64,000 nt of DNA from Sulfuriflexus mobilis (GTDB lineage: Bacteria > Pseudomonadota > Gammaproteobacteria > AKS1): NCBI RefSeq assembly GCF_003967195.1, contig NZ_AP018725.1, forward strand, positions 310,001 through 374,000, given 5' to 3'. The notes beneath the pieces were generated by a model that saw only the letters and a list, made by a program, of their open reading frames with translations, was not told where the DNA came from and made no database searches. Both the position numbers and the translations under genes were made by a program. Positions 1 through 64,000 of this stretch are shown here, piece after piece (within the stretch, counting starts at the first letter, position 1; every line of letters starts with the position of its first letter).

Positions 1-237
1 GAAAAACCGGACCTGGTGCTGATGGATATCGTCATGCCAGGTATGAATGGTTTTCAGGCAACACGCCAGATTTCCAGCAATGATGCGACCAGGGATATCC
101 CGGTCATCATTGTCACCACCAAGGATCAGGAGACCGACCGTGTCTGGGGTTTGCGCCAGGGAGCCAAAGACTACCTGACCAAGCCGGTTGATGAAAAAAT
201 GTTAATTGAGAAGATTAACGCCCTGTTGGCCGGTTAA
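1..237 (+). CDS. pilH: Twitching motility response regulator PilH (5' partial)
   Basis: This is the C-terminal part of a single-domain CheY-like receiver; its start lies before the window. The frame is open from base 1. The phosphoacceptor aspartate sits in LMDIVMPG, the conserved Thr in IIVTTKDQ, and the conserved Lys in YLTKPVD. The sequence closely follows the PilH pattern. In type IV pilus chemosensory systems PilH takes phosphate from the ChpA/PilL kinase and modulates pilus retraction. pilI follows 11 bases later, in the order known from Pseudomonas (pilG-H-I-J-K-chpA-B-C). Confidence 0.9.
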
Positions 238-248
238 TATAGATAATC

Positions 249-794
249 ATGAATGCCGCGGCGAAAAAAGACCCTGTTGCCCTGTTAAGGGAACTGGAGC
301 GTCGTAGTCTTGAACATGCAACAGGACTGCCGCAGCAGGAAGAACTGAAAAGCACCTCATTGGCCATTGGTTTCCGGATTGGTAACTTGAAAATGGTGAC
401 GCCGGTGAATGAGGTTGCTGAGTTACTGACTTACCCGTCGATGTCCCGTGTGCCGGGTACCAAAACCTGGGTGAGGGGTATCGCCAATGTACGCGGTAAC
501 CTGTTGCCGGTTATGGACCTGCAGGATTATCTGACCAAACAGCCCAGCCCGCTGACGGCACAGAGCCGGGTGCTGGTGGTGAATCACGGCGGGGTCTTCT
601 CAGGCCTGCTGGTAGATGAAGTGCTTGGCCTGAAACATTTTCTGGATGAAGAGCGCAAGAGCAAATTACCCGATGTCGATAACTTTATAAAAAGTTACCT
701 CGCTGGCGCTTATCAACAGGATGATCAGGAATGGGGAATATTCAGTATGCATGTGTTGGCGAAAAGCCCGCTATTTTTACAAGTTGCAGTGTAA
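249..794 (+). CDS. pilI: CheW-like adaptor protein PilI
   Basis: A 181-aa CheW-domain protein. It should couple the PilJ chemoreceptor to the ChpA histidine kinase at the inner membrane. The CheW fold is visible from about residue 35 (LAIGFRIGNLKMVTPV) through RGNLLPVMDLQDYL and VLVVNHGGVFSGLLVDEVLGL. It lies between pilH and pilJ in the standard Pil-Chp order, which supports the call more than the divergent CheW sequence alone. Confidence 0.88.
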   Translation: MNAAAKKDPVALLRELERRSLEHATGLPQQEELKSTSLAIGFRIGNLKMVTPVNEVAELLTYPSMSRVPGTKTWVRGIANVRGNLLPVMDLQDYLTKQPSPLTAQSRVLVVNHGGVFSGLLVDEVLGLKHFLDEERKSKLPDVDNFIKSYLAGAYQQDDQEWGIFSMHVLAKSPLFLQVAV

Positions 795-877
795 GTCAGG
801 TTAACTGCCGGCCCTCATCAACGATACCGGGGGTTTGATAATAATAATGCAGTTACCGGAGTTCAGGAGATAACAAG

Positions 878-2905
878 ATGAAGAACGTCAAGAACGTGTT
901 GGATTTTAGCAAACTGAAGGCCTACAAGCTCACTGCCCTGGCGGTAGGCATCGGCATTTCATTTGTGTTGATGGCAGGCTTTCTCGGTTATAACACTACG
1001 CAAACCAGTTACGATGCCAAGTATCTGACGAATGCCGGTGAGCAGCGTGTGTTATCACAAACGATGTCGCGTTTCGCGATCGAGGCCTCACAGGGTGATG
1101 AGAATTCCTTTGCGCAACTGCAACAACTGCGCAATGAATTTGAAACGAGCTTTAATACCCTGAGCCTTGGTGACCAGATAACAGGCTTCGGCAAGTCACC
1201 GGAGAGCGTTAGTATGCAGCTCGATGCGGTAGGCAGTACCTGGGCCGAGTATCGTGACAACATCGATGCCATCCTGCAACGTAAGGATGCCATCCTCTCC
1301 CTGGGGCAGTCGGTACAGGCCATTTCCGATAACATTCCCAACCTGCTGGCCCTGTCTGATGAGGTGGTGGGCATCCTGATTGAAACCGGTGCCGCGCCAC
1401 AGCAAATTTATATTGCCAGCCGCCAGCTCATGTTAACCCAGCGTATTGCCAACAACGTTACCCGCGTGGTGCAGGGTGGTCAGGGTGCCGCCACTGCCGC
1501 CGACCGTTTTGGTCGCGATACCGCCCTGTTTGGACGTGTGCACCGTGGCATGCTGAAAGGGGATCGACGCCTGCGTATCGTTCAGGTTGATGACCCGGAT
1601 GCACGTGACAAGTTGACCGAGGTGGGTGAGGTGCTGAAGGTTATCACCGACCTGGTCGGTAAGGTCCTTGAGGCCTCGCCGGAATTGTTCCTCGTCCATG
1701 ATGCCGCCGATCAGGCCTCTCTCAAATCCGGTGTATTACTGGGTAACCTGACAACGCTGATTGATGACTATAACGCCTACATCGCTGGTCGCATTACACC
1801 GGTTGCCGGTGGTCTGTTCGGTATTCTTACACTGGTGTTGTCTGGCCTGTTTGTCTTCCTGTATACGCAGGATGCGAAGAGTCGCCAGGCGGCTGCAGAG
1901 GCCACGACCCGACGCAACCAGGAAGCGATTATGCGCTTGCTGAATGAAATGGCTGACCTCGCCGACGGTGACCTGACCGTGCAGGCGACAGTGACCGAAG
2001 ACATCACCGGCGCTATCGCCGACTCGGTGAACTTTACCACCGACGCCTTGCGCAACCTGGTGACCTCGATTAACGAGGCCTCCGTACAGGTATCTTCGGC
2101 CTCGCAGGAAACCCAGGCAACCGCCATGCATCTGGCCGAGGCTTCGGATCATCAGGCCCAGCAGATCACCGGTGCCAGTACCGCGATTAACGAAATGGCG
2201 GTATCGATTGAAGACGTATCGAGAAATGCCTCCGAGTCTGCCGAGGTGGCACGTCGCTCGGTTGAAACCGCGCGTAAGGGCGCGACCACGGTGCAGGATA
2301 ATATTCGCGGTATGGATACGATTCGTGAGCAGATTCAGGAAACCTCAAAGCGCATCAAACGTCTCGGTGAGAGCTCGCAGGAAATTGGTGACATCGTTGA
2401 ACTGATTAACGACATTGCCGACCAGACCAATATCCTGGCGCTGAATGCGGCGATTCAGGCGGCCATGGCCGGTGAACAGGGCCGAGGTTTTGCGGTGGTG
2501 GCCGATGAAGTGCAGCGACTCGCTGAACGTTCATCGAATGCGACCAAGCAGATTGAGGCCCTGGTGAAGACTATTCAGACCGATACCAATGAGGCGGTTA
2601 TCTCCATGGAGCACAGTACCGCTAACGTGGTTTCCGGTGCGAAGCTGGCCGAGGATGCCGGTCAGGCCCTGGAAGAGATCGAGAATGTGTCCGGCCAGCT
2701 CGCTGACCTGATTAACAATATCTCTGATACCGCGCATCAACAATCCACTGCGGCGACAAGTATTTCCGAGACCATGAACGTGATTCAGGAAATTACCACG
2801 CAGACTTCTGCAGGTACCAATGAGACAGCTACCTCGATTGGTAACCTGGCTGAGTTGGCAAATGAACTGCGGCGCTCAGTATCCGGCTTCAAGTTGCCGG
2901 GCTAA
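878..2905 (+). CDS. pilJ: Type IV pilus methyl-accepting chemotaxis protein PilJ
   Basis: A 675-aa chemoreceptor of the twitching pathway. There is an N-terminal membrane segment (about residues 15-37), a long periplasmic region with two related PilJ-type helical modules (note [13 protein letters not shown] and [13 protein letters not shown]), a second membrane segment near residues 307-330, a HAMP region and a signalling domain. The hairpin tip around residues 510-550 reads [20 protein letters not shown], the PilJ version of the MCP core. It ends SVSGFKLPG, with no CheR-docking pentapeptide. Downstream pilK encodes the matching methyltransferase. An RBS-like GGAG lies 5' of the ATG. Confidence 0.92.
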
Positions 2906-2937
2906 GGGTGCAGATTCTGCGATTATAACGACGACGG

Positions 2938-3819
2938 ATGGCAAGCATGGTGAATGCAGCGTGGTCTGGTCTTGATTCCATGTCCGGCATGGATGATACG
3001 AATTACCAGCAGTGGAAGACGCTGCTGGAAGCACGTACAGGTATGATTTTGCCAGATGAACGTCGTTCATTTTTGACGACCAGCCTGGGTATTCGTATGC
3101 GTGAGATCGGTTTCACCGACTGTCAGGCCTACTATGATTATGTCGTGAGTGGCCGTGAGAGCGTCATGGAGTGGGCCGTTCTGGTAGATCGCCTGACCGT
3201 GCATGAAACGCGATTTTTCCGGCACATGGCCGCGATAGACATGTTGCGGGAACTGATTCTGCCGGAATGGATGTCGCAGGATGAACCGCCAAAGACCATC
3301 CAGTGCTGGAGTGTGGGTTGCGCTACCGGCGAAGAGCCCTACAGCCTGGCGATGCTGCTTGATCACTTTCAGGAAACGGATTACTGCAAATATTACTTTG
3401 GTATCACGGCGTCGGATATCAGCCTGGCCGCACTGGCAACGGGGCGTAAGGGTGTCTATCACAGTCGCAAGTTGCGTGATGTCGATGCTGTATTGCGCAA
3501 AAAATATTTCAATCGCGTCAGTGATACGCATTTTGAGGTCAATGAAGACCTGCGCAAGCGCGTCTGTTTTGCGCAGTTAAATGTTCTGGAGATGGAGCAT
3601 GCGCCAGTGGGCAAAGTGCACCTTATTTTTTGCCAGAACATGCTGATCTATTTTGATCGTAAACGACGTATTGAGATCCTGAATAGCTTGGTGCAACACC
3701 TGCATCCCGGTGGTGTATTGATCCTCGGCGCGGGTGAAATTCTCGGTTGGCAATTGCCCAGCCTCGAGAAGATAGAATTTAACGATACGCTGGCCTTTCG
3801 TCGATTAACCTCGATGTAG
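2938..3819 (+). CDS. pilK: CheR-type chemoreceptor methyltransferase PilK
   Basis: A 293-aa CheR-family SAM-dependent methyltransferase expected to methylate glutamates on PilJ. Family marks are the N-terminal helical domain, the receptor-contact stretch DRLTVHETRFFRH, the SAM-binding motif CWSVGCATGEEPYSLAM (near residues 121-137) and the late motif VHLIFCQNMLIYFD, where CheR usually has CRNVLIYF. The change from R to Q in that motif is a small oddity. Start is uncertain: an in-frame ATG nine bases downstream is equally possible, and no strong Shine-Dalgarno is visible for either. Confidence 0.88.
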   Translation: MASMVNAAWSGLDSMSGMDDTNYQQWKTLLEARTGMILPDERRSFLTTSLGIRMREIGFTDCQAYYDYVVSGRESVMEWAVLVDRLTVHETRFFRHMAAIDMLRELILPEWMSQDEPPKTIQCWSVGCATGEEPYSLAMLLDHFQETDYCKYYFGITASDISLAALATGRKGVYHSRKLRDVDAVLRKKYFNRVSDTHFEVNEDLRKRVCFAQLNVLEMEHAPVGKVHLIFCQNMLIYFDRKRRIEILNSLVQHLHPGGVLILGAGEILGWQLPSLEKIEFNDTLAFRRLTSM

Positions 3820-3841
3820 AAAGCGGGTGTGAGTAGAAATT

Positions 3842-6800
3842 ATGGCTGAGAGCTACAATTACAATACGCTGAACTGGGTGAAGGGTGAGATCGATGAAAC
3901 CCTCAATCAGGCACGGCAGGCACTTGAGGCCTATGTCGAGAACAAGGATGACGAGACCCAGTTGCAGTTCTGTGCCACATATCTGCACCAGGTGCACGGT
4001 ACGCTGAAAATGGTCGAGCTGTACGGCGCCGTCATGGTCGCTGAAGAAATGGAACATATCGCCCGGGCTCTGCTGGAGAAGAAGATCGCCAAAAAAGAGG
4101 ATGCCTACGAGGTCCTCATGCGTGCGATCTTGCAGCTGCCTGATTACCTGGAACATTTGCAGGCCGGGAATAAGGATGTACCGCTTGCCCTGTTGCCGTT
4201 GCTTAACGACATGCGTGCGACCTGTGGTCAGAGCCTGTTGTCCGAAAGTGCCTTTTTCTCTCCGAACCTGTCTGTGGCCACGCCTGCCGTGGACAGTCCC
4301 GTTGATGAAGATGTTGCAGAACTGGCAAAAAGATTACGCCATCGTTACCAGATGGGGCTGGTCAGCTGGTTTCGGGATAGAAATGTCGAACAGGCCCTGC
4401 AGCAATTGGCCGAGGTGGTGCATGAAATACGTCGTGCGCTGCGCGAACCGGTTCCCCGGCAGCTGTTCTGGGTGGCCGCGGGTCTGATTGAGGCCCTTAA
4501 AGATGAAGGGCTGGCAGCCAGTGTTTCGACAAAGTTATTACTCGGACAGGTAGACCGGAAAATCAAGGGCCTTATTGATGCGGGTGAGGCGGCACTGGTC
4601 AATCAATCACAGGTTGAGCTAATCAAGAATCTGTTGTTTTACGTGGCCAATGCAAAAAGTCGGGGGCCGATAGTTAACGCCGTGCGGCAGGCCTTCAGGC
4701 TTGATGAAATGTTGTCTGCTACCGTTACAGAGGATGAAAAAGAGGCTGGCCTCGGCGGCGTTAACCTCGGGGTGCTGGAGACGGTTGCCACTGTCGTACA
4801 CGAGGACCTGACCCGGATCAAAGATGATATCGATCTGTTCATGCGCTCCGAGTCACGTGACCTTGCCACACTGCAACCGGTGGCAGATGGCCTGAAAAAA
4901 ATCGCCGATACGCTGGGTATGCTGGGCCTGGGTACGCAACGTAACGTGGTCGTGGAACAGGCCGCTATTGTCGGTGACATGATCGAAGGCAAGCTGCCAC
5001 CGGATGACAATGCCTTTATGGAAATGGCCAGTGGCTTTATTTTCATCGAATCCAGTCTCAGTGAACTCAAGCAAGGTGGTAGTAGCGGCGAGGCGCAGGG
5101 AAGTGCGGTATTGCAGGGACTCAAGCGCCTGCAGGGTGAAGAGGTCGAAGAGACAGGGAAACCCGTTAACGCCACTTTGTTACAGGAGAGTGATCAGCAG
5201 GAATTGCTCAAGGCGGTGATCGCCGAGGCCAAGACGGATATGGCCCGCGTCAAAGATGCCATTGTCTCCTTTATTAGTTCGCCCTGGGAGCATGAGCTTT
5301 TGCTCGATGTACCGCAGCTGAACCGCCAGGTGCGCGGCAGTATGTCGATGCTGTCACTGGATGATGCCGCAGAGTTATTGTCGGCCTGCAATGACTATAT
5401 CAGTAGGGAACTGATTGATAATCACAACATCCCGAACCAGGCGACGCTGGATACCCTGGCCGATGCGATTACCAGTATAGAATATTACCTCGAGGCACTG
5501 GAAGAAAAACGCAGTGACTGCGACGCGATCCTCGAGATTGCCCGCGACCGGGTCAACAAACTTGGCTATCCGGTTGGCGAGGTATCCACTGACGAGCCAC
5601 GGCTCGCCACGACTGAATCTGAATTACCCGTGTTGCCTGATGCGGATGCAGCGACAATACCTGGAGGGATGGCAGCGCAGGTAGCGGCCGAACCTGATCA
5701 GGCGACACCGGCAAGCCCGGCAACACCGGCAGGTGGACTGGAGGAAGATGAGCTGGATGACGAGATCATCGATATCTTCCTCGAAGAGGCCGCCGAGGAA
5801 ATGGCCACCCTGGCTGAGTACTTCCCCCGTTGGAAACAGAACCCTGACGATAAAGACGCACTGACAACGGTTCGGCGTTCCTTCCACACCCTGAAGGGGA
5901 GTGGGCGTATGGTTGGGGCAACAAACATCGGTGAGTTTGCCTGGGCCTTTGAGAACCTGCTCAACCGGATTATTGACAAGACCATCCCTTCGAGTAATGA
6001 GGCGCTACAACTGATTGACCAGGGTCTGGTGGTGTTACCGGAACTGGTTGAACAGTTCCGCGGCGGGTCGGCACCAAGCTCGGATATTGAAGGCCTGCAG
6101 GATGCGGCCCATGTCATGAGCAAGCGGGGCAGCCTGCCGCGTGTTGAAACCGGTGATATGAAGGTCCCGGCAGAAGGTGAAGGCCCGGGCGTGATTGCCA
6201 GTAGGGAAAGTGTTGCCGCCAGCCAGCCGGTGAAGAGTGAGGAGCCGGAGGCGGTTGTTGGTGAGGCCCGGGGCATAGAGCCGGTCCTGCTGGAAATCTT
6301 TACCAAGGAATCCGAGCGTCATCTTGGCGATATCGATGCCTTTATCGAACTCTGCCAGAGCCAGGGCGAGCATTGCCGTATCAATGATGACGTGGCGCGT
6401 GCCGTGCATACCCTGCACGGCAGTGCGCACATGGCCGCCATTACCGATATTGCTGAGGTTAGCAGCCTGCTTGAAAAATATATCAAGTTGTTACAGGTGA
6501 ATGGCCGCGCTGTCGATCAGACAACCACCGAACTCATGACAGAATGCTCGACGGCGATTCGCCAGCGAGTGGGGCAACTGGCGGATCCGGAATCCAGCAC
6601 CGATTATAAAGATAGTCTGCTCGATAAAATCGGGGTGCTCTATGAGCGGGAGCTGGCATTGGAACCTGAGAGTCCTGCCGGGGAGGAGTGGCCTGCCGAG
6701 AGCATGGCATCGTTTGCCTCACCGCTTACAGCAGCAGACGATGAGGACTTCGATGCAGAACTGCTGGATATTTTTATTGAAGAAGGCGTCGAGATACTCG

Positions 6801-9199
6801 ATGCCAGTGAGATAACCCTGCAAAACTGGATTAACCGGCAGGACGATCAGGGGTTGGTTGAACAGCTGCAGCGCGAGATACATACCCTCAAGGGTGGTGC
6901 ACGTATGGCCGGTATTGTGCCTATGGGTGACCTGAGTCATGGCCTGGAGACCATGATCATTGCCATCACCGAGGGGCGTGTGCCGGTCTCGAAGAAGATG
7001 TTTGACCTGATCCAGCAGTCGCATGACAAGCTGGTCACCATGCTCGAGCAGGTACGTGATAACCGACCGCTGCAAAGTGAAGAGGCTCTGGTGGCGAAAC
7101 TGGAGGCCTTGACTGCAGGCCAGACGTTGGACGATCTGGAAGAGGCTGAGGCACCGATTGAAGAACCTGAGGTGAGTAAACCGGTGCTTGCAGAGATCAG
7201 CGCCGGGGACGAGGTGGTCAAGGAAGCGATTGAGACAGCGGCTGAACCGCTTGCCCGCGAGGCCGCTGCCGTTGTTGAAGAAGAAATTGTCATCATGCCG
7301 CCGCTGCCCGAGCCGTCGGAGACGGAGGCGGAACCGGTTGAACGTCAGCAGCGTGGTCGCATACAGCACGAGCAGATACGTGTCCGGGCGGACCTGCTGG
7401 ATGAGTTGGTGAACTTTGCCGGTGAGGTCAGTATTTACCGCTCCCGTATTGAGCAGCAGGTGGGCAGCTTTCGTTTCAACCTGACAGAAATGGAACAAAC
7501 CATTTCACGCTTACGCGAGCAGATGCGCCGCTTCGAGATTGAGACCGAGGCGCAGATCATGTACCGCTTTGAAGAGTCGGGTACTGAATACGACGAAGAT
7601 TTTGACCCCCTGGAGATGGACCGGTTTTCCAACATGCAGCAGTTGTCACGCGCATTGCTCGAATCATTGAACGACCTGAGCAGTATTCAGGGCCTGCTTG
7701 ATAACCAGACCCGCGAGAGTGAAACCTTGCTGTTGCAGCAGTCACGTATCAATACCGAATTGCAGGAAGGCCTCATGCGTACACGCATGGTACCGTTCAG
7801 CCTGCACCTGCCGCGGCTACGCCGCCTGGTACGCCAGACCGGCAGCGAGGTAAAGAAAGACGTTAATCTGGTGGTTACGGGAGAAGAAGGCGAGCTGGAT
7901 CGTAACGTACTCGACCGTGTCTTGCCGCCGCTCGAACATATGCTGCGTAATGCCGTGGATCACGGTATGGAAACCAGGGCAAAGCGCAAGAAGGCCGGCA
8001 AGCCGGAGACCGGGACAATCCATATCGGTATCAGTCGTGAAGGTACTGAGATAGTGATCCGCATCAGTGATGATGGTCAGGGTATTGACCTGGCTGCGAT
8101 TCGTAACAAGGCCCTTGAGCGCGGACTAATGAAGGAGGGCTCAGACCTGACCGATAAGGAGGTCCTGCGCTTTATCCTCGAGTCCGGTTTCAGTACTGCA
8201 CAGAAGGTCACCCAGATATCCGGGCGTGGTGTCGGCATGGATGTCGTCAACAGTGAGATCAAGCAGCTTGGTGGCAGCCTGCAAATTGATACCGTGCAGG
8301 GGCAGGGCAGTCGCTTCACGGTTCGCCTGCCACTGACCCTTTCAGTGAATAAGGCCTTGCTGGTGAATGTCGGTGAAGACATCTATGCCATCCCGCTTTC
8401 TTCAATTGAAGGTGTGGTACGTGTCGGCCACGAACAACTCGAGTCGTTCTATTCCAGCAAGGATGCGCGTTACAGCTACGGCGGTAATGATTATCGCTTT
8501 ATGCACCTGGGCAGCCAGCTGGGATTGAATCAGCCGCTCTTGCCGGGGCCTGGCGGCAAGTTGCCGGTATTGCTGGCCCGTGCCGGTGACCATCGTATTG
8601 CCCTGCAGGTCGAGGGCCTGCGTGGCAGTCGCGAAATCGTCGTGAAACCAGTTGGCCCACAAATCAGTACTGTGCAGGCCATATCCGGTGCGACCATCCT
8701 TGCCGATGGCCGTGTTGCCCTGATCCTGGATATCTCCGCGCTCGTCTATATGGATGTGGCACGTCCCGTTCTGCAAACCGAGGCGGTTACAGACGAGGCA
8801 GGCAGGCCGCCGGTCGCCGCCAACCGTCCGCTGACAGTAATGGTCGTGGATGACTCGATTACCGTACGTAAGGTCACCACACGCCTGCTGGAGCGCAACA
8901 ATATGCACGTGATCACAGCGAAAGACGGTGTTGATGCGGTGGCCGTATTACAGGAACAGATACCCGATATCTTTCTGCTTGATATCGAGATGCCGCGAAT
9001 GGATGGTTACGAGCTGGCCACACATATTCGCAATGATGAAATGCTGAAGAATATTCCGATTATCATGATCACCTCGCGTACCGGTGACAAGCATCGTCAG
9101 CGCGCCATGGATATCGGTGTAAATTGTTACCTCGGCAAGCCTTTCCAGGAAGCGGATTTATTACAGAATATTAAAGAGACGTTGAATGCGTCACGCTGA
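3842..9199 (+). CDS. chpA: Hybrid chemotaxis histidine kinase ChpA/PilL
   Basis: A 1785-aa CheA-like kinase, the central kinase of the Pil-Chp system. Visible parts in order: an N-terminal Hpt-like region (HQVHGTLK near residue 50), a FimL-like helical region, Hpt domains with FHTLKGSG (about 680), VHTLHGSAH (about 855) and IHTLKGGA (about 1012), dimerisation helix (LLDELVNFAGEVSIYRSR), HATPase with LRNAVDHG, DDGQGIDL and GRGVGMDVV (about 1370-1470), a CheW-like domain, and a C-terminal receiver with FLLDIEMPRMDG (phospho-Asp near 1710). Pseudomonas ChpA is much longer, so this version has fewer phosphotransfer modules. The last 14 bases overlap the chpB start. Confidence 0.93.
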   Translation: MAESYNYNTLNWVKGEIDETLNQARQALEAYVENKDDETQLQFCATYLHQVHGTLKMVELYGAVMVAEEMEHIARALLEKKIAKKEDAYEVLMRAILQLPDYLEHLQAGNKDVPLALLPLLNDMRATCGQSLLSESAFFSPNLSVATPAVDSPVDEDVAELAKRLRHRYQMGLVSWFRDRNVEQALQQLAEVVHEIRRALREPVPRQLFWVAAGLIEALKDEGLAASVSTKLLLGQVDRKIKGLIDAGEAALVNQSQVELIKNLLFYVANAKSRGPIVNAVRQAFRLDEMLSATVTEDEKEAGLGGVNLGVLETVATVVHEDLTRIKDDIDLFMRSESRDLATLQPVADGLKKIADTLGMLGLGTQRNVVVEQAAIVGDMIEGKLPPDDNAFMEMASGFIFIESSLSELKQGGSSGEAQGSAVLQGLKRLQGEEVEETGKPVNATLLQESDQQELLKAVIAEAKTDMARVKDAIVSFISSPWEHELLLDVPQLNRQVRGSMSMLSLDDAAELLSACNDYISRELIDNHNIPNQATLDTLADAITSIEYYLEALEEKRSDCDAILEIARDRVNKLGYPVGEVSTDEPRLATTESELPVLPDADAATIPGGMAAQVAAEPDQATPASPATPAGGLEEDELDDEIIDIFLEEAAEEMATLAEYFPRWKQNPDDKDALTTVRRSFHTLKGSGRMVGATNIGEFAWAFENLLNRIIDKTIPSSNEALQLIDQGLVVLPELVEQFRGGSAPSSDIEGLQDAAHVMSKRGSLPRVETGDMKVPAEGEGPGVIASRESVAASQPVKSEEPEAVVGEARGIEPVLLEIFTKESERHLGDIDAFIELCQSQGEHCRINDDVARAVHTLHGSAHMAAITDIAEVSSLLEKYIKLLQVNGRAVDQTTTELMTECSTAIRQRVGQLADPESSTDYKDSLLDKIGVLYERELALEPESPAGEEWPAESMASFASPLTAADDEDFDAELLDIFIEEGVEILDASEITLQNWINRQDDQGLVEQLQREIHTLKGGARMAGIVPMGDLSHGLETMIIAITEGRVPVSKKMFDLIQQSHDKLVTMLEQVRDNRPLQSEEALVAKLEALTAGQTLDDLEEAEAPIEEPEVSKPVLAEISAGDEVVKEAIETAAEPLAREAAAVVEEEIVIMPPLPEPSETEAEPVERQQRGRIQHEQIRVRADLLDELVNFAGEVSIYRSRIEQQVGSFRFNLTEMEQTISRLREQMRRFEIETEAQIMYRFEESGTEYDEDFDPLEMDRFSNMQQLSRALLESLNDLSSIQGLLDNQTRESETLLLQQSRINTELQEGLMRTRMVPFSLHLPRLRRLVRQTGSEVKKDVNLVVTGEEGELDRNVLDRVLPPLEHMLRNAVDHGMETRAKRKKAGKPETGTIHIGISREGTEIVIRISDDGQGIDLAAIRNKALERGLMKEGSDLTDKEVLRFILESGFSTAQKVTQISGRGVGMDVVNSEIKQLGGSLQIDTVQGQGSRFTVRLPLTLSVNKALLVNVGEDIYAIPLSSIEGVVRVGHEQLESFYSSKDARYSYGGNDYRFMHLGSQLGLNQPLLPGPGGKLPVLLARAGDHRIALQVEGLRGSREIVVKPVGPQISTVQAISGATILADGRVALILDISALVYMDVARPVLQTEAVTDEAGRPPVAANRPLTVMVVDDSITVRKVTTRLLERNNMHVITAKDGVDAVAVLQEQIPDIFLLDIEMPRMDGYELATHIRNDEMLKNIPIIMITSRTGDKHRQRAMDIGVNCYLGKPFQEADLLQNIKETLNASR

Positions 9200-10385
9200 A
9201 ATGAGCTCGCCTGTCGAAACAAGTCAGCTACGTGTGGCACTCCTTTCAGACTCCGATATCCAGCGCGCGAATCTCAAGAGCCTGCTCGAGAAGACCGGTA
9301 TGCAAGTAGTCGAGAATCATGTACTCAGCGCCGAGACGATACGTCGTCTGAGTGTTGAGGATGCCGATGTCTTGCTGGTCGACCTCGATGATGCGGTGGA
9401 ACACGATCGGGATTTTTTCGATGAGCTCTTCGAAAGTCCCCTGCCAACCCTGTTTAACGATGCGAATTCGACACGCATGTATGCTGCTCAGGTCGGTGGT
9501 GACTGGGGCCGCAATCTGGCGCGTAAACTCAATGATATGGTGGGTGAATCGGTTGAGAAGGTGGTTGAGGCAGCGGTCTTGCAGGTCAGTGGCCGGCGCA
9601 AGCCCGGAGCTGACCAGGTATCTGCTGCTGAGCCACTAAAACAAAAGTCTCTGCAACCTGTTATAGCCGATGAAGATAGCGACGCAGCGGGATATCTGGC
9701 CGAGGCGGAGCATCTTGAGACCCTTAAGAGACAGGCGCTGGTACTGGCCAGTAAGGAAGCCGATGCGTCGAACAAGGCCGCACCAAAAAGCAAAACCAGG
9801 ACGGGTATTTCTGCACGCAATGTCTGGGTGATCGGTGCCTCGATTGGCGGACCACAGATGGTGAAACGCTTTCTCGCGGCAATCAAGTCAGACATGCCGG
9901 TGGCCTTCGTGCTGGCCCAGCATATTGGCAGCAATTTTGTTTCCCTGCTGGCCAAGCAACTTGATCAGATTACGCGCCTGAAGGTGATGGTCGCCACAGA
10001 CGGGCATTTATTGCGTCATAACGAGGTTGTGGTCGCGCCTACCTCTGAGCGTGTAACGATTGACGCCGAGGGCTATATCCGGCTCAAGCCGATGGAATTC
10101 AAGAGCATCTATACCCCGTCAATTGATACCGTGATGACGGATATCTCGATGCGTTACGGTTCACGCACCAGTACCATCGTCTTTAGTGGCATGGGTAATG
10201 ACGGCGTGCGCGGCGCGCAGTTGATTGCCTCGCGGGGCGGTAAGGTCTGGGCCCAGGATGCCGGGAGTTGCGTGGTGAGTAGCATGCCGGACTCCTCCCG
10301 ACGTGCCGGTATCGTAAGTTTTAGCGGTGAACCAGAACAATTGGCCGGACACATCAGTAAATATTTTGAGACACATACGAAATAA
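9186..10385 (+). CDS. chpB: CheB-type methylesterase ChpB
   Basis: A 399-aa protein with a CheB methylesterase domain in its C-terminal half, expected to demethylate PilJ in opposition to PilK. The catalytic Ser, His and Asp lie in GASIGGPQ, LAQHIGSNF and FSGMGNDGVRG. The N-terminal 120 residues resemble a degenerate receiver, with LLVDLDDA in place of a clean phosphoacceptor loop, as in ChpB of Pseudomonas. An acidic and lysine-rich linker joins the two. The start overlaps chpA by 14 bases; an in-frame ATG at 9201, just after the chpA stop, is an alternative. Confidence 0.88.
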   Translation: MRHAEMSSPVETSQLRVALLSDSDIQRANLKSLLEKTGMQVVENHVLSAETIRRLSVEDADVLLVDLDDAVEHDRDFFDELFESPLPTLFNDANSTRMYAAQVGGDWGRNLARKLNDMVGESVEKVVEAAVLQVSGRRKPGADQVSAAEPLKQKSLQPVIADEDSDAAGYLAEAEHLETLKRQALVLASKEADASNKAAPKSKTRTGISARNVWVIGASIGGPQMVKRFLAAIKSDMPVAFVLAQHIGSNFVSLLAKQLDQITRLKVMVATDGHLLRHNEVVVAPTSERVTIDAEGYIRLKPMEFKSIYTPSIDTVMTDISMRYGSRTSTIVFSGMGNDGVRGAQLIASRGGKVWAQDAGSCVVSSMPDSSRRAGIVSFSGEPEQLAGHISKYFETHTK

Positions 10386-10420
10386 ACAGGGATTGCCGTG
10401 GGCGGCCCGGGAGTTTGACC

Positions 10421-10939
10421 ATGACACAAACACATGCAGCCTCGATCATCGCCAGCCAGCTTGTGCCGTTAACGGATGAACGACTGGTCCTGCCGAATAC
10501 GACCATTGCCGAGATCATCGACTTCAGCCAGGCGGATATACAGGCGTCCTCGGTGGAGGATGCCCCGGACTGGCTGCTGGGCATGGTGGCCTGGCGTGGC
10601 CTGTCAGTACCGGTGGTTGCCTTTGAGCGCATGGCGGGTGGCAAGTATGAAGCGTCGGCTTCACGTGCGCGTCTGGCCGTACTAAATGTCGCCAAGGGTG
10701 CCCCGGGTGTCCCCTTTATTGCCATACCCACCCAGACCATCCCGCAGCTGATGCAGATCGACGAGACTACGATCAGTGTGGTGGAGGACAGTGGTGAGGC
10801 CAGCCCGGTGGTGGCCTGTCATGTGATGGTGGCGGGTAGCGCGGCGATTATCCCGGCACTTGAAGAGGTCGAGCGCCTGGTCGCGGCCGTCTTTGCCGGT
10901 GAGCCAGAAAAAAATAAGACAAAGAACAAAAAGAAATAA
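10421..10939 (+). CDS. chpC: CheW-like protein ChpC
   Basis: A 172-aa CheW-domain protein, the last gene of the Pil-Chp operon. In Pseudomonas ChpC is thought to connect additional receptors to ChpA. The CheW fold is recognisable in WLLGMVAWRGLSVPVVAFERM, after a short N-terminal segment. The ATG at 10421 is chosen because GGGAG lies seven bases upstream; a TTG six bases earlier is less likely. It ends in a lysine/asparagine-rich tail (about the last 12 residues). It converges on rsmE, whose stop is 27 bases downstream. Confidence 0.8.
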   Translation: MTQTHAASIIASQLVPLTDERLVLPNTTIAEIIDFSQADIQASSVEDAPDWLLGMVAWRGLSVPVVAFERMAGGKYEASASRARLAVLNVAKGAPGVPFIAIPTQTIPQLMQIDETTISVVEDSGEASPVVACHVMVAGSAAIIPALEEVERLVAAVFAGEPEKNKTKNKKK

Positions 10940-10966
10940 GTCGGTGTGTATTTTGCGTAAATCCTC

Positions 10967-11698
10967 CTAGCGCAAATCCCCCCACAGCGCCTGCATTGCC
11001 GCGATACAGGCGACAGCGGCCGTCTCCGTACGTAATACACGCGGACCGAGACGAATACTGCTGTAACCGTGCGCATGTGCCAGTTGCCGTTCGTGCGTAT
11101 CGAGTCCGCCCTCCGGGCCAATCAGTAAGCAGATATTGTTAGCGGGTGCCGACATGGCATTCAGACTATCCCTGGCCAGCGGGTCCAGCAGGAGTTTTGT
11201 TGCCGTGACATCCTGTTCCAGGTATTCGGGCAGGTCGAGGGCGGCGTCAAGCACGGGCACACGATTACGCCCGCACTGTTCACAGGCACTGCGAATCACG
11301 CCTTGCCAGTGTTGCTGGCGTTTCTCAAGTCGCTCACCATCCAGTGACACCATACTGCGCTGGCTGAATACCGGGATGATGCGTGTAATGCCGAGTTCAG
11401 TAGCCTTCTGAATCGTGTAGTCCATGCGCTCGCCACGAGAGATACCCTGTACCAGCGTCAGGTTGAGAGGCGACTCGCAATCATGGTCAGTAAATGCGCC
11501 AATAAGTAAATTGGCACCACGTTTGCTAACAGTCTGCAGTTGTGCCGAATACTCGCCGCCGTGTCCGTTGAAGACGGAAAGGGCTACCCCGGGCTTAAGG
11601 CGCAGGACGCGTGCAACATAATTGAGCCGTTCACCCTCTAATGAAACGGTGTCACCCGTTTGTAACGGGGTATCAAGAAAGAGGCGGGAGATTCTCAT
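10967..11698 (-). CDS. rsmE: 16S rRNA m3U1498 methyltransferase RsmE
   Basis: A 243-aa SPOUT-class methyltransferase that methylates N3 of U1498 in 16S rRNA. It has an N-terminal PUA-like region (MRISRLFLDTPLQTGDTV) and the C-terminal knot with LLIGPEGGLDTHE and LGPRVLRTETAAVACIAAMQ. The start at 11698 is chosen because RsmE proteins begin at this MRI-RLF stretch and total about 243 residues; the frame stays open further upstream. It is the last gene in the metK-ahcY-metF direction, consistent with its use of SAM, though co-transcription is not shown. Confidence 0.93.
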   Translation of the reverse strand: MRISRLFLDTPLQTGDTVSLEGERLNYVARVLRLKPGVALSVFNGHGGEYSAQLQTVSKRGANLLIGAFTDHDCESPLNLTLVQGISRGERMDYTIQKATELGITRIIPVFSQRSMVSLDGERLEKRQQHWQGVIRSACEQCGRNRVPVLDAALDLPEYLEQDVTATKLLLDPLARDSLNAMSAPANNICLLIGPEGGLDTHERQLAHAHGYSSIRLGPRVLRTETAAVACIAAMQALWGDLR

Positions 11699-11817
11699 AG
11701 AGATTGATGATTTGTACATGGATGTACTTATGCCGTGTAGGCCATGGATGGCCGAGAACGGCTTGCGGTGTGACAATTGTTTTCCGGTCATCAATCCGCA
11801 ATCATAAAGCATCAATG

Positions 11818-12660
11818 TTAAATCCCGAGCTCCTTGAGCAGACCAACGGTCGGTTCGGCCCGGTTCATGGAGTAAAAGTGCAGGCCTGGTGCCCCGGCAT
11901 CGAGTAACTGTTCACACAATTGCAGGGAGACATCAAAACCAAAGTCACGAATCGAATCCAGATCGTCACCATAGCCTTCGAGGCGTGTGCGGATCCATCG
12001 CGGGATTTCGGCACCACAGCCGGCGGAGAAACGTGCCAGCTGCTTGTAGTTGGTAATGGGATATATGCCCGGGATGATCGGGATCGTTACGCCGAGGCGC
12101 TCACTATCCTCGACAAAGCGTGCCCAGGCATCGGCATTGTAGAAATACTGGGTGATCGCGGCATTGGCACCGGCCGCGGCCTTGTTTGCAAAGTGCAGTA
12201 AATCATCCTGCATGCAGGCCGACTGAGGATGCATTTCCGGGTAAGCGGCGATCTCGATATGAAAATGCTCACCGGTCTCGTTACGAATGAACTCAATCAG
12301 TTCATTGGCATAATGGAATTCACCGGGGTCATCCATGCCCTCTGGCAGGTCGCCACGTAGGGCGACAATACGCGAAACACCCGCGTCCATGTATTGTTTC
12401 AGCAGGCCGGCGATCTTTTCACGGGTCGAACCGATGCAGGTGATGTGCGGTGCGGCGGCGAAGCCATGGCGCATGATCTGCTGAATCGTGTCGAAGGTGC
12501 CTTCCTGGGTGGTGCCACCCGCACCATAGGTGCAGGAGATATAACTGAAATCAATCGACTTGAACTCAGTCAGTGTAGCGTCAAGATTTTCTCTTCCCTG
12601 TTCTGTCTTGGGAGGAAAAAACTCACAGCTGAATGTTTGTTTGTTTTCTGTGTTACGCAT
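11818..12660 (-). CDS. metF: 5,10-methylenetetrahydrofolate reductase MetF
   Basis: A 280-aa TIM-barrel flavoprotein that reduces methylene-THF to methyl-THF, the methyl donor for methionine synthesis. It has the normal family length and motifs: SCEFFPPKTEQGRENL at the start, SCTYGAGGT, VALRGDLP, and IIPGIYPITNYKQL. It sits downstream of ahcY on the same strand, so three steps of the activated methyl cycle (SAM synthesis, SAH hydrolysis, methyl-THF supply) are neighbours. A large hairpin separates it from ahcY. Confidence 0.96.
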   Translation of the reverse strand: MRNTENKQTFSCEFFPPKTEQGRENLDATLTEFKSIDFSYISCTYGAGGTTQEGTFDTIQQIMRHGFAAAPHITCIGSTREKIAGLLKQYMDAGVSRIVALRGDLPEGMDDPGEFHYANELIEFIRNETGEHFHIEIAAYPEMHPQSACMQDDLLHFANKAAAGANAAITQYFYNADAWARFVEDSERLGVTIPIIPGIYPITNYKQLARFSAGCGAEIPRWIRTRLEGYGDDLDSIRDFGFDVSLQLCEQLLDAGAPGLHFYSMNRAEPTVGLLKELGI

Positions 12661-12678
12661 GTTTTCAGTGCCAGATGT

Positions 12679-12719
12679 GGGGAGTAAGGCGTGAGAATAA
12701 TTGACTCACACCTTACTCC
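12679..12719. repeat. Long hairpin between ahcY and metF
   Basis: A near-perfect 15-bp inverted repeat: GGAGTAAGGCGTGAG pairs with CTCACACCTTACTCC around a 9-base loop, with one C-A mismatch. On the minus strand it follows the ahcY stop but has no U-tract, so it is a poor intrinsic terminator. It may protect the upstream ahcY message or mark a processing site; that is inference. Confidence 0.6.
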
Positions 12720-12725
12720 TCATCT

Positions 12726-14147
12726 TTAGTAGCGGTAATGTTCGGGTTTGAAAGGACCTTCAATCGAAACATTAATATAATCAGCTTGCTCTTTAGTTAA
12801 GGCGCTTAAATGTGCGCCAACTTTTTGCAAGTGCAAACGTGCCACTTTTTCATCAAGAATTTTTGGAAGAATATAAACTTTATTCTCGTAGTTCTCAGAA
12901 TTTTTGTAAAATTCAATTTGTGCCATTACCTGATTGGTAAATGATGCGGACATGACGAAACTTGGGTGGCCTGTTGCACAACCCAGGTTAACCAGGCGAC
13001 CCTTGGCGAGGATGATGATCTTCTTGCCATCAGGGAAGATAACGTGATCAACTTGTGGTTTTATTTCAGACCATTCGTATTTTGCAAGTGATGCGATGTC
13101 GATTTCAGAATCGAAGTGCCCGATGTTACAGACAATGGCTTCGTTCTTCATCTTGACCATATGGTCATGATTGATAACGTTCATGTTTCCGGTGGTGGTA
13201 ACAAAGATATCACCTTGTGAACACGCTTCATTCATATCAACGACGCGGTGGCCTTCCATTGCAGCCTGTAATGCACAGATTGGGTCAATTTCTGTAACCC
13301 AAACAGTTGCACCCATGCCTTTGAATGCCTGGGCACAGCCTTTACCAACATCACCGTAACCTAAAACAACTGCGATTTTTCCGGCAATCATTACGTCGGT
13401 TGCTCGTTTGATTGAATCGATTAAAGATTCACGACAACCGTACAGGTTATCGAATTTAGATTTGGTTGCAGAGTCGTTTACGTTCATTGCAGGGAAAAGT
13501 AACTGACCTTTTTCCTGCATTTCATATAAACGGTGGACACCGGTAGTAGTTTCTTCGGTTACACCCTTAATGCTGGCGGCCGTATCTTGCCAGTGTGTTG
13601 AACCCTCTGAAATAGTACGACGTAATACATCAAGAATAGCTTTGTATTCTTCGTTATCACTATCTTTGGTTGCGGGGATGGCGCCGGCTTTTTCAAATTC
13701 AACACCTTTGTGCACGAGTAAAGTCGCATCACCACCATCATCAAGGATCATGTTCGGTAGTTTGCCATCAGGCCAGGTTAGGGCTTGTTCCGTACACCAC
13801 CAGTATTCTTCAATGGTTTCACCTTTCCAGGCAAACACAGGGATACCCTGTGCAGCAATAGCGGCGGCGGCATGGTCCTGTGTGGAGAAGATGTTACAGG
13901 ACACCCAGCGTACCTCGGCACCGAGCGCTACCAGCGTCTCAATGAGGACAGCGGTCTGGATTGTCATATGGATACTGCCCATGATACGGCAGCCTGCGAG
14001 AGGTTGTTCTTTACCAAACTCTTCGCGCAAGGCCATCAGACCGGGCATCTCAGTTTCGGCAATAGCAATTTCTTTGTGGCCCCATTCGGCCAGGCCAATA
14101 TCGGCCACTTTATAATCGGTAAAATTTGGATCAACGACTGCGTTCAT
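12726..14147 (-). CDS. ahcY: S-adenosylhomocysteine hydrolase
   Basis: A 473-aa NAD-dependent adenosylhomocysteinase that splits SAH into adenosine and homocysteine, relieving product inhibition of methyltransferases. Motifs: substrate side [16 protein letters not shown] and [14 protein letters not shown] site [17 protein letters not shown]; family C-terminus KPEHYRY. The ATG at 14147 is chosen because GAAGGAGG lies five bases upstream; the frame extends five codons further, but that would overlap the ribosome-binding site. The 3' two-thirds is visibly more AT-rich than its neighbours. An SAH riboswitch precedes it. Confidence 0.97.
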
Positions 14148-14172
14148 GTCTACCTCCTTCAAGGATCAAAGT

Positions 14173-14248
14173 CGGTGGACGCCGTTTTACGAAAACCGTC
14201 AACCCGAGCCTGGCGAGTTTGTCTCGCTGCAGCGTCCCTCGGGTCAAC
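14173..14248 (-). promoter_or_regulatory. SAH riboswitch upstream of ahcY
   Basis: Read on the minus strand, this leader matches the SAH riboswitch core: CCCGAGGGACGCUGC, a GCGAG/CUCGC hairpin, then GCCAGGCUCGGG, and finally AACGGCGUCCACC. CCCGAG pairs with CUCGGG, and GGACGC pairs with GCGUCC. The usual GAGCGC/GCGCUC pair is thus replaced by a compensated pair, which supports a real structure. The known family binds SAH and turns on SAH-recycling genes. The aptamer ends about 25 bases before the ahcY start codon, so control at the level of the Shine-Dalgarno (which sits in a small CCUU-GA-AAGG fold) is plausible. Confidence 0.88.
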
Positions 14249-14269
14249 GGGTATAGGAGAATAGCCTAT

Positions 14270-15427
14270 TTACAGACCGGCTGCCTCTTTCAAGGCGGCA
14301 GCCTTGTCGGTGCGTTCCCATGGCAGGTCGAGATCATCACGACCAAAGTGGCCATAGGCGGCCGTTTTACGGTAAATAGGTTGTAAAAGATCCAGCATTT
14401 TCACCAGACCACCGGCACGTAGGTCAAAATGCGCCGCAATTAAATCGATAATACGTTCTTCACTGATCTTACCGGTACCAAAGGTCTCAACACGTACCGA
14501 GGTAGGCTGGGCAACGCCAATAGCGTATGAGACCTGGATTTCACAGCGTTCGGCAATGCCGGCGGCAACGATATTTTTGGCCACGTAACGGGTTGCATAG
14601 GCGGCTGAACGGTCTACCTTGCTTGGGTCTTTACCGGAGAAGGCGCCACCACCATGACGGGCCATGCCGCCATAGGTATCGACGATGATCTTGCGACCAG
14701 TCAGGCCACAGTCACCGACTGGGCCACCAATCACAAAACGACCCGTAGGATTAATATGGTATTTGGTATCGGCATGCAGCCACTCCGCCGGCAGCACGGG
14801 CTTGATAACTTCTTCCATGATCGCTTCCTGCAGGGCACTCAGGCTGACCTCTTCAGTATGCTGGGTGGAGAGCACGACGGCGTCAATGGCAACAGGTTTA
14901 CCGTCTTCATAACGGAAGGTCACCTGGCTTTTGGCATCCGGGCGTAACCACGGCAATACACCTTTTTTACGCACCTCGGCCTGGCGACGTACCAGACGGT
15001 GTGAATAGGTGATCGGTGCCGGCATCAGTACGTCGGTTTCGTTACTGGCATAGCCAAACATCATGCCCTGGTCGCCGGCACCCTGTTCGTGATCTTCTGA
15101 TTCGTCTACGCCCATGGCGATGTCGGCGGATTGTTTATCAATCGATGTCAGAACCGCGCAGGACTCCCAGTCGAAGCCCATGTCTGAACTGTTATAGCCA
15201 ATTTCCTTAATCACACCGCGCGCGGTTTCGGTCATGTCGACCCAGGCGCTGGTGGTGATTTCGCCGGCGATCATGACCATACCGGTAGTGACCATGGTTT
15301 CGCAGGCGACACGTGCCTTGGTATCTTGCTCGAGAATCGCGTCGAGAATGGCGTCTGAGATCTGATCGGCGACTTTATCCGGATGGCCTTCTGAAACTGA
15401 TTCGGAGGTGAAGAGATGTTCGCTCAT
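14270..15427 (-). CDS. metK: S-adenosylmethionine synthetase
   Basis: A 385-aa methionine adenosyltransferase making SAM from methionine and ATP. Normal family length. Motifs: [19 protein letters not shown] at the N-terminus, [12 protein letters not shown], and the phosphate loop [26 protein letters not shown] ribosome-binding site lies about seven bases before the ATG. The leader contains a SAM-II-like aptamer and an intrinsic terminator, so the enzyme's product probably represses its own synthesis. ahcY follows downstream on the same strand. Confidence 0.98.
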
Positions 15428-15443
15428 ACTGTTATTTCCTCGT

Positions 15444-15477
15444 AAAAAAACCCGCTTTAGCTGGACTAAAGCGGGTT
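15444..15477 (-). terminator. Intrinsic terminator in the metK leader
   Basis: On the minus strand a perfect 12-bp stem (AACCCGCTTTAG / CTAAAGCGGGTT, 5-base loop) runs into seven T residues, directly before the metK ribosome-binding site. Its 5' arm contains CGCTTTAG, the exact complement of CTAAAGCG at the 3' end of the upstream aptamer, so terminator and antiterminator are mutually exclusive. Confidence 0.88.
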
Positions 15478-15492
15478 CGGGAACTGGATCTC

Positions 15493-15550
15493 TTCCTCGC
15501 TTTAGCCGTATTTATTAAGCGCCCGCAATCTGAATTCAAATCGGCGCTGT
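15493..15550 (-). promoter_or_regulatory. SAM-II-like riboswitch aptamer upstream of metK
   Basis: The minus strand reads GCGC, CGAUUUG, then AUUGC, GGGCGC, UUAAUAAAU and GGCUAAAG in order. This is the SAM-II (SAM-alpha) pattern: a GCGC/GCGC first stem enclosing GAUUU and UUGC, then a U-AAUAAA linker and the 3' GCUAAA that forms the pseudoknot. Two positions differ from the common form (CGAUUU for UGAUUU, UUGCG for UUGCA). SAM-V shares this core, so the subclass is not certain. A promoter sits immediately upstream and a terminator immediately downstream. Confidence 0.8.
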
Positions 15551-15560
15551 CGTGGCAGTG

Positions 15561-15588
15561 ATTATAGGGGGATTGATAGAGAAGTCAA
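15561..15588 (-). promoter_or_regulatory. Sigma-70 promoter of metK
   Basis: On the minus strand TTGACT and a perfect TATAAT are separated by 16 bases. The predicted transcription start, about 7 bases beyond, falls just before the SAM-II-like aptamer, which is the spacing expected for a riboswitch leader. Confidence 0.8.
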
Positions 15589-15670
15589 AGAGGATAGCAA
15601 TTTGGATTGTGACTTTTTGTTACTTAATAAATGTAAGAATGATTACCTGAGTATGGTGTTATTGCTCGAG

Positions 15671-15750
15671 GCTCACAGAACCCTATCGGGTTCATTGTGA
15701 GTACCCTACGCTTCCAGCGTCAGGGCAGCCTCACCCATTTTCAATGGGTC
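15671..15750 (-). repeat. Dispersed hairpin repeat (partial copy of the 31.6-kb element)
   Basis: Read on the minus strand it carries GACCCAT-N5-ATGGGT and, after a short insertion, GTAGGGTACTCACAATGAACCC-type sequence closing as GGGTTCTGTGAG. The same two hairpins occur at 31600-31660 on the plus strand. It is a REP-like intergenic element. Confidence 0.65.
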
Positions 15751-15755
15751 AAGAC

Positions 15756-15786
15756 AAAAAAGGCGCTGCTGCGGCAGTGCCTTTTC
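15756..15786 (-). terminator. Terminator after the PhnD-like gene
   Basis: AAAAGGC and GCCTTTTTT arms enclose an inner CTGCCGCAG-type stem; on the minus strand it ends in a T-run about 35-65 bases past the stop of the 15820-16653 gene. A-rich sequence on the other side could make it work in both directions. Confidence 0.7.
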
Positions 15787-15819
15787 TGTGAGGCTCAGGG
15801 GGGCGTGGCTGCAGTCGTT

Positions 15820-16653
15820 CTAATAACCCCAGATACCTTCCAGTAAAGAGGCATAACCCGCATATTGTTCAGGGGTGGCGGCCTCGAAGGAGGGGAAGTT
15901 AATCGCCTCCAGCATCGCTTGTCCTTCAGGCGTTTTATCGGCATCCAGCAGGGCTTTACGGATCGCGTTCTGGACATCCTGGGGAACCCTGGAGGAGGCC
16001 GAGATCGCCGTATGCGGGACCTGTTCGGTAACGGTAATCGTCACCAGTTCCGGGTATTGTCCGACCAGTGGCGTCGGCACCATCGCACCAATGGCCTTGC
16101 CCTCAATGACTTTCTTGATGGAGTCCACTGAATTATTGACCTCGACGATGACCGGCTGGCGCAGCGGGTTGGGGAACATCTCCTCGACGCGCAGCATGCC
16201 GAGACTGGGGGAGCCGATCGAGGCAATGGATTTGCCGATGAGTTCTTCCGGGTCGAGGATGTCGGCACCTTCACCTGTCACCAGGGTGTAGGAAACGGCA
16301 TCGGCACGCTTGGCCAGTATTTTGTAGGCCATACGTTTGGCGCGATAGTCCGTCAGGTGAGCGGCATCGAGGATAAGGTCATACCGGGTATTTTTTTTCA
16401 TGGTTTCCCAGTAACTGAGGAAATTGATGGCGGTGATGAGCTTAATATCGTGCCCGGTTTGCTGGGAGAGGTAGTCCGTTAGAGGCTGGAAGGCCTCTTT
16501 TGTCTGTTCCGGTGGCAGGATCGGCTGGACGACGAAATTATACTCGGCTGCCTGACCGAGGGGGGGGAACAGCCCGAGCCCGAGAACAATAATCAGATTG
16601 CGTAGCCAGTGTTTTTTTGTTTTATAACAAACTGAAAATAAAGGATTATTCAT
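15820..16653 (-). CDS. PhnD-like periplasmic substrate-binding protein
   Basis: A 277-aa secreted protein of the phosphate/phosphite/phosphonate ABC binding-protein family. After a basic start, a hydrophobic signal segment (about residues 19-35) ends near GQAAEYNF. Family-like features are QPILPPEQTKEAFQPLTDYL, the ligand-side YDLILDAAHLTDYR, and GKSIASIGSPSLGMLRVEEMF. No ABC permease or ATPase is adjacent, so it is an orphan. Proteins of this kind often serve as sensor or scavenging proteins of unknown ligand; the substrate cannot be read from the sequence. Confidence 0.8.
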   Translation of the reverse strand: MNNPLFSVCYKTKKHWLRNLIIVLGLGLFPPLGQAAEYNFVVQPILPPEQTKEAFQPLTDYLSQQTGHDIKLITAINFLSYWETMKKNTRYDLILDAAHLTDYRAKRMAYKILAKRADAVSYTLVTGEGADILDPEELIGKSIASIGSPSLGMLRVEEMFPNPLRQPVIVEVNNSVDSIKKVIEGKAIGAMVPTPLVGQYPELVTITVTEQVPHTAISASSRVPQDVQNAIRKALLDADKTPEGQAMLEAINFPSFEAATPEQYAGYASLLEGIWGY

Positions 16654-17239
16654 GATTTTTTACGTTGGCCCTGTTGTGTCTCGCGGAGGTTACCCCAACC
16701 ATCCGCAATGAGAATAGGTTTATTACTTTGTCCGAAAAGTGTAGCCACCAAACCCCCTGTGTTGCAAGGTAAAATCAAGATTTTAGGCAGGTTTCTTCAT
16801 GATCTCACTGATGTGGCGGTAATTTAGGCCCTGCCCGGGCCGTTCGGGGAAGCCTTTCTATCATATCTATTTATATGGCCATTGATATGCGCCTTATAAC
16901 TCTTTGAAAAATATAATAATGCCCCCCCCAGCCCAGGACTTATTTTGCTTCGAGTATTGCCCCGCACGGGCAGGTAGGCGAGAATACGCCCCTTAACTCC
17001 GGCCGACGGGTCTAAAAATCCGTAGCACCAGCCCCATGGGGGGGACCCGAGAGCACCCCATGTTCAGTCCACTCAGGACGTCCCGTGTTGGGCGTCGGGG
17101 AGGTTATTACCCCCGCATCAATAGGGGTGGCAGCTGGCCAGGAGGAGAATCGTTTTTTTAACCCGTGATGAACCCGCGCAGGGTGCATCAGGGGATAACC
17201 GTTTTTTGCAATTTTAACTTTTAAAGAGAGGACTCTGGT
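16654..17239 (+). other. 585-base gene-free leader upstream of tkt, rich in hairpins
   Basis: No coding region is supported here. A TATAAT at 16913-16918 could start a transcript into tkt, although no good -35 is seen. From about 16955 to 17130 the sequence is very GC-rich and folds into several stems: GCCC-CACGGG with CCCGTG-GGGC closing 16959-17093, GGCG/CGCC (16977-16990), ACGG/CCGT (17005-17023), CCCC/GGGG around 17032-17041, GTCC/GGAC (17068-17079) and ACCCC/GGGGT (17109-17127). It matches no RNA class I could recognise. Confidence 0.5.
17161..17207 (+). terminator. Possible terminator or attenuator before tkt
   Basis: CCC-TGATG-ACCC pairs with GGGT-CATCA-GGG around a GCGCA loop, with TTTTTT beginning about 10 bases after the stem. 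The distance to the T-run is long for a classical terminator, so this may be an attenuator or only a hairpin. It lies 35 bases before the tkt start. Confidence 0.4.
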
Positions 17240-19237
17240 ATGTCATCAAATTCACCTCGCCGTCGCGAACTTGCGAATGCTGTTCGTGCACTGAGCATGG
17301 ATGCCGTACAGAAAGCAAAGTCAGGTCACCCGGGTGCACCGATGGGTATGGCCGATATTGCCGAAGTGCTATGGAACGACCACATGCAGCACAACCCGAG
17401 CAATCCGAAATGGGCGAATCGCGATCGCTTCGTCCTGTCGAACGGTCACGGCTCCATGCTGATCTACTCACTGTTGCACCTGACCGGCTATGACCTGAGC
17501 ATGGATGATCTGAAGAACTTCCGTCAGCTGCATTCAAAGACACCGGGTCATCCGGAATACGGTTATGCCCCGGGTGTTGAAACCACTACCGGTCCACTTG
17601 GCCAGGGTATTACCAATGCTGTCGGTATGGCGATTGCTGAAAAGGCACTGGCCGGCCAGTTCAACCAGAAGGGTCACAACATTGTTGACCACCACACCTA
17701 TGTGTTCCTGGGTGATGGCTGTCTGATGGAAGGGATCTCTCACGAGGCCTGTTCATTGGCCGGTACCCTGAATCTTGGCAAGTTGATCGCCTTCTGGGAT
17801 GACAATGGTATCTCCATCGATGGTCACGTCGAAGGCTGGTTTACCGATGACACACCAAAGCGTTTCGAGTCTTATGGCTGGCACGTGATTGCCGATGTCG
17901 ACGGACATGATCCGGAGGCCCTGCTGAAGGCCGTTGAGACCGCCAAGGCCATGACCGACAAGCCGACCATGATTTGTTGTAAGACGACCATCGGTTTTGG
18001 TTCACCGAACAAGGCCGGTAGCCACGCCTGTCACGGTGCGCCGCTGGGTGAAGAAGAGATCAACCTAACCAAGGCCGCCCTCGGTTGGGATCATGGTCCT
18101 TTCGAAGTGCCTGCCGATATTTACCATGGCTGGGATGCGAAAGAAAAAGGCGCCGCCGCAGAGGCCGCCTGGAATAAAAAATTCGCTGCCTACAAGGCCG
18201 CCTACCCGGAACTGGCCGCTGAATATGAACGCCGTATGGCCGGTGACCTGCCTGCGGACTGGGCGGCCAAGTCTGCCGAGTTCATTGCCTCTGTCAACGC
18301 CGAGGCCAAGAGCCCGGCGACACGCCAGGCCTCACTGGCCGCTATCGAGGCGTATTCACCCATGGCGCCTGAACTGTTCGGTGGTTCGGCCGACCTCGGT
18401 TGTTCAAACCTGACCGAGTGGTCTGGTTACAAACCGATGATCAGCAACGAAGTGGCTAACTACGTCAATTACGGTGTACGTGAATTCGGTATGTCTGCGA
18501 TCATGAACGGTATCGCCCTGCACGGTGGTCTGATCCCGTTTGGCGCGACCTTCCTGATGTTCTCTGAGTATGCACGTAATGCGATCCGCATGTCGGCACT
18601 GATGAAGATCCGCAGCATCTTCGTATTTACCCATGACTCGATCGGTCTGGGAGAAGATGGCCCGACCCACCAGGCCGTTGAGCAGATTCCAACTCTGCGT
18701 ATGATCCCTAACATGCATGTCTGGCGTGCCTGTGATGCCGTTGAGTCTGCTGTCAGCTGGCAACAGGCGATTGAACGTAACGATGGTCCTTCATGCCTGA
18801 TCTTCTCGCGCCAGGGTCTGCCACATCAGACACGTACAGCGGATCAGATTGAAGCCATCAAGAAGGGCGGCTACATCCTCAAGGATTGTAACGGCACACC
18901 GGATGCGATCATCATCGCCACCGGTTCGGAAGTTGCCCTGGCGACAGGTGCTGCCGAAGCACTCAGCGGCAAAAACATCCGTGTTGTTTCCATGCCATCT
19001 ACCAATGTTTTTGAGGCGCAGGATGCCGCCTACAAAGAATCTGTGTTGCCGGCTGCTGTCACTGCCCGTGTAGCGGTTGAAGCAGCCGTAACAGAAGGCT
19101 GGTACAAGTATGTTGGCCTGAACGGCAAGGTTGTCGGTATCGACCGCTTTGGTGAATCAGCACCGGCTGACCAGCTGTTCAAGGAATTTGGCTTCACCGT
19201 TGAAAACGTGGTGAAGGCCGTTGAGTCTGTTCTTTAA
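17240..19237 (+). CDS. tkt: Transketolase
   Basis: A 665-aa thiamine-diphosphate enzyme moving two-carbon units in the pentose phosphate and Calvin cycles. It has the full family length: an N-terminal TPP domain with [13 protein letters not shown] and AFWDDNGIS, a central pyrimidine-binding domain ([29 protein letters not shown]) and a C-terminal domain. An AAAGAGAGGA stretch provides the ribosome-binding site. It opens a five-gene run, tkt-gap-pgk-pyk-fba. Together with the Rubisco genes in the window this suggests use in carbon fixation. Confidence 0.97.
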
Positions 19238-19257
19238 TTTTTATTATTAGTAAATAA

Positions 19258-20283
<1,026 letters not shown>

Positions 20284-20315
20284 GCGACGCTTATTTGCGA
20301 AGTTTGAATTGATCG

Positions 20316-20351
20316 CCAGCCCGACCCAATCTATACGGGGGTTCGGGCTGG
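20316..20351 (+). other. Hairpin between gap and pgk
   Basis: CCAGCCCGA pairs with TCGGGCTGG around an 18-base loop that itself has CCC/GGG. No T-run follows, so it is more likely a processing or stability element inside the operon than a terminator. Confidence 0.5.
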
Positions 20352-20446
20352 TTGATTAACAAAAGAAAATTATTTGTTAAGTCCGTCTGCTATTAATTCA
20401 GGCACGCTTACCAAACAGTTTTTAAAAATTATTTAGGAGTTACAAG

Positions 20447-21625
20447 ATGTCTTTTATCAAGCTGACTGATCTGGACCTGGCCGGCAAGCGGGTATTGATT
20501 CGCGCCGACCTGAACGTACCGGTTAAAGATGGCAAGGTTACTTCGGATGCGCGTATTGCGGCCTCCATGCCAACCATTGAACACTGCATGCAGGCCGGTG
20601 CCTCGGTCATGGTCATGTCGCACCGTGGTCGCCCGGAAGAAGGCAAGGCCGATGAAGAAAATTCCATGGCGCCGATCGCTGCGGATATGTCGACCAAGCT
20701 GGGCAAGGAAGTGCGCCTGATCAAGGATTACCTGGGCGGTGGTTTCGATGTCGCCGCCGGTGAGTGTGTGCTGCTGGAAAACGTGCGTTTCAATGCCGGC
20801 GAGAAAAAAGACGACGAGGCACTGGCGAAGAAGTATGCGGCACTGTGTGACGTCTTTGTCATGGATGCCTTCGGTACCGCACACCGCGCCCAGGCCTCTA
20901 CTCATGGTGTCGGCAAGTTTGCGCCGACCGCCTGTGCCGGACTGTTGCTTGCCAACGAACTGGACTGTCTTGAGAAGGCACTGGCCAACCCGGCCCGCCC
21001 AATGGTAGCCATTGTCGGTGGCTCCAAGGTCTCTACCAAACTGACCGTGCTCGAGGCCCTGTCTGAGAAGGTTGACCAGCTCGTGGTCGGGGGCGGCATC
21101 GCCAATACCTTCCTCAAGGCCATGGGTCACAATGTCGGCAAGTCACTCTGCGAAGATGACCTCGTTGATACGGCCAAGGACCTGATTAAGAAAATGAAGG
21201 AACGTGGCGCCAATATCCCGATCGCGGTCGACGTTGTTTGCGGCAAGAAGTTTGACGAAAACGAGCCGGCAGTCCTGAAAACACCGGAAGAGGTCGAGGA
21301 CGATGATATGATTTTTGATATCGGCCCGAAATCTGCCCAGGAACTGGCCGACATTATCAGCAAGGCCGGTACCATTATCTGGAACGGCCCGGTGGGCGTG
21401 TTTGAATTCGACCAGTTTGGCGCGGGCACCAAGACGGTTTCCATGGCCATCGCCAATGCTGACGGCTTCAGTCTGGCCGGTGGCGGTGACACGATTGCCG
21501 CGATCCAGAAGTACGATATTTACGATAAGGTGTCTTACATCTCGACCGCGGGTGGTGCCTTCCTCGAGTATCTCGAGGGCAAGATCCTGCCAGCCGTGGC
21601 GATGCTGGAAGAGCGCGCCAAATAA
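20447..21625 (+). CDS. pgk: Phosphoglycerate kinase
   Basis: A 392-aa monomeric kinase transferring phosphate between 1,3-bisphosphoglycerate and ADP. N-terminal substrate motif [11 protein letters not shown] and HRGRPEEG; hinge and nucleotide domain with [19 protein letters not shown] and [10 protein letters not shown]-terminal GGGDTIAA. Length is normal. TTTAGGAGTTACAAG supplies a strong ribosome-binding site. Neighbours gap and pyk make this a compact lower-glycolysis block. Confidence 0.97.
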
Positions 21626-21641
21626 GTGGGCAATACTCGGG

Positions 21642-21660
21642 TGGCTAGCAAGGGCTAGCC
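21642..21660 (+). other. Small hairpin between pgk and pyk
   Basis: GGCTAG and CTAGCC surround a CAAGGG-type loop, 17 bases after the pgk stop. No T-run follows. It may mark a processing site; function unknown. Confidence 0.35.
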
Positions 21661-21731
21661 GCTGTCATGCAGGGCGAATTGTAGTACCCTGAAGTGCTGC
21701 CTAAGCAGCCCAAGACATTTGAAAGAAGGTA

Positions 21732-23180
21732 ATGAACAGAAGAACCAAAATTGTGGCCACATTAGGCCCACGCTCAGATGACCCCAAGGTCCTCGACCGG
21801 ATGATTGAAGCCGGCATGGATGTGGCACGTCTGAATTTCTCTCACGATGCCCACGAAGTGCATAAAGAACGTGCCAAGACAGCACGTAATCGGGCGCGTG
21901 CTCACGGTCGTCAGATCGGCGTTATCATTGATCTGCAGGGCCCGAAGATTCGCATCGAACGTTTTGCCAACGGTAAGATCGAGCTGACCGATGGTGACAA
22001 CTTCATCCTTGATTCCGCACATGACCCGAACCAGGGCAACCAGGAGCGTGTCGGTATTGCCTACAAGGAATTGCCGAACGATGTTGGCCGCGGTGATACC
22101 CTGTTACTCAATGATGGTCGCATCCTGCTGTGGGTAGAAGAGGTCGAAGGCACGGAGGTCCGCTGCCGCGTCACCCAGGGTGGAGAGCTCTCTGACCGCA
22201 AAGGCATTAATAAGCAGGGTGGCGGTCTTTCAGCCCCCGCGCTGACCGATAAGGACCGTGCAGACATCCTTTCCGCTGCAGACATCAAGGCCGATTACCT
22301 GGCCGTGTCTTTTGTCCGTAACGCCGAGGATGTTAACGAGGCTCGCCGTTTGCTGCGCGCGGCCGGTGGCGAAGGCGGCATTATCGCCAAGGTTGAACGT
22401 GCCGAGGCACTCGATAAGCTCGAAGAGATCATCGAGGCCAGTGATGCCATCATGGTCGCCCGTGGTGACCTGGGTGTTGAGATCGGTGACGAGGCCCTGC
22501 CACCCGTACAGAAGCGCATGATTTCCCTGGCCCGCGAGATGAACCGTGTTGTTATCACGGCCACGCAGATGATGGAGTCGATGATCGAAAGCCCGATCCC
22601 GACCCGTGCCGAGGTCTTCGACGTCGCCAATGCGGTGCTTGACGGCACCGATGCGGTGATGTTGTCTGCCGAGACCGCCGTGGGCAAATACCCGGACAAG
22701 GTCATCGCGGCCATGCACCGTATCTGTCTCGGCGTTGAGAAACAGCGCGCGGTGACCCACTCTGATCACCGTATCAACACGGAATTCGAACATATCGATG
22801 AAGCCGTGGCCATGGCGAGTATGTACACCGCCAATCACCTCGGTGTGAAGGCGATTGCCGCCTTGACGGAGTCTGGCTCGACGGCCTTGTGGATGTCACG
22901 GATCAGTTCCGGTATCCCGATTTATGCCCTGACCAGTCATGTGCAGACGCGGCGTAAGGTCACACTCTATCGTGGTGTCTACCCGGTGAGTTTTGAAACG
23001 ACCAGTAATGACCATGCGGTGGTGAACAAAGAGGCCATTGATGAACTCGTTCGACGTGGCGCGGTACGCGACGGTGACCTGGTGATTATCACCAAGGGTG
23101 ATTTGATGGGTAAGCTTGGTGGCACCAACGCGATGAAGGTCGTACGCGTCGGTGATATGGAAGTACCAGAAGAAACCTGA
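21732..23180 (+). CDS. pyk: Pyruvate kinase
   Basis: A 482-aa pyruvate kinase converting phosphoenolpyruvate and ADP to pyruvate and ATP. N-terminal KIVATLGPRSDDP, the barrel motif MVARGDLGVEIG, the substrate-loop ITATQMMESMIESPIPTRAE and the C-terminal regulatory domain are all present. GAAAGAAGG precedes the ATG. Its place between pgk and fba is common in autotrophic gammaproteobacteria, where it drains fixed carbon into central metabolism. Confidence 0.97.
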   Translation: MNRRTKIVATLGPRSDDPKVLDRMIEAGMDVARLNFSHDAHEVHKERAKTARNRARAHGRQIGVIIDLQGPKIRIERFANGKIELTDGDNFILDSAHDPNQGNQERVGIAYKELPNDVGRGDTLLLNDGRILLWVEEVEGTEVRCRVTQGGELSDRKGINKQGGGLSAPALTDKDRADILSAADIKADYLAVSFVRNAEDVNEARRLLRAAGGEGGIIAKVERAEALDKLEEIIEASDAIMVARGDLGVEIGDEALPPVQKRMISLAREMNRVVITATQMMESMIESPIPTRAEVFDVANAVLDGTDAVMLSAETAVGKYPDKVIAAMHRICLGVEKQRAVTHSDHRINTEFEHIDEAVAMASMYTANHLGVKAIAALTESGSTALWMSRISSGIPIYALTSHVQTRRKVTLYRGVYPVSFETTSNDHAVVNKEAIDELVRRGAVRDGDLVIITKGDLMGKLGGTNAMKVVRVGDMEVPEET

Positions 23181-23240
23181 TGGCTTTAACAAGAAGTTTT
23201 TTTTCAGTAACACAGTAACGATAAATTACAGGAGGTCCAC

Positions 23241-24305
23241 ATGGCCCTGATATCAATGCGACAACTGCTGGACTACGCAGCCGAAAACGATTTCGGTATG
23301 CCAGCATTCAACGTTAACAACATGGAGCAGGTGCATGCCATCATGCAGGCTGCGGATGAGTGTGATAGCCCGGTTATCATGCAAGGTTCAGCCGGTGCCC
23401 GTTCTTATGCAGGCGAACCTTTCCTGCGTCACCTGATCACTGCCGCCACCGAAATGTACCCGCACATCCCGGTTGTCATGCACCAGGACCATGGTTCAGA
23501 GCCAGCGGTTTGTCTGCGTTCTATCCAGTCCGGCTTCACCTCGGTGATGATGGACGGTTCCCTGATGGCCGACATGAAGACCCCGGCCAGCTTCGAGTAC
23601 AATGTTGAAGTGACCAAGGAAGTCGTGAAGATGGCCCACGCCGGTGGTGTTTCCGTTGAGGGTGAACTGGGTTGCCTGGGTTCACTGGAAACCGGTGAAA
23701 TGGGTGAAGAAGATGGCCACGGTGCCGAAGGCAAGCTGGACATGGACCAGCTGCTGACCGGTGTTGAAGAAGCGGCTGACTTTGTTAAGGCTACCGGTGT
23801 TGATGCCCTGGCGATCGCCATCGGTACCTCACACGGTGCCTACAAGTTCACCAAGGAACCGACTGGTGACATCCTGCGTATCGACCGCATTAAGGAAATC
23901 CACTCGCGTCTGCCTAACACCCACCTGGTGATGCATGGTTCTTCATCTGTGCCGCAGGACTGGCTGGAAATCATCAACAACTACGGTGGTGACATGGGCC
24001 AGACCTATGGTGTGCCGGTTGAAGAAATCCTTGAAGGTATCAAGAACGGCGTGCGCAAGGTCAACATTGATACCGACCTGCGTATGGCCAGCACCGGCGC
24101 GGTTCGCAAGTTCCTGAGCGAAAACCCGTCAAACTTCGACCCACGCAAGTTCCTCAAGGCCTCTACTGCGGCTATGAAGGACATCTGTAAGGCCCGTTAC
24201 GAAGCCTTCGGTTGTGCCGGTCACGCCTCCAAGATCAAGCCCCTGAGCATGGAAGTCATGTTCCAGAAGTATGCCAAGGGTGAGCTCGCGCAGAAGGTCA
24301 AGTAA
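23241..24305 (+). CDS. fba: Class II fructose-1,6-bisphosphate aldolase
   Basis: A 354-aa zinc-dependent aldolase of the Calvin-type (class IIB) group. Zinc and active-site stretches include [47 protein letters not shown] and [10 protein letters not shown]. In autotrophs the same enzyme also makes sedoheptulose-bisphosphate. ACAGGAGGTCCAC is an excellent ribosome-binding site. It is the last gene of the operon; a strong terminator begins 25 bases after the stop. Confidence 0.96.
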
Positions 24306-24330
24306 GTCGACTGCTCATACGAGTGAATAC

Positions 24331-24362
24331 AAAGGGGCGTACTTCGGTACGCCCCTTTTTTT
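24331..24362 (+). terminator. Terminator of the tkt-gap-pgk-pyk-fba operon
   Basis: AGGGGCGTAC and GTACGCCCCT around a TTCG tetraloop, followed by seven T residues: a textbook intrinsic terminator. Confidence 0.95.
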
Positions 24363-24494
24363 AGTGTCAGTTGTTTTACCTTACTGACACTTATGAGGGT
24401 TTTTTTTAGTGTCAGTTGTTTTACCTTACTGACACTTATGAGGGTTTTCTTAGTGTCAGTTGTTTTACCTTACTAACACTTATGGGGTTTTTTA
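24361..24494 (+). repeat. Three tandem 44-45-bp hairpin repeats
   Basis: Three copies start at 24361, 24406 and 24450. Each has AGTGTCAG, TTGTTTTACCTTA, CTGACACT, then TATGAGGG and a T-run. The first two are nearly identical; the third has CTAACACT and TATGGGG. Each unit is itself a hairpin followed by T residues, so each looks like a terminator. There are no unique spacers, so it is not a CRISPR array. Confidence 0.9.
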
Positions 24495-24524
24495 TTGTTA
24501 CAGGTCTGTGATACATAGAGTTGT

Positions 24525-25187
24525 ATGAAAGAGTCGGTTATCCTTTTGCATGGTATGGGGCGTTCACGCCTGTCGATGGCCCTGTTGGCCGCGAGGTTGC
24601 GCAAGCAGGGTTTTGCTACGCTCAATGTGGGTTACCCTTCCACACGTCAAACGATTGAGCGTCTGAGTGACAAATACCTTGCGCCTGCTATCGCCAAGTG
24701 CAAGGCCAAAGGTGCGGAACGTATCCATCTCGTCACCCATTCTCTGGGCGGTATCATTAGCCGTTATTACTTGCAGGGACATCGCCTGCCAAAAGGCAGT
24801 CGTATCGTCATGCTAAGCCCGCCCAATAAGGGCAGTGAAGTGACAGATGCCATGAAAAGCCGTTGGTTATATCAGGTGATGCTGGGTCCGGCCGGACAGG
24901 TGCTCGGGACCGATGATGACAGCCTGCCGAACAGACTGAAAACGGTTGAAGAAGAGGTGGGGATTATAACGGGTGATCGCAGTTCAGACCCTTGGTTTGA
25001 AAAGCTGTTTCCCGGTGCAAATGATGGCAAGGTTTCTGTTGAACGTAGTCAACTGGATGAAATGGTGGATTTTCTTGTCGTTAATACCGGCCACACCTTT
25101 ATTATGAACAGCATGGCGGTGATGAAGCAGGTGGTGTATTTTCTACAGCATGGCAGCTTCGACAGAGATAAAAAGATAAAGGCCTGA
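24525..25187 (+). CDS. Alpha/beta hydrolase, lipase/PGAP1-like
   Basis: A 220-aa alpha/beta hydrolase. HGMGR near residue 9 forms the oxyanion side; the nucleophile serine lies in LVTHSLGGIISRYYL (about residue 73), and the likely catalytic histidine in NTGHTFIMN near the C-terminus. GRSRLSM, AERIHLVTHS and LSPPNKGSEV resemble the lipase-like group often found in gammaproteobacteria. No signal peptide is visible, so it is probably cytoplasmic. The substrate is unknown. The next gene starts 3 bases after its stop. Confidence 0.8.
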   Translation: MKESVILLHGMGRSRLSMALLAARLRKQGFATLNVGYPSTRQTIERLSDKYLAPAIAKCKAKGAERIHLVTHSLGGIISRYYLQGHRLPKGSRIVMLSPPNKGSEVTDAMKSRWLYQVMLGPAGQVLGTDDDSLPNRLKTVEEEVGIITGDRSSDPWFEKLFPGANDGKVSVERSQLDEMVDFLVVNTGHTFIMNSMAVMKQVVYFLQHGSFDRDKKIKA

Positions 25188-25190
25188 AAA

Positions 25191-25802
25191 ATGCGTATAG
25201 GCTACAAAAAAATCATCTGGCTTGGGATCTTCTTCAGTGTGCTTATCTGGTCAGGGATCAATCCCAGGGATCAGGTGATCTGGTTACTGGAGGTATCTCC
25301 GGCGATGCTGGCCTTGCCGGTGCTCATCTATACGAGGACAAGTTTCCCGCTGACAACATTGGTCTATGTGCTGATATTGTTGCATAGCATAATCCTCATG
25401 GTAGGCGGTCACTATACCTATGCAGAAGTGCCATTCTTCAATGACTTCCCTGATGTGCTGGGGCTTGAACGCAATAACTATGACAAGCTGGGCCACTTTG
25501 CCCAGGGGTTTGTCCCGGCCATTATTGCCCGGGAAATACTGCTGCGTAAGCACGTGGTTGCGGGCAAGGCCTGGCTGGCATTTATTATCGTCAGTATTTG
25601 CCTGGCGATCAGCGCCCTCTACGAGATGTTTGAGTGGGCCGTGGCCACCACCTCGGAAGAGGCCGCCGAGGCCTTCCTCGGTATGCAGGGTTATGTCTGG
25701 GATACGCAGGCCGACATGTTCACGGCCCTGCTCGGTGCCATCGTGGCATTGCTGTTACTCAGTCGCGTACATGATCGGCAGCTGGCGCGGCTAGTCAGGT
25801 AA
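25191..25802 (+). CDS. DUF2238/YjdF-type inner-membrane protein
   Basis: A 203-aa integral membrane protein with about six hydrophobic helices. Conserved-looking charged motifs are RNNYDKLGHFAQGFVPAIIAREILLRK, ALYEMFEWAVA and GYVWDTQADMFTALLGAI, which fit the YjdF/DUF2238 family. The family has no established function. It is tightly coupled to the upstream hydrolase (3-base gap), so the two are probably co-translated and may share a membrane-lipid role; that is inference. Confidence 0.78.
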   Translation: MRIGYKKIIWLGIFFSVLIWSGINPRDQVIWLLEVSPAMLALPVLIYTRTSFPLTTLVYVLILLHSIILMVGGHYTYAEVPFFNDFPDVLGLERNNYDKLGHFAQGFVPAIIAREILLRKHVVAGKAWLAFIIVSICLAISALYEMFEWAVATTSEEAAEAFLGMQGYVWDTQADMFTALLGAIVALLLLSRVHDRQLARLVR

Positions 25803-25828
25803 CCCTATGTAGGCATGGGGATGAAATA

Positions 25829-27682
25829 ATGAAAAAAATAATCCAGGGGCTAACAGATTTCTTTGTACCGATTGACGCGCAAGGGGGGCGCATTTATTCA
25901 CTGGATGGTGCCATTGCAAGTAGCGGCCTGGTAAATGGGCGTATGGCCTATATCCGCGCAGAACAGATCCGGCTCCTTTACCGTCAGGCCTATCTGATGC
26001 TGTTGGCAAATATTATTATTGCTACGGTACTGCTGAGTTTCTATTGGCAATATAAGACCCCGGGAGTATTACTAAGCTGGTTTGCAGCGATTTGTATTCT
26101 CACTGTGTTACGGACAGTATTATTATGGAAGTATTATTTTCCCCGCCCGAGCATTGAAGATTCACCCCGATGGGGTCGGTATTTTATGACAGGTGCGCTG
26201 TTCTCCGGTTGTCTGTGGGGGGCAGGAGGCTATCTTTTGTATTCATCGACGGAATTATATCTGAATTCCCTGCTACTGCTGGTCATCGGCGGCATGATCG
26301 TCGGTTCCGTGACATCGCTGGCGTCCTATTCACAAACCTTTATTCTCTATGCGGTACCTGCAATTACCCCCCTCATTGTCGTGCTGTTGACAGATGAATT
26401 CACCAATAACCAGATACTGGGGCTGGCGGTTATAGGGTTCCTGGTTATCCAGCTGGCGTATTCACGCAACATACAAAGGACCATTACTGATTCGATTGAG
26501 CTGCGATTTGAAAATATTGAATTGCTGGCCGAGTTGGAGAAACGTGCAGAAGTCGATACGAAACTCAGGCAGGCCGCCGAAACAGCCAATATCTCCAAGT
26601 CGCGTTTTCTTGCCGCCAGCAGTCATGACCTACGCCAACCATTACATGCCCTGGGTTTGTTTCTGGATGCACTGTCTTCATCCCGAAATGATGGCGAGCG
26701 AAAAGAAATATTGGAAAAGATCACTAATTCGGTCGATGCCTTGAATACCTTACTGACGGCATTGCTGGATATATCCAAACTGGATGCGGGCACTGTGGAT
26801 ATTAATGTCTGTGCTTTTTATCTGAGAGAGATCACTGACAAACTGGAAACGGAATTTTCAGTCCAGGCGGAGAGAAAAGGTCTGGTGTTTATTTATGATG
26901 TGGATGACCTGCTGGTCAGGACAGACAAATTGCTCCTGAACCGGATACTGAGAAATCTTCTCGATAATGCCATTAAGTACACCAATGAGGGCAAGGTAAG
27001 TATTACTGCAAGACAGAGGCAAGAGGGAGTCCAGATTTGTATTGAAGACAGTGGCAAGGGTGTGCCAGAAGAAGAGCATGAGCGAATCTTTGACGAGTAT
27101 CATCAATTGCACAATCCGGGACGTGATCGGGAGCAAGGCCTGGGTCTGGGCTTGGCAATAGTCCGTCGTCTGTGTGGCTTGCTCGAGCATGAATTGCTCT
27201 TTGATTCTCGACTGAATGACGGGGCAATATTTAAGCTGATGATTCCCGCTGCACGAGCCGAAGATGTGGAAGTCGATATTAAAGAGGCTGGTGCGGGTTC
27301 ATGGATGCTGGATGGTAAGCTTGTCGTCGTCATTGATGATGAGAAATCGATTCTTGATGGTATGCAAACAGTCTTGCAGGGCTGGGGTTGCAAGGTCGTT
27401 GCAGCTGAATCGGCTGAGTCGGTGTTGACTATGCTTGAGACAACCTCACAAACACCAGACATGATCATCAGTGACTATCGTCTGGCAGAAAACAAAACAG
27501 GCATTCAGGCCATTAAGGAAATCAAGCAGGTCTATGGCGAAACTATCCCGGGTGTACTTATTACAGGTGATACTGAAAAGGATATCTTCAAGCAGGCCGA
27601 TCGAAGGGGTTATACCCTGTTACACAAACCCGTAAAGCCGGTGCAACTGCGCATGGTATTTAATCAGCTGCTGCACCAATAA
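25829..27682 (+). CDS. Hybrid sensor histidine kinase with C-terminal receiver
   Basis: A 617-aa membrane kinase. About six membrane helices fill residues 50-220 and no PAS or periplasmic sensor domain is seen. A short coiled coil leads to the H-box ASSHDLRQPLHALGLF (His near 266), then N-box LLDNAIKYTNEG, G-boxes DSGKGVPEEE and GLGLGLAIV, and a receiver with MIISDYRLAENKTG (Asp near 548). Its 3' end overlaps by 23 bases the 3' end of the convergent LuxR-type response regulator, the likely partner. The signal is unknown, perhaps membrane-derived. Confidence 0.9.
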   Translation: MKKIIQGLTDFFVPIDAQGGRIYSLDGAIASSGLVNGRMAYIRAEQIRLLYRQAYLMLLANIIIATVLLSFYWQYKTPGVLLSWFAAICILTVLRTVLLWKYYFPRPSIEDSPRWGRYFMTGALFSGCLWGAGGYLLYSSTELYLNSLLLLVIGGMIVGSVTSLASYSQTFILYAVPAITPLIVVLLTDEFTNNQILGLAVIGFLVIQLAYSRNIQRTITDSIELRFENIELLAELEKRAEVDTKLRQAAETANISKSRFLAASSHDLRQPLHALGLFLDALSSSRNDGERKEILEKITNSVDALNTLLTALLDISKLDAGTVDINVCAFYLREITDKLETEFSVQAERKGLVFIYDVDDLLVRTDKLLLNRILRNLLDNAIKYTNEGKVSITARQRQEGVQICIEDSGKGVPEEEHERIFDEYHQLHNPGRDREQGLGLGLAIVRRLCGLLEHELLFDSRLNDGAIFKLMIPAARAEDVEVDIKEAGAGSWMLDGKLVVVIDDEKSILDGMQTVLQGWGCKVVAAESAESVLTMLETTSQTPDMIISDYRLAENKTGIQAIKEIKQVYGETIPGVLITGDTEKDIFKQADRRGYTLLHKPVKPVQLRMVFNQLLHQ

Positions 27683-28319
27683 GCAGGCCGTTCTCTTCGG
27701 CGCAGCGGATACAGGCGATACGGTTGCTTACCTCCAATGCCTGGAAAATAGCACTGATATGAGACTTGACCGTGTTTTCTGTCAGGTAAAGGCTCTTGGC
27801 AATATCCTTGTTGGAGTAACCCTTGGCGAGCAGGCCGAGTACCTCAAACTGGCGTCTGGTCAGACTATAACGACTGAAGCCGGCCGTGGACTCTTCTGCC
27901 CGCTGGTGGCTGATTTTTGCGACCCGTTGGCGAAGTTCTTCCGGGAGGTATATCTCGCCGTTGAGGATTTTTTTCAGGGCATTGGTCAGTGACAGGCTAT
28001 TGTGAGACTTTGGGATAAAACCGAGTGCCCCCGCATCAATGGCCTGCTTAATGATACGCACATCTTCCTGTGCCGAAAGTACGGCAATCGGTATCCATAA
28101 TTTACGCGACATAATGGCCTTTAACAGGTCAATCCCGTCAAGCCCAGGCAAGCTCAGGTCCAGCAGGATCAGGTCAAAGTCAGGTTTGTCTTCGAGTGAC
28201 TGCAGGGCCTCATCGGCGTTATGTGCCTCGGTAATGGCTAACGCATCAATGGCCTGTACCAATACATGTCGAAGACCATCTATAAATAGCTGGTGATCGT
28301 CAATAATCAGTATATGCAT
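27660..28319 (-). CDS. NarL/LuxR-family response regulator
   Basis: A 219-aa regulator with an N-terminal receiver (IIDDHQLFIDGL, phospho-Asp in DLILLDLSLPGLDG, Lys in IPKSH) and a C-terminal LuxR helix-turn-helix (LTRRQFEVLGLLAKGYSNKDIAKSLYLTENTVKSHI). AGGAG sits five bases before the ATG. It faces the hybrid kinase tail-to-tail with a 23-base overlap, so the pair would be expressed from opposite promoters while sharing the terminal region. Targets are unknown. Confidence 0.92.
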   Translation of the reverse strand: MHILIIDDHQLFIDGLRHVLVQAIDALAITEAHNADEALQSLEDKPDFDLILLDLSLPGLDGIDLLKAIMSRKLWIPIAVLSAQEDVRIIKQAIDAGALGFIPKSHNSLSLTNALKKILNGEIYLPEELRQRVAKISHQRAEESTAGFSRYSLTRRQFEVLGLLAKGYSNKDIAKSLYLTENTVKSHISAIFQALEVSNRIACIRCAEENGLLIGAAAD

Positions 28320-28491
28320 AGGTTCTCCTGCCCTGCGTAAAGCTAGTGCAGGCGGTTAGCGGGTTTTAGCCATTTCGCTAGGGGAATTGTAACATCGGAG
28401 ACTTAGGGAATAACTCATACCATTGGGTGAATTTTATCTGGCCGGGCCGGGCGGGGTTCAGCACTAAAGTGCCAGACAGAAACAAGAGCAT

Positions 28492-29034
28492 TTACTGGCG
28501 GACGGGCCTTTTTTGCAGTTTTCGCTGCAGGCTGCGGCGATGCATGCCCAGCGCGCGGGCGGCGGCTGAGATATTGCCATCATGTTCAGCGAGTATCTTC
28601 TGGATATGTTCCCACTCGAGTCGTTTTACCGACATGGGTTGTTGGGCGGCGTTGATATCGGCATTACCCTCGTCCTGATACAGGGCATCAATAATGGCAT
28701 CGACCTCGACGGGCTTGGTCAGATAATGTCTGGCACCAAGTTTGATGGACTCCACCGCGGTGGCGATGCTGGCAAAGCCGGTCAATACGATCAGACGCAT
28801 ATCAGGATAACGCGAGCTGAGCGTCTCGATGACCCGTAGACCCGATTCATCGCCGATGCATAAATCAATGATGCCGAGTGCCGGTGTATATTGAGCGGCC
28901 AGGCTCAGTGCACTATGGCTGTCATTGGCCTTATGCACAATAAAGTCACGTCGTTCGAGGGCACGGGCGAGTGCATCACGAAAGGCCTCGTCGTCATCGA
29001 CCAGCAGGATACTTTCAGAACGGTCTGTTTCCAT
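28492..29034 (-). CDS. regA: Redox response regulator RegA/PrrA family
   Basis: A 180-aa regulator of the RegA/PrrA/ActR/RoxR family. Receiver features: LLVDDDEAFRDALARAL, phospho-Asp in GIIDLCIGDESG, TGFASIATAVESIKLGA and YLTKPVE. The C-terminal Fis-like helix-turn-helix reads ISAAARALGMHRRSLQRKLQK, the family's DNA-contact motif. In other proteobacteria it controls CO2 fixation, respiration and hydrogen or nitrogen metabolism in response to redox state. It starts 10 bases after the regB stop, so the two are one operon. Confidence 0.92.
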   Translation of the reverse strand: METDRSESILLVDDDEAFRDALARALERRDFIVHKANDSHSALSLAAQYTPALGIIDLCIGDESGLRVIETLSSRYPDMRLIVLTGFASIATAVESIKLGARHYLTKPVEVDAIIDALYQDEGNADINAAQQPMSVKRLEWEHIQKILAEHDGNISAAARALGMHRRSLQRKLQKRPVRQ

Positions 29035-29044
29035 ATCCCCTACC

Positions 29045-30310
29045 TTACACGGTCTTCGACAAGGGCAGCCGGATACGTGTTGTCACGCCGCCACCCTCAC
29101 GGTTGAAAAGACGTACCTCACCGGCAAAGCGGGTAATAATGGAATGGGCAAGAAACAGCCCCAGCCCCATGCCTTCACCTTTTTCACTGTAGGGTTGAGT
29201 GCCGATGAGCTGTTCTGCCTGGTCGCTTAGGCCCTTGCCACGGTCATTAATATCCATGCTCAGACCGTTCACATCCCAGCGCGCCTGCCATTCCACTTCA
29301 TTAGGTGAGGCATCGGCGGCGTTATCGAGGATATTACACAAGGCCTGGCTCAGACTGCGGTCGGCCAGTATGCCGGGGACGGGTTCAGGCCCCTGCCAGT
29401 CTGTATGTATGTGAACAGAGGGGCGCGATTGTTGCCATTCTTCTAACACCTCATGCAGAAAATTCTTCACGGGCAGGATCCCCCCGCCCGTAAGCGAGAC
29501 ACCACCCGCTGAGGCCGAGAGGGTGGCAAGGGCATTCTTGCAACGGCTGATTTGTTCTCTCAGGGTATGGACGAGTCGTTGTGTCTGCGGGTCATCAATG
29601 CTTTCCCTTAACTCCTCACTGAGCAGGGCCATGGTACCCAATGGCGTACCCAGCTCATGCGCGGTACTCGCCGCCAGGGTTCCCAGCACAATGAGTTGTT
29701 CATCACGCAGGTGCTTCTCACGTGCCGCGGCCAGTGCCTGATCCTTGCTGCGCAGGCTGCGGCGCATACCGACAACGAAGTAGGCGATCACGGCAGCACT
29801 AACAACAAAGGCCAGCCACATACCGAACACGTGTTGGCTAAAGCTGTGTTCCTCACCGTGTATATGCGGCAGCGGTACATATTTCCACATCAGCAGGCTG
29901 TAACAGAGCCCCGTGAACAGGGTCAGGATCCAGACATAGGTCGCAGGCAACACGGCCGTGGCGATAATAATCGGTAGCAGGAACAACAGTACAAACGGAT
30001 TGCTGGCCCCACCTGAAAGGTAGAGCAGGCTGCTAAGGGCAAGCACATCCACCATAAGCTGCAAGAGGAACTCCAGTTGACCGACAGGTCCACCCCATGT
30101 CAGGCGCAGTCGGGTAAAGACATTGAACAACGCCAGGGCGATGAGCACCAGCGACATGGAGGTGGCCGGTATCGGCATGCCCAGGAAGGCGACCACGGCA
30201 TAAATGAGCACGCCCCAACAGATGACGGTAATTATCCTGAGAGTAAATAGTCGCCTGAGATTTTGTCTCTCGGCATGGTCATGGCGATGTGCGGGCTTTG
30301 TGTCGGTCAT
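29045..30310 (-). CDS. regB: Redox sensor histidine kinase RegB/PrrB family
   Basis: A 421-aa membrane kinase with about six membrane helices, then a kinase core. The quinone-site motif of the family, GGASNPF, lies in the third/fourth helix loop. H-box: LAASTAHELGTPLGTMALL. The redox cysteine region is present: REQISRCKNAL places a cysteine where RegB has its regulatory Cys265. G-box motifs NDRGKGLSDQ and GEGMGLGLFLAHSI close the ATPase. It precedes regA in an operon. A RegA-type box lies 107-121 bases upstream of its start. Confidence 0.92.
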   Translation of the reverse strand: MTDTKPAHRHDHAERQNLRRLFTLRIITVICWGVLIYAVVAFLGMPIPATSMSLVLIALALFNVFTRLRLTWGGPVGQLEFLLQLMVDVLALSSLLYLSGGASNPFVLLFLLPIIIATAVLPATYVWILTLFTGLCYSLLMWKYVPLPHIHGEEHSFSQHVFGMWLAFVVSAAVIAYFVVGMRRSLRSKDQALAAAREKHLRDEQLIVLGTLAASTAHELGTPLGTMALLSEELRESIDDPQTQRLVHTLREQISRCKNALATLSASAGGVSLTGGGILPVKNFLHEVLEEWQQSRPSVHIHTDWQGPEPVPGILADRSLSQALCNILDNAADASPNEVEWQARWDVNGLSMDINDRGKGLSDQAEQLIGTQPYSEKGEGMGLGLFLAHSIITRFAGEVRLFNREGGGVTTRIRLPLSKTV

Positions 30311-30416
30311 CTGTTCAGCATGCTGGAATCGAAGGGGATATTCTAGCGCGCCGGGCCGAGGCGGGTAAGGGAAATAAGCCTGAGTAATGCGCTAAGTTTT
30401 TGATTTAATGAAGGGT

Positions 30417-30431
30417 GCGACAATATGTCAC
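30417..30431 (-). promoter_or_regulatory. Candidate RegA/RegR binding box
   Basis: The minus strand reads GTGACATATTGTCGC. The published RegR-type box (GNG[A/G]C[A/G]TTNNGNCGC) is matched at every fixed position but one. It lies in the divergent region between regB and the 30507 outer-membrane gene. Autoregulation and control of that gene are inferred. Confidence 0.55.
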
Positions 30432-30506
30432 ATGTTCTCGGCCGCTGACAGACGCTAGTATCGCTGGCAGAACATAAATACCAGCAGTGAGTAAATCGGG
30501 AATAGA

Positions 30507-31511
30507 ATGAAACGAATTATCAGCAGCACGCTATTTCTGGCTGGCTTGGCCAGTTTGAGCCTGGCCCATGCCCATGAATGGAAGGGCGCACGGCCGGATG
30601 GGCATGCGCCGATTGGCGTGATGGGCGATCATACCCACAAAACCGGCGAGGTCATGTTCTCGTATCGTTACATGCAGATGACAATGGATGGCAACCGTGA
30701 TGGTAGCAACCGCCTGAGCACGGCCGAGGTCCTGGCCGATTACATGGTGGCGCCACTGGAAATGGACATGGACATGCATATGTTCGGTGCCATGTATGCG
30801 CCGAACGATAACCTGACCTTGATGGCCATGCTGCCCTATGTGAAAAACTCCATGAAGCATATTACCCGCATGGGGCGTGAATTCACTACTAAGGCTGAAG
30901 GGATTGGGGATATTAAGCTCAGTGGCCTGTACCAGGTACACAACCATGGTGGGAACAAGGTGCACCTGAACCTCGGCCTGAGTGTGCCCACTGGTTCCAT
31001 TGACGAGCGCGACGACACCCCGGCCGCCGCCAATGCTAAATTACCCTATCCCATGCAGCTTGGTTCCGGTACCTATGACCTGATGCCGGGCATTACCTAC
31101 CTGGGACAGAATGCTGAGCTTTCCTGGGGCGCGCAGGCCCTGGCCACGATTCGTCTCGGTGAGAACGATAACGACTACACGCTCGGTGATAAGCTGGAAG
31201 TGAGCGGCTGGTTACAACGCAAGTGGTCGGATTCATTCAGTACCTCGGTTCGCCTGGATGCTCAGCGGTGGGGGGATATCGATGGTGCCGACCCGGATCT
31301 AAATCCGATGATGGTCGCAACCGCTGATCCCGACTTACGCGCCGGCAGTCGGGTCGATGTCCTGCTTGGTGTTAACTACTATGTACGCTCCGGCGGCCTC
31401 AAGGGGCATCGTATCGCCCTCGAAGTGGGCAAGCCCGTCTACCAAAAGCTGGATGGCCCACAACTGGAAACCGACCTGACCCTGATGGCAGGCTGGCAGT
31501 ACGCCTTCTAG
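30507..31511 (+). CDS. Putative outer-membrane transporter-like beta-barrel protein
   Basis: A 334-aa exported protein with a signal peptide ending near LAHAHEWK. The mature start is rich in His and Met (HAHEWKGARPDGHAP, GDHTHKTGEV, MDMDMHMFGAMYAP), which suggests copper or other soft-metal contact. The rest has alternating beta-strands and ends in an aromatic residue (GWQYAF), typical of outer-membrane barrels; it resembles the MetA-pathway phenol degradation/transporter family. It is divergent from regB across a RegA-type box and is followed by two terminators. Confidence 0.75.
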   Translation: MKRIISSTLFLAGLASLSLAHAHEWKGARPDGHAPIGVMGDHTHKTGEVMFSYRYMQMTMDGNRDGSNRLSTAEVLADYMVAPLEMDMDMHMFGAMYAPNDNLTLMAMLPYVKNSMKHITRMGREFTTKAEGIGDIKLSGLYQVHNHGGNKVHLNLGLSVPTGSIDERDDTPAAANAKLPYPMQLGSGTYDLMPGITYLGQNAELSWGAQALATIRLGENDNDYTLGDKLEVSGWLQRKWSDSFSTSVRLDAQRWGDIDGADPDLNPMMVATADPDLRAGSRVDVLLGVNYYVRSGGLKGHRIALEVGKPVYQKLDGPQLETDLTLMAGWQYAF

Positions 31512-31532
31512 AGATAGACACAGAACGGACAA

Positions 31533-31558
31533 GCTCCCGACCCTCTCGGGTGCTTTTT
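31533..31558 (+). terminator. First terminator after the outer-membrane gene
   Basis: CCCGA and TCGGG form the core stem, extended by GC/GC pairs, with TTTTT directly after. It lies 22 bases after the stop. Confidence 0.8.
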
Positions 31559-31560
31559 AT

Positions 31561-31594
31561 GGAGAGGCCGCCACCGCGAGCCTCTCCTTTTTTT
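31561..31594 (+). terminator. Second terminator after the outer-membrane gene
   Basis: GGAGAGGC and GCCTCTCC form a perfect 8-bp stem followed by seven T residues, immediately after the first terminator. Confidence 0.9.
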
Positions 31595-31615
31595 GCCCTG
31601 ACCCATCGGAGATGG

Positions 31616-31720
31616 GTAGGGTACTCATAATGAACCCTGAAAGGGTTCTATGAGTGGTGAATGTGCAAGCCCAGAAAGCCTACATAAACACAGAAACCCA
31701 AAGCCCCACGGACATCGGAG
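31616..31720 (+). repeat. 105-bp intergenic repeat, copy 1
   Basis: Begins GTAGGGTACTCATAATG and ends CATCGGAG. It holds a hairpin (CTCATAATGAACCC pairing with GGGTTCTATGAG). A near-identical copy begins at 31741, 125 bases on. A preceding ACCCAT/ATGGGT hairpin (31601-31616) belongs to the same element type. A third, partial relative lies at 15671-15750. Confidence 0.9.
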
Positions 31721-31740
31721 ATTACCCTGACTCCGGAGGA

Positions 31741-31845
31741 GTAGGGTACGTATGATGAACCCTGAAAGGGTTCTATGAGTGGTGAATGTGCAAGCCCAGA
31801 AAGCCTACATAAACACAGAAACCCAAAGCTCCACGGACATCGAAG
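31741..31845 (+). repeat. 105-bp intergenic repeat, copy 2
   Basis: Same length as copy 1, with few differences (GTACGTATGATG for GTACTCATAATG; GCTCCACG for GCCCCACG; CGAAG at the end). The change at the left side weakens the hairpin of this copy. No gene is supported across either copy. Confidence 0.9.
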
Positions 31846-32090
31846 AAAATAAAACACCGTCATTCCGGCGCGACCAGAACAATGTCCAGGAAGCACTTAA
31901 TGACCAGAGCTTGTGAGGCAAGATCAGGAAATCCCTGATGAAGTTCGTAGAAATTCTAGGGAGATCATCGAAGATGATCTAAGTGCAGGCCGGCATCCAG
32001 CAGCGAGAACAGGGATTAACCACAAAGTGCACGACGTGCCGTAACGTTCGCGCGGTGCGCAAAGCGCACCCTACCGGTTTGCGGCGTGTT
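31846..32090. other. Gene-free region with REP-like debris
   Basis: CGTCATTCCGGCG (31857-31869) and GCCGGCATCCAG (31989-32000) are the two halves of a common proteobacterial palindromic repeat, here about 120 bases apart. A perfect GGTGCGC-AAA-GCGCACC palindrome with CTAC after it (32054-32074) is another well-known intergenic repeat type. No gene or promoter is clear. Confidence 0.6.
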
Positions 32091-32987
32091 TTAGCCGAGC
32101 TCCTTACCCGTCAGCTTCTTGCAGGCCTCGCGGTATTTCTCGCTGGTCCTGGCGATGACCTCGTCGGGGATCGTCGGTGGCGGCGGGGTCTTGTCCCAGT
32201 CCTGGCTCTCCAGCCAGTCGCGGATGTATTGTTTGTCATAACTCTCAGGGCTCTTGCCCGGGGTATAGCTCTCGGCTGGCCAGAAGCGTGAGGAATCCGG
32301 CGTCAAGGCCTCGTCGATCAGCACGAGTTGATCATTCTCATCCAGGCCGAACTCAAACTTGGTATCGGCGATGATGATGCCACGTTCGGCAGCGTAATCA
32401 CGGGCCTTTGTATACAGTTTCAGACTGACGTCGCGGACCTGTTCGGCGAGCTCCCGACCCACCAGCTTGACGGTGGCATCAAAATCGATGTTCTCGTCGT
32501 GGTCGCCAATAGCGGCCTTGCTCGACGGGGTGTAAATAGGTTGCTCGAGCTTGTCCGCCAGTTGCAGGCCCTTGGGTAGCCGAATGCCGCAAATGGCCCC
32601 GCTGGCCTGGTAGTCCTTCCAGCCGGAGCCGATAATATAACCGCGTACAATGGCCTCGATGGGCAGTGGGCGCAATTTGCGCACGACGGTGGCCTGGCCT
32701 TCGACGGTGGCGCGCTCCCCGGCATCAGGCAGTACTTCGTCGAGCGTGCGTGAGGCGAGATGGTTCGGTACGATGTCGGCAAGATAGTCGAACCAGAAGT
32801 TCGAGACCGTGGTTAATACCCGGCCCTTGTCCGGGATGGGCGTTTTCATGATGACATCAAAGGCCGACAGACGGTCGGTGGTGACGATCAGCATGTGCTG
32901 GTCATCGATATCATAAATATCGCGCACCTTGCCGCGATTAATCAGTTTCAGGCTGGTCAGGTTTGATTCGTAAAGGGGCGCTGCCAT
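32091..32987 (-). CDS. purC: SAICAR synthetase PurC
   Basis: A 298-aa phosphoribosylaminoimidazole-succinocarboxamide synthase, step 7 of purine synthesis, ATP- and aspartate-dependent. Motifs: NRGKVRDIYDID at the N-terminus, VTTDRLSAFDV, EAIVRGYIIGSGWKDY, DTKFEFGLDENDQLVLIDE and TPDSSRFWP. It belongs to the long (eukaryote/plant-like) type of about 300 residues. The start at MAAPLYESN is chosen since the conserved region begins there; the open frame runs 22 codons further upstream. It is divergent from the formyltransferase-like gene. Confidence 0.95.
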   Translation of the reverse strand: MAAPLYESNLTSLKLINRGKVRDIYDIDDQHMLIVTTDRLSAFDVIMKTPIPDKGRVLTTVSNFWFDYLADIVPNHLASRTLDEVLPDAGERATVEGQATVVRKLRPLPIEAIVRGYIIGSGWKDYQASGAICGIRLPKGLQLADKLEQPIYTPSSKAAIGDHDENIDFDATVKLVGRELAEQVRDVSLKLYTKARDYAAERGIIIADTKFEFGLDENDQLVLIDEALTPDSSRFWPAESYTPGKSPESYDKQYIRDWLESQDWDKTPPPPTIPDEVIARTSEKYREACKKLTGKELG

Positions 32988-33053
32988 GATGAAATTCTGC
33001 TTATGTTTCAGGAATGAAGGCGTGATTGTGCCGTGAGTGCGGGACAGACGCAA

Positions 33054-33719
33054 ATGCCACTATTTATCTATGCCGGCCAGGGTGGGCCGCTGTCGCTGCG
33101 CCCGCTCGAGGCCCTGCTTGAGGCCGGCTACCGCCCGCAGGCCGTGTTGATGCCGGTAACGGCCAACACGTCTAACCCGTCGAAATCACTGCCTGTACGG
33201 CCACCCCGTGACCCTGATAGCCTTGCTTACCTGGCCTTTGAGGAAGAGCTGCCCCTGCTTGGCTGGCAACAGGGCAAAGAGGCGGAAATCGCGGCGAAAA
33301 TAACTGAACTGGGGCCGGAACTGGTGGTGTGTAGCTGTTTCCCATGGCGGGTACCGCCCAGGCTACTTGGCATCCCCCGCCATGGCTGGTGGAACCTGCA
33401 TCCCTCATTATTGCCTGCCTATCGGGGGCCGGATCCACTGTTCTGGCAGCAGCGGGCCGCCGAGGGTAACACCGGGATCAGTCTGCACCAGATGGACGAG
33501 GGGCTTGATACGGGGCCGATCCTGGGCCAGGCTGCGGTTTCTTTAACCCTCGGGGATTTGCGTGAGGCCGAGCAGAGGCTGGGTGCAGAGGGCGGGCAAT
33601 TACTGGTCAGGGCATTTCAGGAATTGATGGCCGGCGAGCTTCGGCCACGGCCACAGGCTGCGGCTGGCGCCAGTTACCAACCGTTACCAAACAAGGTGAG
33701 GCAGACGACATGGCGGTAA
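33054..33719 (+). CDS. Short formyltransferase-family protein (Fmt N-domain only)
   Basis: About 221 aa of the methionyl-tRNA formyltransferase Rossmann domain. The catalytic Asn and His lie in [17 protein letters not shown], and the Asp in [17 protein letters not shown], so the formyl-transfer site looks intact. The C-terminal tRNA-contacting domain of Fmt (about 100 residues) is absent. The last 10 bases overlap the deformylase start, so translation is coupled. The substrate is probably not initiator tRNA. Start is uncertain: ATG 33054 (GGGAC upstream) or GTG 33033. Confidence 0.78.
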
Positions 33720-34264
33720 GAGAGGTATTACGTATGGGTGATCCGGCCCTGCTCAGGCGGGCCGGGGCCGTGAGCGAATTTAATACACCGGCACTCGATG
33801 CCTTGATCGAGGATATGTTTGAGACCATGGCCGCCTGTGACGGGGCCGGGCTGGCCGCGCCGCAGATTGGCGTCGACCTGCGTGTGGTGATCTTCGGGGT
33901 CGGGCATAACCCGCGTTATCCGGATGCCGAGACGGTACCGCAGACCGTGCTCATCAACCCGCAGATCATGCCATTAAACGAGGGCATGGATGAGGGCTGG
34001 GAAGGCTGCCTGTCTGTGCCCGGTATGCGTGGCTTGGTGCCGCGCTTCACGCATATCCATTACAAGGGTTTTGACCAGTTAGGTCGACAGATTGACCGTG
34101 AGGTGACGGGTTTCCATGCCCGGGTTGTGCAGCACGAGTGTGATCACCTCGATGGCATTCTCTACCCGCAGCGTATCCCGGATATGCGCTACTTTGGTTT
34201 TACCGAGGAGCTTCTGACCGAGGGACTGATGGGGACCCCAAAAACGCCCTGTGACCAGCCATGA
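33710..34264 (+). CDS. def: Peptide deformylase
   Basis: A 184-aa metallohydrolase removing formyl groups. All three motifs are intact: [10 protein letters not shown] (45-54), EGCLSVPG with metal ligand C100, and QHECDHLDG with ligands H142 and H146 and catalytic E143. It overlaps the short formyltransferase-like gene by 10 bases. This is not the standard def-fmt-rsmB setting, so it may be a second, accessory deformylase. It converges with the OmpA-like gene over a bidirectional terminator. Confidence 0.95.
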
Positions 34265-34285
34265 ACGGCCGATAGCAGAGAAAAA

Positions 34286-34316
34286 GAAACGGGGCCCATA
34301 AGGCCCCGTTTCTTGA
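34286..34316. terminator. Bidirectional terminator between def and the OmpA-like gene
   Basis: A perfect 11-bp stem, GAAACGGGGCC with GGCCCCGTTTC, and a 5-base loop. On the minus strand it runs into TTTTTC; on the plus strand into TTGATAT. It fits termination of both converging genes, better for the minus one. Confidence 0.88.
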
Positions 34317-34335
34317 TATCACGAACAATCCGCGA

Positions 34336-34935
34336 TCACTCGACGGCGCGAATACCGATTTCAACGCGACGGTTCTGTTGCCGTCCTTCCTTGGTCGCAT
34401 TGGATGCGACAGGAGAGGATTCACCCTTACCGCTGGCAGTGATCACATTGCCGTTGACTCCCTTACTGATCAGATACTGGCGTACAGAGGCCGCACGGCG
34501 TTCACTGAGACCCTGGTTGTAGGCATCGGTACCCTGGCTGTCGGTATGCCCAACAACATTTATGCCGCGAACGGAAGAGAAAGATTTCAGCCTGGCAGCC
34601 AGGGCATCCAGTTCACGTTTGCCTTCAGGGCGCAGGTTGGACCTATCGTGGTTAAAGAGGGCGTGGGCACCGAGGCTGACGTTTTTCTTGATGACCTGTG
34701 GGGCCGGTGCTGGAGCTGGTGCCGGTTCGGCCATCTTCTTGGCTTCATCTGCGCAGTACTTAATACCCCCATCTTTGTGAAAATGTTTAAGTTTGTCTAT
34801 CGAGACGCACTCACCAAAGCCATCTGTCACATATTGGCCTTGTCTATCCAGCAATATCCCTTCAAGTGCGTAGGCAGGACTGGCCAATAAGGTAATACAG
34901 ACTGTGAACAGTGCATTGAACATGAATTTGCGCAT
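34336..34935 (-). CDS. OmpA-family peptidoglycan-binding outer-membrane protein
   Basis: A 199-aa exported protein. The signal peptide ends at ASPAYA. A short unique region with two cysteines (GECVSIDKL, GGIKYCADEAK) is followed by a proline/alanine linker, then an OmpA C-terminal domain (FNHDRSNLRPEGKRELDALA, INVVGHTDSQGTDAYNQGLSERRAASVRQYL, GKGESSPVASNATKEGRQQNRRVEI). There is no eight-stranded barrel, so it is likely a periplasmic or lipoprotein-like anchor to the cell wall. No lipobox is seen. Confidence 0.88.
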   Translation of the reverse strand: MRKFMFNALFTVCITLLASPAYALEGILLDRQGQYVTDGFGECVSIDKLKHFHKDGGIKYCADEAKKMAEPAPAPAPAPQVIKKNVSLGAHALFNHDRSNLRPEGKRELDALAARLKSFSSVRGINVVGHTDSQGTDAYNQGLSERRAASVRQYLISKGVNGNVITASGKGESSPVASNATKEGRQQNRRVEIGIRAVE

Positions 34936-35059
34936 GATTTTTTATCCTAAATTAGGTTGTTGATTAGCCCGATAATAAATACACATTTATGAGTGGATAT
35001 CTATCAATGAACTTATTTCGGGATTGTATACCCCAGTGAGACAATTAAGTTAGAAAAAT

Positions 35060-35644
35060 TTAGCCAAAATAATCCGGTTCGTTACCGCCCTTCCATTTGA
35101 TATTGCAACCCATACTTGGGACCTGTGCGTCTTCGGGGATAGACCGTCCGGTCAGCACGGCCTCGATGGCGGCACGCATATCTTTACCGGTCACCGGCTG
35201 TCCATTATTGGGGCGTGAGGCATCGAACTGGCCACGGTAGGCGAGTCTCATCTCACCGTCAAAGAGGAAAAAATCCGGGGTGCAGGCCGCCCTGTAGGCC
35301 TTGGCAACGGACTGGTCCTCATCAAACAGGTAGGGGAAGCAATAGTCCATGGTCCTTGTTACCTCGACCATCTTCTCAGGGCTGTCATCCGGGTAGTTGG
35401 CGACATCATTGGCATTGATGGCTACGGCGGCCAGCCCCCTGGGCTGGTATTCACGGATCAGGTCATTCAGCTGCTTGTGAAGGTGCAATACGTAGGGGCA
35501 GTGATTGCACATAAAGATCACCAGCAGGGCCTCGTTGCAGGTGAAGTTGGCAAGCGAAAAGGTCTTGCCGCTGGCCGGTTCCGGCAGGGAGAAGTCGGGG
35601 GCGGGGGTGCCGAGGGCCAGCATGGTGGATTCGGTACGTGCCAT
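35060..35644 (-). CDS. Thioredoxin-fold peroxiredoxin-like protein (AhpC/TSA family)
   Basis: A 194-aa protein with the AhpC/TSA fold: LGTPAPDFSLPEPASGKTFSL at the start, and a C46-N-H-C49 redox pair in FMCNHCPYVLH. Later parts (AVNANDVANYPDDSPEKMVE, CFPYLFDEDQSVAKAY, CTPDFFLFD) match a widespread thioredoxin-family group of unknown substrate. The start at 35644 is preferred because it has an AAAGGA ribosome-binding site; about 40 unlikely codons lie upstream in frame. No signal peptide, so it should act in the cytoplasm. Confidence 0.87.
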   Translation of the reverse strand: MARTESTMLALGTPAPDFSLPEPASGKTFSLANFTCNEALLVIFMCNHCPYVLHLHKQLNDLIREYQPRGLAAVAINANDVANYPDDSPEKMVEVTRTMDYCFPYLFDEDQSVAKAYRAACTPDFFLFDGEMRLAYRGQFDASRPNNGQPVTGKDMRAAIEAVLTGRSIPEDAQVPSMGCNIKWKGGNEPDYFG

Positions 35645-35854
35645 TATGTATGTCCTTTTTTTGCGTTTTCCTGTGTGGAGATAAAGGGTACTGCATTGTC
35701 GGCATGGCCCACAAGTGCGGAGGCATGCAGGGTGTAAAACGGAATTTTGTGAACTGTTCGACATAGCGATGTGTCCTGATTTGACCTGGGTCGCATTTTG
35801 TTTTCCTGCAGGTCTCTATGATTTGCTGCACACATAAATCAGGAGGTGAGATAA

Positions 35855-36154
35855 ATGGAAGTACGTAATGTAGTCATGGCCAGTGTGCTGGCAATGACCT
35901 TGAATGCCTGTGCCAGCACGGCACAGAACCCGGATGAAACCAACAAACTGGCGGCGAGTTGTGACAAGAATTTAAGTATTGCTTACCAGGAACTGGATTT
36001 CGCCAATGCAAACGGATTTTCCGGTAGTTGGGAATATACCAAGGCAGCCAGCCTGTTAGGGACGGCCAGGGTACAGTCGGGTTTTGGTGCCTATGAAGAC
36101 TGTATTGATAAGGTCAAAACCGCACAGGCCTATATCAAGGAATCCAAACAGTAA
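35855..36154 (+). CDS. Small predicted lipoprotein of unknown function
   Basis: A 99-aa protein with a signal segment and lipobox LNAC (Cys19). The mature part is mostly helical (LSIAYQELDFANANGFSGSWEYTKAASLLGTA) and has two further cysteines. AGGAGGTGAGATAA precedes the ATG, so it is probably well translated. I do not recognise the family. Its position between a peroxiredoxin-like gene and a convergent pseudouridine synthase gives no clear clue. Confidence 0.72.
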   Translation: MEVRNVVMASVLAMTLNACASTAQNPDETNKLAASCDKNLSIAYQELDFANANGFSGSWEYTKAASLLGTARVQSGFGAYEDCIDKVKTAQAYIKESKQ

Positions 36155-36158
36155 CTAA

Positions 36159-37025
36159 TCAGGATTTGTTCAGGGACGATAGCCGCGGTAGTTTATCTTC
36201 GGATAAATGATATGTCCGCGGGGTGCCGGTAATCGGGCACAGGAAGGCGAGTGTGAAGGCCGTCAGTTGCAGGTCTTCATGCGCGCCTTTTTTTTCAGTT
36301 TTTCCATAGAGTCGGTCACCAATGATAGGAAAACCCGCCTCACTCAAGTGTCTACGAATTTGGTGTTTACGCCCGGTCTCAATTCTTATTGCCACTAGAC
36401 TGCGGTTAACACCTTCAGCAAAGTCCAGTTTGCGTGCATGACTGGTTGCTGCCTTGCCATCAATCTCGGTGGTGAGGCATTGTTCCTCATCAGGAAATCG
36501 CCCATGCACGACGGCACGATAATGTTTTTCAATATCACGAGACTGGAATAGGGCAGACAACGCGGCCGCAGCCTTTTTTTCGTGTGCTATCAGTATCAGG
36601 CCGGTGGCGGCACGGTCGAGTCGGTGAACGACAAAGGCCGGTCGTTGTGGTTGCAGGTGTTGTTCGGCCCAACGGCCGATGGTGCAGTGGTCACCCCACT
36701 TCGAGCCTTGTGATAACATGCCATAAGGTTTGAACCAGACGCTGTATGCCCCTTCATCGGCAATCAGTTCAGGTGCCAGTGGCTCACGGGCAAGGACCTT
36801 CTCATCATAATAGAGGTGCAAGGTATCACCGGGCAGAAAGGTCTTCTTCGCCCGGCGAACACGCTGTGTTTTATTACCGCGCGTGAACCAGACAGCGCCT
36901 TTTATCATGGTCTGTTTCAGGCGTGATTTTGATAATGTGGTCTTGTCCGCAAGCAGCTCAATGGCCGTGGCATCATGGTCAGTGACATCGATATGGACCT
37001 CGATAGGACCGGTTTCGCTATTCAT
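36159..37025 (-). CDS. RluA-family pseudouridine synthase
   Basis: A 288-aa RNA pseudouridine synthase of the RluA group. The catalytic aspartate sits in VHRLDRAATGLILIA, followed by IEKHYRAVVHG, and later by IETGRKHQIRRHLSEAGFPIIGDRLYG. An S4-like region is suggested by LADKTTLSKSRLKQTMIKGAV at the N-terminus. The target RNA cannot be told. Its start overlaps the stop of the upstream methyltransferase by 4 bases, so both are in one operon and may modify the same RNA class. Confidence 0.9.
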   Translation of the reverse strand: MNSETGPIEVHIDVTDHDATAIELLADKTTLSKSRLKQTMIKGAVWFTRGNKTQRVRRAKKTFLPGDTLHLYYDEKVLAREPLAPELIADEGAYSVWFKPYGMLSQGSKWGDHCTIGRWAEQHLQPQRPAFVVHRLDRAATGLILIAHEKKAAAALSALFQSRDIEKHYRAVVHGRFPDEEQCLTTEIDGKAATSHARKLDFAEGVNRSLVAIRIETGRKHQIRRHLSEAGFPIIGDRLYGKTEKKGAHEDLQLTAFTLAFLCPITGTPRTYHLSEDKLPRLSSLNKS

Positions 37026-37615
37026 GCTTCTTTGATGGCGCGCGCGACGGTGTAATTGGTACCCTGCTTGAGTTTTTTGTAATTACCAAAGACTTCTTCA
37101 AAATGGCGTTTCATGAATTTGCGCAGGCCATTGATCGTTACCACATATAGTTCCCCGCCCGGATTCAGATGGGCCAGGGCATCATAGAGAATCAGCAGCA
37201 ACATCTCCTTGCCGACCTTGGCAGGAATATTCGAAACAATGACATCAAATTTACGCTCGCCAACCTGGTCAAAGGCATTGCTAAGCATGGCCCTGGCATT
37301 ATCCAGGCGGTTCTCTTTAATATTCTTGTTTGCATAGTCAATGGCGACAAAATCCTTATCGACCAGCAGGTGTTGGCCTTTGGGGGCGAGTTTGGCGAGG
37401 GTGATACCAAGGGGGCCATAACCACAGCCGATGTCGAGGCTGTCGGCATCCTCGGCGATATCGATGTAGTCGAGCAGCAGCCGTGTGCCCTCATCGATCT
37501 CACGCGGTGAGAAGAGTCCCCAGGTAGAACGAAAGCGTAATTCCTTATCACGCAGACGTACATCAAAGGCGATATCCTGGCGCAGGGTATCCAGATAGGT
37601 CTGTATGTCGGCCAT
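37022..37615 (-). CDS. RsmC-like class I SAM methyltransferase
   Basis: A 197-aa methyltransferase with motif I LDIGCGYGPLGITLAKL and motif IV SNIPA where rRNA guanine-N2 enzymes of the RsmC type have NPPF. The N-terminal FRSTWGLFSPREIDEGTRLLLDYI is typical of RsmC-like proteins, though only the catalytic domain is present. The IV-motif change leaves the target open. It is directly coupled to the RluA-type gene (4-base overlap). Confidence 0.85.
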   Translation of the reverse strand: MADIQTYLDTLRQDIAFDVRLRDKELRFRSTWGLFSPREIDEGTRLLLDYIDIAEDADSLDIGCGYGPLGITLAKLAPKGQHLLVDKDFVAIDYANKNIKENRLDNARAMLSNAFDQVGERKFDVIVSNIPAKVGKEMLLLILYDALAHLNPGGELYVVTINGLRKFMKRHFEEVFGNYKKLKQGTNYTVARAIKEA

Positions 37616-37625
37616 AGTGACAGCC

Positions 37626-38228
37626 TTATTTCTCTAATGTGTGGTTATGGTATTCGAGCATATCGCCATATATCGTGGAACGGATACGCGTGATACCGGC
37701 ATTGTGCACCGTGATGCGATACATGCCAAGCGGGTCAGCATGAAGGATATGGGCAATGACGGCACGTATGACACCGGCGTGGGTGACCAGCAGGATGTGT
37801 TGGCCACGGTGGCGGCTAACAGTCTCCTCGTACGCCTCGGTGACGCGGTTAATAAACTCTTTGAGCGGCTCGGCACCCACCGGTCGATTATTCACGGGGT
37901 CTTGATAAAAGGCCTCGTATTCCTGCAGGCGTTCGTGCCTAAGTTGCTCGGGGGTTTTACCTTCCCATTCCCCAAAGCCGACCTCTTTCAGGCGCTCATC
38001 GGTCTCTACCGAGATTGCGTGTTTCTCGGCCAGGGCGTCGGCAAAGTCACGACAACGTAACAGTGGAGAAGAGATGATTTGTGACCAGGGCGCATGTTCG
38101 CCTACTGCCTGCCACATCTGTTGCCAGCCCTTGTCATTGAGCGGGTCATCGATAGTATGGCCACGGTAGGCACGGCCGCCAACCGGCTCACCATGGCGGA
38201 TTAAGTCAATAATACTGGTGTCAGTCAT
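37626..38228 (-). CDS. Histidine phosphatase (phosphoglycerate mutase-like) family protein
   Basis: A 200-aa histidine phosphatase. The nucleophile is in LIRHGEPVGG; the second catalytic histidine in LLVTHAGVIRAVIAHIL; YRGHTIDDPLNDKGWQQM and FGEWEGKTPEQLRHERL complete the pocket. Substrates of this family include alpha-ribazole phosphate, sugar phosphates and others; nothing selects one here. Its start overlaps the stop of the upstream 135-aa gene by 8 bases. Confidence 0.87.
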   Translation of the reverse strand: MTDTSIIDLIRHGEPVGGRAYRGHTIDDPLNDKGWQQMWQAVGEHAPWSQIISSPLLRCRDFADALAEKHAISVETDERLKEVGFGEWEGKTPEQLRHERLQEYEAFYQDPVNNRPVGAEPLKEFINRVTEAYEETVSRHRGQHILLVTHAGVIRAVIAHILHADPLGMYRITVHNAGITRIRSTIYGDMLEYHNHTLEK

Positions 38229-38628
38229 CTTGTTGCTTAAAGGGGATCACATCAGATACATCGTCAGGCAGCATTTCCGGCAACTCTTCGCTGAGCAACA
38301 TCTCCATGGCATCCAGGCTGCGATCCAGAATCAACTCAGCATTCATATGATAGAGCTTGAGTTGGCAGTGTATGTCTTCATGTAGATTGTCGCGGTTGTC
38401 AATCTGAAAATCGGTCCAGGCAGCGATGGGAACATCATTGAGTACACGGTCGACAATAATCCAGGCATTGTCTTGCAAGATCAGATCGAGGTGTTTGAGT
38501 CGAGGGATGACCAGGCGTATCTCATCACCGAGTCGCTTCAGGGCCAGTTTGACGTGATTGTAGTGCGTGGCACTAACCTTGGTTGGTCGCCGGGCGTAAA
38601 CGGGAATGTCATCAAGGCGATCATACAT
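38221..38628 (-). CDS. Conserved-looking protein of unknown function, 135 aa
   Basis: A 135-aa soluble protein of unknown family. It has a positively charged N-terminal half (VYARRPTKVSATHYNHVKLALKRLGDEIRLVIPRLK) and an acidic tail ending VIPFKQQDD. It has no signal peptide or membrane segment. It lies between a UPF0114 membrane protein and a histidine phosphatase on the same strand as the Rubisco operon. A link to that operon is only positional. Confidence 0.62.
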   Translation of the reverse strand: MYDRLDDIPVYARRPTKVSATHYNHVKLALKRLGDEIRLVIPRLKHLDLILQDNAWIIVDRVLNDVPIAAWTDFQIDNRDNLHEDIHCQLKLYHMNAELILDRSLDAMEMLLSEELPEMLPDDVSDVIPFKQQDD

Positions 38629-38651
38629 GTGCGAAAAATAATTCCAGATGG

Positions 38652-39194
38652 TTAATGTTCATGAGCATGTGCAACGGCAATGCTCTTGTTCATAATAAAG
38701 TCTGTGACTGCCATGGCAATCGCGGACACGATGAAGGTCAGATGGATAACAACCTGCCAGTAGATGGTGTCATTGGCCATGTGCTCGGCATTAATGAAGG
38801 TTTTCAACAGGTGAATCGAAGAAATACCAATCAGCGCCATGGAAAGTTTAATTTTCATGGTAGTCGCGTTAACGTGAGCCAGCCACTGTGGCTGGTCAGG
38901 GTGCTCTTTCAGCTGCAGTCTGGAGACGAAGGTTTCGTATCCCCCTATGATGACCATGATTAACAGATTGGCGATCATGACTACGTCAATCAAGCCCAGA
39001 ACAATTAACATGATCTGGTTTTCGGTAAAGGTATTGGCGTCCGCAACCAGGTGGGTCAGTTCCTTCAGGAACAGGAAGACATAGACACCCTGTGCGACAA
39101 TCAGGCCGAGGTAGAGCGGTGCCTGTAGCCAGCGACTCCAGAAGATCATATTGCCCATGATAGCCATGGAAGCATTGCGTGGTGTATTACTCAT
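38652..39194 (-). CDS. UPF0114 (YqhA-like) membrane protein
   Basis: A 180-aa integral membrane protein with about four helices. The family signature appears in FWSRWLQAPLYLGLIVAQGVYVFLF, GLIDVVMIANLLIMVIIGGYETFVSR and KIKLSMALIGISSIHLLKTFIN. The family (YqhA, TIGR00645) has no proven function. The C-terminal tail is His-rich (AVAHAHEH). It lies 10 bases after cbbO in the same direction, so it may be read through from the Rubisco operon. Confidence 0.85.
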   Translation of the reverse strand: MSNTPRNASMAIMGNMIFWSRWLQAPLYLGLIVAQGVYVFLFLKELTHLVADANTFTENQIMLIVLGLIDVVMIANLLIMVIIGGYETFVSRLQLKEHPDQPQWLAHVNATTMKIKLSMALIGISSIHLLKTFINAEHMANDTIYWQVVIHLTFIVSAIAMAVTDFIMNKSIAVAHAHEH

Positions 39195-39204
39195 ATTACT
39201 CTCT

Positions 39205-41547
39205 TTACGATGTCAGGCTGGCAAATAGTACCGGTAGTTGTTCCGGTAGTCTGTCGACATTATCAATAACGGTATAGTTATTGGCACCAAAGATACGTTT
39301 GACGTAGTTGTCGGCGTTGGGATCCAGTGTCAGGCAATAACTCAGGACACCCTTGCTATAGAGTTCTTCAACCGCTTTTTTGGTATCGTGGCGCAGGTGT
39401 TGCGGGTCGCGCTCATCGATATCCGCCGGCTCACCATCAGTCACAATTAATAACAATTTTCGCCGTTCAGGTTGTTTCAATAAATGTTGCCCGGCATGAC
39501 GCATCGCTGCGCCCATGCGGGTAGATAAGCCACCCTGCATGCCGGCGAGGCGTGATTTCACATCATCATCAAAATGCTGGTTGAAATCCTTAAAGCGGTA
39601 ATATTGCACATCGTGGCGACCATCGGAGGCGAAGCCGTGCAAGGCAAAGGGATCACCGATACCATTGATGGCAGTTGAAACCAGTGTCGCCGCCTCACGA
39701 GTCAGTTGTAATACGGTTTTTTCCGAACCGGCCATAGCTTCATTGGTCGATTCAGACAGATCCATGAGTATCACCACTGAAAGGTCACGAGTCTTCAAGA
39801 CATTACGCATGGTGATACGTGGGTTAGGTTGTTCTCCCATGCGGATTGAAATCATGGCATCAACTGCTGCATTCAGATCGATCTCATCACCGTCTTCCAT
39901 GTTACGCACACGTTGCACACCTGCGGGCGTTAATAAGTCAATAATCTGTCTAATACGGTGTGCAATCGGTTTGTGTTCAGTAAGGATTTCCTCGATGTCT
40001 TCCGGATTCCCTTTTGGCTGACGACGTTCATATACCGTCGCCCAGTCAGGCCGGTGTAATTGAATCTGGTAGTCCCATTCCTGGTAATGGAAGGGTTCAG
40101 AAACAGGTTCTTTACCCCACATATCATTGAAGCTTATCTGCTCGTCAGTCAGGTCATCCTCGTAGGGGCGCATATTGGTAGAGCAGGTCCAGATTTCCTG
40201 GGCATCATCACCGGCAAGCTCGCAGTCGACCTCATTGGCCATTTCAATGACGCTGACCATCCTGCGCACCTGGCGCTGGCTGGCAGCCATGTATTCGACG
40301 CCTTGATCCCAGTTGATTTCTGAAAATTCCCAGACGAAACGATTGTCATCGCGATAGGGGATGCGAATACGCTCAAGGATACGCAAGCTGGGAACTTCCT
40401 TGCGGGCGCTAAACAGATTAAATAGCTCAACACCCATGTGCCAGCTGTATTGATTGTTATCTTGCTCTGCTTCGATTTCGTCGTGGAAGCGTTGTATGAA
40501 CTCGCCCAGTTCCTGATCATCGGTCGAGACATTTTTATCGAGTAACATTAATGCAATACGTTCCAGCGCCAGCATCGTTGGATGCTCAGGTTCTTCTTCG
40601 TAGTTTATGTCGAGCAAGGATCGCCAGAGTTTTCTCAAACCCGGGAAAGCATTCATGGCCTTGTACTCAATGCGAGCATCCTCCATGAAACCGATAAAGA
40701 ACATTTGTGCCGGACTTAATGCCTCAGCCGAGATAGCCGCGGTGGAATAACAGAGGTGTGAGGCCATGTGTGCAGCCGTGGCACGGTATAGCTCGAGCCC
40801 TTTAATGTCGCCAATATCATCTACTGCATCGGGCATATGGAAGATCAGGTTATCAATATAGGGGCGAAAGTCGGTGTAATCCGCACCCGTTGGACGCAAG
40901 AAAAAGTCCCGGCCCCACAGCGCACGTAAATAAAAATTTAATTTGCGCTGCGTATCAATGAACAATACGCCGCGACGTTCTTTTTGCAAGATCGCCCTAC
41001 TGTCCTGTGATTCAAGACCGAAATAGGCGATTAAATTATTGTAGTCACGACGGTACGCCTGGGTGCCAAACTGGGTCCAGCGGCGCAGACCGCTCAAGGT
41101 CAGCTTGGACAATAGCTCGTCGATATGATTCAGCATTGGCCGCAGGCCGCGTGAAGCCGTCGATGCCGTTTGATGTATCAGGGTCAGGTAACCACGTAAC
41201 AGTTCGGCATCGCCCAGACGACGTGCGGCAGTCGGCATACTACTGAAGAGTAATGCAACCACTTCACCAGAAGTCATGGAAGAGAGTTTCAGCGCAGCAG
41301 TAATGCTGTCATCAAGTATGTCTTCGCCACATTCTTTTACGACCAGAGGCATGTTCTGCAGGTAAGAAATGACTACATCGGTACCACGACCGAGATTGCA
41401 CAGAGACTTGGCGCCATCCAGATACTTTTGCAGACCGGCAGGGGACATAACCCTGGCGGCTTCCTGAAAGATGCTCTCAAGCACATCGCGCACTTCCGGC
41501 GCGACATCCTGCAGCTGTTCTTCATAATCTTTTAAATTAATCGACAT
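39205..41547 (-). CDS. cbbO: Rubisco activase adaptor CbbO
   Basis: A 780-aa CbbO protein. With the AAA+ protein CbbQ it forms the motor that removes inhibitory sugar phosphates from form IA Rubisco. It ends in a von Willebrand factor A domain with an intact metal-ion motif DLSES (in VILMDLSESTNEA) and LIVTDGEPADIDERD. The N-terminal 500 residues are the CbbO-specific part. It is separated from cbbQ by about 240 bases that contain a palindromic element. Confidence 0.93.
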   Translation of the reverse strand: MSINLKDYEEQLQDVAPEVRDVLESIFQEAARVMSPAGLQKYLDGAKSLCNLGRGTDVVISYLQNMPLVVKECGEDILDDSITAALKLSSMTSGEVVALLFSSMPTAARRLGDAELLRGYLTLIHQTASTASRGLRPMLNHIDELLSKLTLSGLRRWTQFGTQAYRRDYNNLIAYFGLESQDSRAILQKERRGVLFIDTQRKLNFYLRALWGRDFFLRPTGADYTDFRPYIDNLIFHMPDAVDDIGDIKGLELYRATAAHMASHLCYSTAAISAEALSPAQMFFIGFMEDARIEYKAMNAFPGLRKLWRSLLDINYEEEPEHPTMLALERIALMLLDKNVSTDDQELGEFIQRFHDEIEAEQDNNQYSWHMGVELFNLFSARKEVPSLRILERIRIPYRDDNRFVWEFSEINWDQGVEYMAASQRQVRRMVSVIEMANEVDCELAGDDAQEIWTCSTNMRPYEDDLTDEQISFNDMWGKEPVSEPFHYQEWDYQIQLHRPDWATVYERRQPKGNPEDIEEILTEHKPIAHRIRQIIDLLTPAGVQRVRNMEDGDEIDLNAAVDAMISIRMGEQPNPRITMRNVLKTRDLSVVILMDLSESTNEAMAGSEKTVLQLTREAATLVSTAINGIGDPFALHGFASDGRHDVQYYRFKDFNQHFDDDVKSRLAGMQGGLSTRMGAAMRHAGQHLLKQPERRKLLLIVTDGEPADIDERDPQHLRHDTKKAVEELYSKGVLSYCLTLDPNADNYVKRIFGANNYTVIDNVDRLPEQLPVLFASLTS

Positions 41548-41621
41548 TACTTTGACCCTATGTTAGCCCACGTAAGCACGTCTGCGGTGTCGGTCACAGG
41601 GGACTTACGGACTACTTTGTT

Positions 41622-41782
41622 TGGAACCTCCGATTTATTCTGAACGAAGTAGATTATGGTCTAAAATATTCAGATTCAAGGCGCGAATCGCACGTAATAG
41701 CTAGCTATTGCGAAGGTTTGCAACACAGAAGCTGATTATTTTAGGCGTAAGATACGAGTTCATGAATAGATCGGCGGTTCCT
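41622..41782. repeat. Imperfect palindromic, MITE-like element between cbbQ and cbbO
   Basis: A 160-bp imperfect palindrome centred at 41702. Ends read GGAACCTCCGATTTATTC and, reversed, GGAACCGCCGATCTATTC. Inner arms share CTAAAATA-TCAG, and the centre is a perfect AATAGCTAGCTATT. No coding potential. The layout suggests a small non-autonomous transposable (foldback) element or a large RNA hairpin. A clear target-site duplication was not found. Confidence 0.65.
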
Positions 41783-41786
41783 TAGT

Positions 41787-42614
41787 TTACTCAGAAACAA
41801 AGAAGGTGCTGACAGCCGCGGCCAGTGTTTCGCGCATGTCCGGGTCGTCAGTTAATGGTGTCACCATGGTCATGTTACAGGCAGAAACCGGTTCGACACC
41901 CTTATTAATCAATTGTCCCGCGTAAACCAGCAAGCGGGTTGAGATACCTTCATCCAGGCCATGGCCTTTCAGGTTACGCGCACGATGGGCAATCTGTACC
42001 AGTTTGCCGGCGGTGACTTCATCAATACCTGATTCCTTGGAAACAATGGCTATTTCGATTTTCTCTTCCGGATAATCAAAATCAAGACCACCAAAACGTT
42101 GTTTGGTTGATTGCTTCAGGTCTTTCATTAAGCTCTGGTAACCGGGGTTGTAAGAAATCACCAGTTGGAAATCAGGGTGTGCCTCGATGAGCTCGCCTTT
42201 CTTGTCGAGCGGCAGGCTGCGACGGTGGTCAGTCAGTGGGTGGATGACGACGGTAGTGTCCTGGCGGGCTTCAACAACCTCATCGAGGTAGCATATGGCG
42301 CCTATACGGGCGGCTGTAGTGAGCGGGCCATCCTGCCACTTTGTGCCGTCGGCATCGAGCAAGAAACGACCAACCAGGTCGGAGGCGGTCATGTCTTCAT
42401 TACAGGCAACCGTAATAAGTGGGCGTCCGAGTTTATAGGCCATGTACTCAACAAAGCGGGATTTACCACAACCGGTTGGGCCTTTTAACATCATTGGCAT
42501 GCGAGCGTTATAAGCAGCTTCATAGAGCGCTATCTCATCGCCAACAGGTTCGTAATAGGGCTCATCTTTAATGATGTATTGAGCCGGATCGACATTGGTA
42601 TCTTGTTTAGACAT
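41787..42614 (-). CDS. cbbQ: Rubisco activase AAA+ subunit CbbQ
   Basis: A 275-aa MoxR-type AAA+ ATPase. Walker A GPTGCGKS is at residues 45-52; Walker B is in [14 protein letters not shown]; a sensor-like region follows in [23 protein letters not shown]. CbbQ hexamers with one CbbO reactivate form IA Rubisco. It lies between a 103-aa unknown and cbbO, all in the direction of cbbLS. Confidence 0.95.
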
Positions 42615-42666
42615 AACTCACCCTTCTCTATAGATATAAATCAAAATATATAAATCTTTAATAAGA

Positions 42667-42978
42667 TTATTTTTCGTCTTCAGTTTCCGCTTCGCCACAC
42701 CAGCCAGAGGCTTTTGCATTAGCGATAGCTTCATCATGGATCCTCTGGTGACGTTGTCTTAAGTCATCAGGTAAATGACTAACGAGACAGCCATACTTAT
42801 CCCATTCGATATTGACCTTATCAAGCAATGCATCAATACCAGCCAAGTTCCAGTTCTCACAGGTCTCGGTTTCCGGAATAATGCCAAATACCCACGCATC
42901 ACGAATGAGCTTACCAATCGTTGTCATACCACCATTGATATCATTATTGATGCCTACGTACTTCTTTGGTTTGTCCAT
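42667..42978 (-). CDS. Small acidic protein of unknown function in the Rubisco operon
   Basis: A 103-aa soluble protein. Visible parts are GINNDINGGMTTIGKLIRDAWVFGIIPE, a central TCENWNLAGIDALLDKVNIEWDKYG, and an acidic C-terminus. There is no signal peptide or membrane helix. I do not recognise a domain. It is transcribed with cbbS upstream and cbbQ 52 bases downstream, so a role in Rubisco assembly or activation is a fair guess from context only. A terminator separates it from cbbS. Confidence 0.75.
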   Translation of the reverse strand: MDKPKKYVGINNDINGGMTTIGKLIRDAWVFGIIPETETCENWNLAGIDALLDKVNIEWDKYGCLVSHLPDDLRQRHQRIHDEAIANAKASGWCGEAETEDEK

Positions 42979-43096
42979 TCATTAACACTCTTTAATTTAG
43001 TTTGCATATACTGGTTATACGCAATCTGTTGTCAGATGTTACTGCACTTCATTGTAATCAGTATTCTGCCTGACTCGATGTACTACACAACTCTTG

Positions 43097-43140
43097 CAAA
43101 AAAAAAGCCCCTGTCCGTATCGTCTCGGGCAGGGGCTTTA
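43097..43140 (-). terminator. Terminator after cbbS
   Basis: On the minus strand GCCCCTG and CAGGGGC surround a 16-base loop, followed by nine T residues, 24 bases after the cbbS stop. Partial termination here would give cbbLS far more transcript than the downstream cbbQO genes. Confidence 0.9.
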
Positions 43141-43163
43141 TGCTGATAATTACCCCGCCAGTC

Positions 43164-43523
43164 TTATACAGACACGCCGCGGTAAACAACTAGAGCAGTA
43201 CCCGCTGACTGTGCAAAGTTATCAAAGCCCAGTAGACGAACATGGTTCTTAGGGTGTGCTTTGTGGCAGTTTTCAATTTCAGCCAGGATAGCGTCTACGT
43301 CAGTCTCACCAAACATTGGTAGTTTCCACATGTACCAGTAGTTGCTAATGGCATTTTCCGGTTCAGTGTGTTCGATACCCGGATTCCAGCCTTTATCCAC
43401 GATGTACTGGATTTGAGCGCGAGTGGACTCTTTGGTCAAAGGTGGCAGGTATGAAAAAGTTTCATATTTACGGCTCTGAGCAGCATCACTCAGGCTTGAA
43501 TTGTAATCTTGTACGTCACTCAT
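43164..43523 (-). CDS. cbbS: Rubisco small subunit
   Basis: A 119-aa form I small subunit. It has [38 protein letters not shown] and [13 protein letters not shown], which are typical of proteobacterial form IA. It starts about 100 bases after the cbbL stop on the same strand and is followed by a strong terminator. With CbbL it makes the L8S8 holoenzyme. Confidence 0.97.
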
Positions 43524-43626
43524 TGTGATTTACTCCAAAAATATTAAATTCGTATAACTTGATTAAGCGGCAAGGTGCTGAGGTTTAATGTCGGCACCCT
43601 GCCGTTGTTGTTTAAAAACGGATCGC

Positions 43627-45045
43627 TTATTTGTGCGCGACGTCGATCTTGTCAACCGTATCAAATTCGAACTTGATTTCTTTCCAGGTTTCCATGGCGA
43701 TCTTGAGTTCCGGGCTGTGTTTCGCAGCCTTGGTAAGAACGTCCTTACCTTCCTTCTCAATTTCGACACCAGAGTTACGGGCTTCGACACAGGCTTCAAC
43801 TGCGACACGGTTAGCCGCGGCGCCAGCAGCGTTGCCCCATGGGTGACCCAGTGTACCGCCACCGAACTGCAGGCAAGAGTCATCACCAAAGATGTTAACC
43901 AGTGCTGGCATGTGCCATACGTGGATACCACCAGAAGCAACTGGAATCACACCAGGCATTGAACCCCAGTCCTGGTCGAAGAACAGACCACGTGAACGAT
44001 CTTCTTTAATGTAAGAATCACGCATTGTGTCGATCCAGCCCAGTGTTGCCTCACGGTCGCCTTCCAGCTTACCAACAACCGTACCTGAGTGAAGGTGATC
44101 ACCACCTGACAGACGTAAAACCTTGGTCAGTACGCGGAAGTGGATACCGTGGTGCGGGTTGCGGTCGAGAACCGCGTGCATGGCGCGGTGAATGTGCAAC
44201 AACATGCCGTTGTTCTGACACCACTGAGCCAGCTGGGTGTTAGCAGACAGACCACCGGTCAGGTAGTCATGCATGATGATCGGTGCGCCAATTTCTTTCG
44301 CATATTCAGCACGACGCATCATTTCGTCAGCAGTTGGGGCAGTAACGTTCAGGTAGTGACCCTTACGTTCGCCTGTTTCGGCTTCGGCCTTATGGATAGC
44401 TTCCATAACGAAGTCGAAACGGTGGCGCCAGCGCATGAATGGCTGTGAGTTAACGTTTTCGTCATCCTTGGTGAAGTCGAGACCACCACGCAGACCTTCG
44501 TAACAGGCGCGACCATAGTTCTTGGCAGACAGACCAAGCTTAGGCTTGATGGTACAACCCAGCAGAGGACGACCGTACTTGTTGAGGATGTCGCGTTCTA
44601 CCTGGATACCCTGAGGTGGTCCATTACAGGTCATGACATAGGCAATCGGGAAGCGGATATCTTCGAGACGCAGGGCACGCAGGGCCTTAAAGCCGAATAC
44701 GTTACCCACCAGTGAAGTCAGAACGTTAACAACTGAACCTTCTTCGAACAGATCGATTGGGTAAGCAACAAAAGCATAGAAACAGGTGTCATCACCCGGT
44801 ACGTCTTCGATTGCGTAGGCGCGACCTTTGTAGTGATCCAGATCAGTCAGCAGGTCAGTCCAAACTGTTGTCCAGGTACCCGTTGAAGATTCAGCCGCAA
44901 CAGCTGCTGCAACTTCTTCACGAGGTACACCTTCTTGTGGAGTGATTTTGAAACATGCTAGAAGATCGGTGTCTAGCGGCGTGTAATCCGGCATCCAGTA
45001 AGTTTCGCGGTATTCTTTTACGCCCGCATTATAGGTCTTTGCCAT
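43627..45045 (-). CDS. cbbL: Rubisco large subunit, form IA
   Basis: A 472-aa ribulose-1,5-bisphosphate carboxylase large subunit. The catalytic lysine is K167 (TIKPKLG) and the carbamylated lysine is K193 ([15 protein letters not shown]). [30 protein letters not shown] (split into its loop-6 and phosphate parts) is intact. With neighbouring cbbQO and no carboxysome genes, it fits the form IAq group. The ATG at 45045 is chosen for its AGGAGG eight bases upstream; the open frame extends 7 codons further. Confidence 0.98.
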
Positions 45046-45216
45046 GATAGGCCTCCTGATGGTCAATAAAAAAACTGTGTCTCTGATGGAGAGGGGCCGC
45101 AGCTTAGCGCGACCTGTTGAGAGAATAAAGGGTATTTGTTACCCGATTATTTCAGCTCCTCCACCACTTGAGGCTGGGCAATATAGGATCATTGGTGCAT
45201 AATTAACACTCAATAT

Positions 45217-45246
45217 TTATGATAAAGATCATAAGTAAAAGCTTAT
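45217..45246. promoter_or_regulatory. Overlapping palindromes in the cbbL-cbbR intergenic region
   Basis: TTATGATAAAGATCATAA (45217-45234) is a perfect inverted repeat, and ATAAGTAAAAGCTTAT (45231-45246) overlaps it. LysR-type regulators such as CbbR bind this kind of A/T palindrome between divergent genes. The TGAT-N4-ATCA core also resembles an FNR-family half-site pair. Which protein binds is not decided by the sequence. Confidence 0.5.
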
Positions 45247-45269
45247 GGTTTTATGAGGTGGTTAAATCT

Positions 45270-46181
45270 ATGAATGTGACCCTGCGACAGCTCCGGGTCT
45301 TCGAGGCAGTGGGGCGACTCAAGAGTTTTACCCGTGCCGCTGAAGCGCTTCATTTATCCCAGCCAGCAGTCTCTATGCAAATCAAGCAGTTAGAGTCGAA
45401 TATTGGTGTCGCCTTGTTTGAACAGGTGGGTAAAAAGATCTTCCTGACCGAGGCCGGCCATGAACTCTACCAGACCAGTCGCATTATCGATCGCCAGCTC
45501 GATGAAACCGAGCAGATATTCGAAGATATAAAGGGCGTCAGGCGAGGGCGCCTGCAGATTGCCGTAGCGAGTACCGCCAATTATTTTGCCCCGCGCCTGC
45601 TGGCCGTCTTCAGTGCCCGCCATGAGGCCGTCACCGTGAACCTGGATGTGACCAACCGCGAGGGCCTCATTTCACACCTGGAGGCCAATGATACAGATAT
45701 GGTGATCATGGGTCTGCCACCGGAAAACCTGGATCTGGAGGCCAAGGCCTTTTTGGATAACCCGCTGGTGGTGATTGCGCCCCCCGAACACCCACTGGCG
45801 GGGGAGAAGGCAATTTCCATCCAACGCCTGCAGGAAGAGACCTTTATTATGCGTGAACCCGGCTCCGGTACTCGAATCGCCATGGAGCGGTTTTTTGCCA
45901 AGCAGGGTGCGCACCTGACCACCAGCATGGAAATGAGCTCGAACGAGGCCATCAAGCAGGCCGTGCAGGCGGGCCTCGGCCTGGGGATCGTCTCCCTGCA
46001 CACGCTGGAGTTGGAACTGGAAATGCGGCGGCTGGTGGTCCTCGATGTCGAATCCCTGCCTATCCTGCGTCACTGGTACATTGTGCAACGTAAGGGTAAG
46101 CGTCTGTCTCCGGTGGCGGCTGCCTTCAAAGATTTTGTGCTGGAAGAGGCCGGTAAAATCCTGCAATTCCCCATGGCCTGA
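45270..46181 (+). CDS. cbbR: LysR-type regulator CbbR
   Basis: A 303-aa LysR-family activator. The helix-turn-helix is at the N-terminus (LRVFEAVGRLKSFTRAAEALHLSQPAVSMQIKQLE), and the effector domain follows (MREPGSGTRIAMERFF, SNEAIKQAVQAGLGLGIVSLHT). Its divergent place beside cbbL identifies it as CbbR, which senses metabolites such as RuBP or NADPH in other species. The start at 45270 follows GAGGTGG; the open frame extends 17 codons further upstream. Confidence 0.93.
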   Translation: MNVTLRQLRVFEAVGRLKSFTRAAEALHLSQPAVSMQIKQLESNIGVALFEQVGKKIFLTEAGHELYQTSRIIDRQLDETEQIFEDIKGVRRGRLQIAVASTANYFAPRLLAVFSARHEAVTVNLDVTNREGLISHLEANDTDMVIMGLPPENLDLEAKAFLDNPLVVIAPPEHPLAGEKAISIQRLQEETFIMREPGSGTRIAMERFFAKQGAHLTTSMEMSSNEAIKQAVQAGLGLGIVSLHTLELELEMRRLVVLDVESLPILRHWYIVQRKGKRLSPVAAAFKDFVLEEAGKILQFPMA

Positions 46182-46267
46182 AAATCATAGCTTATATATA
46201 GAGACAGGTAGGGATTGATCAGGGAACCCTCGGCATCGATTGGGGTCAGAAAAGCTGATGGATAGAC

Positions 46268-46295
46268 TGTACAGCACCTTTTAGGATGATATGAT
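46268..46295 (+). promoter_or_regulatory. Possible promoter before the copper island
   Basis: TGTACA and TATGAT are 16 bases apart, ending 7 bases before the 46302 start codon, so any transcript would be nearly leaderless. The short distance makes it uncertain. No clear CueR or CusR box was identified. Confidence 0.3.
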
Positions 46296-46301
46296 AAAGA
46301 C

Positions 46302-46688
46302 ATGCTGAAGTTTCTCGCTCATTGTTGGTTGATATTGTCACTGTTGATTGCGCCGCTACATTTTGCCGCGGCCGATATGGCAGTGTCTGATCATGCCGAG
46401 ATGAAGTGTGAAAGCATGGATGTACATAGCCAGAATGCGATGCAGGACAGTTCGATGGAACACGACATGGCCAGGGATACCTCTAAATGTTCTGAGAAGT
46501 GTCAGGCAGCCGACGGTTGTGAATGTGCCGGGCAATGCAAGGTCAGTTGTGCCAGTGCCCATAGCAGTCTGGCTATGCTTGGCCTCATACAGTTTATGCG
46601 AGTCGCTTCTTCATTTTCGGTGGGTGCCCTGACAACATCGATTCGCGGCATTTACCCCCTTACCGAGCTTCGCCCCCCTATAGCCTGA
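46302..46688 (+). CDS. Secreted His/Met/Cys-rich protein at the head of the Cus cluster
   Basis: A 128-aa exported protein. A signal segment (LAHCWLILSLLIAPLHFAAA) leads to a Met/His stretch (DMAVSDHAEMKCESMDVHSQNAM) and a cysteine-rich patch with six Cys (SKCSEKCQAADGCECAGQCKVSC), then a hydrophobic helix near 95-110. Such proteins often open metal-efflux clusters and may bind Cu(I) or Ag(I) in the periplasm. The family is not certain, and the binding is inferred from composition. Confidence 0.7.
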   Translation: MLKFLAHCWLILSLLIAPLHFAAADMAVSDHAEMKCESMDVHSQNAMQDSSMEHDMARDTSKCSEKCQAADGCECAGQCKVSCASAHSSLAMLGLIQFMRVASSFSVGALTTSIRGIYPLTELRPPIA

Positions 46689-46728
46689 CTTCAAAACAGT
46701 TACACCTTAGTAATGTGTGTAACAACCG

Positions 46729-46746
46729 CATGCCGTCAACGGCATG
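46729..46746 (+). other. Hairpin between the Cys-rich gene and the TolC-like gene
   Basis: CATGCCGT and ACGGCATG pair around a 2-base CA spacer. Weak T-rich sequence follows (ATTTGTGTTTTG). Possibly a partial terminator or processing site. Confidence 0.4.
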
Positions 46747-46774
46747 ATTTGTGTTTTGTTGTGGAGTTAAGACT

Positions 46775-48064
46775 ATGTTTACCGATCGTTCCGGACATCT
46801 GAAGTTACATCGGCTCATCAGCCTGTTTATTGCCAGTGGTCTGATGGCCTATGGTCTGAGCACGCATGCCGACGCCGCTGATATTTTATCGTTGGCCGAG
46901 GCCGAGCAGCTCGCCCTACAGGGCGACCCCATGCTCGGAAATATTGATGCCACGGCCCAGGCCCTGGATGAGGCTGCGATTGCCGATGGCCAGTTACCCG
47001 ACCCGAAGGCGAAGTTCAGCCTGTTTAATTTTCCTACCGATACTTTTGATCGTGATCAGGAACCCATCACGCAGTTACGTTTTGGTATTCAGCAGACCAT
47101 CCCCCGTGGCGATACGCTGGCGCTACGCAGTCAGCGTACCCGTGTTCAGGCCGGTGGTGAACGCGCCAGGATTGACGATGAAACGCGCAAGCTGAAACGT
47201 GATGTGCGGGCAAACTGGTACGAGACCTATTACTGGCTGCGTGCCGAGCGGGTCGTGACGGCCAACAAGCGCCTGTTCAAGGAGATGGTCGATATCACCG
47301 AGTCGCAATATGCCGCGGGCCGTCGAAATCAGCAAGATGTGCTGCGTGCGGAACTGGAACTGGGTCTGCTGGATGACCGCCTGACCGATATTCAGCAAAA
47401 GCAGGAGGCCTCACGTGCCGACCTGGCCAAGTGGATCGGTGGTGAGGCACAACGTGCCCTGCCGGAGGCATTTCCACAGTTGCCAGAGCCACCAAGCCTG
47501 GCGGCAATACAGGCGCTCCTGCCACAACACCCGGCACTGCGTATGCAGCAGGCGAATATCGATGTGAACCGACAGGGTGTCTCGATCGCACGCGAGGCTT
47601 ATAAACCCGCCTGGACGCTCGGGGTGGATTACGGCGTGCGGGATGGCAATAACCCGGATGGCTCGGATCGTGCCGATCTGGTTGCGGCGACAGTCACGTT
47701 TGACCTGCCTATCTTTACCAACAAACGTCAGGACCGGCGCCTGGCTGCGGCACAACGTCGCGAAGGGGCGGCCAGGCTGCAATATGATGACAAGTTGCGT
47801 GCCATGCAGAGTGTGCTCGAACGTGATTTTGTCAGCTGGCAGCGTTTGTCACAACGCCTGCAACGTTATCAGAAGACACTGGTCAATCAGGCCACGGCCA
47901 ACAGCGAGGCCTCCTTGCTGGCTTATCAGAATGACGCCACGGATTTTCCAACCCTGATGCGGGCGAAGATCACCGAATTGAATACCCATCTTAAGGCTCT
48001 GCGCATCCATGTCGATGCCGCCAAGGCGCAAGCGCGCCTGCTTTACCTTGCAGGAGAAGAATAG
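46775..48064 (+). CDS. cusC: CusC-type outer-membrane efflux protein
   Basis: A 429-aa TolC-family outer-membrane channel of a heavy-metal efflux system. A signal peptide ends near STHADAAD; two TolC-like helical halves follow (AEQLALQGDPMLGNI, RNQQDVLRAELELGLLDDRL, and the second half from PSLAAIQALLPQHPALRMQQANI). It is not a lipoprotein here, unlike E. coli CusC. GGAG sits eight bases before the ATG at 46775, which is preferred to a GTG at 46751. The stop overlaps the start of the adaptor gene by one base. Confidence 0.85.
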   Translation: MFTDRSGHLKLHRLISLFIASGLMAYGLSTHADAADILSLAEAEQLALQGDPMLGNIDATAQALDEAAIADGQLPDPKAKFSLFNFPTDTFDRDQEPITQLRFGIQQTIPRGDTLALRSQRTRVQAGGERARIDDETRKLKRDVRANWYETYYWLRAERVVTANKRLFKEMVDITESQYAAGRRNQQDVLRAELELGLLDDRLTDIQQKQEASRADLAKWIGGEAQRALPEAFPQLPEPPSLAAIQALLPQHPALRMQQANIDVNRQGVSIAREAYKPAWTLGVDYGVRDGNNPDGSDRADLVAATVTFDLPIFTNKRQDRRLAAAQRREGAARLQYDDKLRAMQSVLERDFVSWQRLSQRLQRYQKTLVNQATANSEASLLAYQNDATDFPTLMRAKITELNTHLKALRIHVDAAKAQARLLYLAGEE

Positions 48065-49653
48065 TGAACACGTTTACAAAATATACCTTTCTGATCGGTG
48101 CTGCAGTCCTGTCAGTCTCCTTGGTGGCCTGTGATAGTAGCGATCAGAAGTCATCTGCGAAGAAGGAAAAGGAGATATTGTACTGGGTTGCACCGATGGA
48201 CCCGAACTATCGCCGTGATGAACCAGGTAAGTCCCCGATGGGTATGGACCTGGTCCCGTTCTATGCGGAAAACACGTCAACCACGATGAAAGACAAGCAG
48301 CCTCTTTACTGGGTTGCGCCGATGGACCCGAATTTTCGTCAGGATGGCCCAGGTAAGTCTCCGATGGGCATGGACCTGGTTCCGTTCTACGGTGAGGACA
48401 ATGATGATAGCGGTGCGGTGACCATTTCCCCGGCGATTGTGCAAAACCTCGGTGTGCGTACTGCCCGGGTAGAGGTTGGTAAGCTATGGAAGCGCATCGA
48501 TACGGTAGGTTATGTCGATTTTGATGAAAACATGATCAGCCACGTACACCTGCGTACCGATGGATGGATCGATAAACTGGTGGTGAAGTCGGAAGGCGAG
48601 CGCGTTAAAAAAGGCGATCTGTTATTCGAATTGTATTCGCCGACTCTGGTCAATGCCCAGGATGAATATATCCAGGCACTGCGTAGTAATAACCAGCGTC
48701 TGATTAGCGCTTCACAGGATCGCCTGCGTGCACTGGGGGTTGGTAACCAGCAGATAGACAAGGTTAAAAAGACCCGCAAGGCCGAACAGCTGATTAAGGT
48801 GCGCGCCAGCCAGGACGCCATTATCTCCAAGCTTAGTGCACGTGAAGGCATGTATGTGAAACCTCGCATGGAGGTCATGACACTGGCCGACCTGTCCAGT
48901 ATCTGGATCCAGGTCGAGGTCTTTGAACGTCAGGCGGAGTGGGTGCAGCAGGGTAAACCGGCCGAGATCACAGTGCCATACCTGCCGGGTCGTACATGGG
49001 AAGGCACGGTAGAGTATGTCTACCCAAGCTTGGACCCACGTACACGCACGCTGCGCGCGCGTCTGCGTTTTGATAACCCGGATGAATCCCTGAAGCCGAA
49101 CATGTTCACGAATGTCACTATCTTCGGTGGCGCTACGCAGGATGTGACCAGCATTCCGCTTGAGGCACTGATTCGAACTGGTGAGGGTGAGCGAGTGATC
49201 ATTAGTCTGGGTGAGGGCCGCTTCGCGCCACGCGAGGTCGTTAGCGGTATCGAGTCGGGTGACCGTATCGAGATCCTGAAGGGACTGACAGGCAATGAAG
49301 AGGTCGTGACCTCTTCGCAGTTCCTGCTCGATTCCGAGGCCAGCATCAAGGCCAGTCTGAATCGCATGAGTGAGCCGAAGGCTGAGATGGCAATGGAGGA
49401 TAATAAAGACGGCAAGTCAGGCAAGATGGTGAGCGGCAAGGGCGTATTAAGAGAACTGTTGCCGGATGAGAACAAGATCAATATGTCGCATGACCCGATC
49501 CCTGCATTGGGCTGGCCGGACATGACCATGGACTTCCGTGTTGCTGAGGGTGTGAGCCTTGAAGGCCTCAAGCCGGGGCAGGCCATTGAATTTGATCTGG
49601 TGGAAAAGAATGATGTTTACATTATCGATTCTATTCGCCCTGCGGCACAGTAA
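48064..49653 (+). CDS. cusB: CusB-type adaptor with two N-terminal metal-binding repeats and a C-terminal CusF-like domain
   Basis: A 529-aa periplasmic adaptor with a GTG start. After a lipobox (LVACDSS) come two copies of a heavy-metal-binding motif, YWVAPMDPN-R-D-PGKSPMGMDLVPFY. The usual adaptor body (membrane fusion, hairpin with LFELYSPTLVNAQDEYIQAL, barrel GRTWEGTVEYVYPSLDPRTRTLRARL) follows. The last 75 residues (GKGVLRELLPDENKINMSHDP, GWPDMTMDF) are a CusF-like domain with the Met/Trp/His Cu(I) site. In E. coli CusB and CusF are separate, so this is a fusion. Confidence 0.93.
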   Translation: MNTFTKYTFLIGAAVLSVSLVACDSSDQKSSAKKEKEILYWVAPMDPNYRRDEPGKSPMGMDLVPFYAENTSTTMKDKQPLYWVAPMDPNFRQDGPGKSPMGMDLVPFYGEDNDDSGAVTISPAIVQNLGVRTARVEVGKLWKRIDTVGYVDFDENMISHVHLRTDGWIDKLVVKSEGERVKKGDLLFELYSPTLVNAQDEYIQALRSNNQRLISASQDRLRALGVGNQQIDKVKKTRKAEQLIKVRASQDAIISKLSAREGMYVKPRMEVMTLADLSSIWIQVEVFERQAEWVQQGKPAEITVPYLPGRTWEGTVEYVYPSLDPRTRTLRARLRFDNPDESLKPNMFTNVTIFGGATQDVTSIPLEALIRTGEGERVIISLGEGRFAPREVVSGIESGDRIEILKGLTGNEEVVTSSQFLLDSEASIKASLNRMSEPKAEMAMEDNKDGKSGKMVSGKGVLRELLPDENKINMSHDPIPALGWPDMTMDFRVAEGVSLEGLKPGQAIEFDLVEKNDVYIIDSIRPAAQ

Positions 49654-49665
49654 GGGGATGCGAAC

Positions 49666-52600
49666 ATGATAGAAAAAATCATTAAATGGTCCATCGCCAA
49701 TCGCTTTCTGGTCCTGCTATTGACCGCAATGTTAATTGGCTGGGGCGTATTTGCTGTTAAGAACACCCCGCTGGATGCGATCCCGGACCTTTCCGATGTG
49801 CAGGTAATTATCAAGACCAGCTATCCTGGTCAGGCTCCGCAGGTCGTTGAAGATCAGGTGACCTATCCGATGACCACGGCGATGTTATCGGTGCCGGGTG
49901 CGGTAACGGTGCGCGGTTATTCCTTCTTTGGAGATTCCTATGTCTACATTATCTTCAAAGATGGCACCGATCCCTACTGGGCACGTTCGCGTGTGCTCGA
50001 ATACCTGAGCCAGGTTGAGTCGCGTCTTCCCCGGCAGGCGCGTCCGGCACTGGGGCCAGATGCCACGGGTGTGGGCTGGATCTATGAATACGCACTGGTC
50101 GATCGCACTGGCAAGAATGACCTCGCCCAGTTGCGCAGCCTGCAGGACTGGTTCCTGAAATATGAACTGCAAACTGTAGCAGGTGTTTCCGAAGTCGCTA
50201 CGGTGGGCGGTATGGTGCGCCAGTACCAGGTCGTGCTGAACCCGAACCGGTTGCGGGCCTATAATATTCCGTTGGCCAGGATAAAAAGTGCGATCCAGCG
50301 CGCCAATCAGGAGGTCGGTGGTTCGGTGATCGAGATGGCCGAGGCCGAGTACATGGTTCGTGCCACGGGTTATATCACGGGTGTCGAGGACCTTAAGGGT
50401 GTGCCGCTGGGCATGAACGAGCAGGGTACACCTATCCTGCTGAAGGATGTTGCCGACATCCGTGTGGGTCCGCAGATGCGTCGCGGTATTGCCGAACTCA
50501 ATGGCGAAGGTGAGGTCGTCGGTGGCGTGATCATTATGCGCTTTGGCGAGAATGCACTGACCACAATCCAGGGTGTGAAGGAAAAGCTCAAACAGTTGCA
50601 GAGTGGTCTGCCGGAAGGCGTCGAGATTGTCACGACCTATGATCGTTCCTCTCTGATCGAGCGTGCGGTAGAAAACCTGAGCCATAAACTCATTGAGGAA
50701 TTTATTGTAGTGGCGCTGGTTTGCGCGCTGTTCCTGTTTCACTTCCGCTCGGCACTGGTAGTCATCATCAGTCTACCTGTAGGGATTTTGGTAGCGTTTA
50801 TTATCATGCAGTCACAGGGTATCAACGCTAACATCATGTCACTCGGCGGTATCGCGATTGCGATCGGGGCGATGGTCGATGCGGCGATTGTCATGATCGA
50901 GAACGTGCACAAGCACCTCGAGAAGGAAGAACTCACGGATGAGAACCGCTGGCGGATCATGGGCGAGGCGGCCTCAGAAGTCGGGCCACCGTTGTTCTTC
51001 TCGTTGTTGATCATCACCCTGAGTTTCCTGCCGGTGTTTACACTTGAGGCGCAGGAAGGGCGTATGTTCGCGCCATTGGCCTATACCAAGACCTTTGCTA
51101 TGGCCGCAGCGGCAGCTCTGTCGATTACGCTGGTGCCGGTACTCATGGGCCTGTTGATCCGTGGTCATATCACACCGGAACATAAGAACCCCGTGAATCG
51201 CGGGCTCATCGCAATATATAAACCCGTGATCAATCTGGTCTTGCGTCGACCCAAGCCGGTTCTGTTGGCGGGTTTGCTGGTCACCGTAGTTGGTGTCTGG
51301 CCGGTGACGCAATTGGGTGGCGAGTTTATGCCAACGCTGGATGAAGGTGACCTGTTGTATATGCCTTCGGCCTTCCCCGGGATATCGATCGGCAAGGCAG
51401 GAGAAATCCTGCAACAGACCGATAAGATGATTCGTACCGTGCCCGAGGTGGAGTCGGTATTCGGCAAAGTCGGGCGTGCAGATACGGCGACGGACCCGGC
51501 ACCTCTGACCATGATTGAAACGACGGTTCGTTTGAAGCCGCGTGACGAATGGCGGGAAGGTATGACACTGGAAGGTCTGAAACGTGAGTTGAACAGCATC
51601 GTCAAGGTGCCGAGCATGGCAAATACCTGGGACCCGCCGATCAAGATTCGTACCGATATGTTATCGACGGGTATCAAGACCCCGATTGGTATCAAGGTGG
51701 CCGGTCCTGATCTGAATGTGATTCAGGATATCGGCAAGCAGATCGAGCAGGTCATGAACCAGGTACCGGGTACCTCCTCGGTTTATGCGGAGCGTGTCGC
51801 CGGTGGTCGTTATGTCACGGTTGATATTGACCGCGTTGCCAGTGCCCGTCTGGGCCTGAATGTCATGGATATCCAGGATGTTATCAGCACCGCAGTTGGT
51901 GGGCTGAATGTTACGCAGTCTGTTGAAGGCCTGGAACGCTATCCGGTAAATATGCGTTATCCACAAGGGGTGCGTAACTCGCTGGAAAAGATCCGTAACC
52001 TGCCACTGATTACCCCGATGGGGGCACATATACCCCTGTCGCAAGTCGCAACTATTGAGATCGAAAGCGGCCCGGCCATGATCAAGAGTGAAAATGCGCG
52101 TCTGAATGGCTGGATCTATGTCTCGATTGAAGGCCGTGACATCGCCTCCTACGTGGCCGATGCCAAGCGCGCCGTGGCGGAAGGGGTAACCTTGCCCGCC
52201 GGTTACTCGATAGGCTGGTCAGGCCAATATGAGTACCTGGAGAGGGCCTGGAAAAAACTTGCCATTGTTGGCCCACTGACCCTGGCGATCATCATGTTGC
52301 TGTTGTATCTGAATTTCAGAAACTTCGTCGAGGTGATCATCATCATGGGCACCCTGCCGGTAGCCCTTGTCGGTGGTGGCTGGTTGTTATACCTGCTGGG
52401 CTACAACCTGTCGGTGGCCGTGGGTGTCGGTTTTATTGCCCTGTCCGGCGTGGCGGTAGAAATTGGCGTGCTGATGCTGGTCTATCTCAACATCGCCTAC
52501 AAGCAGAAACATAACAGGGCCCTTGATGAAGGGCGTGCCATAACATTGGCTGAACTTCGTGAGGCGGTGATTGAGGGTGCCTTGTTGCGTGTGCGCCCGA

Positions 52601-52797
52601 TCATGATGACTGTGGCCGCGATCATCGTCGGCCTGCTACCGATCATGTTGGGTAGTGGTACCGGCTCCGAGGTCATGAGCCGCATTGCCGCTCCGATGGT
52701 CGGCGGCATGGTAACGGCGACCTTGCTGACCCTGGTTGTCATTCCGGCCGTGTTCCTGGTCTGGAAGAGTCGTAGTCTTAAGGAGGAAGCAGCATGA
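49666..52797 (+). CDS. cusA: CusA-type copper/silver RND efflux pump
   Basis: A 1043-aa heavy-metal RND pump in the inner membrane. Twelve membrane helices are suggested. Helix 4 carries the proton-path acids in [21 protein letters not shown]. The substrate cleft and its methionines include [15 protein letters not shown] and [18 protein letters not shown], which match CusA-like Cu(I)/Ag(I) pumps rather than Czc pumps. The stop overlaps the following cytochrome gene by 4 bases. Length and order (C-B-A) are normal. Confidence 0.95.
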
Positions 52798-53291
52798 TAC
52801 GTGTCAATATCGTCATAGCGGCAAGTGTGTTGTTGGTGGCCTGCGACAAGCCAGTCAGCGAGGCAGTCAAACCGGCCCAACAGGTTGCTGCGCAGGAAGA
52901 AATGGCAACACCTGAAACACTGATACCAAAGCGTGGCCACGACATCGCACAGATCACGCGCGGTGCCGAGGTCTACAGGCAAAACTGTGCGGTCTGCCAT
53001 GGGCCAAACGGTGAAGGGGCGCCAAACTGGCGACAGCGCGATGCCAATGGCCAGTTCCCGCCACCACCCCTGAATGGCGATGGTCATACCTGGCACCATC
53101 CGCTGAGTGCCCTGCGCTATACAATTCGCAACGGCACCAGGGCAATAGGTGGGACGATGCCCGCCTGGAAGGACAAGCTCAGTGATGCCGATATCGATGC
53201 CGTGATCGCCTGGTTCCAGTCGAAATGGCCGGAGCGGGCCTATATCGCGTGGTACGACATCGATCAACGGGCACGCACACGCAAACAATAA
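52794..53291 (+). CDS. Monohaem c-type cytochrome lipoprotein linked to cusA
   Basis: A 165-aa class I cytochrome c. The lipobox Cys17 (LLVACDKP) anchors it to a membrane facing the periplasm. Haem attaches at C65-A-V-C68-H69, and the likely axial methionine is in [11 protein letters not shown]. It starts inside the last codon of cusA (4-base overlap), so its synthesis is coupled to the pump. Cytochromes are not part of known CusCBA operons, which makes the coupling notable. Confidence 0.9.
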
Positions 53292-53303
53292 AGGAGGAAT
53301 AAC

Positions 53304-53426
53304 ATGCACGATAGCGCCTGGTTAACATTTGGTCTGGGGCACTGGGGTTTTGGCCTGTTGTTTTGGGGGCTGATTATCTTTGCCATTGTCAGCCTCTTAA
53401 GCGGCAAGGGCGGTAATGATGATTAG
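53304..53426 (+). CDS. 40-residue single-helix membrane peptide
   Basis: A 40-aa open frame with a strong AAGGAGGAATAAC ribosome-binding site, 12 bases after the cytochrome stop. It has one helix rich in Trp, Phe and Gly (GHWGFGLLFWGLIIFAIVSLL) between MHDSAW and a charged tail GKGGNDD. Similar short peptides are found in metal and cytochrome clusters, but no function is known. Codon use and the tight spacing favour a real gene. Confidence 0.65.
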   Translation: MHDSAWLTFGLGHWGFGLLFWGLIIFAIVSLLSGKGGNDD

Positions 53427-53523
53427 GCATTGAGTCTGACACTGAAGGCGGTACACTTGCCGGCATGGCAAGGTAGAGCTGCGTTGTGTTGCCCCACTTT
53501 TTACTATTTTTTAGGAGAATGAT

Positions 53524-53910
53524 ATGTACGGTTTTTCAGTCACAGTTAAAGACAAGTTTGATGATGCAATTACACGCGTAACCGAAGAGTTACAGAAAGA
53601 GGGTTTCGGTGTGTTAACCGAGATCGATGTCAAGGCCACCCTGAAAAAGAAACTGGATATCGACAAACTCCCTTACACCATCCTCGGTGCCTGCAACCCG
53701 GTTCTGGCCAATCAGGCCATTAATGCCGAACCGGATATCGGCCTGCTGCTGCCCTGTAACGTGCTTGTGCGTGAAGAGGAAAACGGTGCCGTAACCGTGG
53801 CCTTTATGGACCCGGCTGCCGTATTGCAACTGGTCAACCGTCCCGAAGTTGAAGGCATGGCCGCACAGGTGAAAGAAAAACTCGAGCGGGTACGTGACGC
53901 ACTGAAATAG
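53524..53910 (+). CDS. DUF302 domain protein
   Basis: A 128-aa cytoplasmic protein made of one DUF302 domain: YGFSVTVKDKFDDAITRVTEELQKEGFGVLTEIDVKATL, then YTILGACNPVLANQAINAEPDIGLLLPCNVLVRE. The two cysteines (GACNP, LPCNV) and the ligand-like pocket are typical of the family. DUF302 proteins are common beside copper and sulfur-oxidation genes, and their role is unknown. TTTTTTAGGAGAATGAT gives a good ribosome-binding site. Confidence 0.9.
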   Translation: MYGFSVTVKDKFDDAITRVTEELQKEGFGVLTEIDVKATLKKKLDIDKLPYTILGACNPVLANQAINAEPDIGLLLPCNVLVREEENGAVTVAFMDPAAVLQLVNRPEVEGMAAQVKEKLERVRDALK

Positions 53911-53945
53911 AATACATAATTGTAAATTTTATAAAATCAATGTTG

Positions 53946-53961
53946 CCTGCTAATACAGGCG
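53946..53961 (+). other. Small hairpin after the DUF302 gene
   Basis: GCCTG and CAGGC pair around CTAATA. Only TTTGTGC-like sequence follows, so any termination would be weak. Confidence 0.35.
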
Positions 53962-54018
53962 GGTACTATTTGTGCATATACGGTGATGTGATTATTTTAT
54001 AGAGAGGAGTTATAAGAG

Positions 54019-54321
54019 ATGAAGACGATCAGATATTTAATCATGGCTATGCTATTTGCTGCCCCGGTAGCCGCCTTCTCTGCGGGTGATGACGCAATGA
54101 AGCTTGAGAAAATGATTCATGATATGGAAGCACACTGGCAACAGGTCACAAATGAAAAAGATGATAAGCGCCGTCAGGCTATGCTTGAAGAGCATGCAAA
54201 GATGATGAAGGATGTTGAAGAGGCTACAGGTAAAATGTCACATAGTGGCCACGGCATGATGCACAATCATAGTGCCAACATCCTGGATATGCATCGTACA
54301 ATGATGGGCTCGATGAAATAG
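54019..54321 (+). CDS. Small secreted Met/His-rich protein
   Basis: A 100-aa exported protein. A signal peptide ends at AAFSAGDD, then a charged coiled-coil-like helix (MKLEKMIHDMEAHWQQVTNEKDDKRRQAMLEEHAKMMKDVEE), then a Met/His tail (MSHSGHGMMHNHSANILDMHRTMMGSMK split across the end). The composition suggests periplasmic copper binding; the family is not recognised. An AGAGAGGAG stretch precedes the ATG. Confidence 0.72.
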   Translation: MKTIRYLIMAMLFAAPVAAFSAGDDAMKLEKMIHDMEAHWQQVTNEKDDKRRQAMLEEHAKMMKDVEEATGKMSHSGHGMMHNHSANILDMHRTMMGSMK

Positions 54322-54366
54322 TTGGGCTCTGCCGGGTAATGAAAAAATATTGATAAGGACAGGACT

Positions 54367-54858
54367 ATGATAAACATTATTAAAAATATTAAGACATTAG
54401 TCATTACAGGGGTGATGCTATTTGCGTCGTCGGTTAATGCAGTTTATGCGGAAGATGTGAACTGGCATGCGGAATCAGAAAATTATCATGTTTATTTCGG
54501 TGTTGTGCCAGCGAGCATGATCAAAAACACCACCGCCCTGGTTGATAATGATAAGCAGTTGCATGGTGGTCTGGACAAACTGTCGTCTGTTGCACAACAC
54601 GTCATGATTAGTGTCTACCGCAAGGATGGCAAGACGCGCGTTAATGATGCAACGGTGATAGCGGAAGTCTCATCAGGGATATTACTATGGCGCAAGGAGC
54701 TGGAAAAACCATTAGAAAAGATGACCACCAGTGGGCAGATAACCTATGCCAATTTTTTTGATATGAAGGAAAAAGGCAAATATAAGATCGAAGTTGAAAT
54801 CTATGAGTCGCAAAAAAATGGTAGTGACGAGCTTGCCTTCTTTTACAGCAAAGAATAG
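54367..54858 (+). CDS. Exported protein of unknown function, 163 aa
   Basis: A 163-aa periplasmic protein. The signal peptide ends near VNAVYAEDV. The mature part (NWHAESENYHVYFGVVPASMIKN, ALVDNDKQLHGG, VMISVYRKDGKTRVNDATVIAEV) looks like a small beta-sandwich with scattered His and Met. It has no recognised domain. It sits between a Met/His-rich small protein and a His-rich protein in the copper island. Confidence 0.72.
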   Translation: MINIIKNIKTLVITGVMLFASSVNAVYAEDVNWHAESENYHVYFGVVPASMIKNTTALVDNDKQLHGGLDKLSSVAQHVMISVYRKDGKTRVNDATVIAEVSSGILLWRKELEKPLEKMTTSGQITYANFFDMKEKGKYKIEVEIYESQKNGSDELAFFYSKE

Positions 54859-54882
54859 CCGTTAACCCAGTATGGTAAGAGG

Positions 54883-54916
54883 AAAAATGCCATCTTAACA
54901 GGCGGCATCTTTTTTA
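54883..54916 (+). terminator. Terminator after the 163-aa gene
   Basis: AAAAATGCC and GGCATCTTTTTT pair across a 12-base loop, 25 bases after the stop. The stem is short but backed by a T-run, which separates the first part of the island from the FNR-box promoter that follows. Confidence 0.7.
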
Positions 54917-54990
54917 TTCTTCGCCATCGACTGGTGGGGTTTATCCTCGCGCAGAGCCGATCGGCCAAAAACCATGCTAAGTACACGTGA

Positions 54991-55032
54991 TTGATATAGA
55001 TCAAAGAAACCGTCAAAACATTGTGTTAACTT
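54991..55032 (+). promoter_or_regulatory. FNR/Anr-type box with a class II promoter
   Basis: TTGATATAGATCAA (54991-55004) is a perfect FNR consensus (TTGAT-N4-ATCAA). A TAACTT that keeps the TA---T pattern lies at 55027-55032, which places the box at about -41 from the predicted start. That is the class II activation spacing. The gene served begins at 55079. Oxygen- or nitric-oxide-linked control is predicted. Confidence 0.68.
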
Positions 55033-55078
55033 AAGCGGCGAAATTGATTGAATCATACGAGGCGAGATAAAGCAGCGC

Positions 55079-55510
55079 ATGTTCATATGGATGACAAGAA
55101 GCAGACGAAGACTTGTGCCACAGGTACTGCTGCTTTGGCTTGTCAGTACCATGGCCCCCGCCATGCAACAATGCTGTGAGGCTATTGCGGAGGCTGTCCC
55201 CCACCACCACACACCTGCTCAACCGTCAACGGATACCCAGCATTCCGGACATGCGCATGAACATGGCCCGGTAAGCGACACACTGGTTATTGAAGAGCAT
55301 GAGCATTGTCCAACGGCCAGTGCTGATATCTCCGGTATGCCTATACTGGAACTGACGTCTTCTGTGAAATGGGATCATGGGGCTTTAGTTTCGCAGCCCT
55401 GGAGTCCAATGGTTTTAAAACCATTGCCGAAGGCGCTACATAAAGATAATACCATCTGGATAATCAACCGACGAAGTACCTATCTGGATACCCTTCGTTT
55501 GCGCGTTTAA
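55079..55510 (+). CDS. Secreted His-rich protein under an FNR-type promoter
   Basis: A 143-aa exported protein. After a basic start and hydrophobic segment (LVPQVLLLWLVSTMAPAM), it has QQCCEAIAEAVPHHHTPAQ and a run of His (HSGHAHEHGPVSD, EEHEHCPTA). It resembles small periplasmic metal-binding proteins found in copper-resistance clusters. The function is inferred from composition. The start is supported only by the FNR-box promoter 75 bases upstream, and no strong ribosome-binding site is seen. Confidence 0.62.
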   Translation: MFIWMTRSRRRLVPQVLLLWLVSTMAPAMQQCCEAIAEAVPHHHTPAQPSTDTQHSGHAHEHGPVSDTLVIEEHEHCPTASADISGMPILELTSSVKWDHGALVSQPWSPMVLKPLPKALHKDNTIWIINRRSTYLDTLRLRV

Positions 55511-55686
55511 ACGTCCCCTCGCTTTTCCCGGCACGACCGTGTCAGGGCAAATATTTTTCCTTGTTGTTACAAATTATCTGACATAAGCCATAACGGTTGA
55601 TGAGGGCTTTAACCCGTTGTCCAGCGGTCCATTTCATGGAGTGACAGGGGTCATTGTTCCTATCATTAATGTAGGAGGCTATTCCG

Positions 55687-56919
55687 ATGAAAAGAACTTT
55701 ATTAAAAGCAGGACTATTGTGGGGCATGGCTATAGGTATAGCCGCGTTCCCTTTAACGGCATCTGCCGATGAAGTGTCACAACTGAAAAAAGAAATGGAG
55801 ATTTTAAAGAAGCAGGTCAGTGAGTTAAGGGAACTGCTCATCACGCAGCAAAAGACTATGGCGAGTAAGGCTGAGGTGGAATCAGTGAAAGAAGAAGTCA
55901 AAGAAGTCGCCAAGGCAAGTAATGAATGGAAGATCGCCGATTCCGCTGTGCACCTCGCGGGTTACGGCGCCATTGGTTACACCGATTCTGAACGCAGTGA
56001 TGGTACATTCAACCAGGTTACTTTCAATCCAATCTTTCATTACCAATACAAAGATCTATTCCTACTGGAGGCAGAGCTGGAAGTGGCAGTCGGAGAAGAT
56101 GGTGAGACGGAAGTGGGACTCGAATACGCAACGATTGATTGGATAATCAATGATTATGCCGTGCTGGTAGGTGGCAAGTTCCTTAGTCCACTGGGCCAGT
56201 TTCGCCAAAACCTGCACCCGACCTGGATAAATAAATTTGCCTCGGCACCTATTGGTTTTGGGCATGATCAGGCGGCCCCCCTGGCTGAGGTTGGTGTTCA
56301 GTTGCGGGGTGGTTTCCCGATTTATAACCAGGCACGAGGTAACTATGGTGTTTATGTCGGTAATGGTCCGTTAATCGAGATAGATGCAGTGGAAGGTGAA
56401 CTCGAGGCCATTGAGGCGGTAGGACTGGCGAGCAATGCAGATGGCGAGTTCGCCTGGGGTGGTCGGTTTGGCATCCTACCGATGGCAGGATTGGAGTTCG
56501 GTATCTCCGGTGCCTGGGGCGATGTCGGGCCTGAGGGCGAAGAGGGCTTGTTACGCGACTACAAGGCTTATGGCGCAGACTTTGCCTATCAGTATGCGGC
56601 GTTTGACTTGCGTGGTGAATATATTCAGCAGCGTGTCGGTTCGAAGGCGACCAGTGTTGCTCCGGATGCTGCTACCTGGAAGACCTGGTATGTGCAGGCG
56701 GCCTACAAGATACTCCCGACAAAATGGGAATTGGTTGCACGCTATGGTGATTATGACAGCCCGCATGATTCGGCTGATCAGGAGCAATGGGGTATAGGTG
56801 CTAATTACTTGTTTGCCAGTAATGCGATCGCCAAGATCGGTTTCGAATCAAATGATGGCAAAAATGGTGAGACAACCGATGATGATCGGTTCCTGTTGCA
56901 ACTCACGTATGGATTCTAA
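55687..56919 (+). CDS. Outer-membrane porin with N-terminal coiled coil
   Basis: A 410-aa outer-membrane protein. The signal peptide ends at TASADEV; residues 30-75 form a coiled coil (VSQLKKEMEILKKQVSELRELL), and the rest is a beta-barrel (LAGYGAIGYTDSERSD, FLLEAELEVAVGEDGETEVGLEYA) ending LLQLTYGF. The coiled coil is typical of phosphate-selective and related trimeric porins. The substrate is unknown. Downstream are two monohaem cytochromes and a propeller protein, in one direction with short gaps. Confidence 0.82.
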   Translation: MKRTLLKAGLLWGMAIGIAAFPLTASADEVSQLKKEMEILKKQVSELRELLITQQKTMASKAEVESVKEEVKEVAKASNEWKIADSAVHLAGYGAIGYTDSERSDGTFNQVTFNPIFHYQYKDLFLLEAELEVAVGEDGETEVGLEYATIDWIINDYAVLVGGKFLSPLGQFRQNLHPTWINKFASAPIGFGHDQAAPLAEVGVQLRGGFPIYNQARGNYGVYVGNGPLIEIDAVEGELEAIEAVGLASNADGEFAWGGRFGILPMAGLEFGISGAWGDVGPEGEEGLLRDYKAYGADFAYQYAAFDLRGEYIQQRVGSKATSVAPDAATWKTWYVQAAYKILPTKWELVARYGDYDSPHDSADQEQWGIGANYLFASNAIAKIGFESNDGKNGETTDDDRFLLQLTYGF

Positions 56920-56931
56920 AAGGGGCTTATC

Positions 56932-57228
56932 ATGAAAAATCATAACGTATTTGGATATGGTCTGGTCAGCGTAGTGATCGCTGTCGCAGTGGTTGTCTTG
57001 ATACAACTGGCACAAATTGAAACTGTGCAGGCGGGGACGGCTGCAGGAGATCTTGGGCGGGGTGCCGTCCTGTGGAGCCAGAACTGTGCACGTTGTCATA
57101 ATATGCGGGATCCAAAAGAATTTCGGGATGACCTGTGGAAGCCTATTGTCACGCATATGCGGATTCGCGCCGGTCTGACAGGGCAGGATGCACGCGACAT
57201 TCTGGTCTTTCTGCAGGCGAGTAATTAG
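56932..57228 (+). CDS. Small membrane-anchored monohaem cytochrome c
   Basis: A 98-aa cytochrome. One N-terminal helix (YGLVSVVIAVAVVVLIQLA) likely stays as a membrane anchor, since no cleavage motif is clear. Haem attaches at C52-A-R-C55-H56, and the methionine ligand may come from NMRDP or THMRIR. It starts 12 bases after the porin stop and ends 8 bases before the next cytochrome. Confidence 0.88.
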   Translation: MKNHNVFGYGLVSVVIAVAVVVLIQLAQIETVQAGTAAGDLGRGAVLWSQNCARCHNMRDPKEFRDDLWKPIVTHMRIRAGLTGQDARDILVFLQASN

Positions 57229-57236
57229 GGGCACAT

Positions 57237-57566
57237 ATGCGTTGTAAAAAATTTCCCCTCTGGCTGTTTCTGATGGTGATGTCACCGGTCTTGCCTGCAC
57301 AGCAGGCAATGACCGGCAAGGCATTGTATGAGCAATCCTGTCTGGTCTGTCATGGTGATGATGGCAGCGGTGTTATGCCGGGTGTGGTCGAACTACCGGG
57401 CACCGGTGGTCCGTTGTCAAAAAGTGACCAGCAGCTGGCCAAGGCCATCCGTGAAGGTATACAGCGCGAGGGGGCTGTTATGGCGATGCCACCCCTGGGT
57501 GGCAATGCACAACTTACGGACCAGGATATACAGGAGATTATTCTGTATATGCGCAAGACATTCTGA
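57237..57566 (+). CDS. Monohaem class I cytochrome c
   Basis: A 109-aa periplasmic cytochrome. A signal peptide ends at LPAQQA. Haem attaches at C35-L-V-C38-H39, and the axial methionine lies in AVMAMPPLGGNAQL, followed by the family C-terminal helix LTDQDIQEIILYMRK. It forms a pair with the preceding membrane-anchored cytochrome, which could pass electrons along the periplasm. Confidence 0.92.
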   Translation: MRCKKFPLWLFLMVMSPVLPAQQAMTGKALYEQSCLVCHGDDGSGVMPGVVELPGTGGPLSKSDQQLAKAIREGIQREGAVMAMPPLGGNAQLTDQDIQEIILYMRKTF

Positions 57567-57605
57567 TAATGCATTTTGCTTTTAAAAGTAATAAGGAGAA
57601 AAACA

Positions 57606-58595
57606 ATGTACAGCATAAAATTAAATATTCTTGGTATGAGTCTGCTGGCAATAGCCGGCTCGGCACTTGCAGGCACAACCGTGTATATCCCCCTGGGCTC
57701 GGGTAATCAGGTGATTGCCGTGGATGCAGAGAAGGATACGATCACGGCAACCTACAGCGGGGTGGAAAACCCGCATGGCCTGGTGGCAACCCCGGATGGG
57801 GAATACCTGATTGCAGGCAGTCTCAAAGAGACGGCACTCAAGGCGGGTGAGGCAAAGGATACACCGAACAGCAAGTTATTCCTGATACACCCGGTACACG
57901 GCCATGTTATGTCTACCATTGCCGTATCCGGTTGGACGCATCATCAGGCAATCACTCCGGATGGCCGCTACGTTATCTCTACGCATCCTATTCGGGGCAA
58001 CATCAGTGTCGTCGATATGCAGACCAGTCAGGTGGTAAAGACGATCAAAACCGGTCCGGCACCGAACTACACACTGGTGACGCGTGATGGTAAGAAGGCC
58101 TTCGTTAGCAACAGTGGAAATGGCACGATTTCTGAGATTGATATTTCAAGTTGGAAGGTGATGCGAACCTTGAAGTCTGGCCCATCACCTGAACACCTGA
58201 CATTTTCTGCGGATGAAAAAACTATCTATGTCACAAACCCCCGTGCCGGGAGTGTTTCAGCCATTTCCGTGGATAGTGGAGATATCACCAAGAGCTACAC
58301 CATTGGTAAAAATGTACATGGCCTGGATATCAGCGATGATGGCAAAAAGTTGTTTGTCACCAGTACAAAGGAAGACAAATTAGTCGCCATAGACCTCAGT
58401 AGCGGTGAGTTGCGTTCGATAAAGCTGTCACCCGCCCCCTATCATCTGAACACGATACGCGGTACGGGAAAGGTTTATATATCCAGCCGGAAATTGCCCA
58501 TTATATGGGTGATGAACCAAAAAAACCTCGAAGTGCTGGGTAAGATTAACCTGCCGGGCGGGGAAGCGCATCAAATGACGGTTGTGAAGGACTAA
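57606..58595 (+). CDS. Secreted YVTN-type beta-propeller protein
   Basis: A 329-aa exported protein with a signal peptide ending at ALAGTTVY. About six or seven blades repeat a pattern of GxxxVIAVDAxxDTI, TPDGEYLIA, NSGNGTISEIDI, TNPRAGSVSAI. Unusually conserved-looking histidines occur (ENPHGLV, GWTHHQAIT, NVHGLDI, GEAHQMTV). It resembles the cytochrome cd1-type and YncE propellers, with no haem site. It follows two cytochromes by 39 bases. GGAG sits six bases before the ATG at 57606. Confidence 0.85.
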   Translation: MYSIKLNILGMSLLAIAGSALAGTTVYIPLGSGNQVIAVDAEKDTITATYSGVENPHGLVATPDGEYLIAGSLKETALKAGEAKDTPNSKLFLIHPVHGHVMSTIAVSGWTHHQAITPDGRYVISTHPIRGNISVVDMQTSQVVKTIKTGPAPNYTLVTRDGKKAFVSNSGNGTISEIDISSWKVMRTLKSGPSPEHLTFSADEKTIYVTNPRAGSVSAISVDSGDITKSYTIGKNVHGLDISDDGKKLFVTSTKEDKLVAIDLSSGELRSIKLSPAPYHLNTIRGTGKVYISSRKLPIIWVMNQKNLEVLGKINLPGGEAHQMTVVKD

Positions 58596-58673
58596 GGTCA
58601 AGAGGTGTTATTTTACTAGGTTGGCGCATGCCTTACGGAGTATGTTAACGGTTAAACCGGAGAGAGAAAAAAG

Positions 58674-61106
58674 ATGACTGGACACACAAAAACAAATAAT
58701 GGGCTACAAGATCCGGTTTGCGGGATGAATGTTACCGCAGCATCAGAACACCACACCCGTCATGAGGGCAAAGACTGGTATTTTTGTAGCGCAGATTGTC
58801 TGCACAAATTTGAATCTGGACCGGTGCAATATTTGAATAAGGACTCCTCCGCTCCTCTGGGACAAGTGAAAGCCCCCGAGAGGACATTATTTACCTGCCC
58901 TATGCACCCCGAAATTGTTCAGGAAGGCCCGGGGACATGCCCCAAATGTGGCATGGCGTTGGAACCAAAGGGTGCCCCGGAATTTTCCGACAAGACCGAA
59001 TATGTTTGTCCTATGCACCCTGAGGTAGAAAGTGATGTGCCCGGGTCATGCCCCAAGTGTGGGATGGCACTTGAACCGCGTACCGTTACGGCTGAAGAGG
59101 ATAACGCGGAACTTATCGATATGAGCCGACGTTTCTGGGTAGGTACGGTACTGGCTTTACCCGTGTTTATTTTGGCCATGGTCGCCGACCTGACCCCGGA
59201 TTGGTTACCCCAGGCACTGTCATTAAAAACTGTGCAGTGGATTGAGTTTTCCCTGGCCACGCCGGTGGTGCTGTGGGGGGGCTGGCCATTCTTTGTTCGG
59301 GGCGTGCAATCCATCAGGACCTGGAACCTGAACATGTTTACCTTAATCGGGCTGGGGGTGTCGGTGGCCTGGGTCTATAGCGTGGTTGCCATGCTGGCAC
59401 CTCAGCTATTTCCACCGGATATGTTGCATGAGGGCGGCACAGTAGCCGTCTATTTTGAAGCCGCTGCGGTGATAACCGTGCTGGTTTTACTGGGGCAGGT
59501 ACTCGAACTGAGAGCCCGCTCACGTACCAACACGGCCATCAAGTTGCTCCTCGGTCTGGCACCGAATACGGCCCGCATTGTCCGGGACGATGGCAATGAA
59601 GAGGATATACCTCTGGAACAGGTTCATCCCGGAGATGTACTGCGTATTCGCCCGGGTGAAAAGGTGCCCGTCGACGGTATTACCATTGAAGGCACGAGTC
59701 ATGTTGATGAGTCTATGGTGACCGGTGAATCAATTCCGGTGAAAAAGACTGCAGATGACCGACTGATCGGTGCAACCATAAATGGTACCGGTAGTTTGCT
59801 CATGCGGGCTGAGAAGGTAGGGGCCGATACCTTGTTGGCACAAATCGTCAATATGGTGGCAGAGGCGCAGCGCTCACGTGCGCCGATCCAGAAACTGGCT
59901 GATACGGTTTCGGGCTACTTTGTTCCTATTGTGGTGCTGATTGCCGTTGCCGCCTTCTTCGCCTGGTGGCTGTGGGGGCCTGAACCCCGGTTAGCCTATG
60001 GGGTCATTAATGCCGTCGCCGTTTTGATTATTGCCTGCCCCTGCGCACTCGGGCTGGCTACACCCATTTCTATTATGGTGGGTACCGGCCGCGGCGCAAT
60101 GGAAGGTGTGCTTATCAAGAATGCAGAATCACTCGAGATCATGGAAAAGGTTGATACCCTGGTGGTCGATAAAACCGGAACCCTGACCGAAGGTAAGCCG
60201 AAGCTGGTTTCCGTTACAGTAACCGGGGACATTGATGAAGAAAATGTCCTGCGCCTCGCAGCGTGCCTGGAACGCGCCAGTGAACACCCACTTGCCGAGG
60301 CGATAGTAAAAGGCGCACAAGACAAGGGCATCAGCCTGGTCCAGGCTGCTGATTTTCAGTCAGTCACTGGTAAGGGCGTGACCGGTGTGGTCGAGAATCA
60401 CAAGCTTGCCCTGGGGAATATAAAATTACTCGAAAGCCTTGGTATTAATGCCAGTGAGATGTCGGCGCAGGCCGATGGATTACGCACCAAGGGGCAAACA
60501 GTAATGTTATTGGCTGTGGATGGTAAGGCAGCTGGACTCATTGGTGTCGCTGACCCAATAAAGGAAACAACGCCCGAGGCCATCCGTCACTTGCATGAAG
60601 AAGGGATAATGGTTGTTATGCTGACAGGCGATAGTCGCAGGACGGCAGAGGCAGTTGCCGCGATGCTGGATATCGATCAGGTGCAGGCCGAGGTGTTACC
60701 CGAACAAAAGGCCGAGGTCATTAAGCAACTGCAGGCACAGGGGCGGGTGGTTGCCATGGCCGGCGACGGCATTAACGACGCGCCGGCACTGGCGCAGGCA
60801 CAGGTGGGTATTGCCATGGGTACCGGTACGGATGTGGCTATGGAAAGTGCCGGAGTGACACTGGTCAAAGGCGACTTACGAGGGATTGTCCGTGCGCGAC
60901 GTCTTTCACGGGCGACGATGAAAAATATTCGCCAGAACCTGTTTTTTGCCTTTATATATAATTCTGCGGGTGTGCCGATAGCCGCAGGGGTGCTTTATCC
61001 TGTATTTGGGCTATTACTCTCGCCAATGATCGCTGCTGCAGCCATGAGTTTTAGTTCGGTTTCAGTGATAACCAACGCGCTGCGCTTACGCAACGTAAAA
61101 CTCTAG
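58674..61106 (+). CDS. copA: Copper P1B-type ATPase with YHS and two HMBD repeats
   Basis: An 810-aa Cu(I)/Ag(I) exporting ATPase. The N-terminus holds a YHS domain ([22 protein letters not shown]) and two TCPMHPE-type repeats ending [10 protein letters not shown]. Eight membrane helices follow. The ion site CPC is in [15 protein letters not shown] (near 455), phospho-Asp in [12 protein letters not shown] (D499), TGES in MVTGESIPV and the hinge [20 protein letters not shown]. It has no classical HMA domain. Compare with the second ATPase at 61932, which does. Confidence 0.95.
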
Positions 61107-61123
61107 ATGAAGGGAGGTGGATT

Positions 61124-61351
61124 ATGTTTGGTCATGATGGTGGTGTATTTTTCGGAGGCGGATTTATGTGGATATTCTGGATATTACTGATAGTGGTTTT
61201 ATTAGTGGTGGTGAAGGCTATGGCTGGCCCGGACAAGGGCAGCAATTCCGGGCAGGGCGATACACCAATAGAAATATTAAAGAAGCGTTATGCGAAAGGC
61301 GAGATTGATGAAGAAGAGTTTGAGCGCAGACGCAAAGAGCTGGAGTCATGA
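61124..61351 (+). CDS. Small SHOCT-domain membrane protein
   Basis: A 75-aa protein. A glycine/aromatic N-terminus (GHDGGVFFGGGFMWIFW) and one helix (ILLIVVLLVVVKAM) precede a SHOCT tail, PIEILKKRYAKGEIDEEEFERRRKELE. SHOCT modules are short oligomerisation elements, common after membrane segments. It follows the ATPase by 17 bases and may aid its regulation. AGGGAGGTGGATT is a strong ribosome-binding site. Confidence 0.85.
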   Translation: MFGHDGGVFFGGGFMWIFWILLIVVLLVVVKAMAGPDKGSNSGQGDTPIEILKKRYAKGEIDEEEFERRRKELES

Positions 61352-61698
61352 TGCCTGATACAACAAATAATACTGGAGTTTGTAACAATGTGAGAATGTC
61401 AGACAAGCCCTCCACCCAGGGTTATGTGGACGTTAGCTGACGGTATTAATAATTATAAGCTTGTCAGCAATGTAGAAATTCACATCAAAACCAACACAGA
61501 GCGTATTGGCGGCAGTGCCTTCATGGACGTTGGAAATGCTGTTACGATTCTTACTTGTGTTAATCGGTGGGAGCGCTAAGAGGTAGAATATACGCATATT
61601 TGGTCAGTGTTTACATAGAGTAAGATTTGCCACTGTAGTCGTGTAGATTTTGGGTAAGTCATTTTTTGCAAAATTGCCAGAGAATTAAGGAAATAGAT
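61352..61698. other. Gene-poor 350-base stretch before the copZ-like gene
   Basis: No convincing gene. A 29-codon frame begins at 61351, overlapping the SHOCT stop, and ends at 61440; there is no sign that it is translated. The base composition is more AT-rich than that of the genes on either side. It may hold the promoter for the copZ-copA pair, but no metal-regulator box was recognised. Confidence 0.45.
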
Positions 61699-61905
61699 AT
61701 GAGTGAGAGTACCCATCTTGTGATATCAGGAATGAAATGTGCGGGTTGTGTTGCCAATGTGCAAAAGGCGCTTGAGGCGCTTGATGGAGTGAACAGTGTG
61801 GAGGTCAGTCTTGAATCGGCATCGGCGACTGTGCGCGGGGATGCCGACCCGGCAGAGTTGGCACGGGTGGTTACCGAGGCCGGTTATCCTGCTACATTGG
61901 CATGA
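61699..61905 (+). CDS. copZ: CopZ-like copper chaperone (single HMA domain)
   Basis: A 68-aa heavy-metal-associated domain. The Cu(I) site is MKC14AGC17 in ISGMKCAGCVANVQKAL, and the ferredoxin-like fold continues VNSVEVSLESASATVRGDADPAELARVVTEAGY. It should carry Cu(I) to the ATPase encoded 26 bases downstream. The ATG at 61699 is chosen because AAGGAAATAGAT precedes it. Confidence 0.9.
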   Translation: MSESTHLVISGMKCAGCVANVQKALEALDGVNSVEVSLESASATVRGDADPAELARVVTEAGYPATLA

Positions 61906-61931
61906 ATGAATTCAGCGGATAGAGAAAAAAC

Positions 61932-64000
61932 ATGAGCAGTCAGTCTTCATCAGTACGCCTGTCTATAGGCAGCATGAGCTGCGCCGGTTGTGTGGCGAGC
62001 GTTGAAAAGGCCCTGCAACAGGTTGGTGGCGTGGCCTCAGCGAGTGTCAACTTTGCCGAACATACTGCCGAGGTCCAGGGTTCAGCCTCCGCAAGCGCGC
62101 TTATCAAGGCGGTGGTCGATGCGGGTTATGAAGCGGCTGAATTAAAGACCGCCGAAGATACCGAGGGCAAAGAGGCAAAAGAGTACGCCCAGTATCGGCA
62201 ACTCATCCGCAAGAGTCTGCTCGCGGCAATGGTCGGTGCGCCGTTGTTTGTTTCCGGTCTGCTGGGCAAGATGCCGGGCCTTGTCGCACACCAGCTATTC
62301 TGGATCGGCATCGGCCTGATCACATTGTTTGTTCTGTATTATTCGGGCAGTAATTTCTTCAAGGGCGCATGGAAGTCCTTCCTGAACCATAACGCCAATA
62401 TGGATACCCTCATCGCACTGGGTACCGGCAGCGCCTGGTTATACTCGATGTTGATCACCATCTGGCCAACATTGGTGCCGGTCTCGGCACAGCATGTCTA
62501 TTTTGAGGCGGCGACGATCATCATTGCCCTGATCAATTTCGGCTCCGCCCTGGAGATGCGCGCCCGTGGCAAGACCTCCGAGGCCATTAAAAGGTTAATC
62601 GGTCTGCAGCCAAAAACCGCACGTGTGGTCCGTGACGGCAAAGAGATCGATATCCCCATCGATCAGGTCGGTCTGAACGAAACCCTGCGTGTACGCCCCG
62701 GCGAGAAGATCGCCGTCGATGGCGTGTTGATCGATGGTCACTCCAGTATTGATGAATCCATGCTGACCGGTGAACCGATCCCGGTGACCAAACAGGTAGG
62801 CGATGAGGTGGTCGGTGGCAGCCTCAACAAGAGCGGTAGTTTTCTCATGCAGGCGAAAAAGATCGGCAGCGAGACCATGCTGGCGCAGATCATCGACATG
62901 GTGCGCACCGCGCAGAACTCCAAACCTGCTATCGGTCGGCTTGCCGATCGCATTTCGGCCATCTTCGTCCCCACGGTTTTGATCATTGCCGTGCTGACAG
63001 CGCTGGTCTGGTACAACTTTGGTCCGGAGCCACGGGTCAGTTACATGCTGGTGGCGACCATGACCGTGTTGATCATCGCCTGCCCCTGCGCGCTCGGCCT
63101 GGCCACGCCGATCTCGATCATGGTCGGCGTTGGCAAGGCCGCCGAGTTTGGCATTCTCATTCGTAACGGTGACGCCCTGCAGCAGGCCGGCCAGCTAACA
63201 ACCGTAGTCCTCGACAAGACCGGTACGGTAACGGCCGGTAGCCCTCAGGTAACGGGTTTCAAGCTTGTTGGTGGCTATACGGAGGCCGAGCTGCTAAGCA
63301 TGGCCGCCAGCCTTGAGCGCGGCTCTGAACACCCACTGGCCGAGGCGATCATGGAGGCGGCGCAACAACAGCAACTGAACATAACGGACGTCGAGGACTT
63401 TGAGGCCGTGGCCGGGCACGGTGTGCGCGCCCGACTTGAAGGCCGGCAACTTCTGTTCGGTAATCAGCGGTTGATGGAAACCCACGACATTGATATCACT
63501 ATGTTGTTGGAGGCGGCCCAGACGATGGCCGGTCAGGCACAGACGCCAATGTACCTTGCGGTAGAAGGTCGGGCCGCGGGCATTATCGCCGTCAGTGACC
63601 CGGTTAAGGCAGACTCGAAAGCTGCTATTGAACGCCTGCAGGCGCTTGGCCTGCGCGTGGTCATGCTCACCGGCGACAATCAGGCCACGGCCGATGCGGT
63701 AGCGAAACAGGTTGGCGTCGATGTGGTGATCGCCGAGGTCCTGCCGCAGGACAAGGCAGCGCAGGTTATGGCCTTGCAAGCGCAAGGCGAGGTCGTCGGC
63801 ATGGTCGGTGATGGCATTAACGACGCGCCGGCGCTGGCACAGGCCGATGTCGGTTTTGCCATTGGCACCGGTACCGATGTCGCCATTGAGAGTGGCGATG
63901 TCACCCTGATACGCGGTTCACTGCAGGGCGTTAGTGACGCGATTGGTATCTCACGTGCCACGGTGCGCAATATCCGCCAGAACCTGTTCGGGGCTTTTGT
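61932..64000 (+). CDS. copA: Copper-exporting P1B-type ATPase with HMA domain (3' partial)
   Basis: The first 689 residues of a second Cu(I) ATPase; the frame runs off the window end. One N-terminal HMA domain has C17-A-G-C20 in [18 protein letters not shown]. The TGE motif is [13 protein letters not shown]; the ion site CPC lies in [15 protein letters not shown] (near 383); phospho-Asp is D428 in [12 protein letters not shown]; the hinge [20 protein letters not shown] is near the end. It is paired with the CopZ-like gene. It differs from the YHS/HMBD ATPase at 58674 in its N-terminal metal-binding modules. Confidence 0.95.

Follow-up and report, generated by a model that had tools for sequence, protein, structure and literature searches.

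A predicted SAM-II riboswitch with a transcription terminator in the metK leader of Sulfuriflexus mobilis

Control of the SAM synthetase gene in gammaproteobacteria that lack MetJ is largely unassigned, and no MetJ (PF01340) was found in the genome of S. mobilis or in 113 relatives (114 genomes). A predicted SAM-sensing OFF switch on metK in this strain would fill this gap. Here, we examine the metK leader within the window, i.e., the whole 64,000-nt stretch of DNA that was analysed.

Organization of the metK leader and the aptamer class

The first-pass annotation had described a promoter (TTGACT/TATAAT), a SAM-II-type aptamer, and a terminator in this order on the minus strand, and all of these elements were located. 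Read from 15588 to 15428, the minus strand has the promoter first, then a SAM-II-like region followed by CTAAAGCG and a linker. Next comes CGCTTTAG as part of the hairpin 5' arm, and a run of seven T and a Shine-Dalgarno sequence then lead to the metK ATG. The features are as follows.

15588-15583, minus strand: -35 hexamer TTGACT, read from the sequence; a TTGAC box is equally placed in the metK leaders of several relatives
15566-15561, minus strand: -10 hexamer TATAAT, 16-nt spacer from the -35 hexamer, placed as in the SAM-II leaders of Corbino 2005 (PMC1273637)
15550-15493, minus strand: SAM-II aptamer (RF00521 31.1 bits, E = 1.9e-5; model R1 78.9 bits, the sequence being part of the R1 training set)
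15548-15543, minus strand: P1 5' strand AGCGCC, pairing with GGCGCU at 15523-15518; covariation at five of six pairs in 48 sequences
15523-15518, minus strand: P1 3' strand GGCGCU, from the same 48-sequence pairing analysis
15542-15536, minus strand: third strand GAUUUGA, invariant in 48 aptamers
15534-15525, minus strand: P2 5' strand, consisting of UUC (15534-15532) and UUGC (15528-15525), from the 48-sequence pairing analysis
15506-15496, minus strand: P2 3' strand GCUAA...GAG, doubling as the putative antiterminator strand (alignment, pairing analysis, folding)
15505-15498, minus strand: CTAAAGCG, on the 3' side of the aptamer, the exact complement of CGCTTTAG
15473-15466, minus strand: CGCTTTAG, within the terminator 5' arm
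15473-15464, minus strand: CGCUUUAGUC, belonging to the terminator 5' arm and the predicted antiterminator partner of 15507-15498 (complementarity, folding, leader comparison)
15477-15449, minus strand: intrinsic terminator AACCCGCTTTAG / CTAAAGCGGGTT, 12 bp with loop UCCAG, -18.9 kcal/mol (sequence, folding)
15450-15444, minus strand: U tract of 7 nt, from the sequence
15441-15437, minus strand: Shine-Dalgarno sequence GAGGA, from the sequence, outside both aptamer and terminator
15427-14270, minus strand: metK, methionine adenosyltransferase (TIGR01034, 632 bits), with the ATG at 15427
14246-14170, minus strand: SAH riboswitch between metK and ahcY (RF01057, 49.8 bits, above the gathering score)
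14162-12726, minus strand: ahcY (TIGR00936)
12660-11818, minus strand: metF (TIGR00676)

The promoter agrees with the consensus at 11 of 12 positions (one such site in the 701 nt scanned vs 0.5 expected), and transcription is expected to start at about 15554, a few nucleotides 5' of P1. The leader is followed by metK, ahcY, metF, and rsmE. The SAH riboswitch lies between metK and ahcY; thus, the predicted SAM switch on metK and the SAH-sensing element on ahcY would stand side by side, in series. SAH riboswitches were also present in loci L137, L111, and L097. The closest named MetK proteins were those of an uncultured gammaproteobacterium and Thiogranum (74% each). Just 5' of the metK promoter, at 15728-15672 on the minus strand, lies a REP-like palindromic dispersed repeat of about 57 bp with two hairpins; some 35 related stretches are scattered across the genome, three of them in tandem at G000:C1:2885640-2885812.

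No Rfam family matched the metK leader at the gathering threshold. By E-value, RF00521 (SAM_alpha) aligned end to end with 15557-15485 in the 301 nt searched, yet its score falls below the curated database cut-off of 36 bits. The metK leader was the top RF00521 match of the whole 3.1-Mb genome (E = 4.6e-5), and the second-best match lay before metZ (O-succinylhomoserine sulfhydrylase), with a complement and terminator of its own. The conserved SAM-II motifs GAUUUG, UUGC, and GCUAAA were all present when the leader was aligned to RF00521 and relatives, and the genomic context was that of SAM-II: the leader of a methionine/SAM gene with the promoter just 5' of P1. Sequence, covariance models, folding, and comparison all backed the proposed SAM-II class and the metK target. 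As for other SAM families, SAM-II long loop (RF01726) reached 17.9 bits against a cut-off of 44 (E 0.5), and the SAM-V model (RF01826), which had also been put forward for checking, gave no match even at E<=10, so membership in either family was rejected; the SAM/SAH riboswitch (RF01727) did not match it either. Two weaker RF00521 matches in the same genome (L003 and L004) had no SAM-II core and were rejected as chance.

Conservation and covariation of the aptamer in relatives

RF00521 matches at E<=0.01 occurred in 49 of the 114 relatives and in none of the 14 control genomes; the SAM-II core was absent from a few of the lowest-scoring matches among the relatives. The gathering score was reached in just 13 of the 49, and the Rfam cut-off for SAM-II consequently misses most gammaproteobacterial members. 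An alignment of 48 aptamers, from which the model R1 was built, gave the consensus GCGCCGAUUUGA-n-UCAGCUUGCGGGCGC-nnAnAAAUnCnGCUAAAGCG. Across P1 and the P2 pseudoknot, 93.2% of cells were paired and seven pairs had changed on both sides, with 23 such cells observed vs 9.0 after shuffling; the covariation score of P1 and the pseudoknot was 0.123 vs 0.072 in shuffled alignments. When the 3' partners were slid out of register as a control, only 36-54% of cells paired. The P1 stem was paired in 96.5% of cells, with both-side changes at five of its six pairs, and the core of the H-type pseudoknot P2 (UUGC/GCUAA) was paired in 48/48 aptamers. The three outer pairs of P2 were paired in 76% of cells, two of them with both-side changes, and the slid controls were far lower.

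These data bear on two other readings of the leader. A likeness to SAM-II arising by chance in an ordinary promoter and terminator would be in keeping with the sub-threshold Rfam score; however, the genome-wide E-value, the empty control genomes, and the second copy before metZ all oppose it, and conservation and covariation were taken to have refuted it already, so its probability is negligible. The same low score might instead reflect a SAM-II relative that has decayed or changed and now responds to a different ligand, e.g., SAH or a polyamine, and an RNA closely related to a different class of SAM aptamer has reportedly become a spermidine sensor (PMC10853860). We regard this as very improbable, as GAUUUGA, UUGC, and GCUAAA are all retained, the targets are metK and metZ, and the downstream ahcY has its own SAH riboswitch. 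SAM is the ligand predicted here.

Competing helices and the predicted mode of switching

The first-pass annotation had also pointed to the exact complementarity of CTAAAGCG and CGCTTTAG. The match is real: a 10-bp run joins the aptamer strand and the expression platform, where 6.2 bp are expected from dinucleotide shuffles (p = 0.005). The leader folded more stably than dinucleotide shuffles (z = -3.0), and the minimum free energy structure obtained by RNAfold contained the terminator stem, although a simple terminator scan of the sequence did not list the 15477-15449 stem. In a transcript truncated just after the terminator 5' arm, GGCUAAAGCG paired with CGCUUUAGUC as an antiterminator (-30.7 kcal/mol), and this helix was lost (-14.4 kcal/mol) when the aptamer strand was blocked to mimic the pseudoknot with SAM bound. 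In the full leader, the terminator fold (-38.8 kcal/mol) was favoured by about 7 kcal/mol over the fold with the antiterminator enforced (-31.9 kcal/mol). The terminator and the helix that uses the 3' strand of the aptamer are mutually exclusive in sequence and folding.

In the proposed model, the RNA would start a few nucleotides before P1. With SAM bound, GCUAAAGCGAG would be held in the aptamer pseudoknot, leaving CGCUUUAGUC free to form the terminator, and transcription would stop before metK. Without SAM, GGCUAAAGCG would pair with CGCUUUAGUC, the terminator 3' arm would be left without a partner, and metK would be transcribed. This is the mechanism that had been proposed from the sequence at first, and covariance models, folding, and comparison with relatives likewise support it as a model. 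By far the likeliest reading, in which we place high confidence, is that the metK leader acts as a SAM-II OFF switch attenuating transcription; that it works in the cell is a prediction from sequence and folding.

A CUUUAG-type complement was found downstream of 83 of 132 aptamers vs 26.0 in shuffles (11-16 for control motifs), and in the shuffle test, 29 of the 55 leaders compared had complementarity at p<=0.05. The complement lay mainly outside the terminator stem in 14 of 76 cases, so the terminator alone does not account for its retention. By eye, CGCUUUAGUCC was retained in L043 and L089 even though its end has lost its match in the terminator 3' arm, and CGCUUUUGCC was retained in the terminator loop of L226. 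U tracts were seen in further SAM-II metK leaders (L038, L043, L039, L089, L094, and L137). Because the aptamer strand hardly varies, covariation of the antiterminator was weak: excess pairing occurred at one flanking position only (p = 0.038), so the case for the antiterminator draws on enrichment and exclusion rather than on covariation. Moreover, a strict complement was present in only 6 of 19 metK leaders, and one clade (L019, L143, L222, and L270) kept the terminator with no complementary strand; thus, the exact switch is not universal.

An aptamer acting mainly on translation, with a constitutive or incidental terminator, would accommodate some of these observations. Some SAM-II riboswitches control ribosome access, the S. 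meliloti metA terminator is not tied to the aptamer (PMC9373788), and the gammaproteobacterial metK leaders L244 and L271 have no U tract of at least five near the aptamer. In the S. mobilis leader, however, the Shine-Dalgarno sequence is located 3' of the U tract and apart from the aptamer strand, and the terminator 5' arm is the exact complement of that strand at the significance given above. We consider translational control of this leader unlikely.

SAM-II targets, a betaproteobacterial metK element, and known systems

The model R1 matched 184 of 369 sampled genomes of the class. Among 132 distinct SAM-II leaders, 96 stood before metZ, 19 before metK, and 17 before other genes, including genes that read by inspection as metN, metX, and metF (the last also by a weak Pfam match). 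Thus, metK is a minority target of SAM-II. Tandem SAM-II arrangements were seen in L051, L070/L216, L214, and L215, and also in G248, G261, G150, and G360; a gamma-type aptamer and terminator are followed about 50 nt on by a second aptamer with GAUUUAA. Tandem SAM-II pairs are already known, and the present ones resemble the bi-mechanism tandems described (PMC9481103). In addition, RF02424 (Bp2_287, a Burkholderia sRNA) matched the strand opposite SAM-II leaders, at 15459-15548 (+) in the window, at 2926-3068 (+) in L137, and at G158:C56:69434-69573 (-). Since Bp2_287 was found beside metX/metZ (PMC3521395), RF02424 probably represents a SAM-II leader that was entered with its strand reversed.

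A related element precedes metK in betaproteobacteria, where Leyn 2014 found no regulator for this gene (PMC4239095). A scan for AAATNNNGCTAAAG 76-106 nt upstream of metK gave at least 120 matches at no fewer than 80 loci, and most of the loci listed were betaproteobacterial. A conserved SAM-II-like pseudoknot RNA with GAGUUAA as its third strand is present in betaproteobacterial metK leaders (L093-L172, e.g., L097, L111, L116, L118, and L127; L213; and L279-L284). The leaders have in common CGCCGAGUUAA...GACAACUUGC...GGCG...AAAU...GCUAAAGCGUC. In 43 of the betaproteobacterial leaders, 94.5% of cells were paired and covariation was strong; one pseudoknot pair was GC in 24, AU in 14, and GU in 5 with zero failures, and one P1 pair was UA in 26, CG in 16, and AU in 1. 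R1, trained without these leaders, matched many of them at 35-44 bits, which marks them as homologous, and Rfam (15) detected no SAM family in 13 betaproteobacterial metK-leader loci. Among 119 relatives of G110, the model R2, built from the betaproteobacterial leaders, matched 96; these comprise 66 of the 67 genomes sampled in the genus of G110 itself and others beyond it. All seven R2 loci checked, L213 among them, lay before metK. An anti-Shine-Dalgarno sequence such as AACUC(C/U) faces GGAGUU, which suggests translational control of this element. It looks like an unlisted SAM-II variant, which may have been described earlier. Taken together, metK is probably a widespread, unrecorded SAM-II-type target in both classes: via terminator platforms in gammaproteobacteria, and in betaproteobacteria via a variant aptamer (GAGUUAA for GAUUUGA, with a covarying GAC/GUC or GAAC/GUUC pseudoknot) that probably masks the ribosome site, occurs in nearly all sampled genomes of one genus, and goes undetected by every Rfam 15 family.

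The suggestion that the S. mobilis leader extends SAM-II to a new lineage held in part. Meyer 2009 names alpha-, beta-, and gammaproteobacteria as the groups in which SAM-II is commonest (PMC2704228), and Barrick & Breaker 2007 describe it as mostly tied to transcription terminators and seen also in gammaproteobacteria (PMC2258182), so the lineage extension is partly anticipated and the terminator form is the usual one. In a survey of about 200 genomes, Leyn 2014 recorded SAM_alpha only in Rhizobiales and Rhodobacterales and in no case on metK (PMC4239095), and no report of SAM-II on metK was found in the literature searched. SAM-II switches that work through a terminator are a known kind, and documentation of their use on metK and of their distribution within this group of bacteria seems sparse.

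Alphaproteobacterial SAM-II, called an OFF switch, has its promoter just before P1 and its terminator after P2 (Corbino 2005, PMC1273637). The terminator-bearing SAM-II of Agrobacterium metA and Sinorhizobium metZ shares with the metK leader P1 and the H-type pseudoknot, GAUUUG/UUGC/GCUAAA, a near-consensus promoter a few nucleotides before P1, and a terminator between P2 and the ORF (PMC1273637, PMC9373788). Unlike these, the metK leader has a short outer P2 (3 bp) and a gamma-type consensus under the Rfam cut-off, and its target is metK instead of metA, metZ, or metX. The second copy in S. mobilis (L002) has the same aptamer consensus and complement/terminator layout before metZ, with the strand pair GCUAAAGAGG/CCUGCUUUAGC in place of GCUAAAGCG/CGCUUUAG. 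SAM-V (RF01826) can be superimposed almost exactly on SAM-II in its pseudoknot core and ligand site (PMC6061858) but is translational, and its model did not match here. The betaproteobacterial metXZ element (Leyn 2014, PMC4239095) likewise combines a pseudoknot, a terminator, and methionine genes, but was reported before metX/metZ only. Finally, the SAM/SAH riboswitch (RF01727) also precedes metK and senses SAM, but it is a separate RNA family reported only from Rhodobacterales (PMC2864571).
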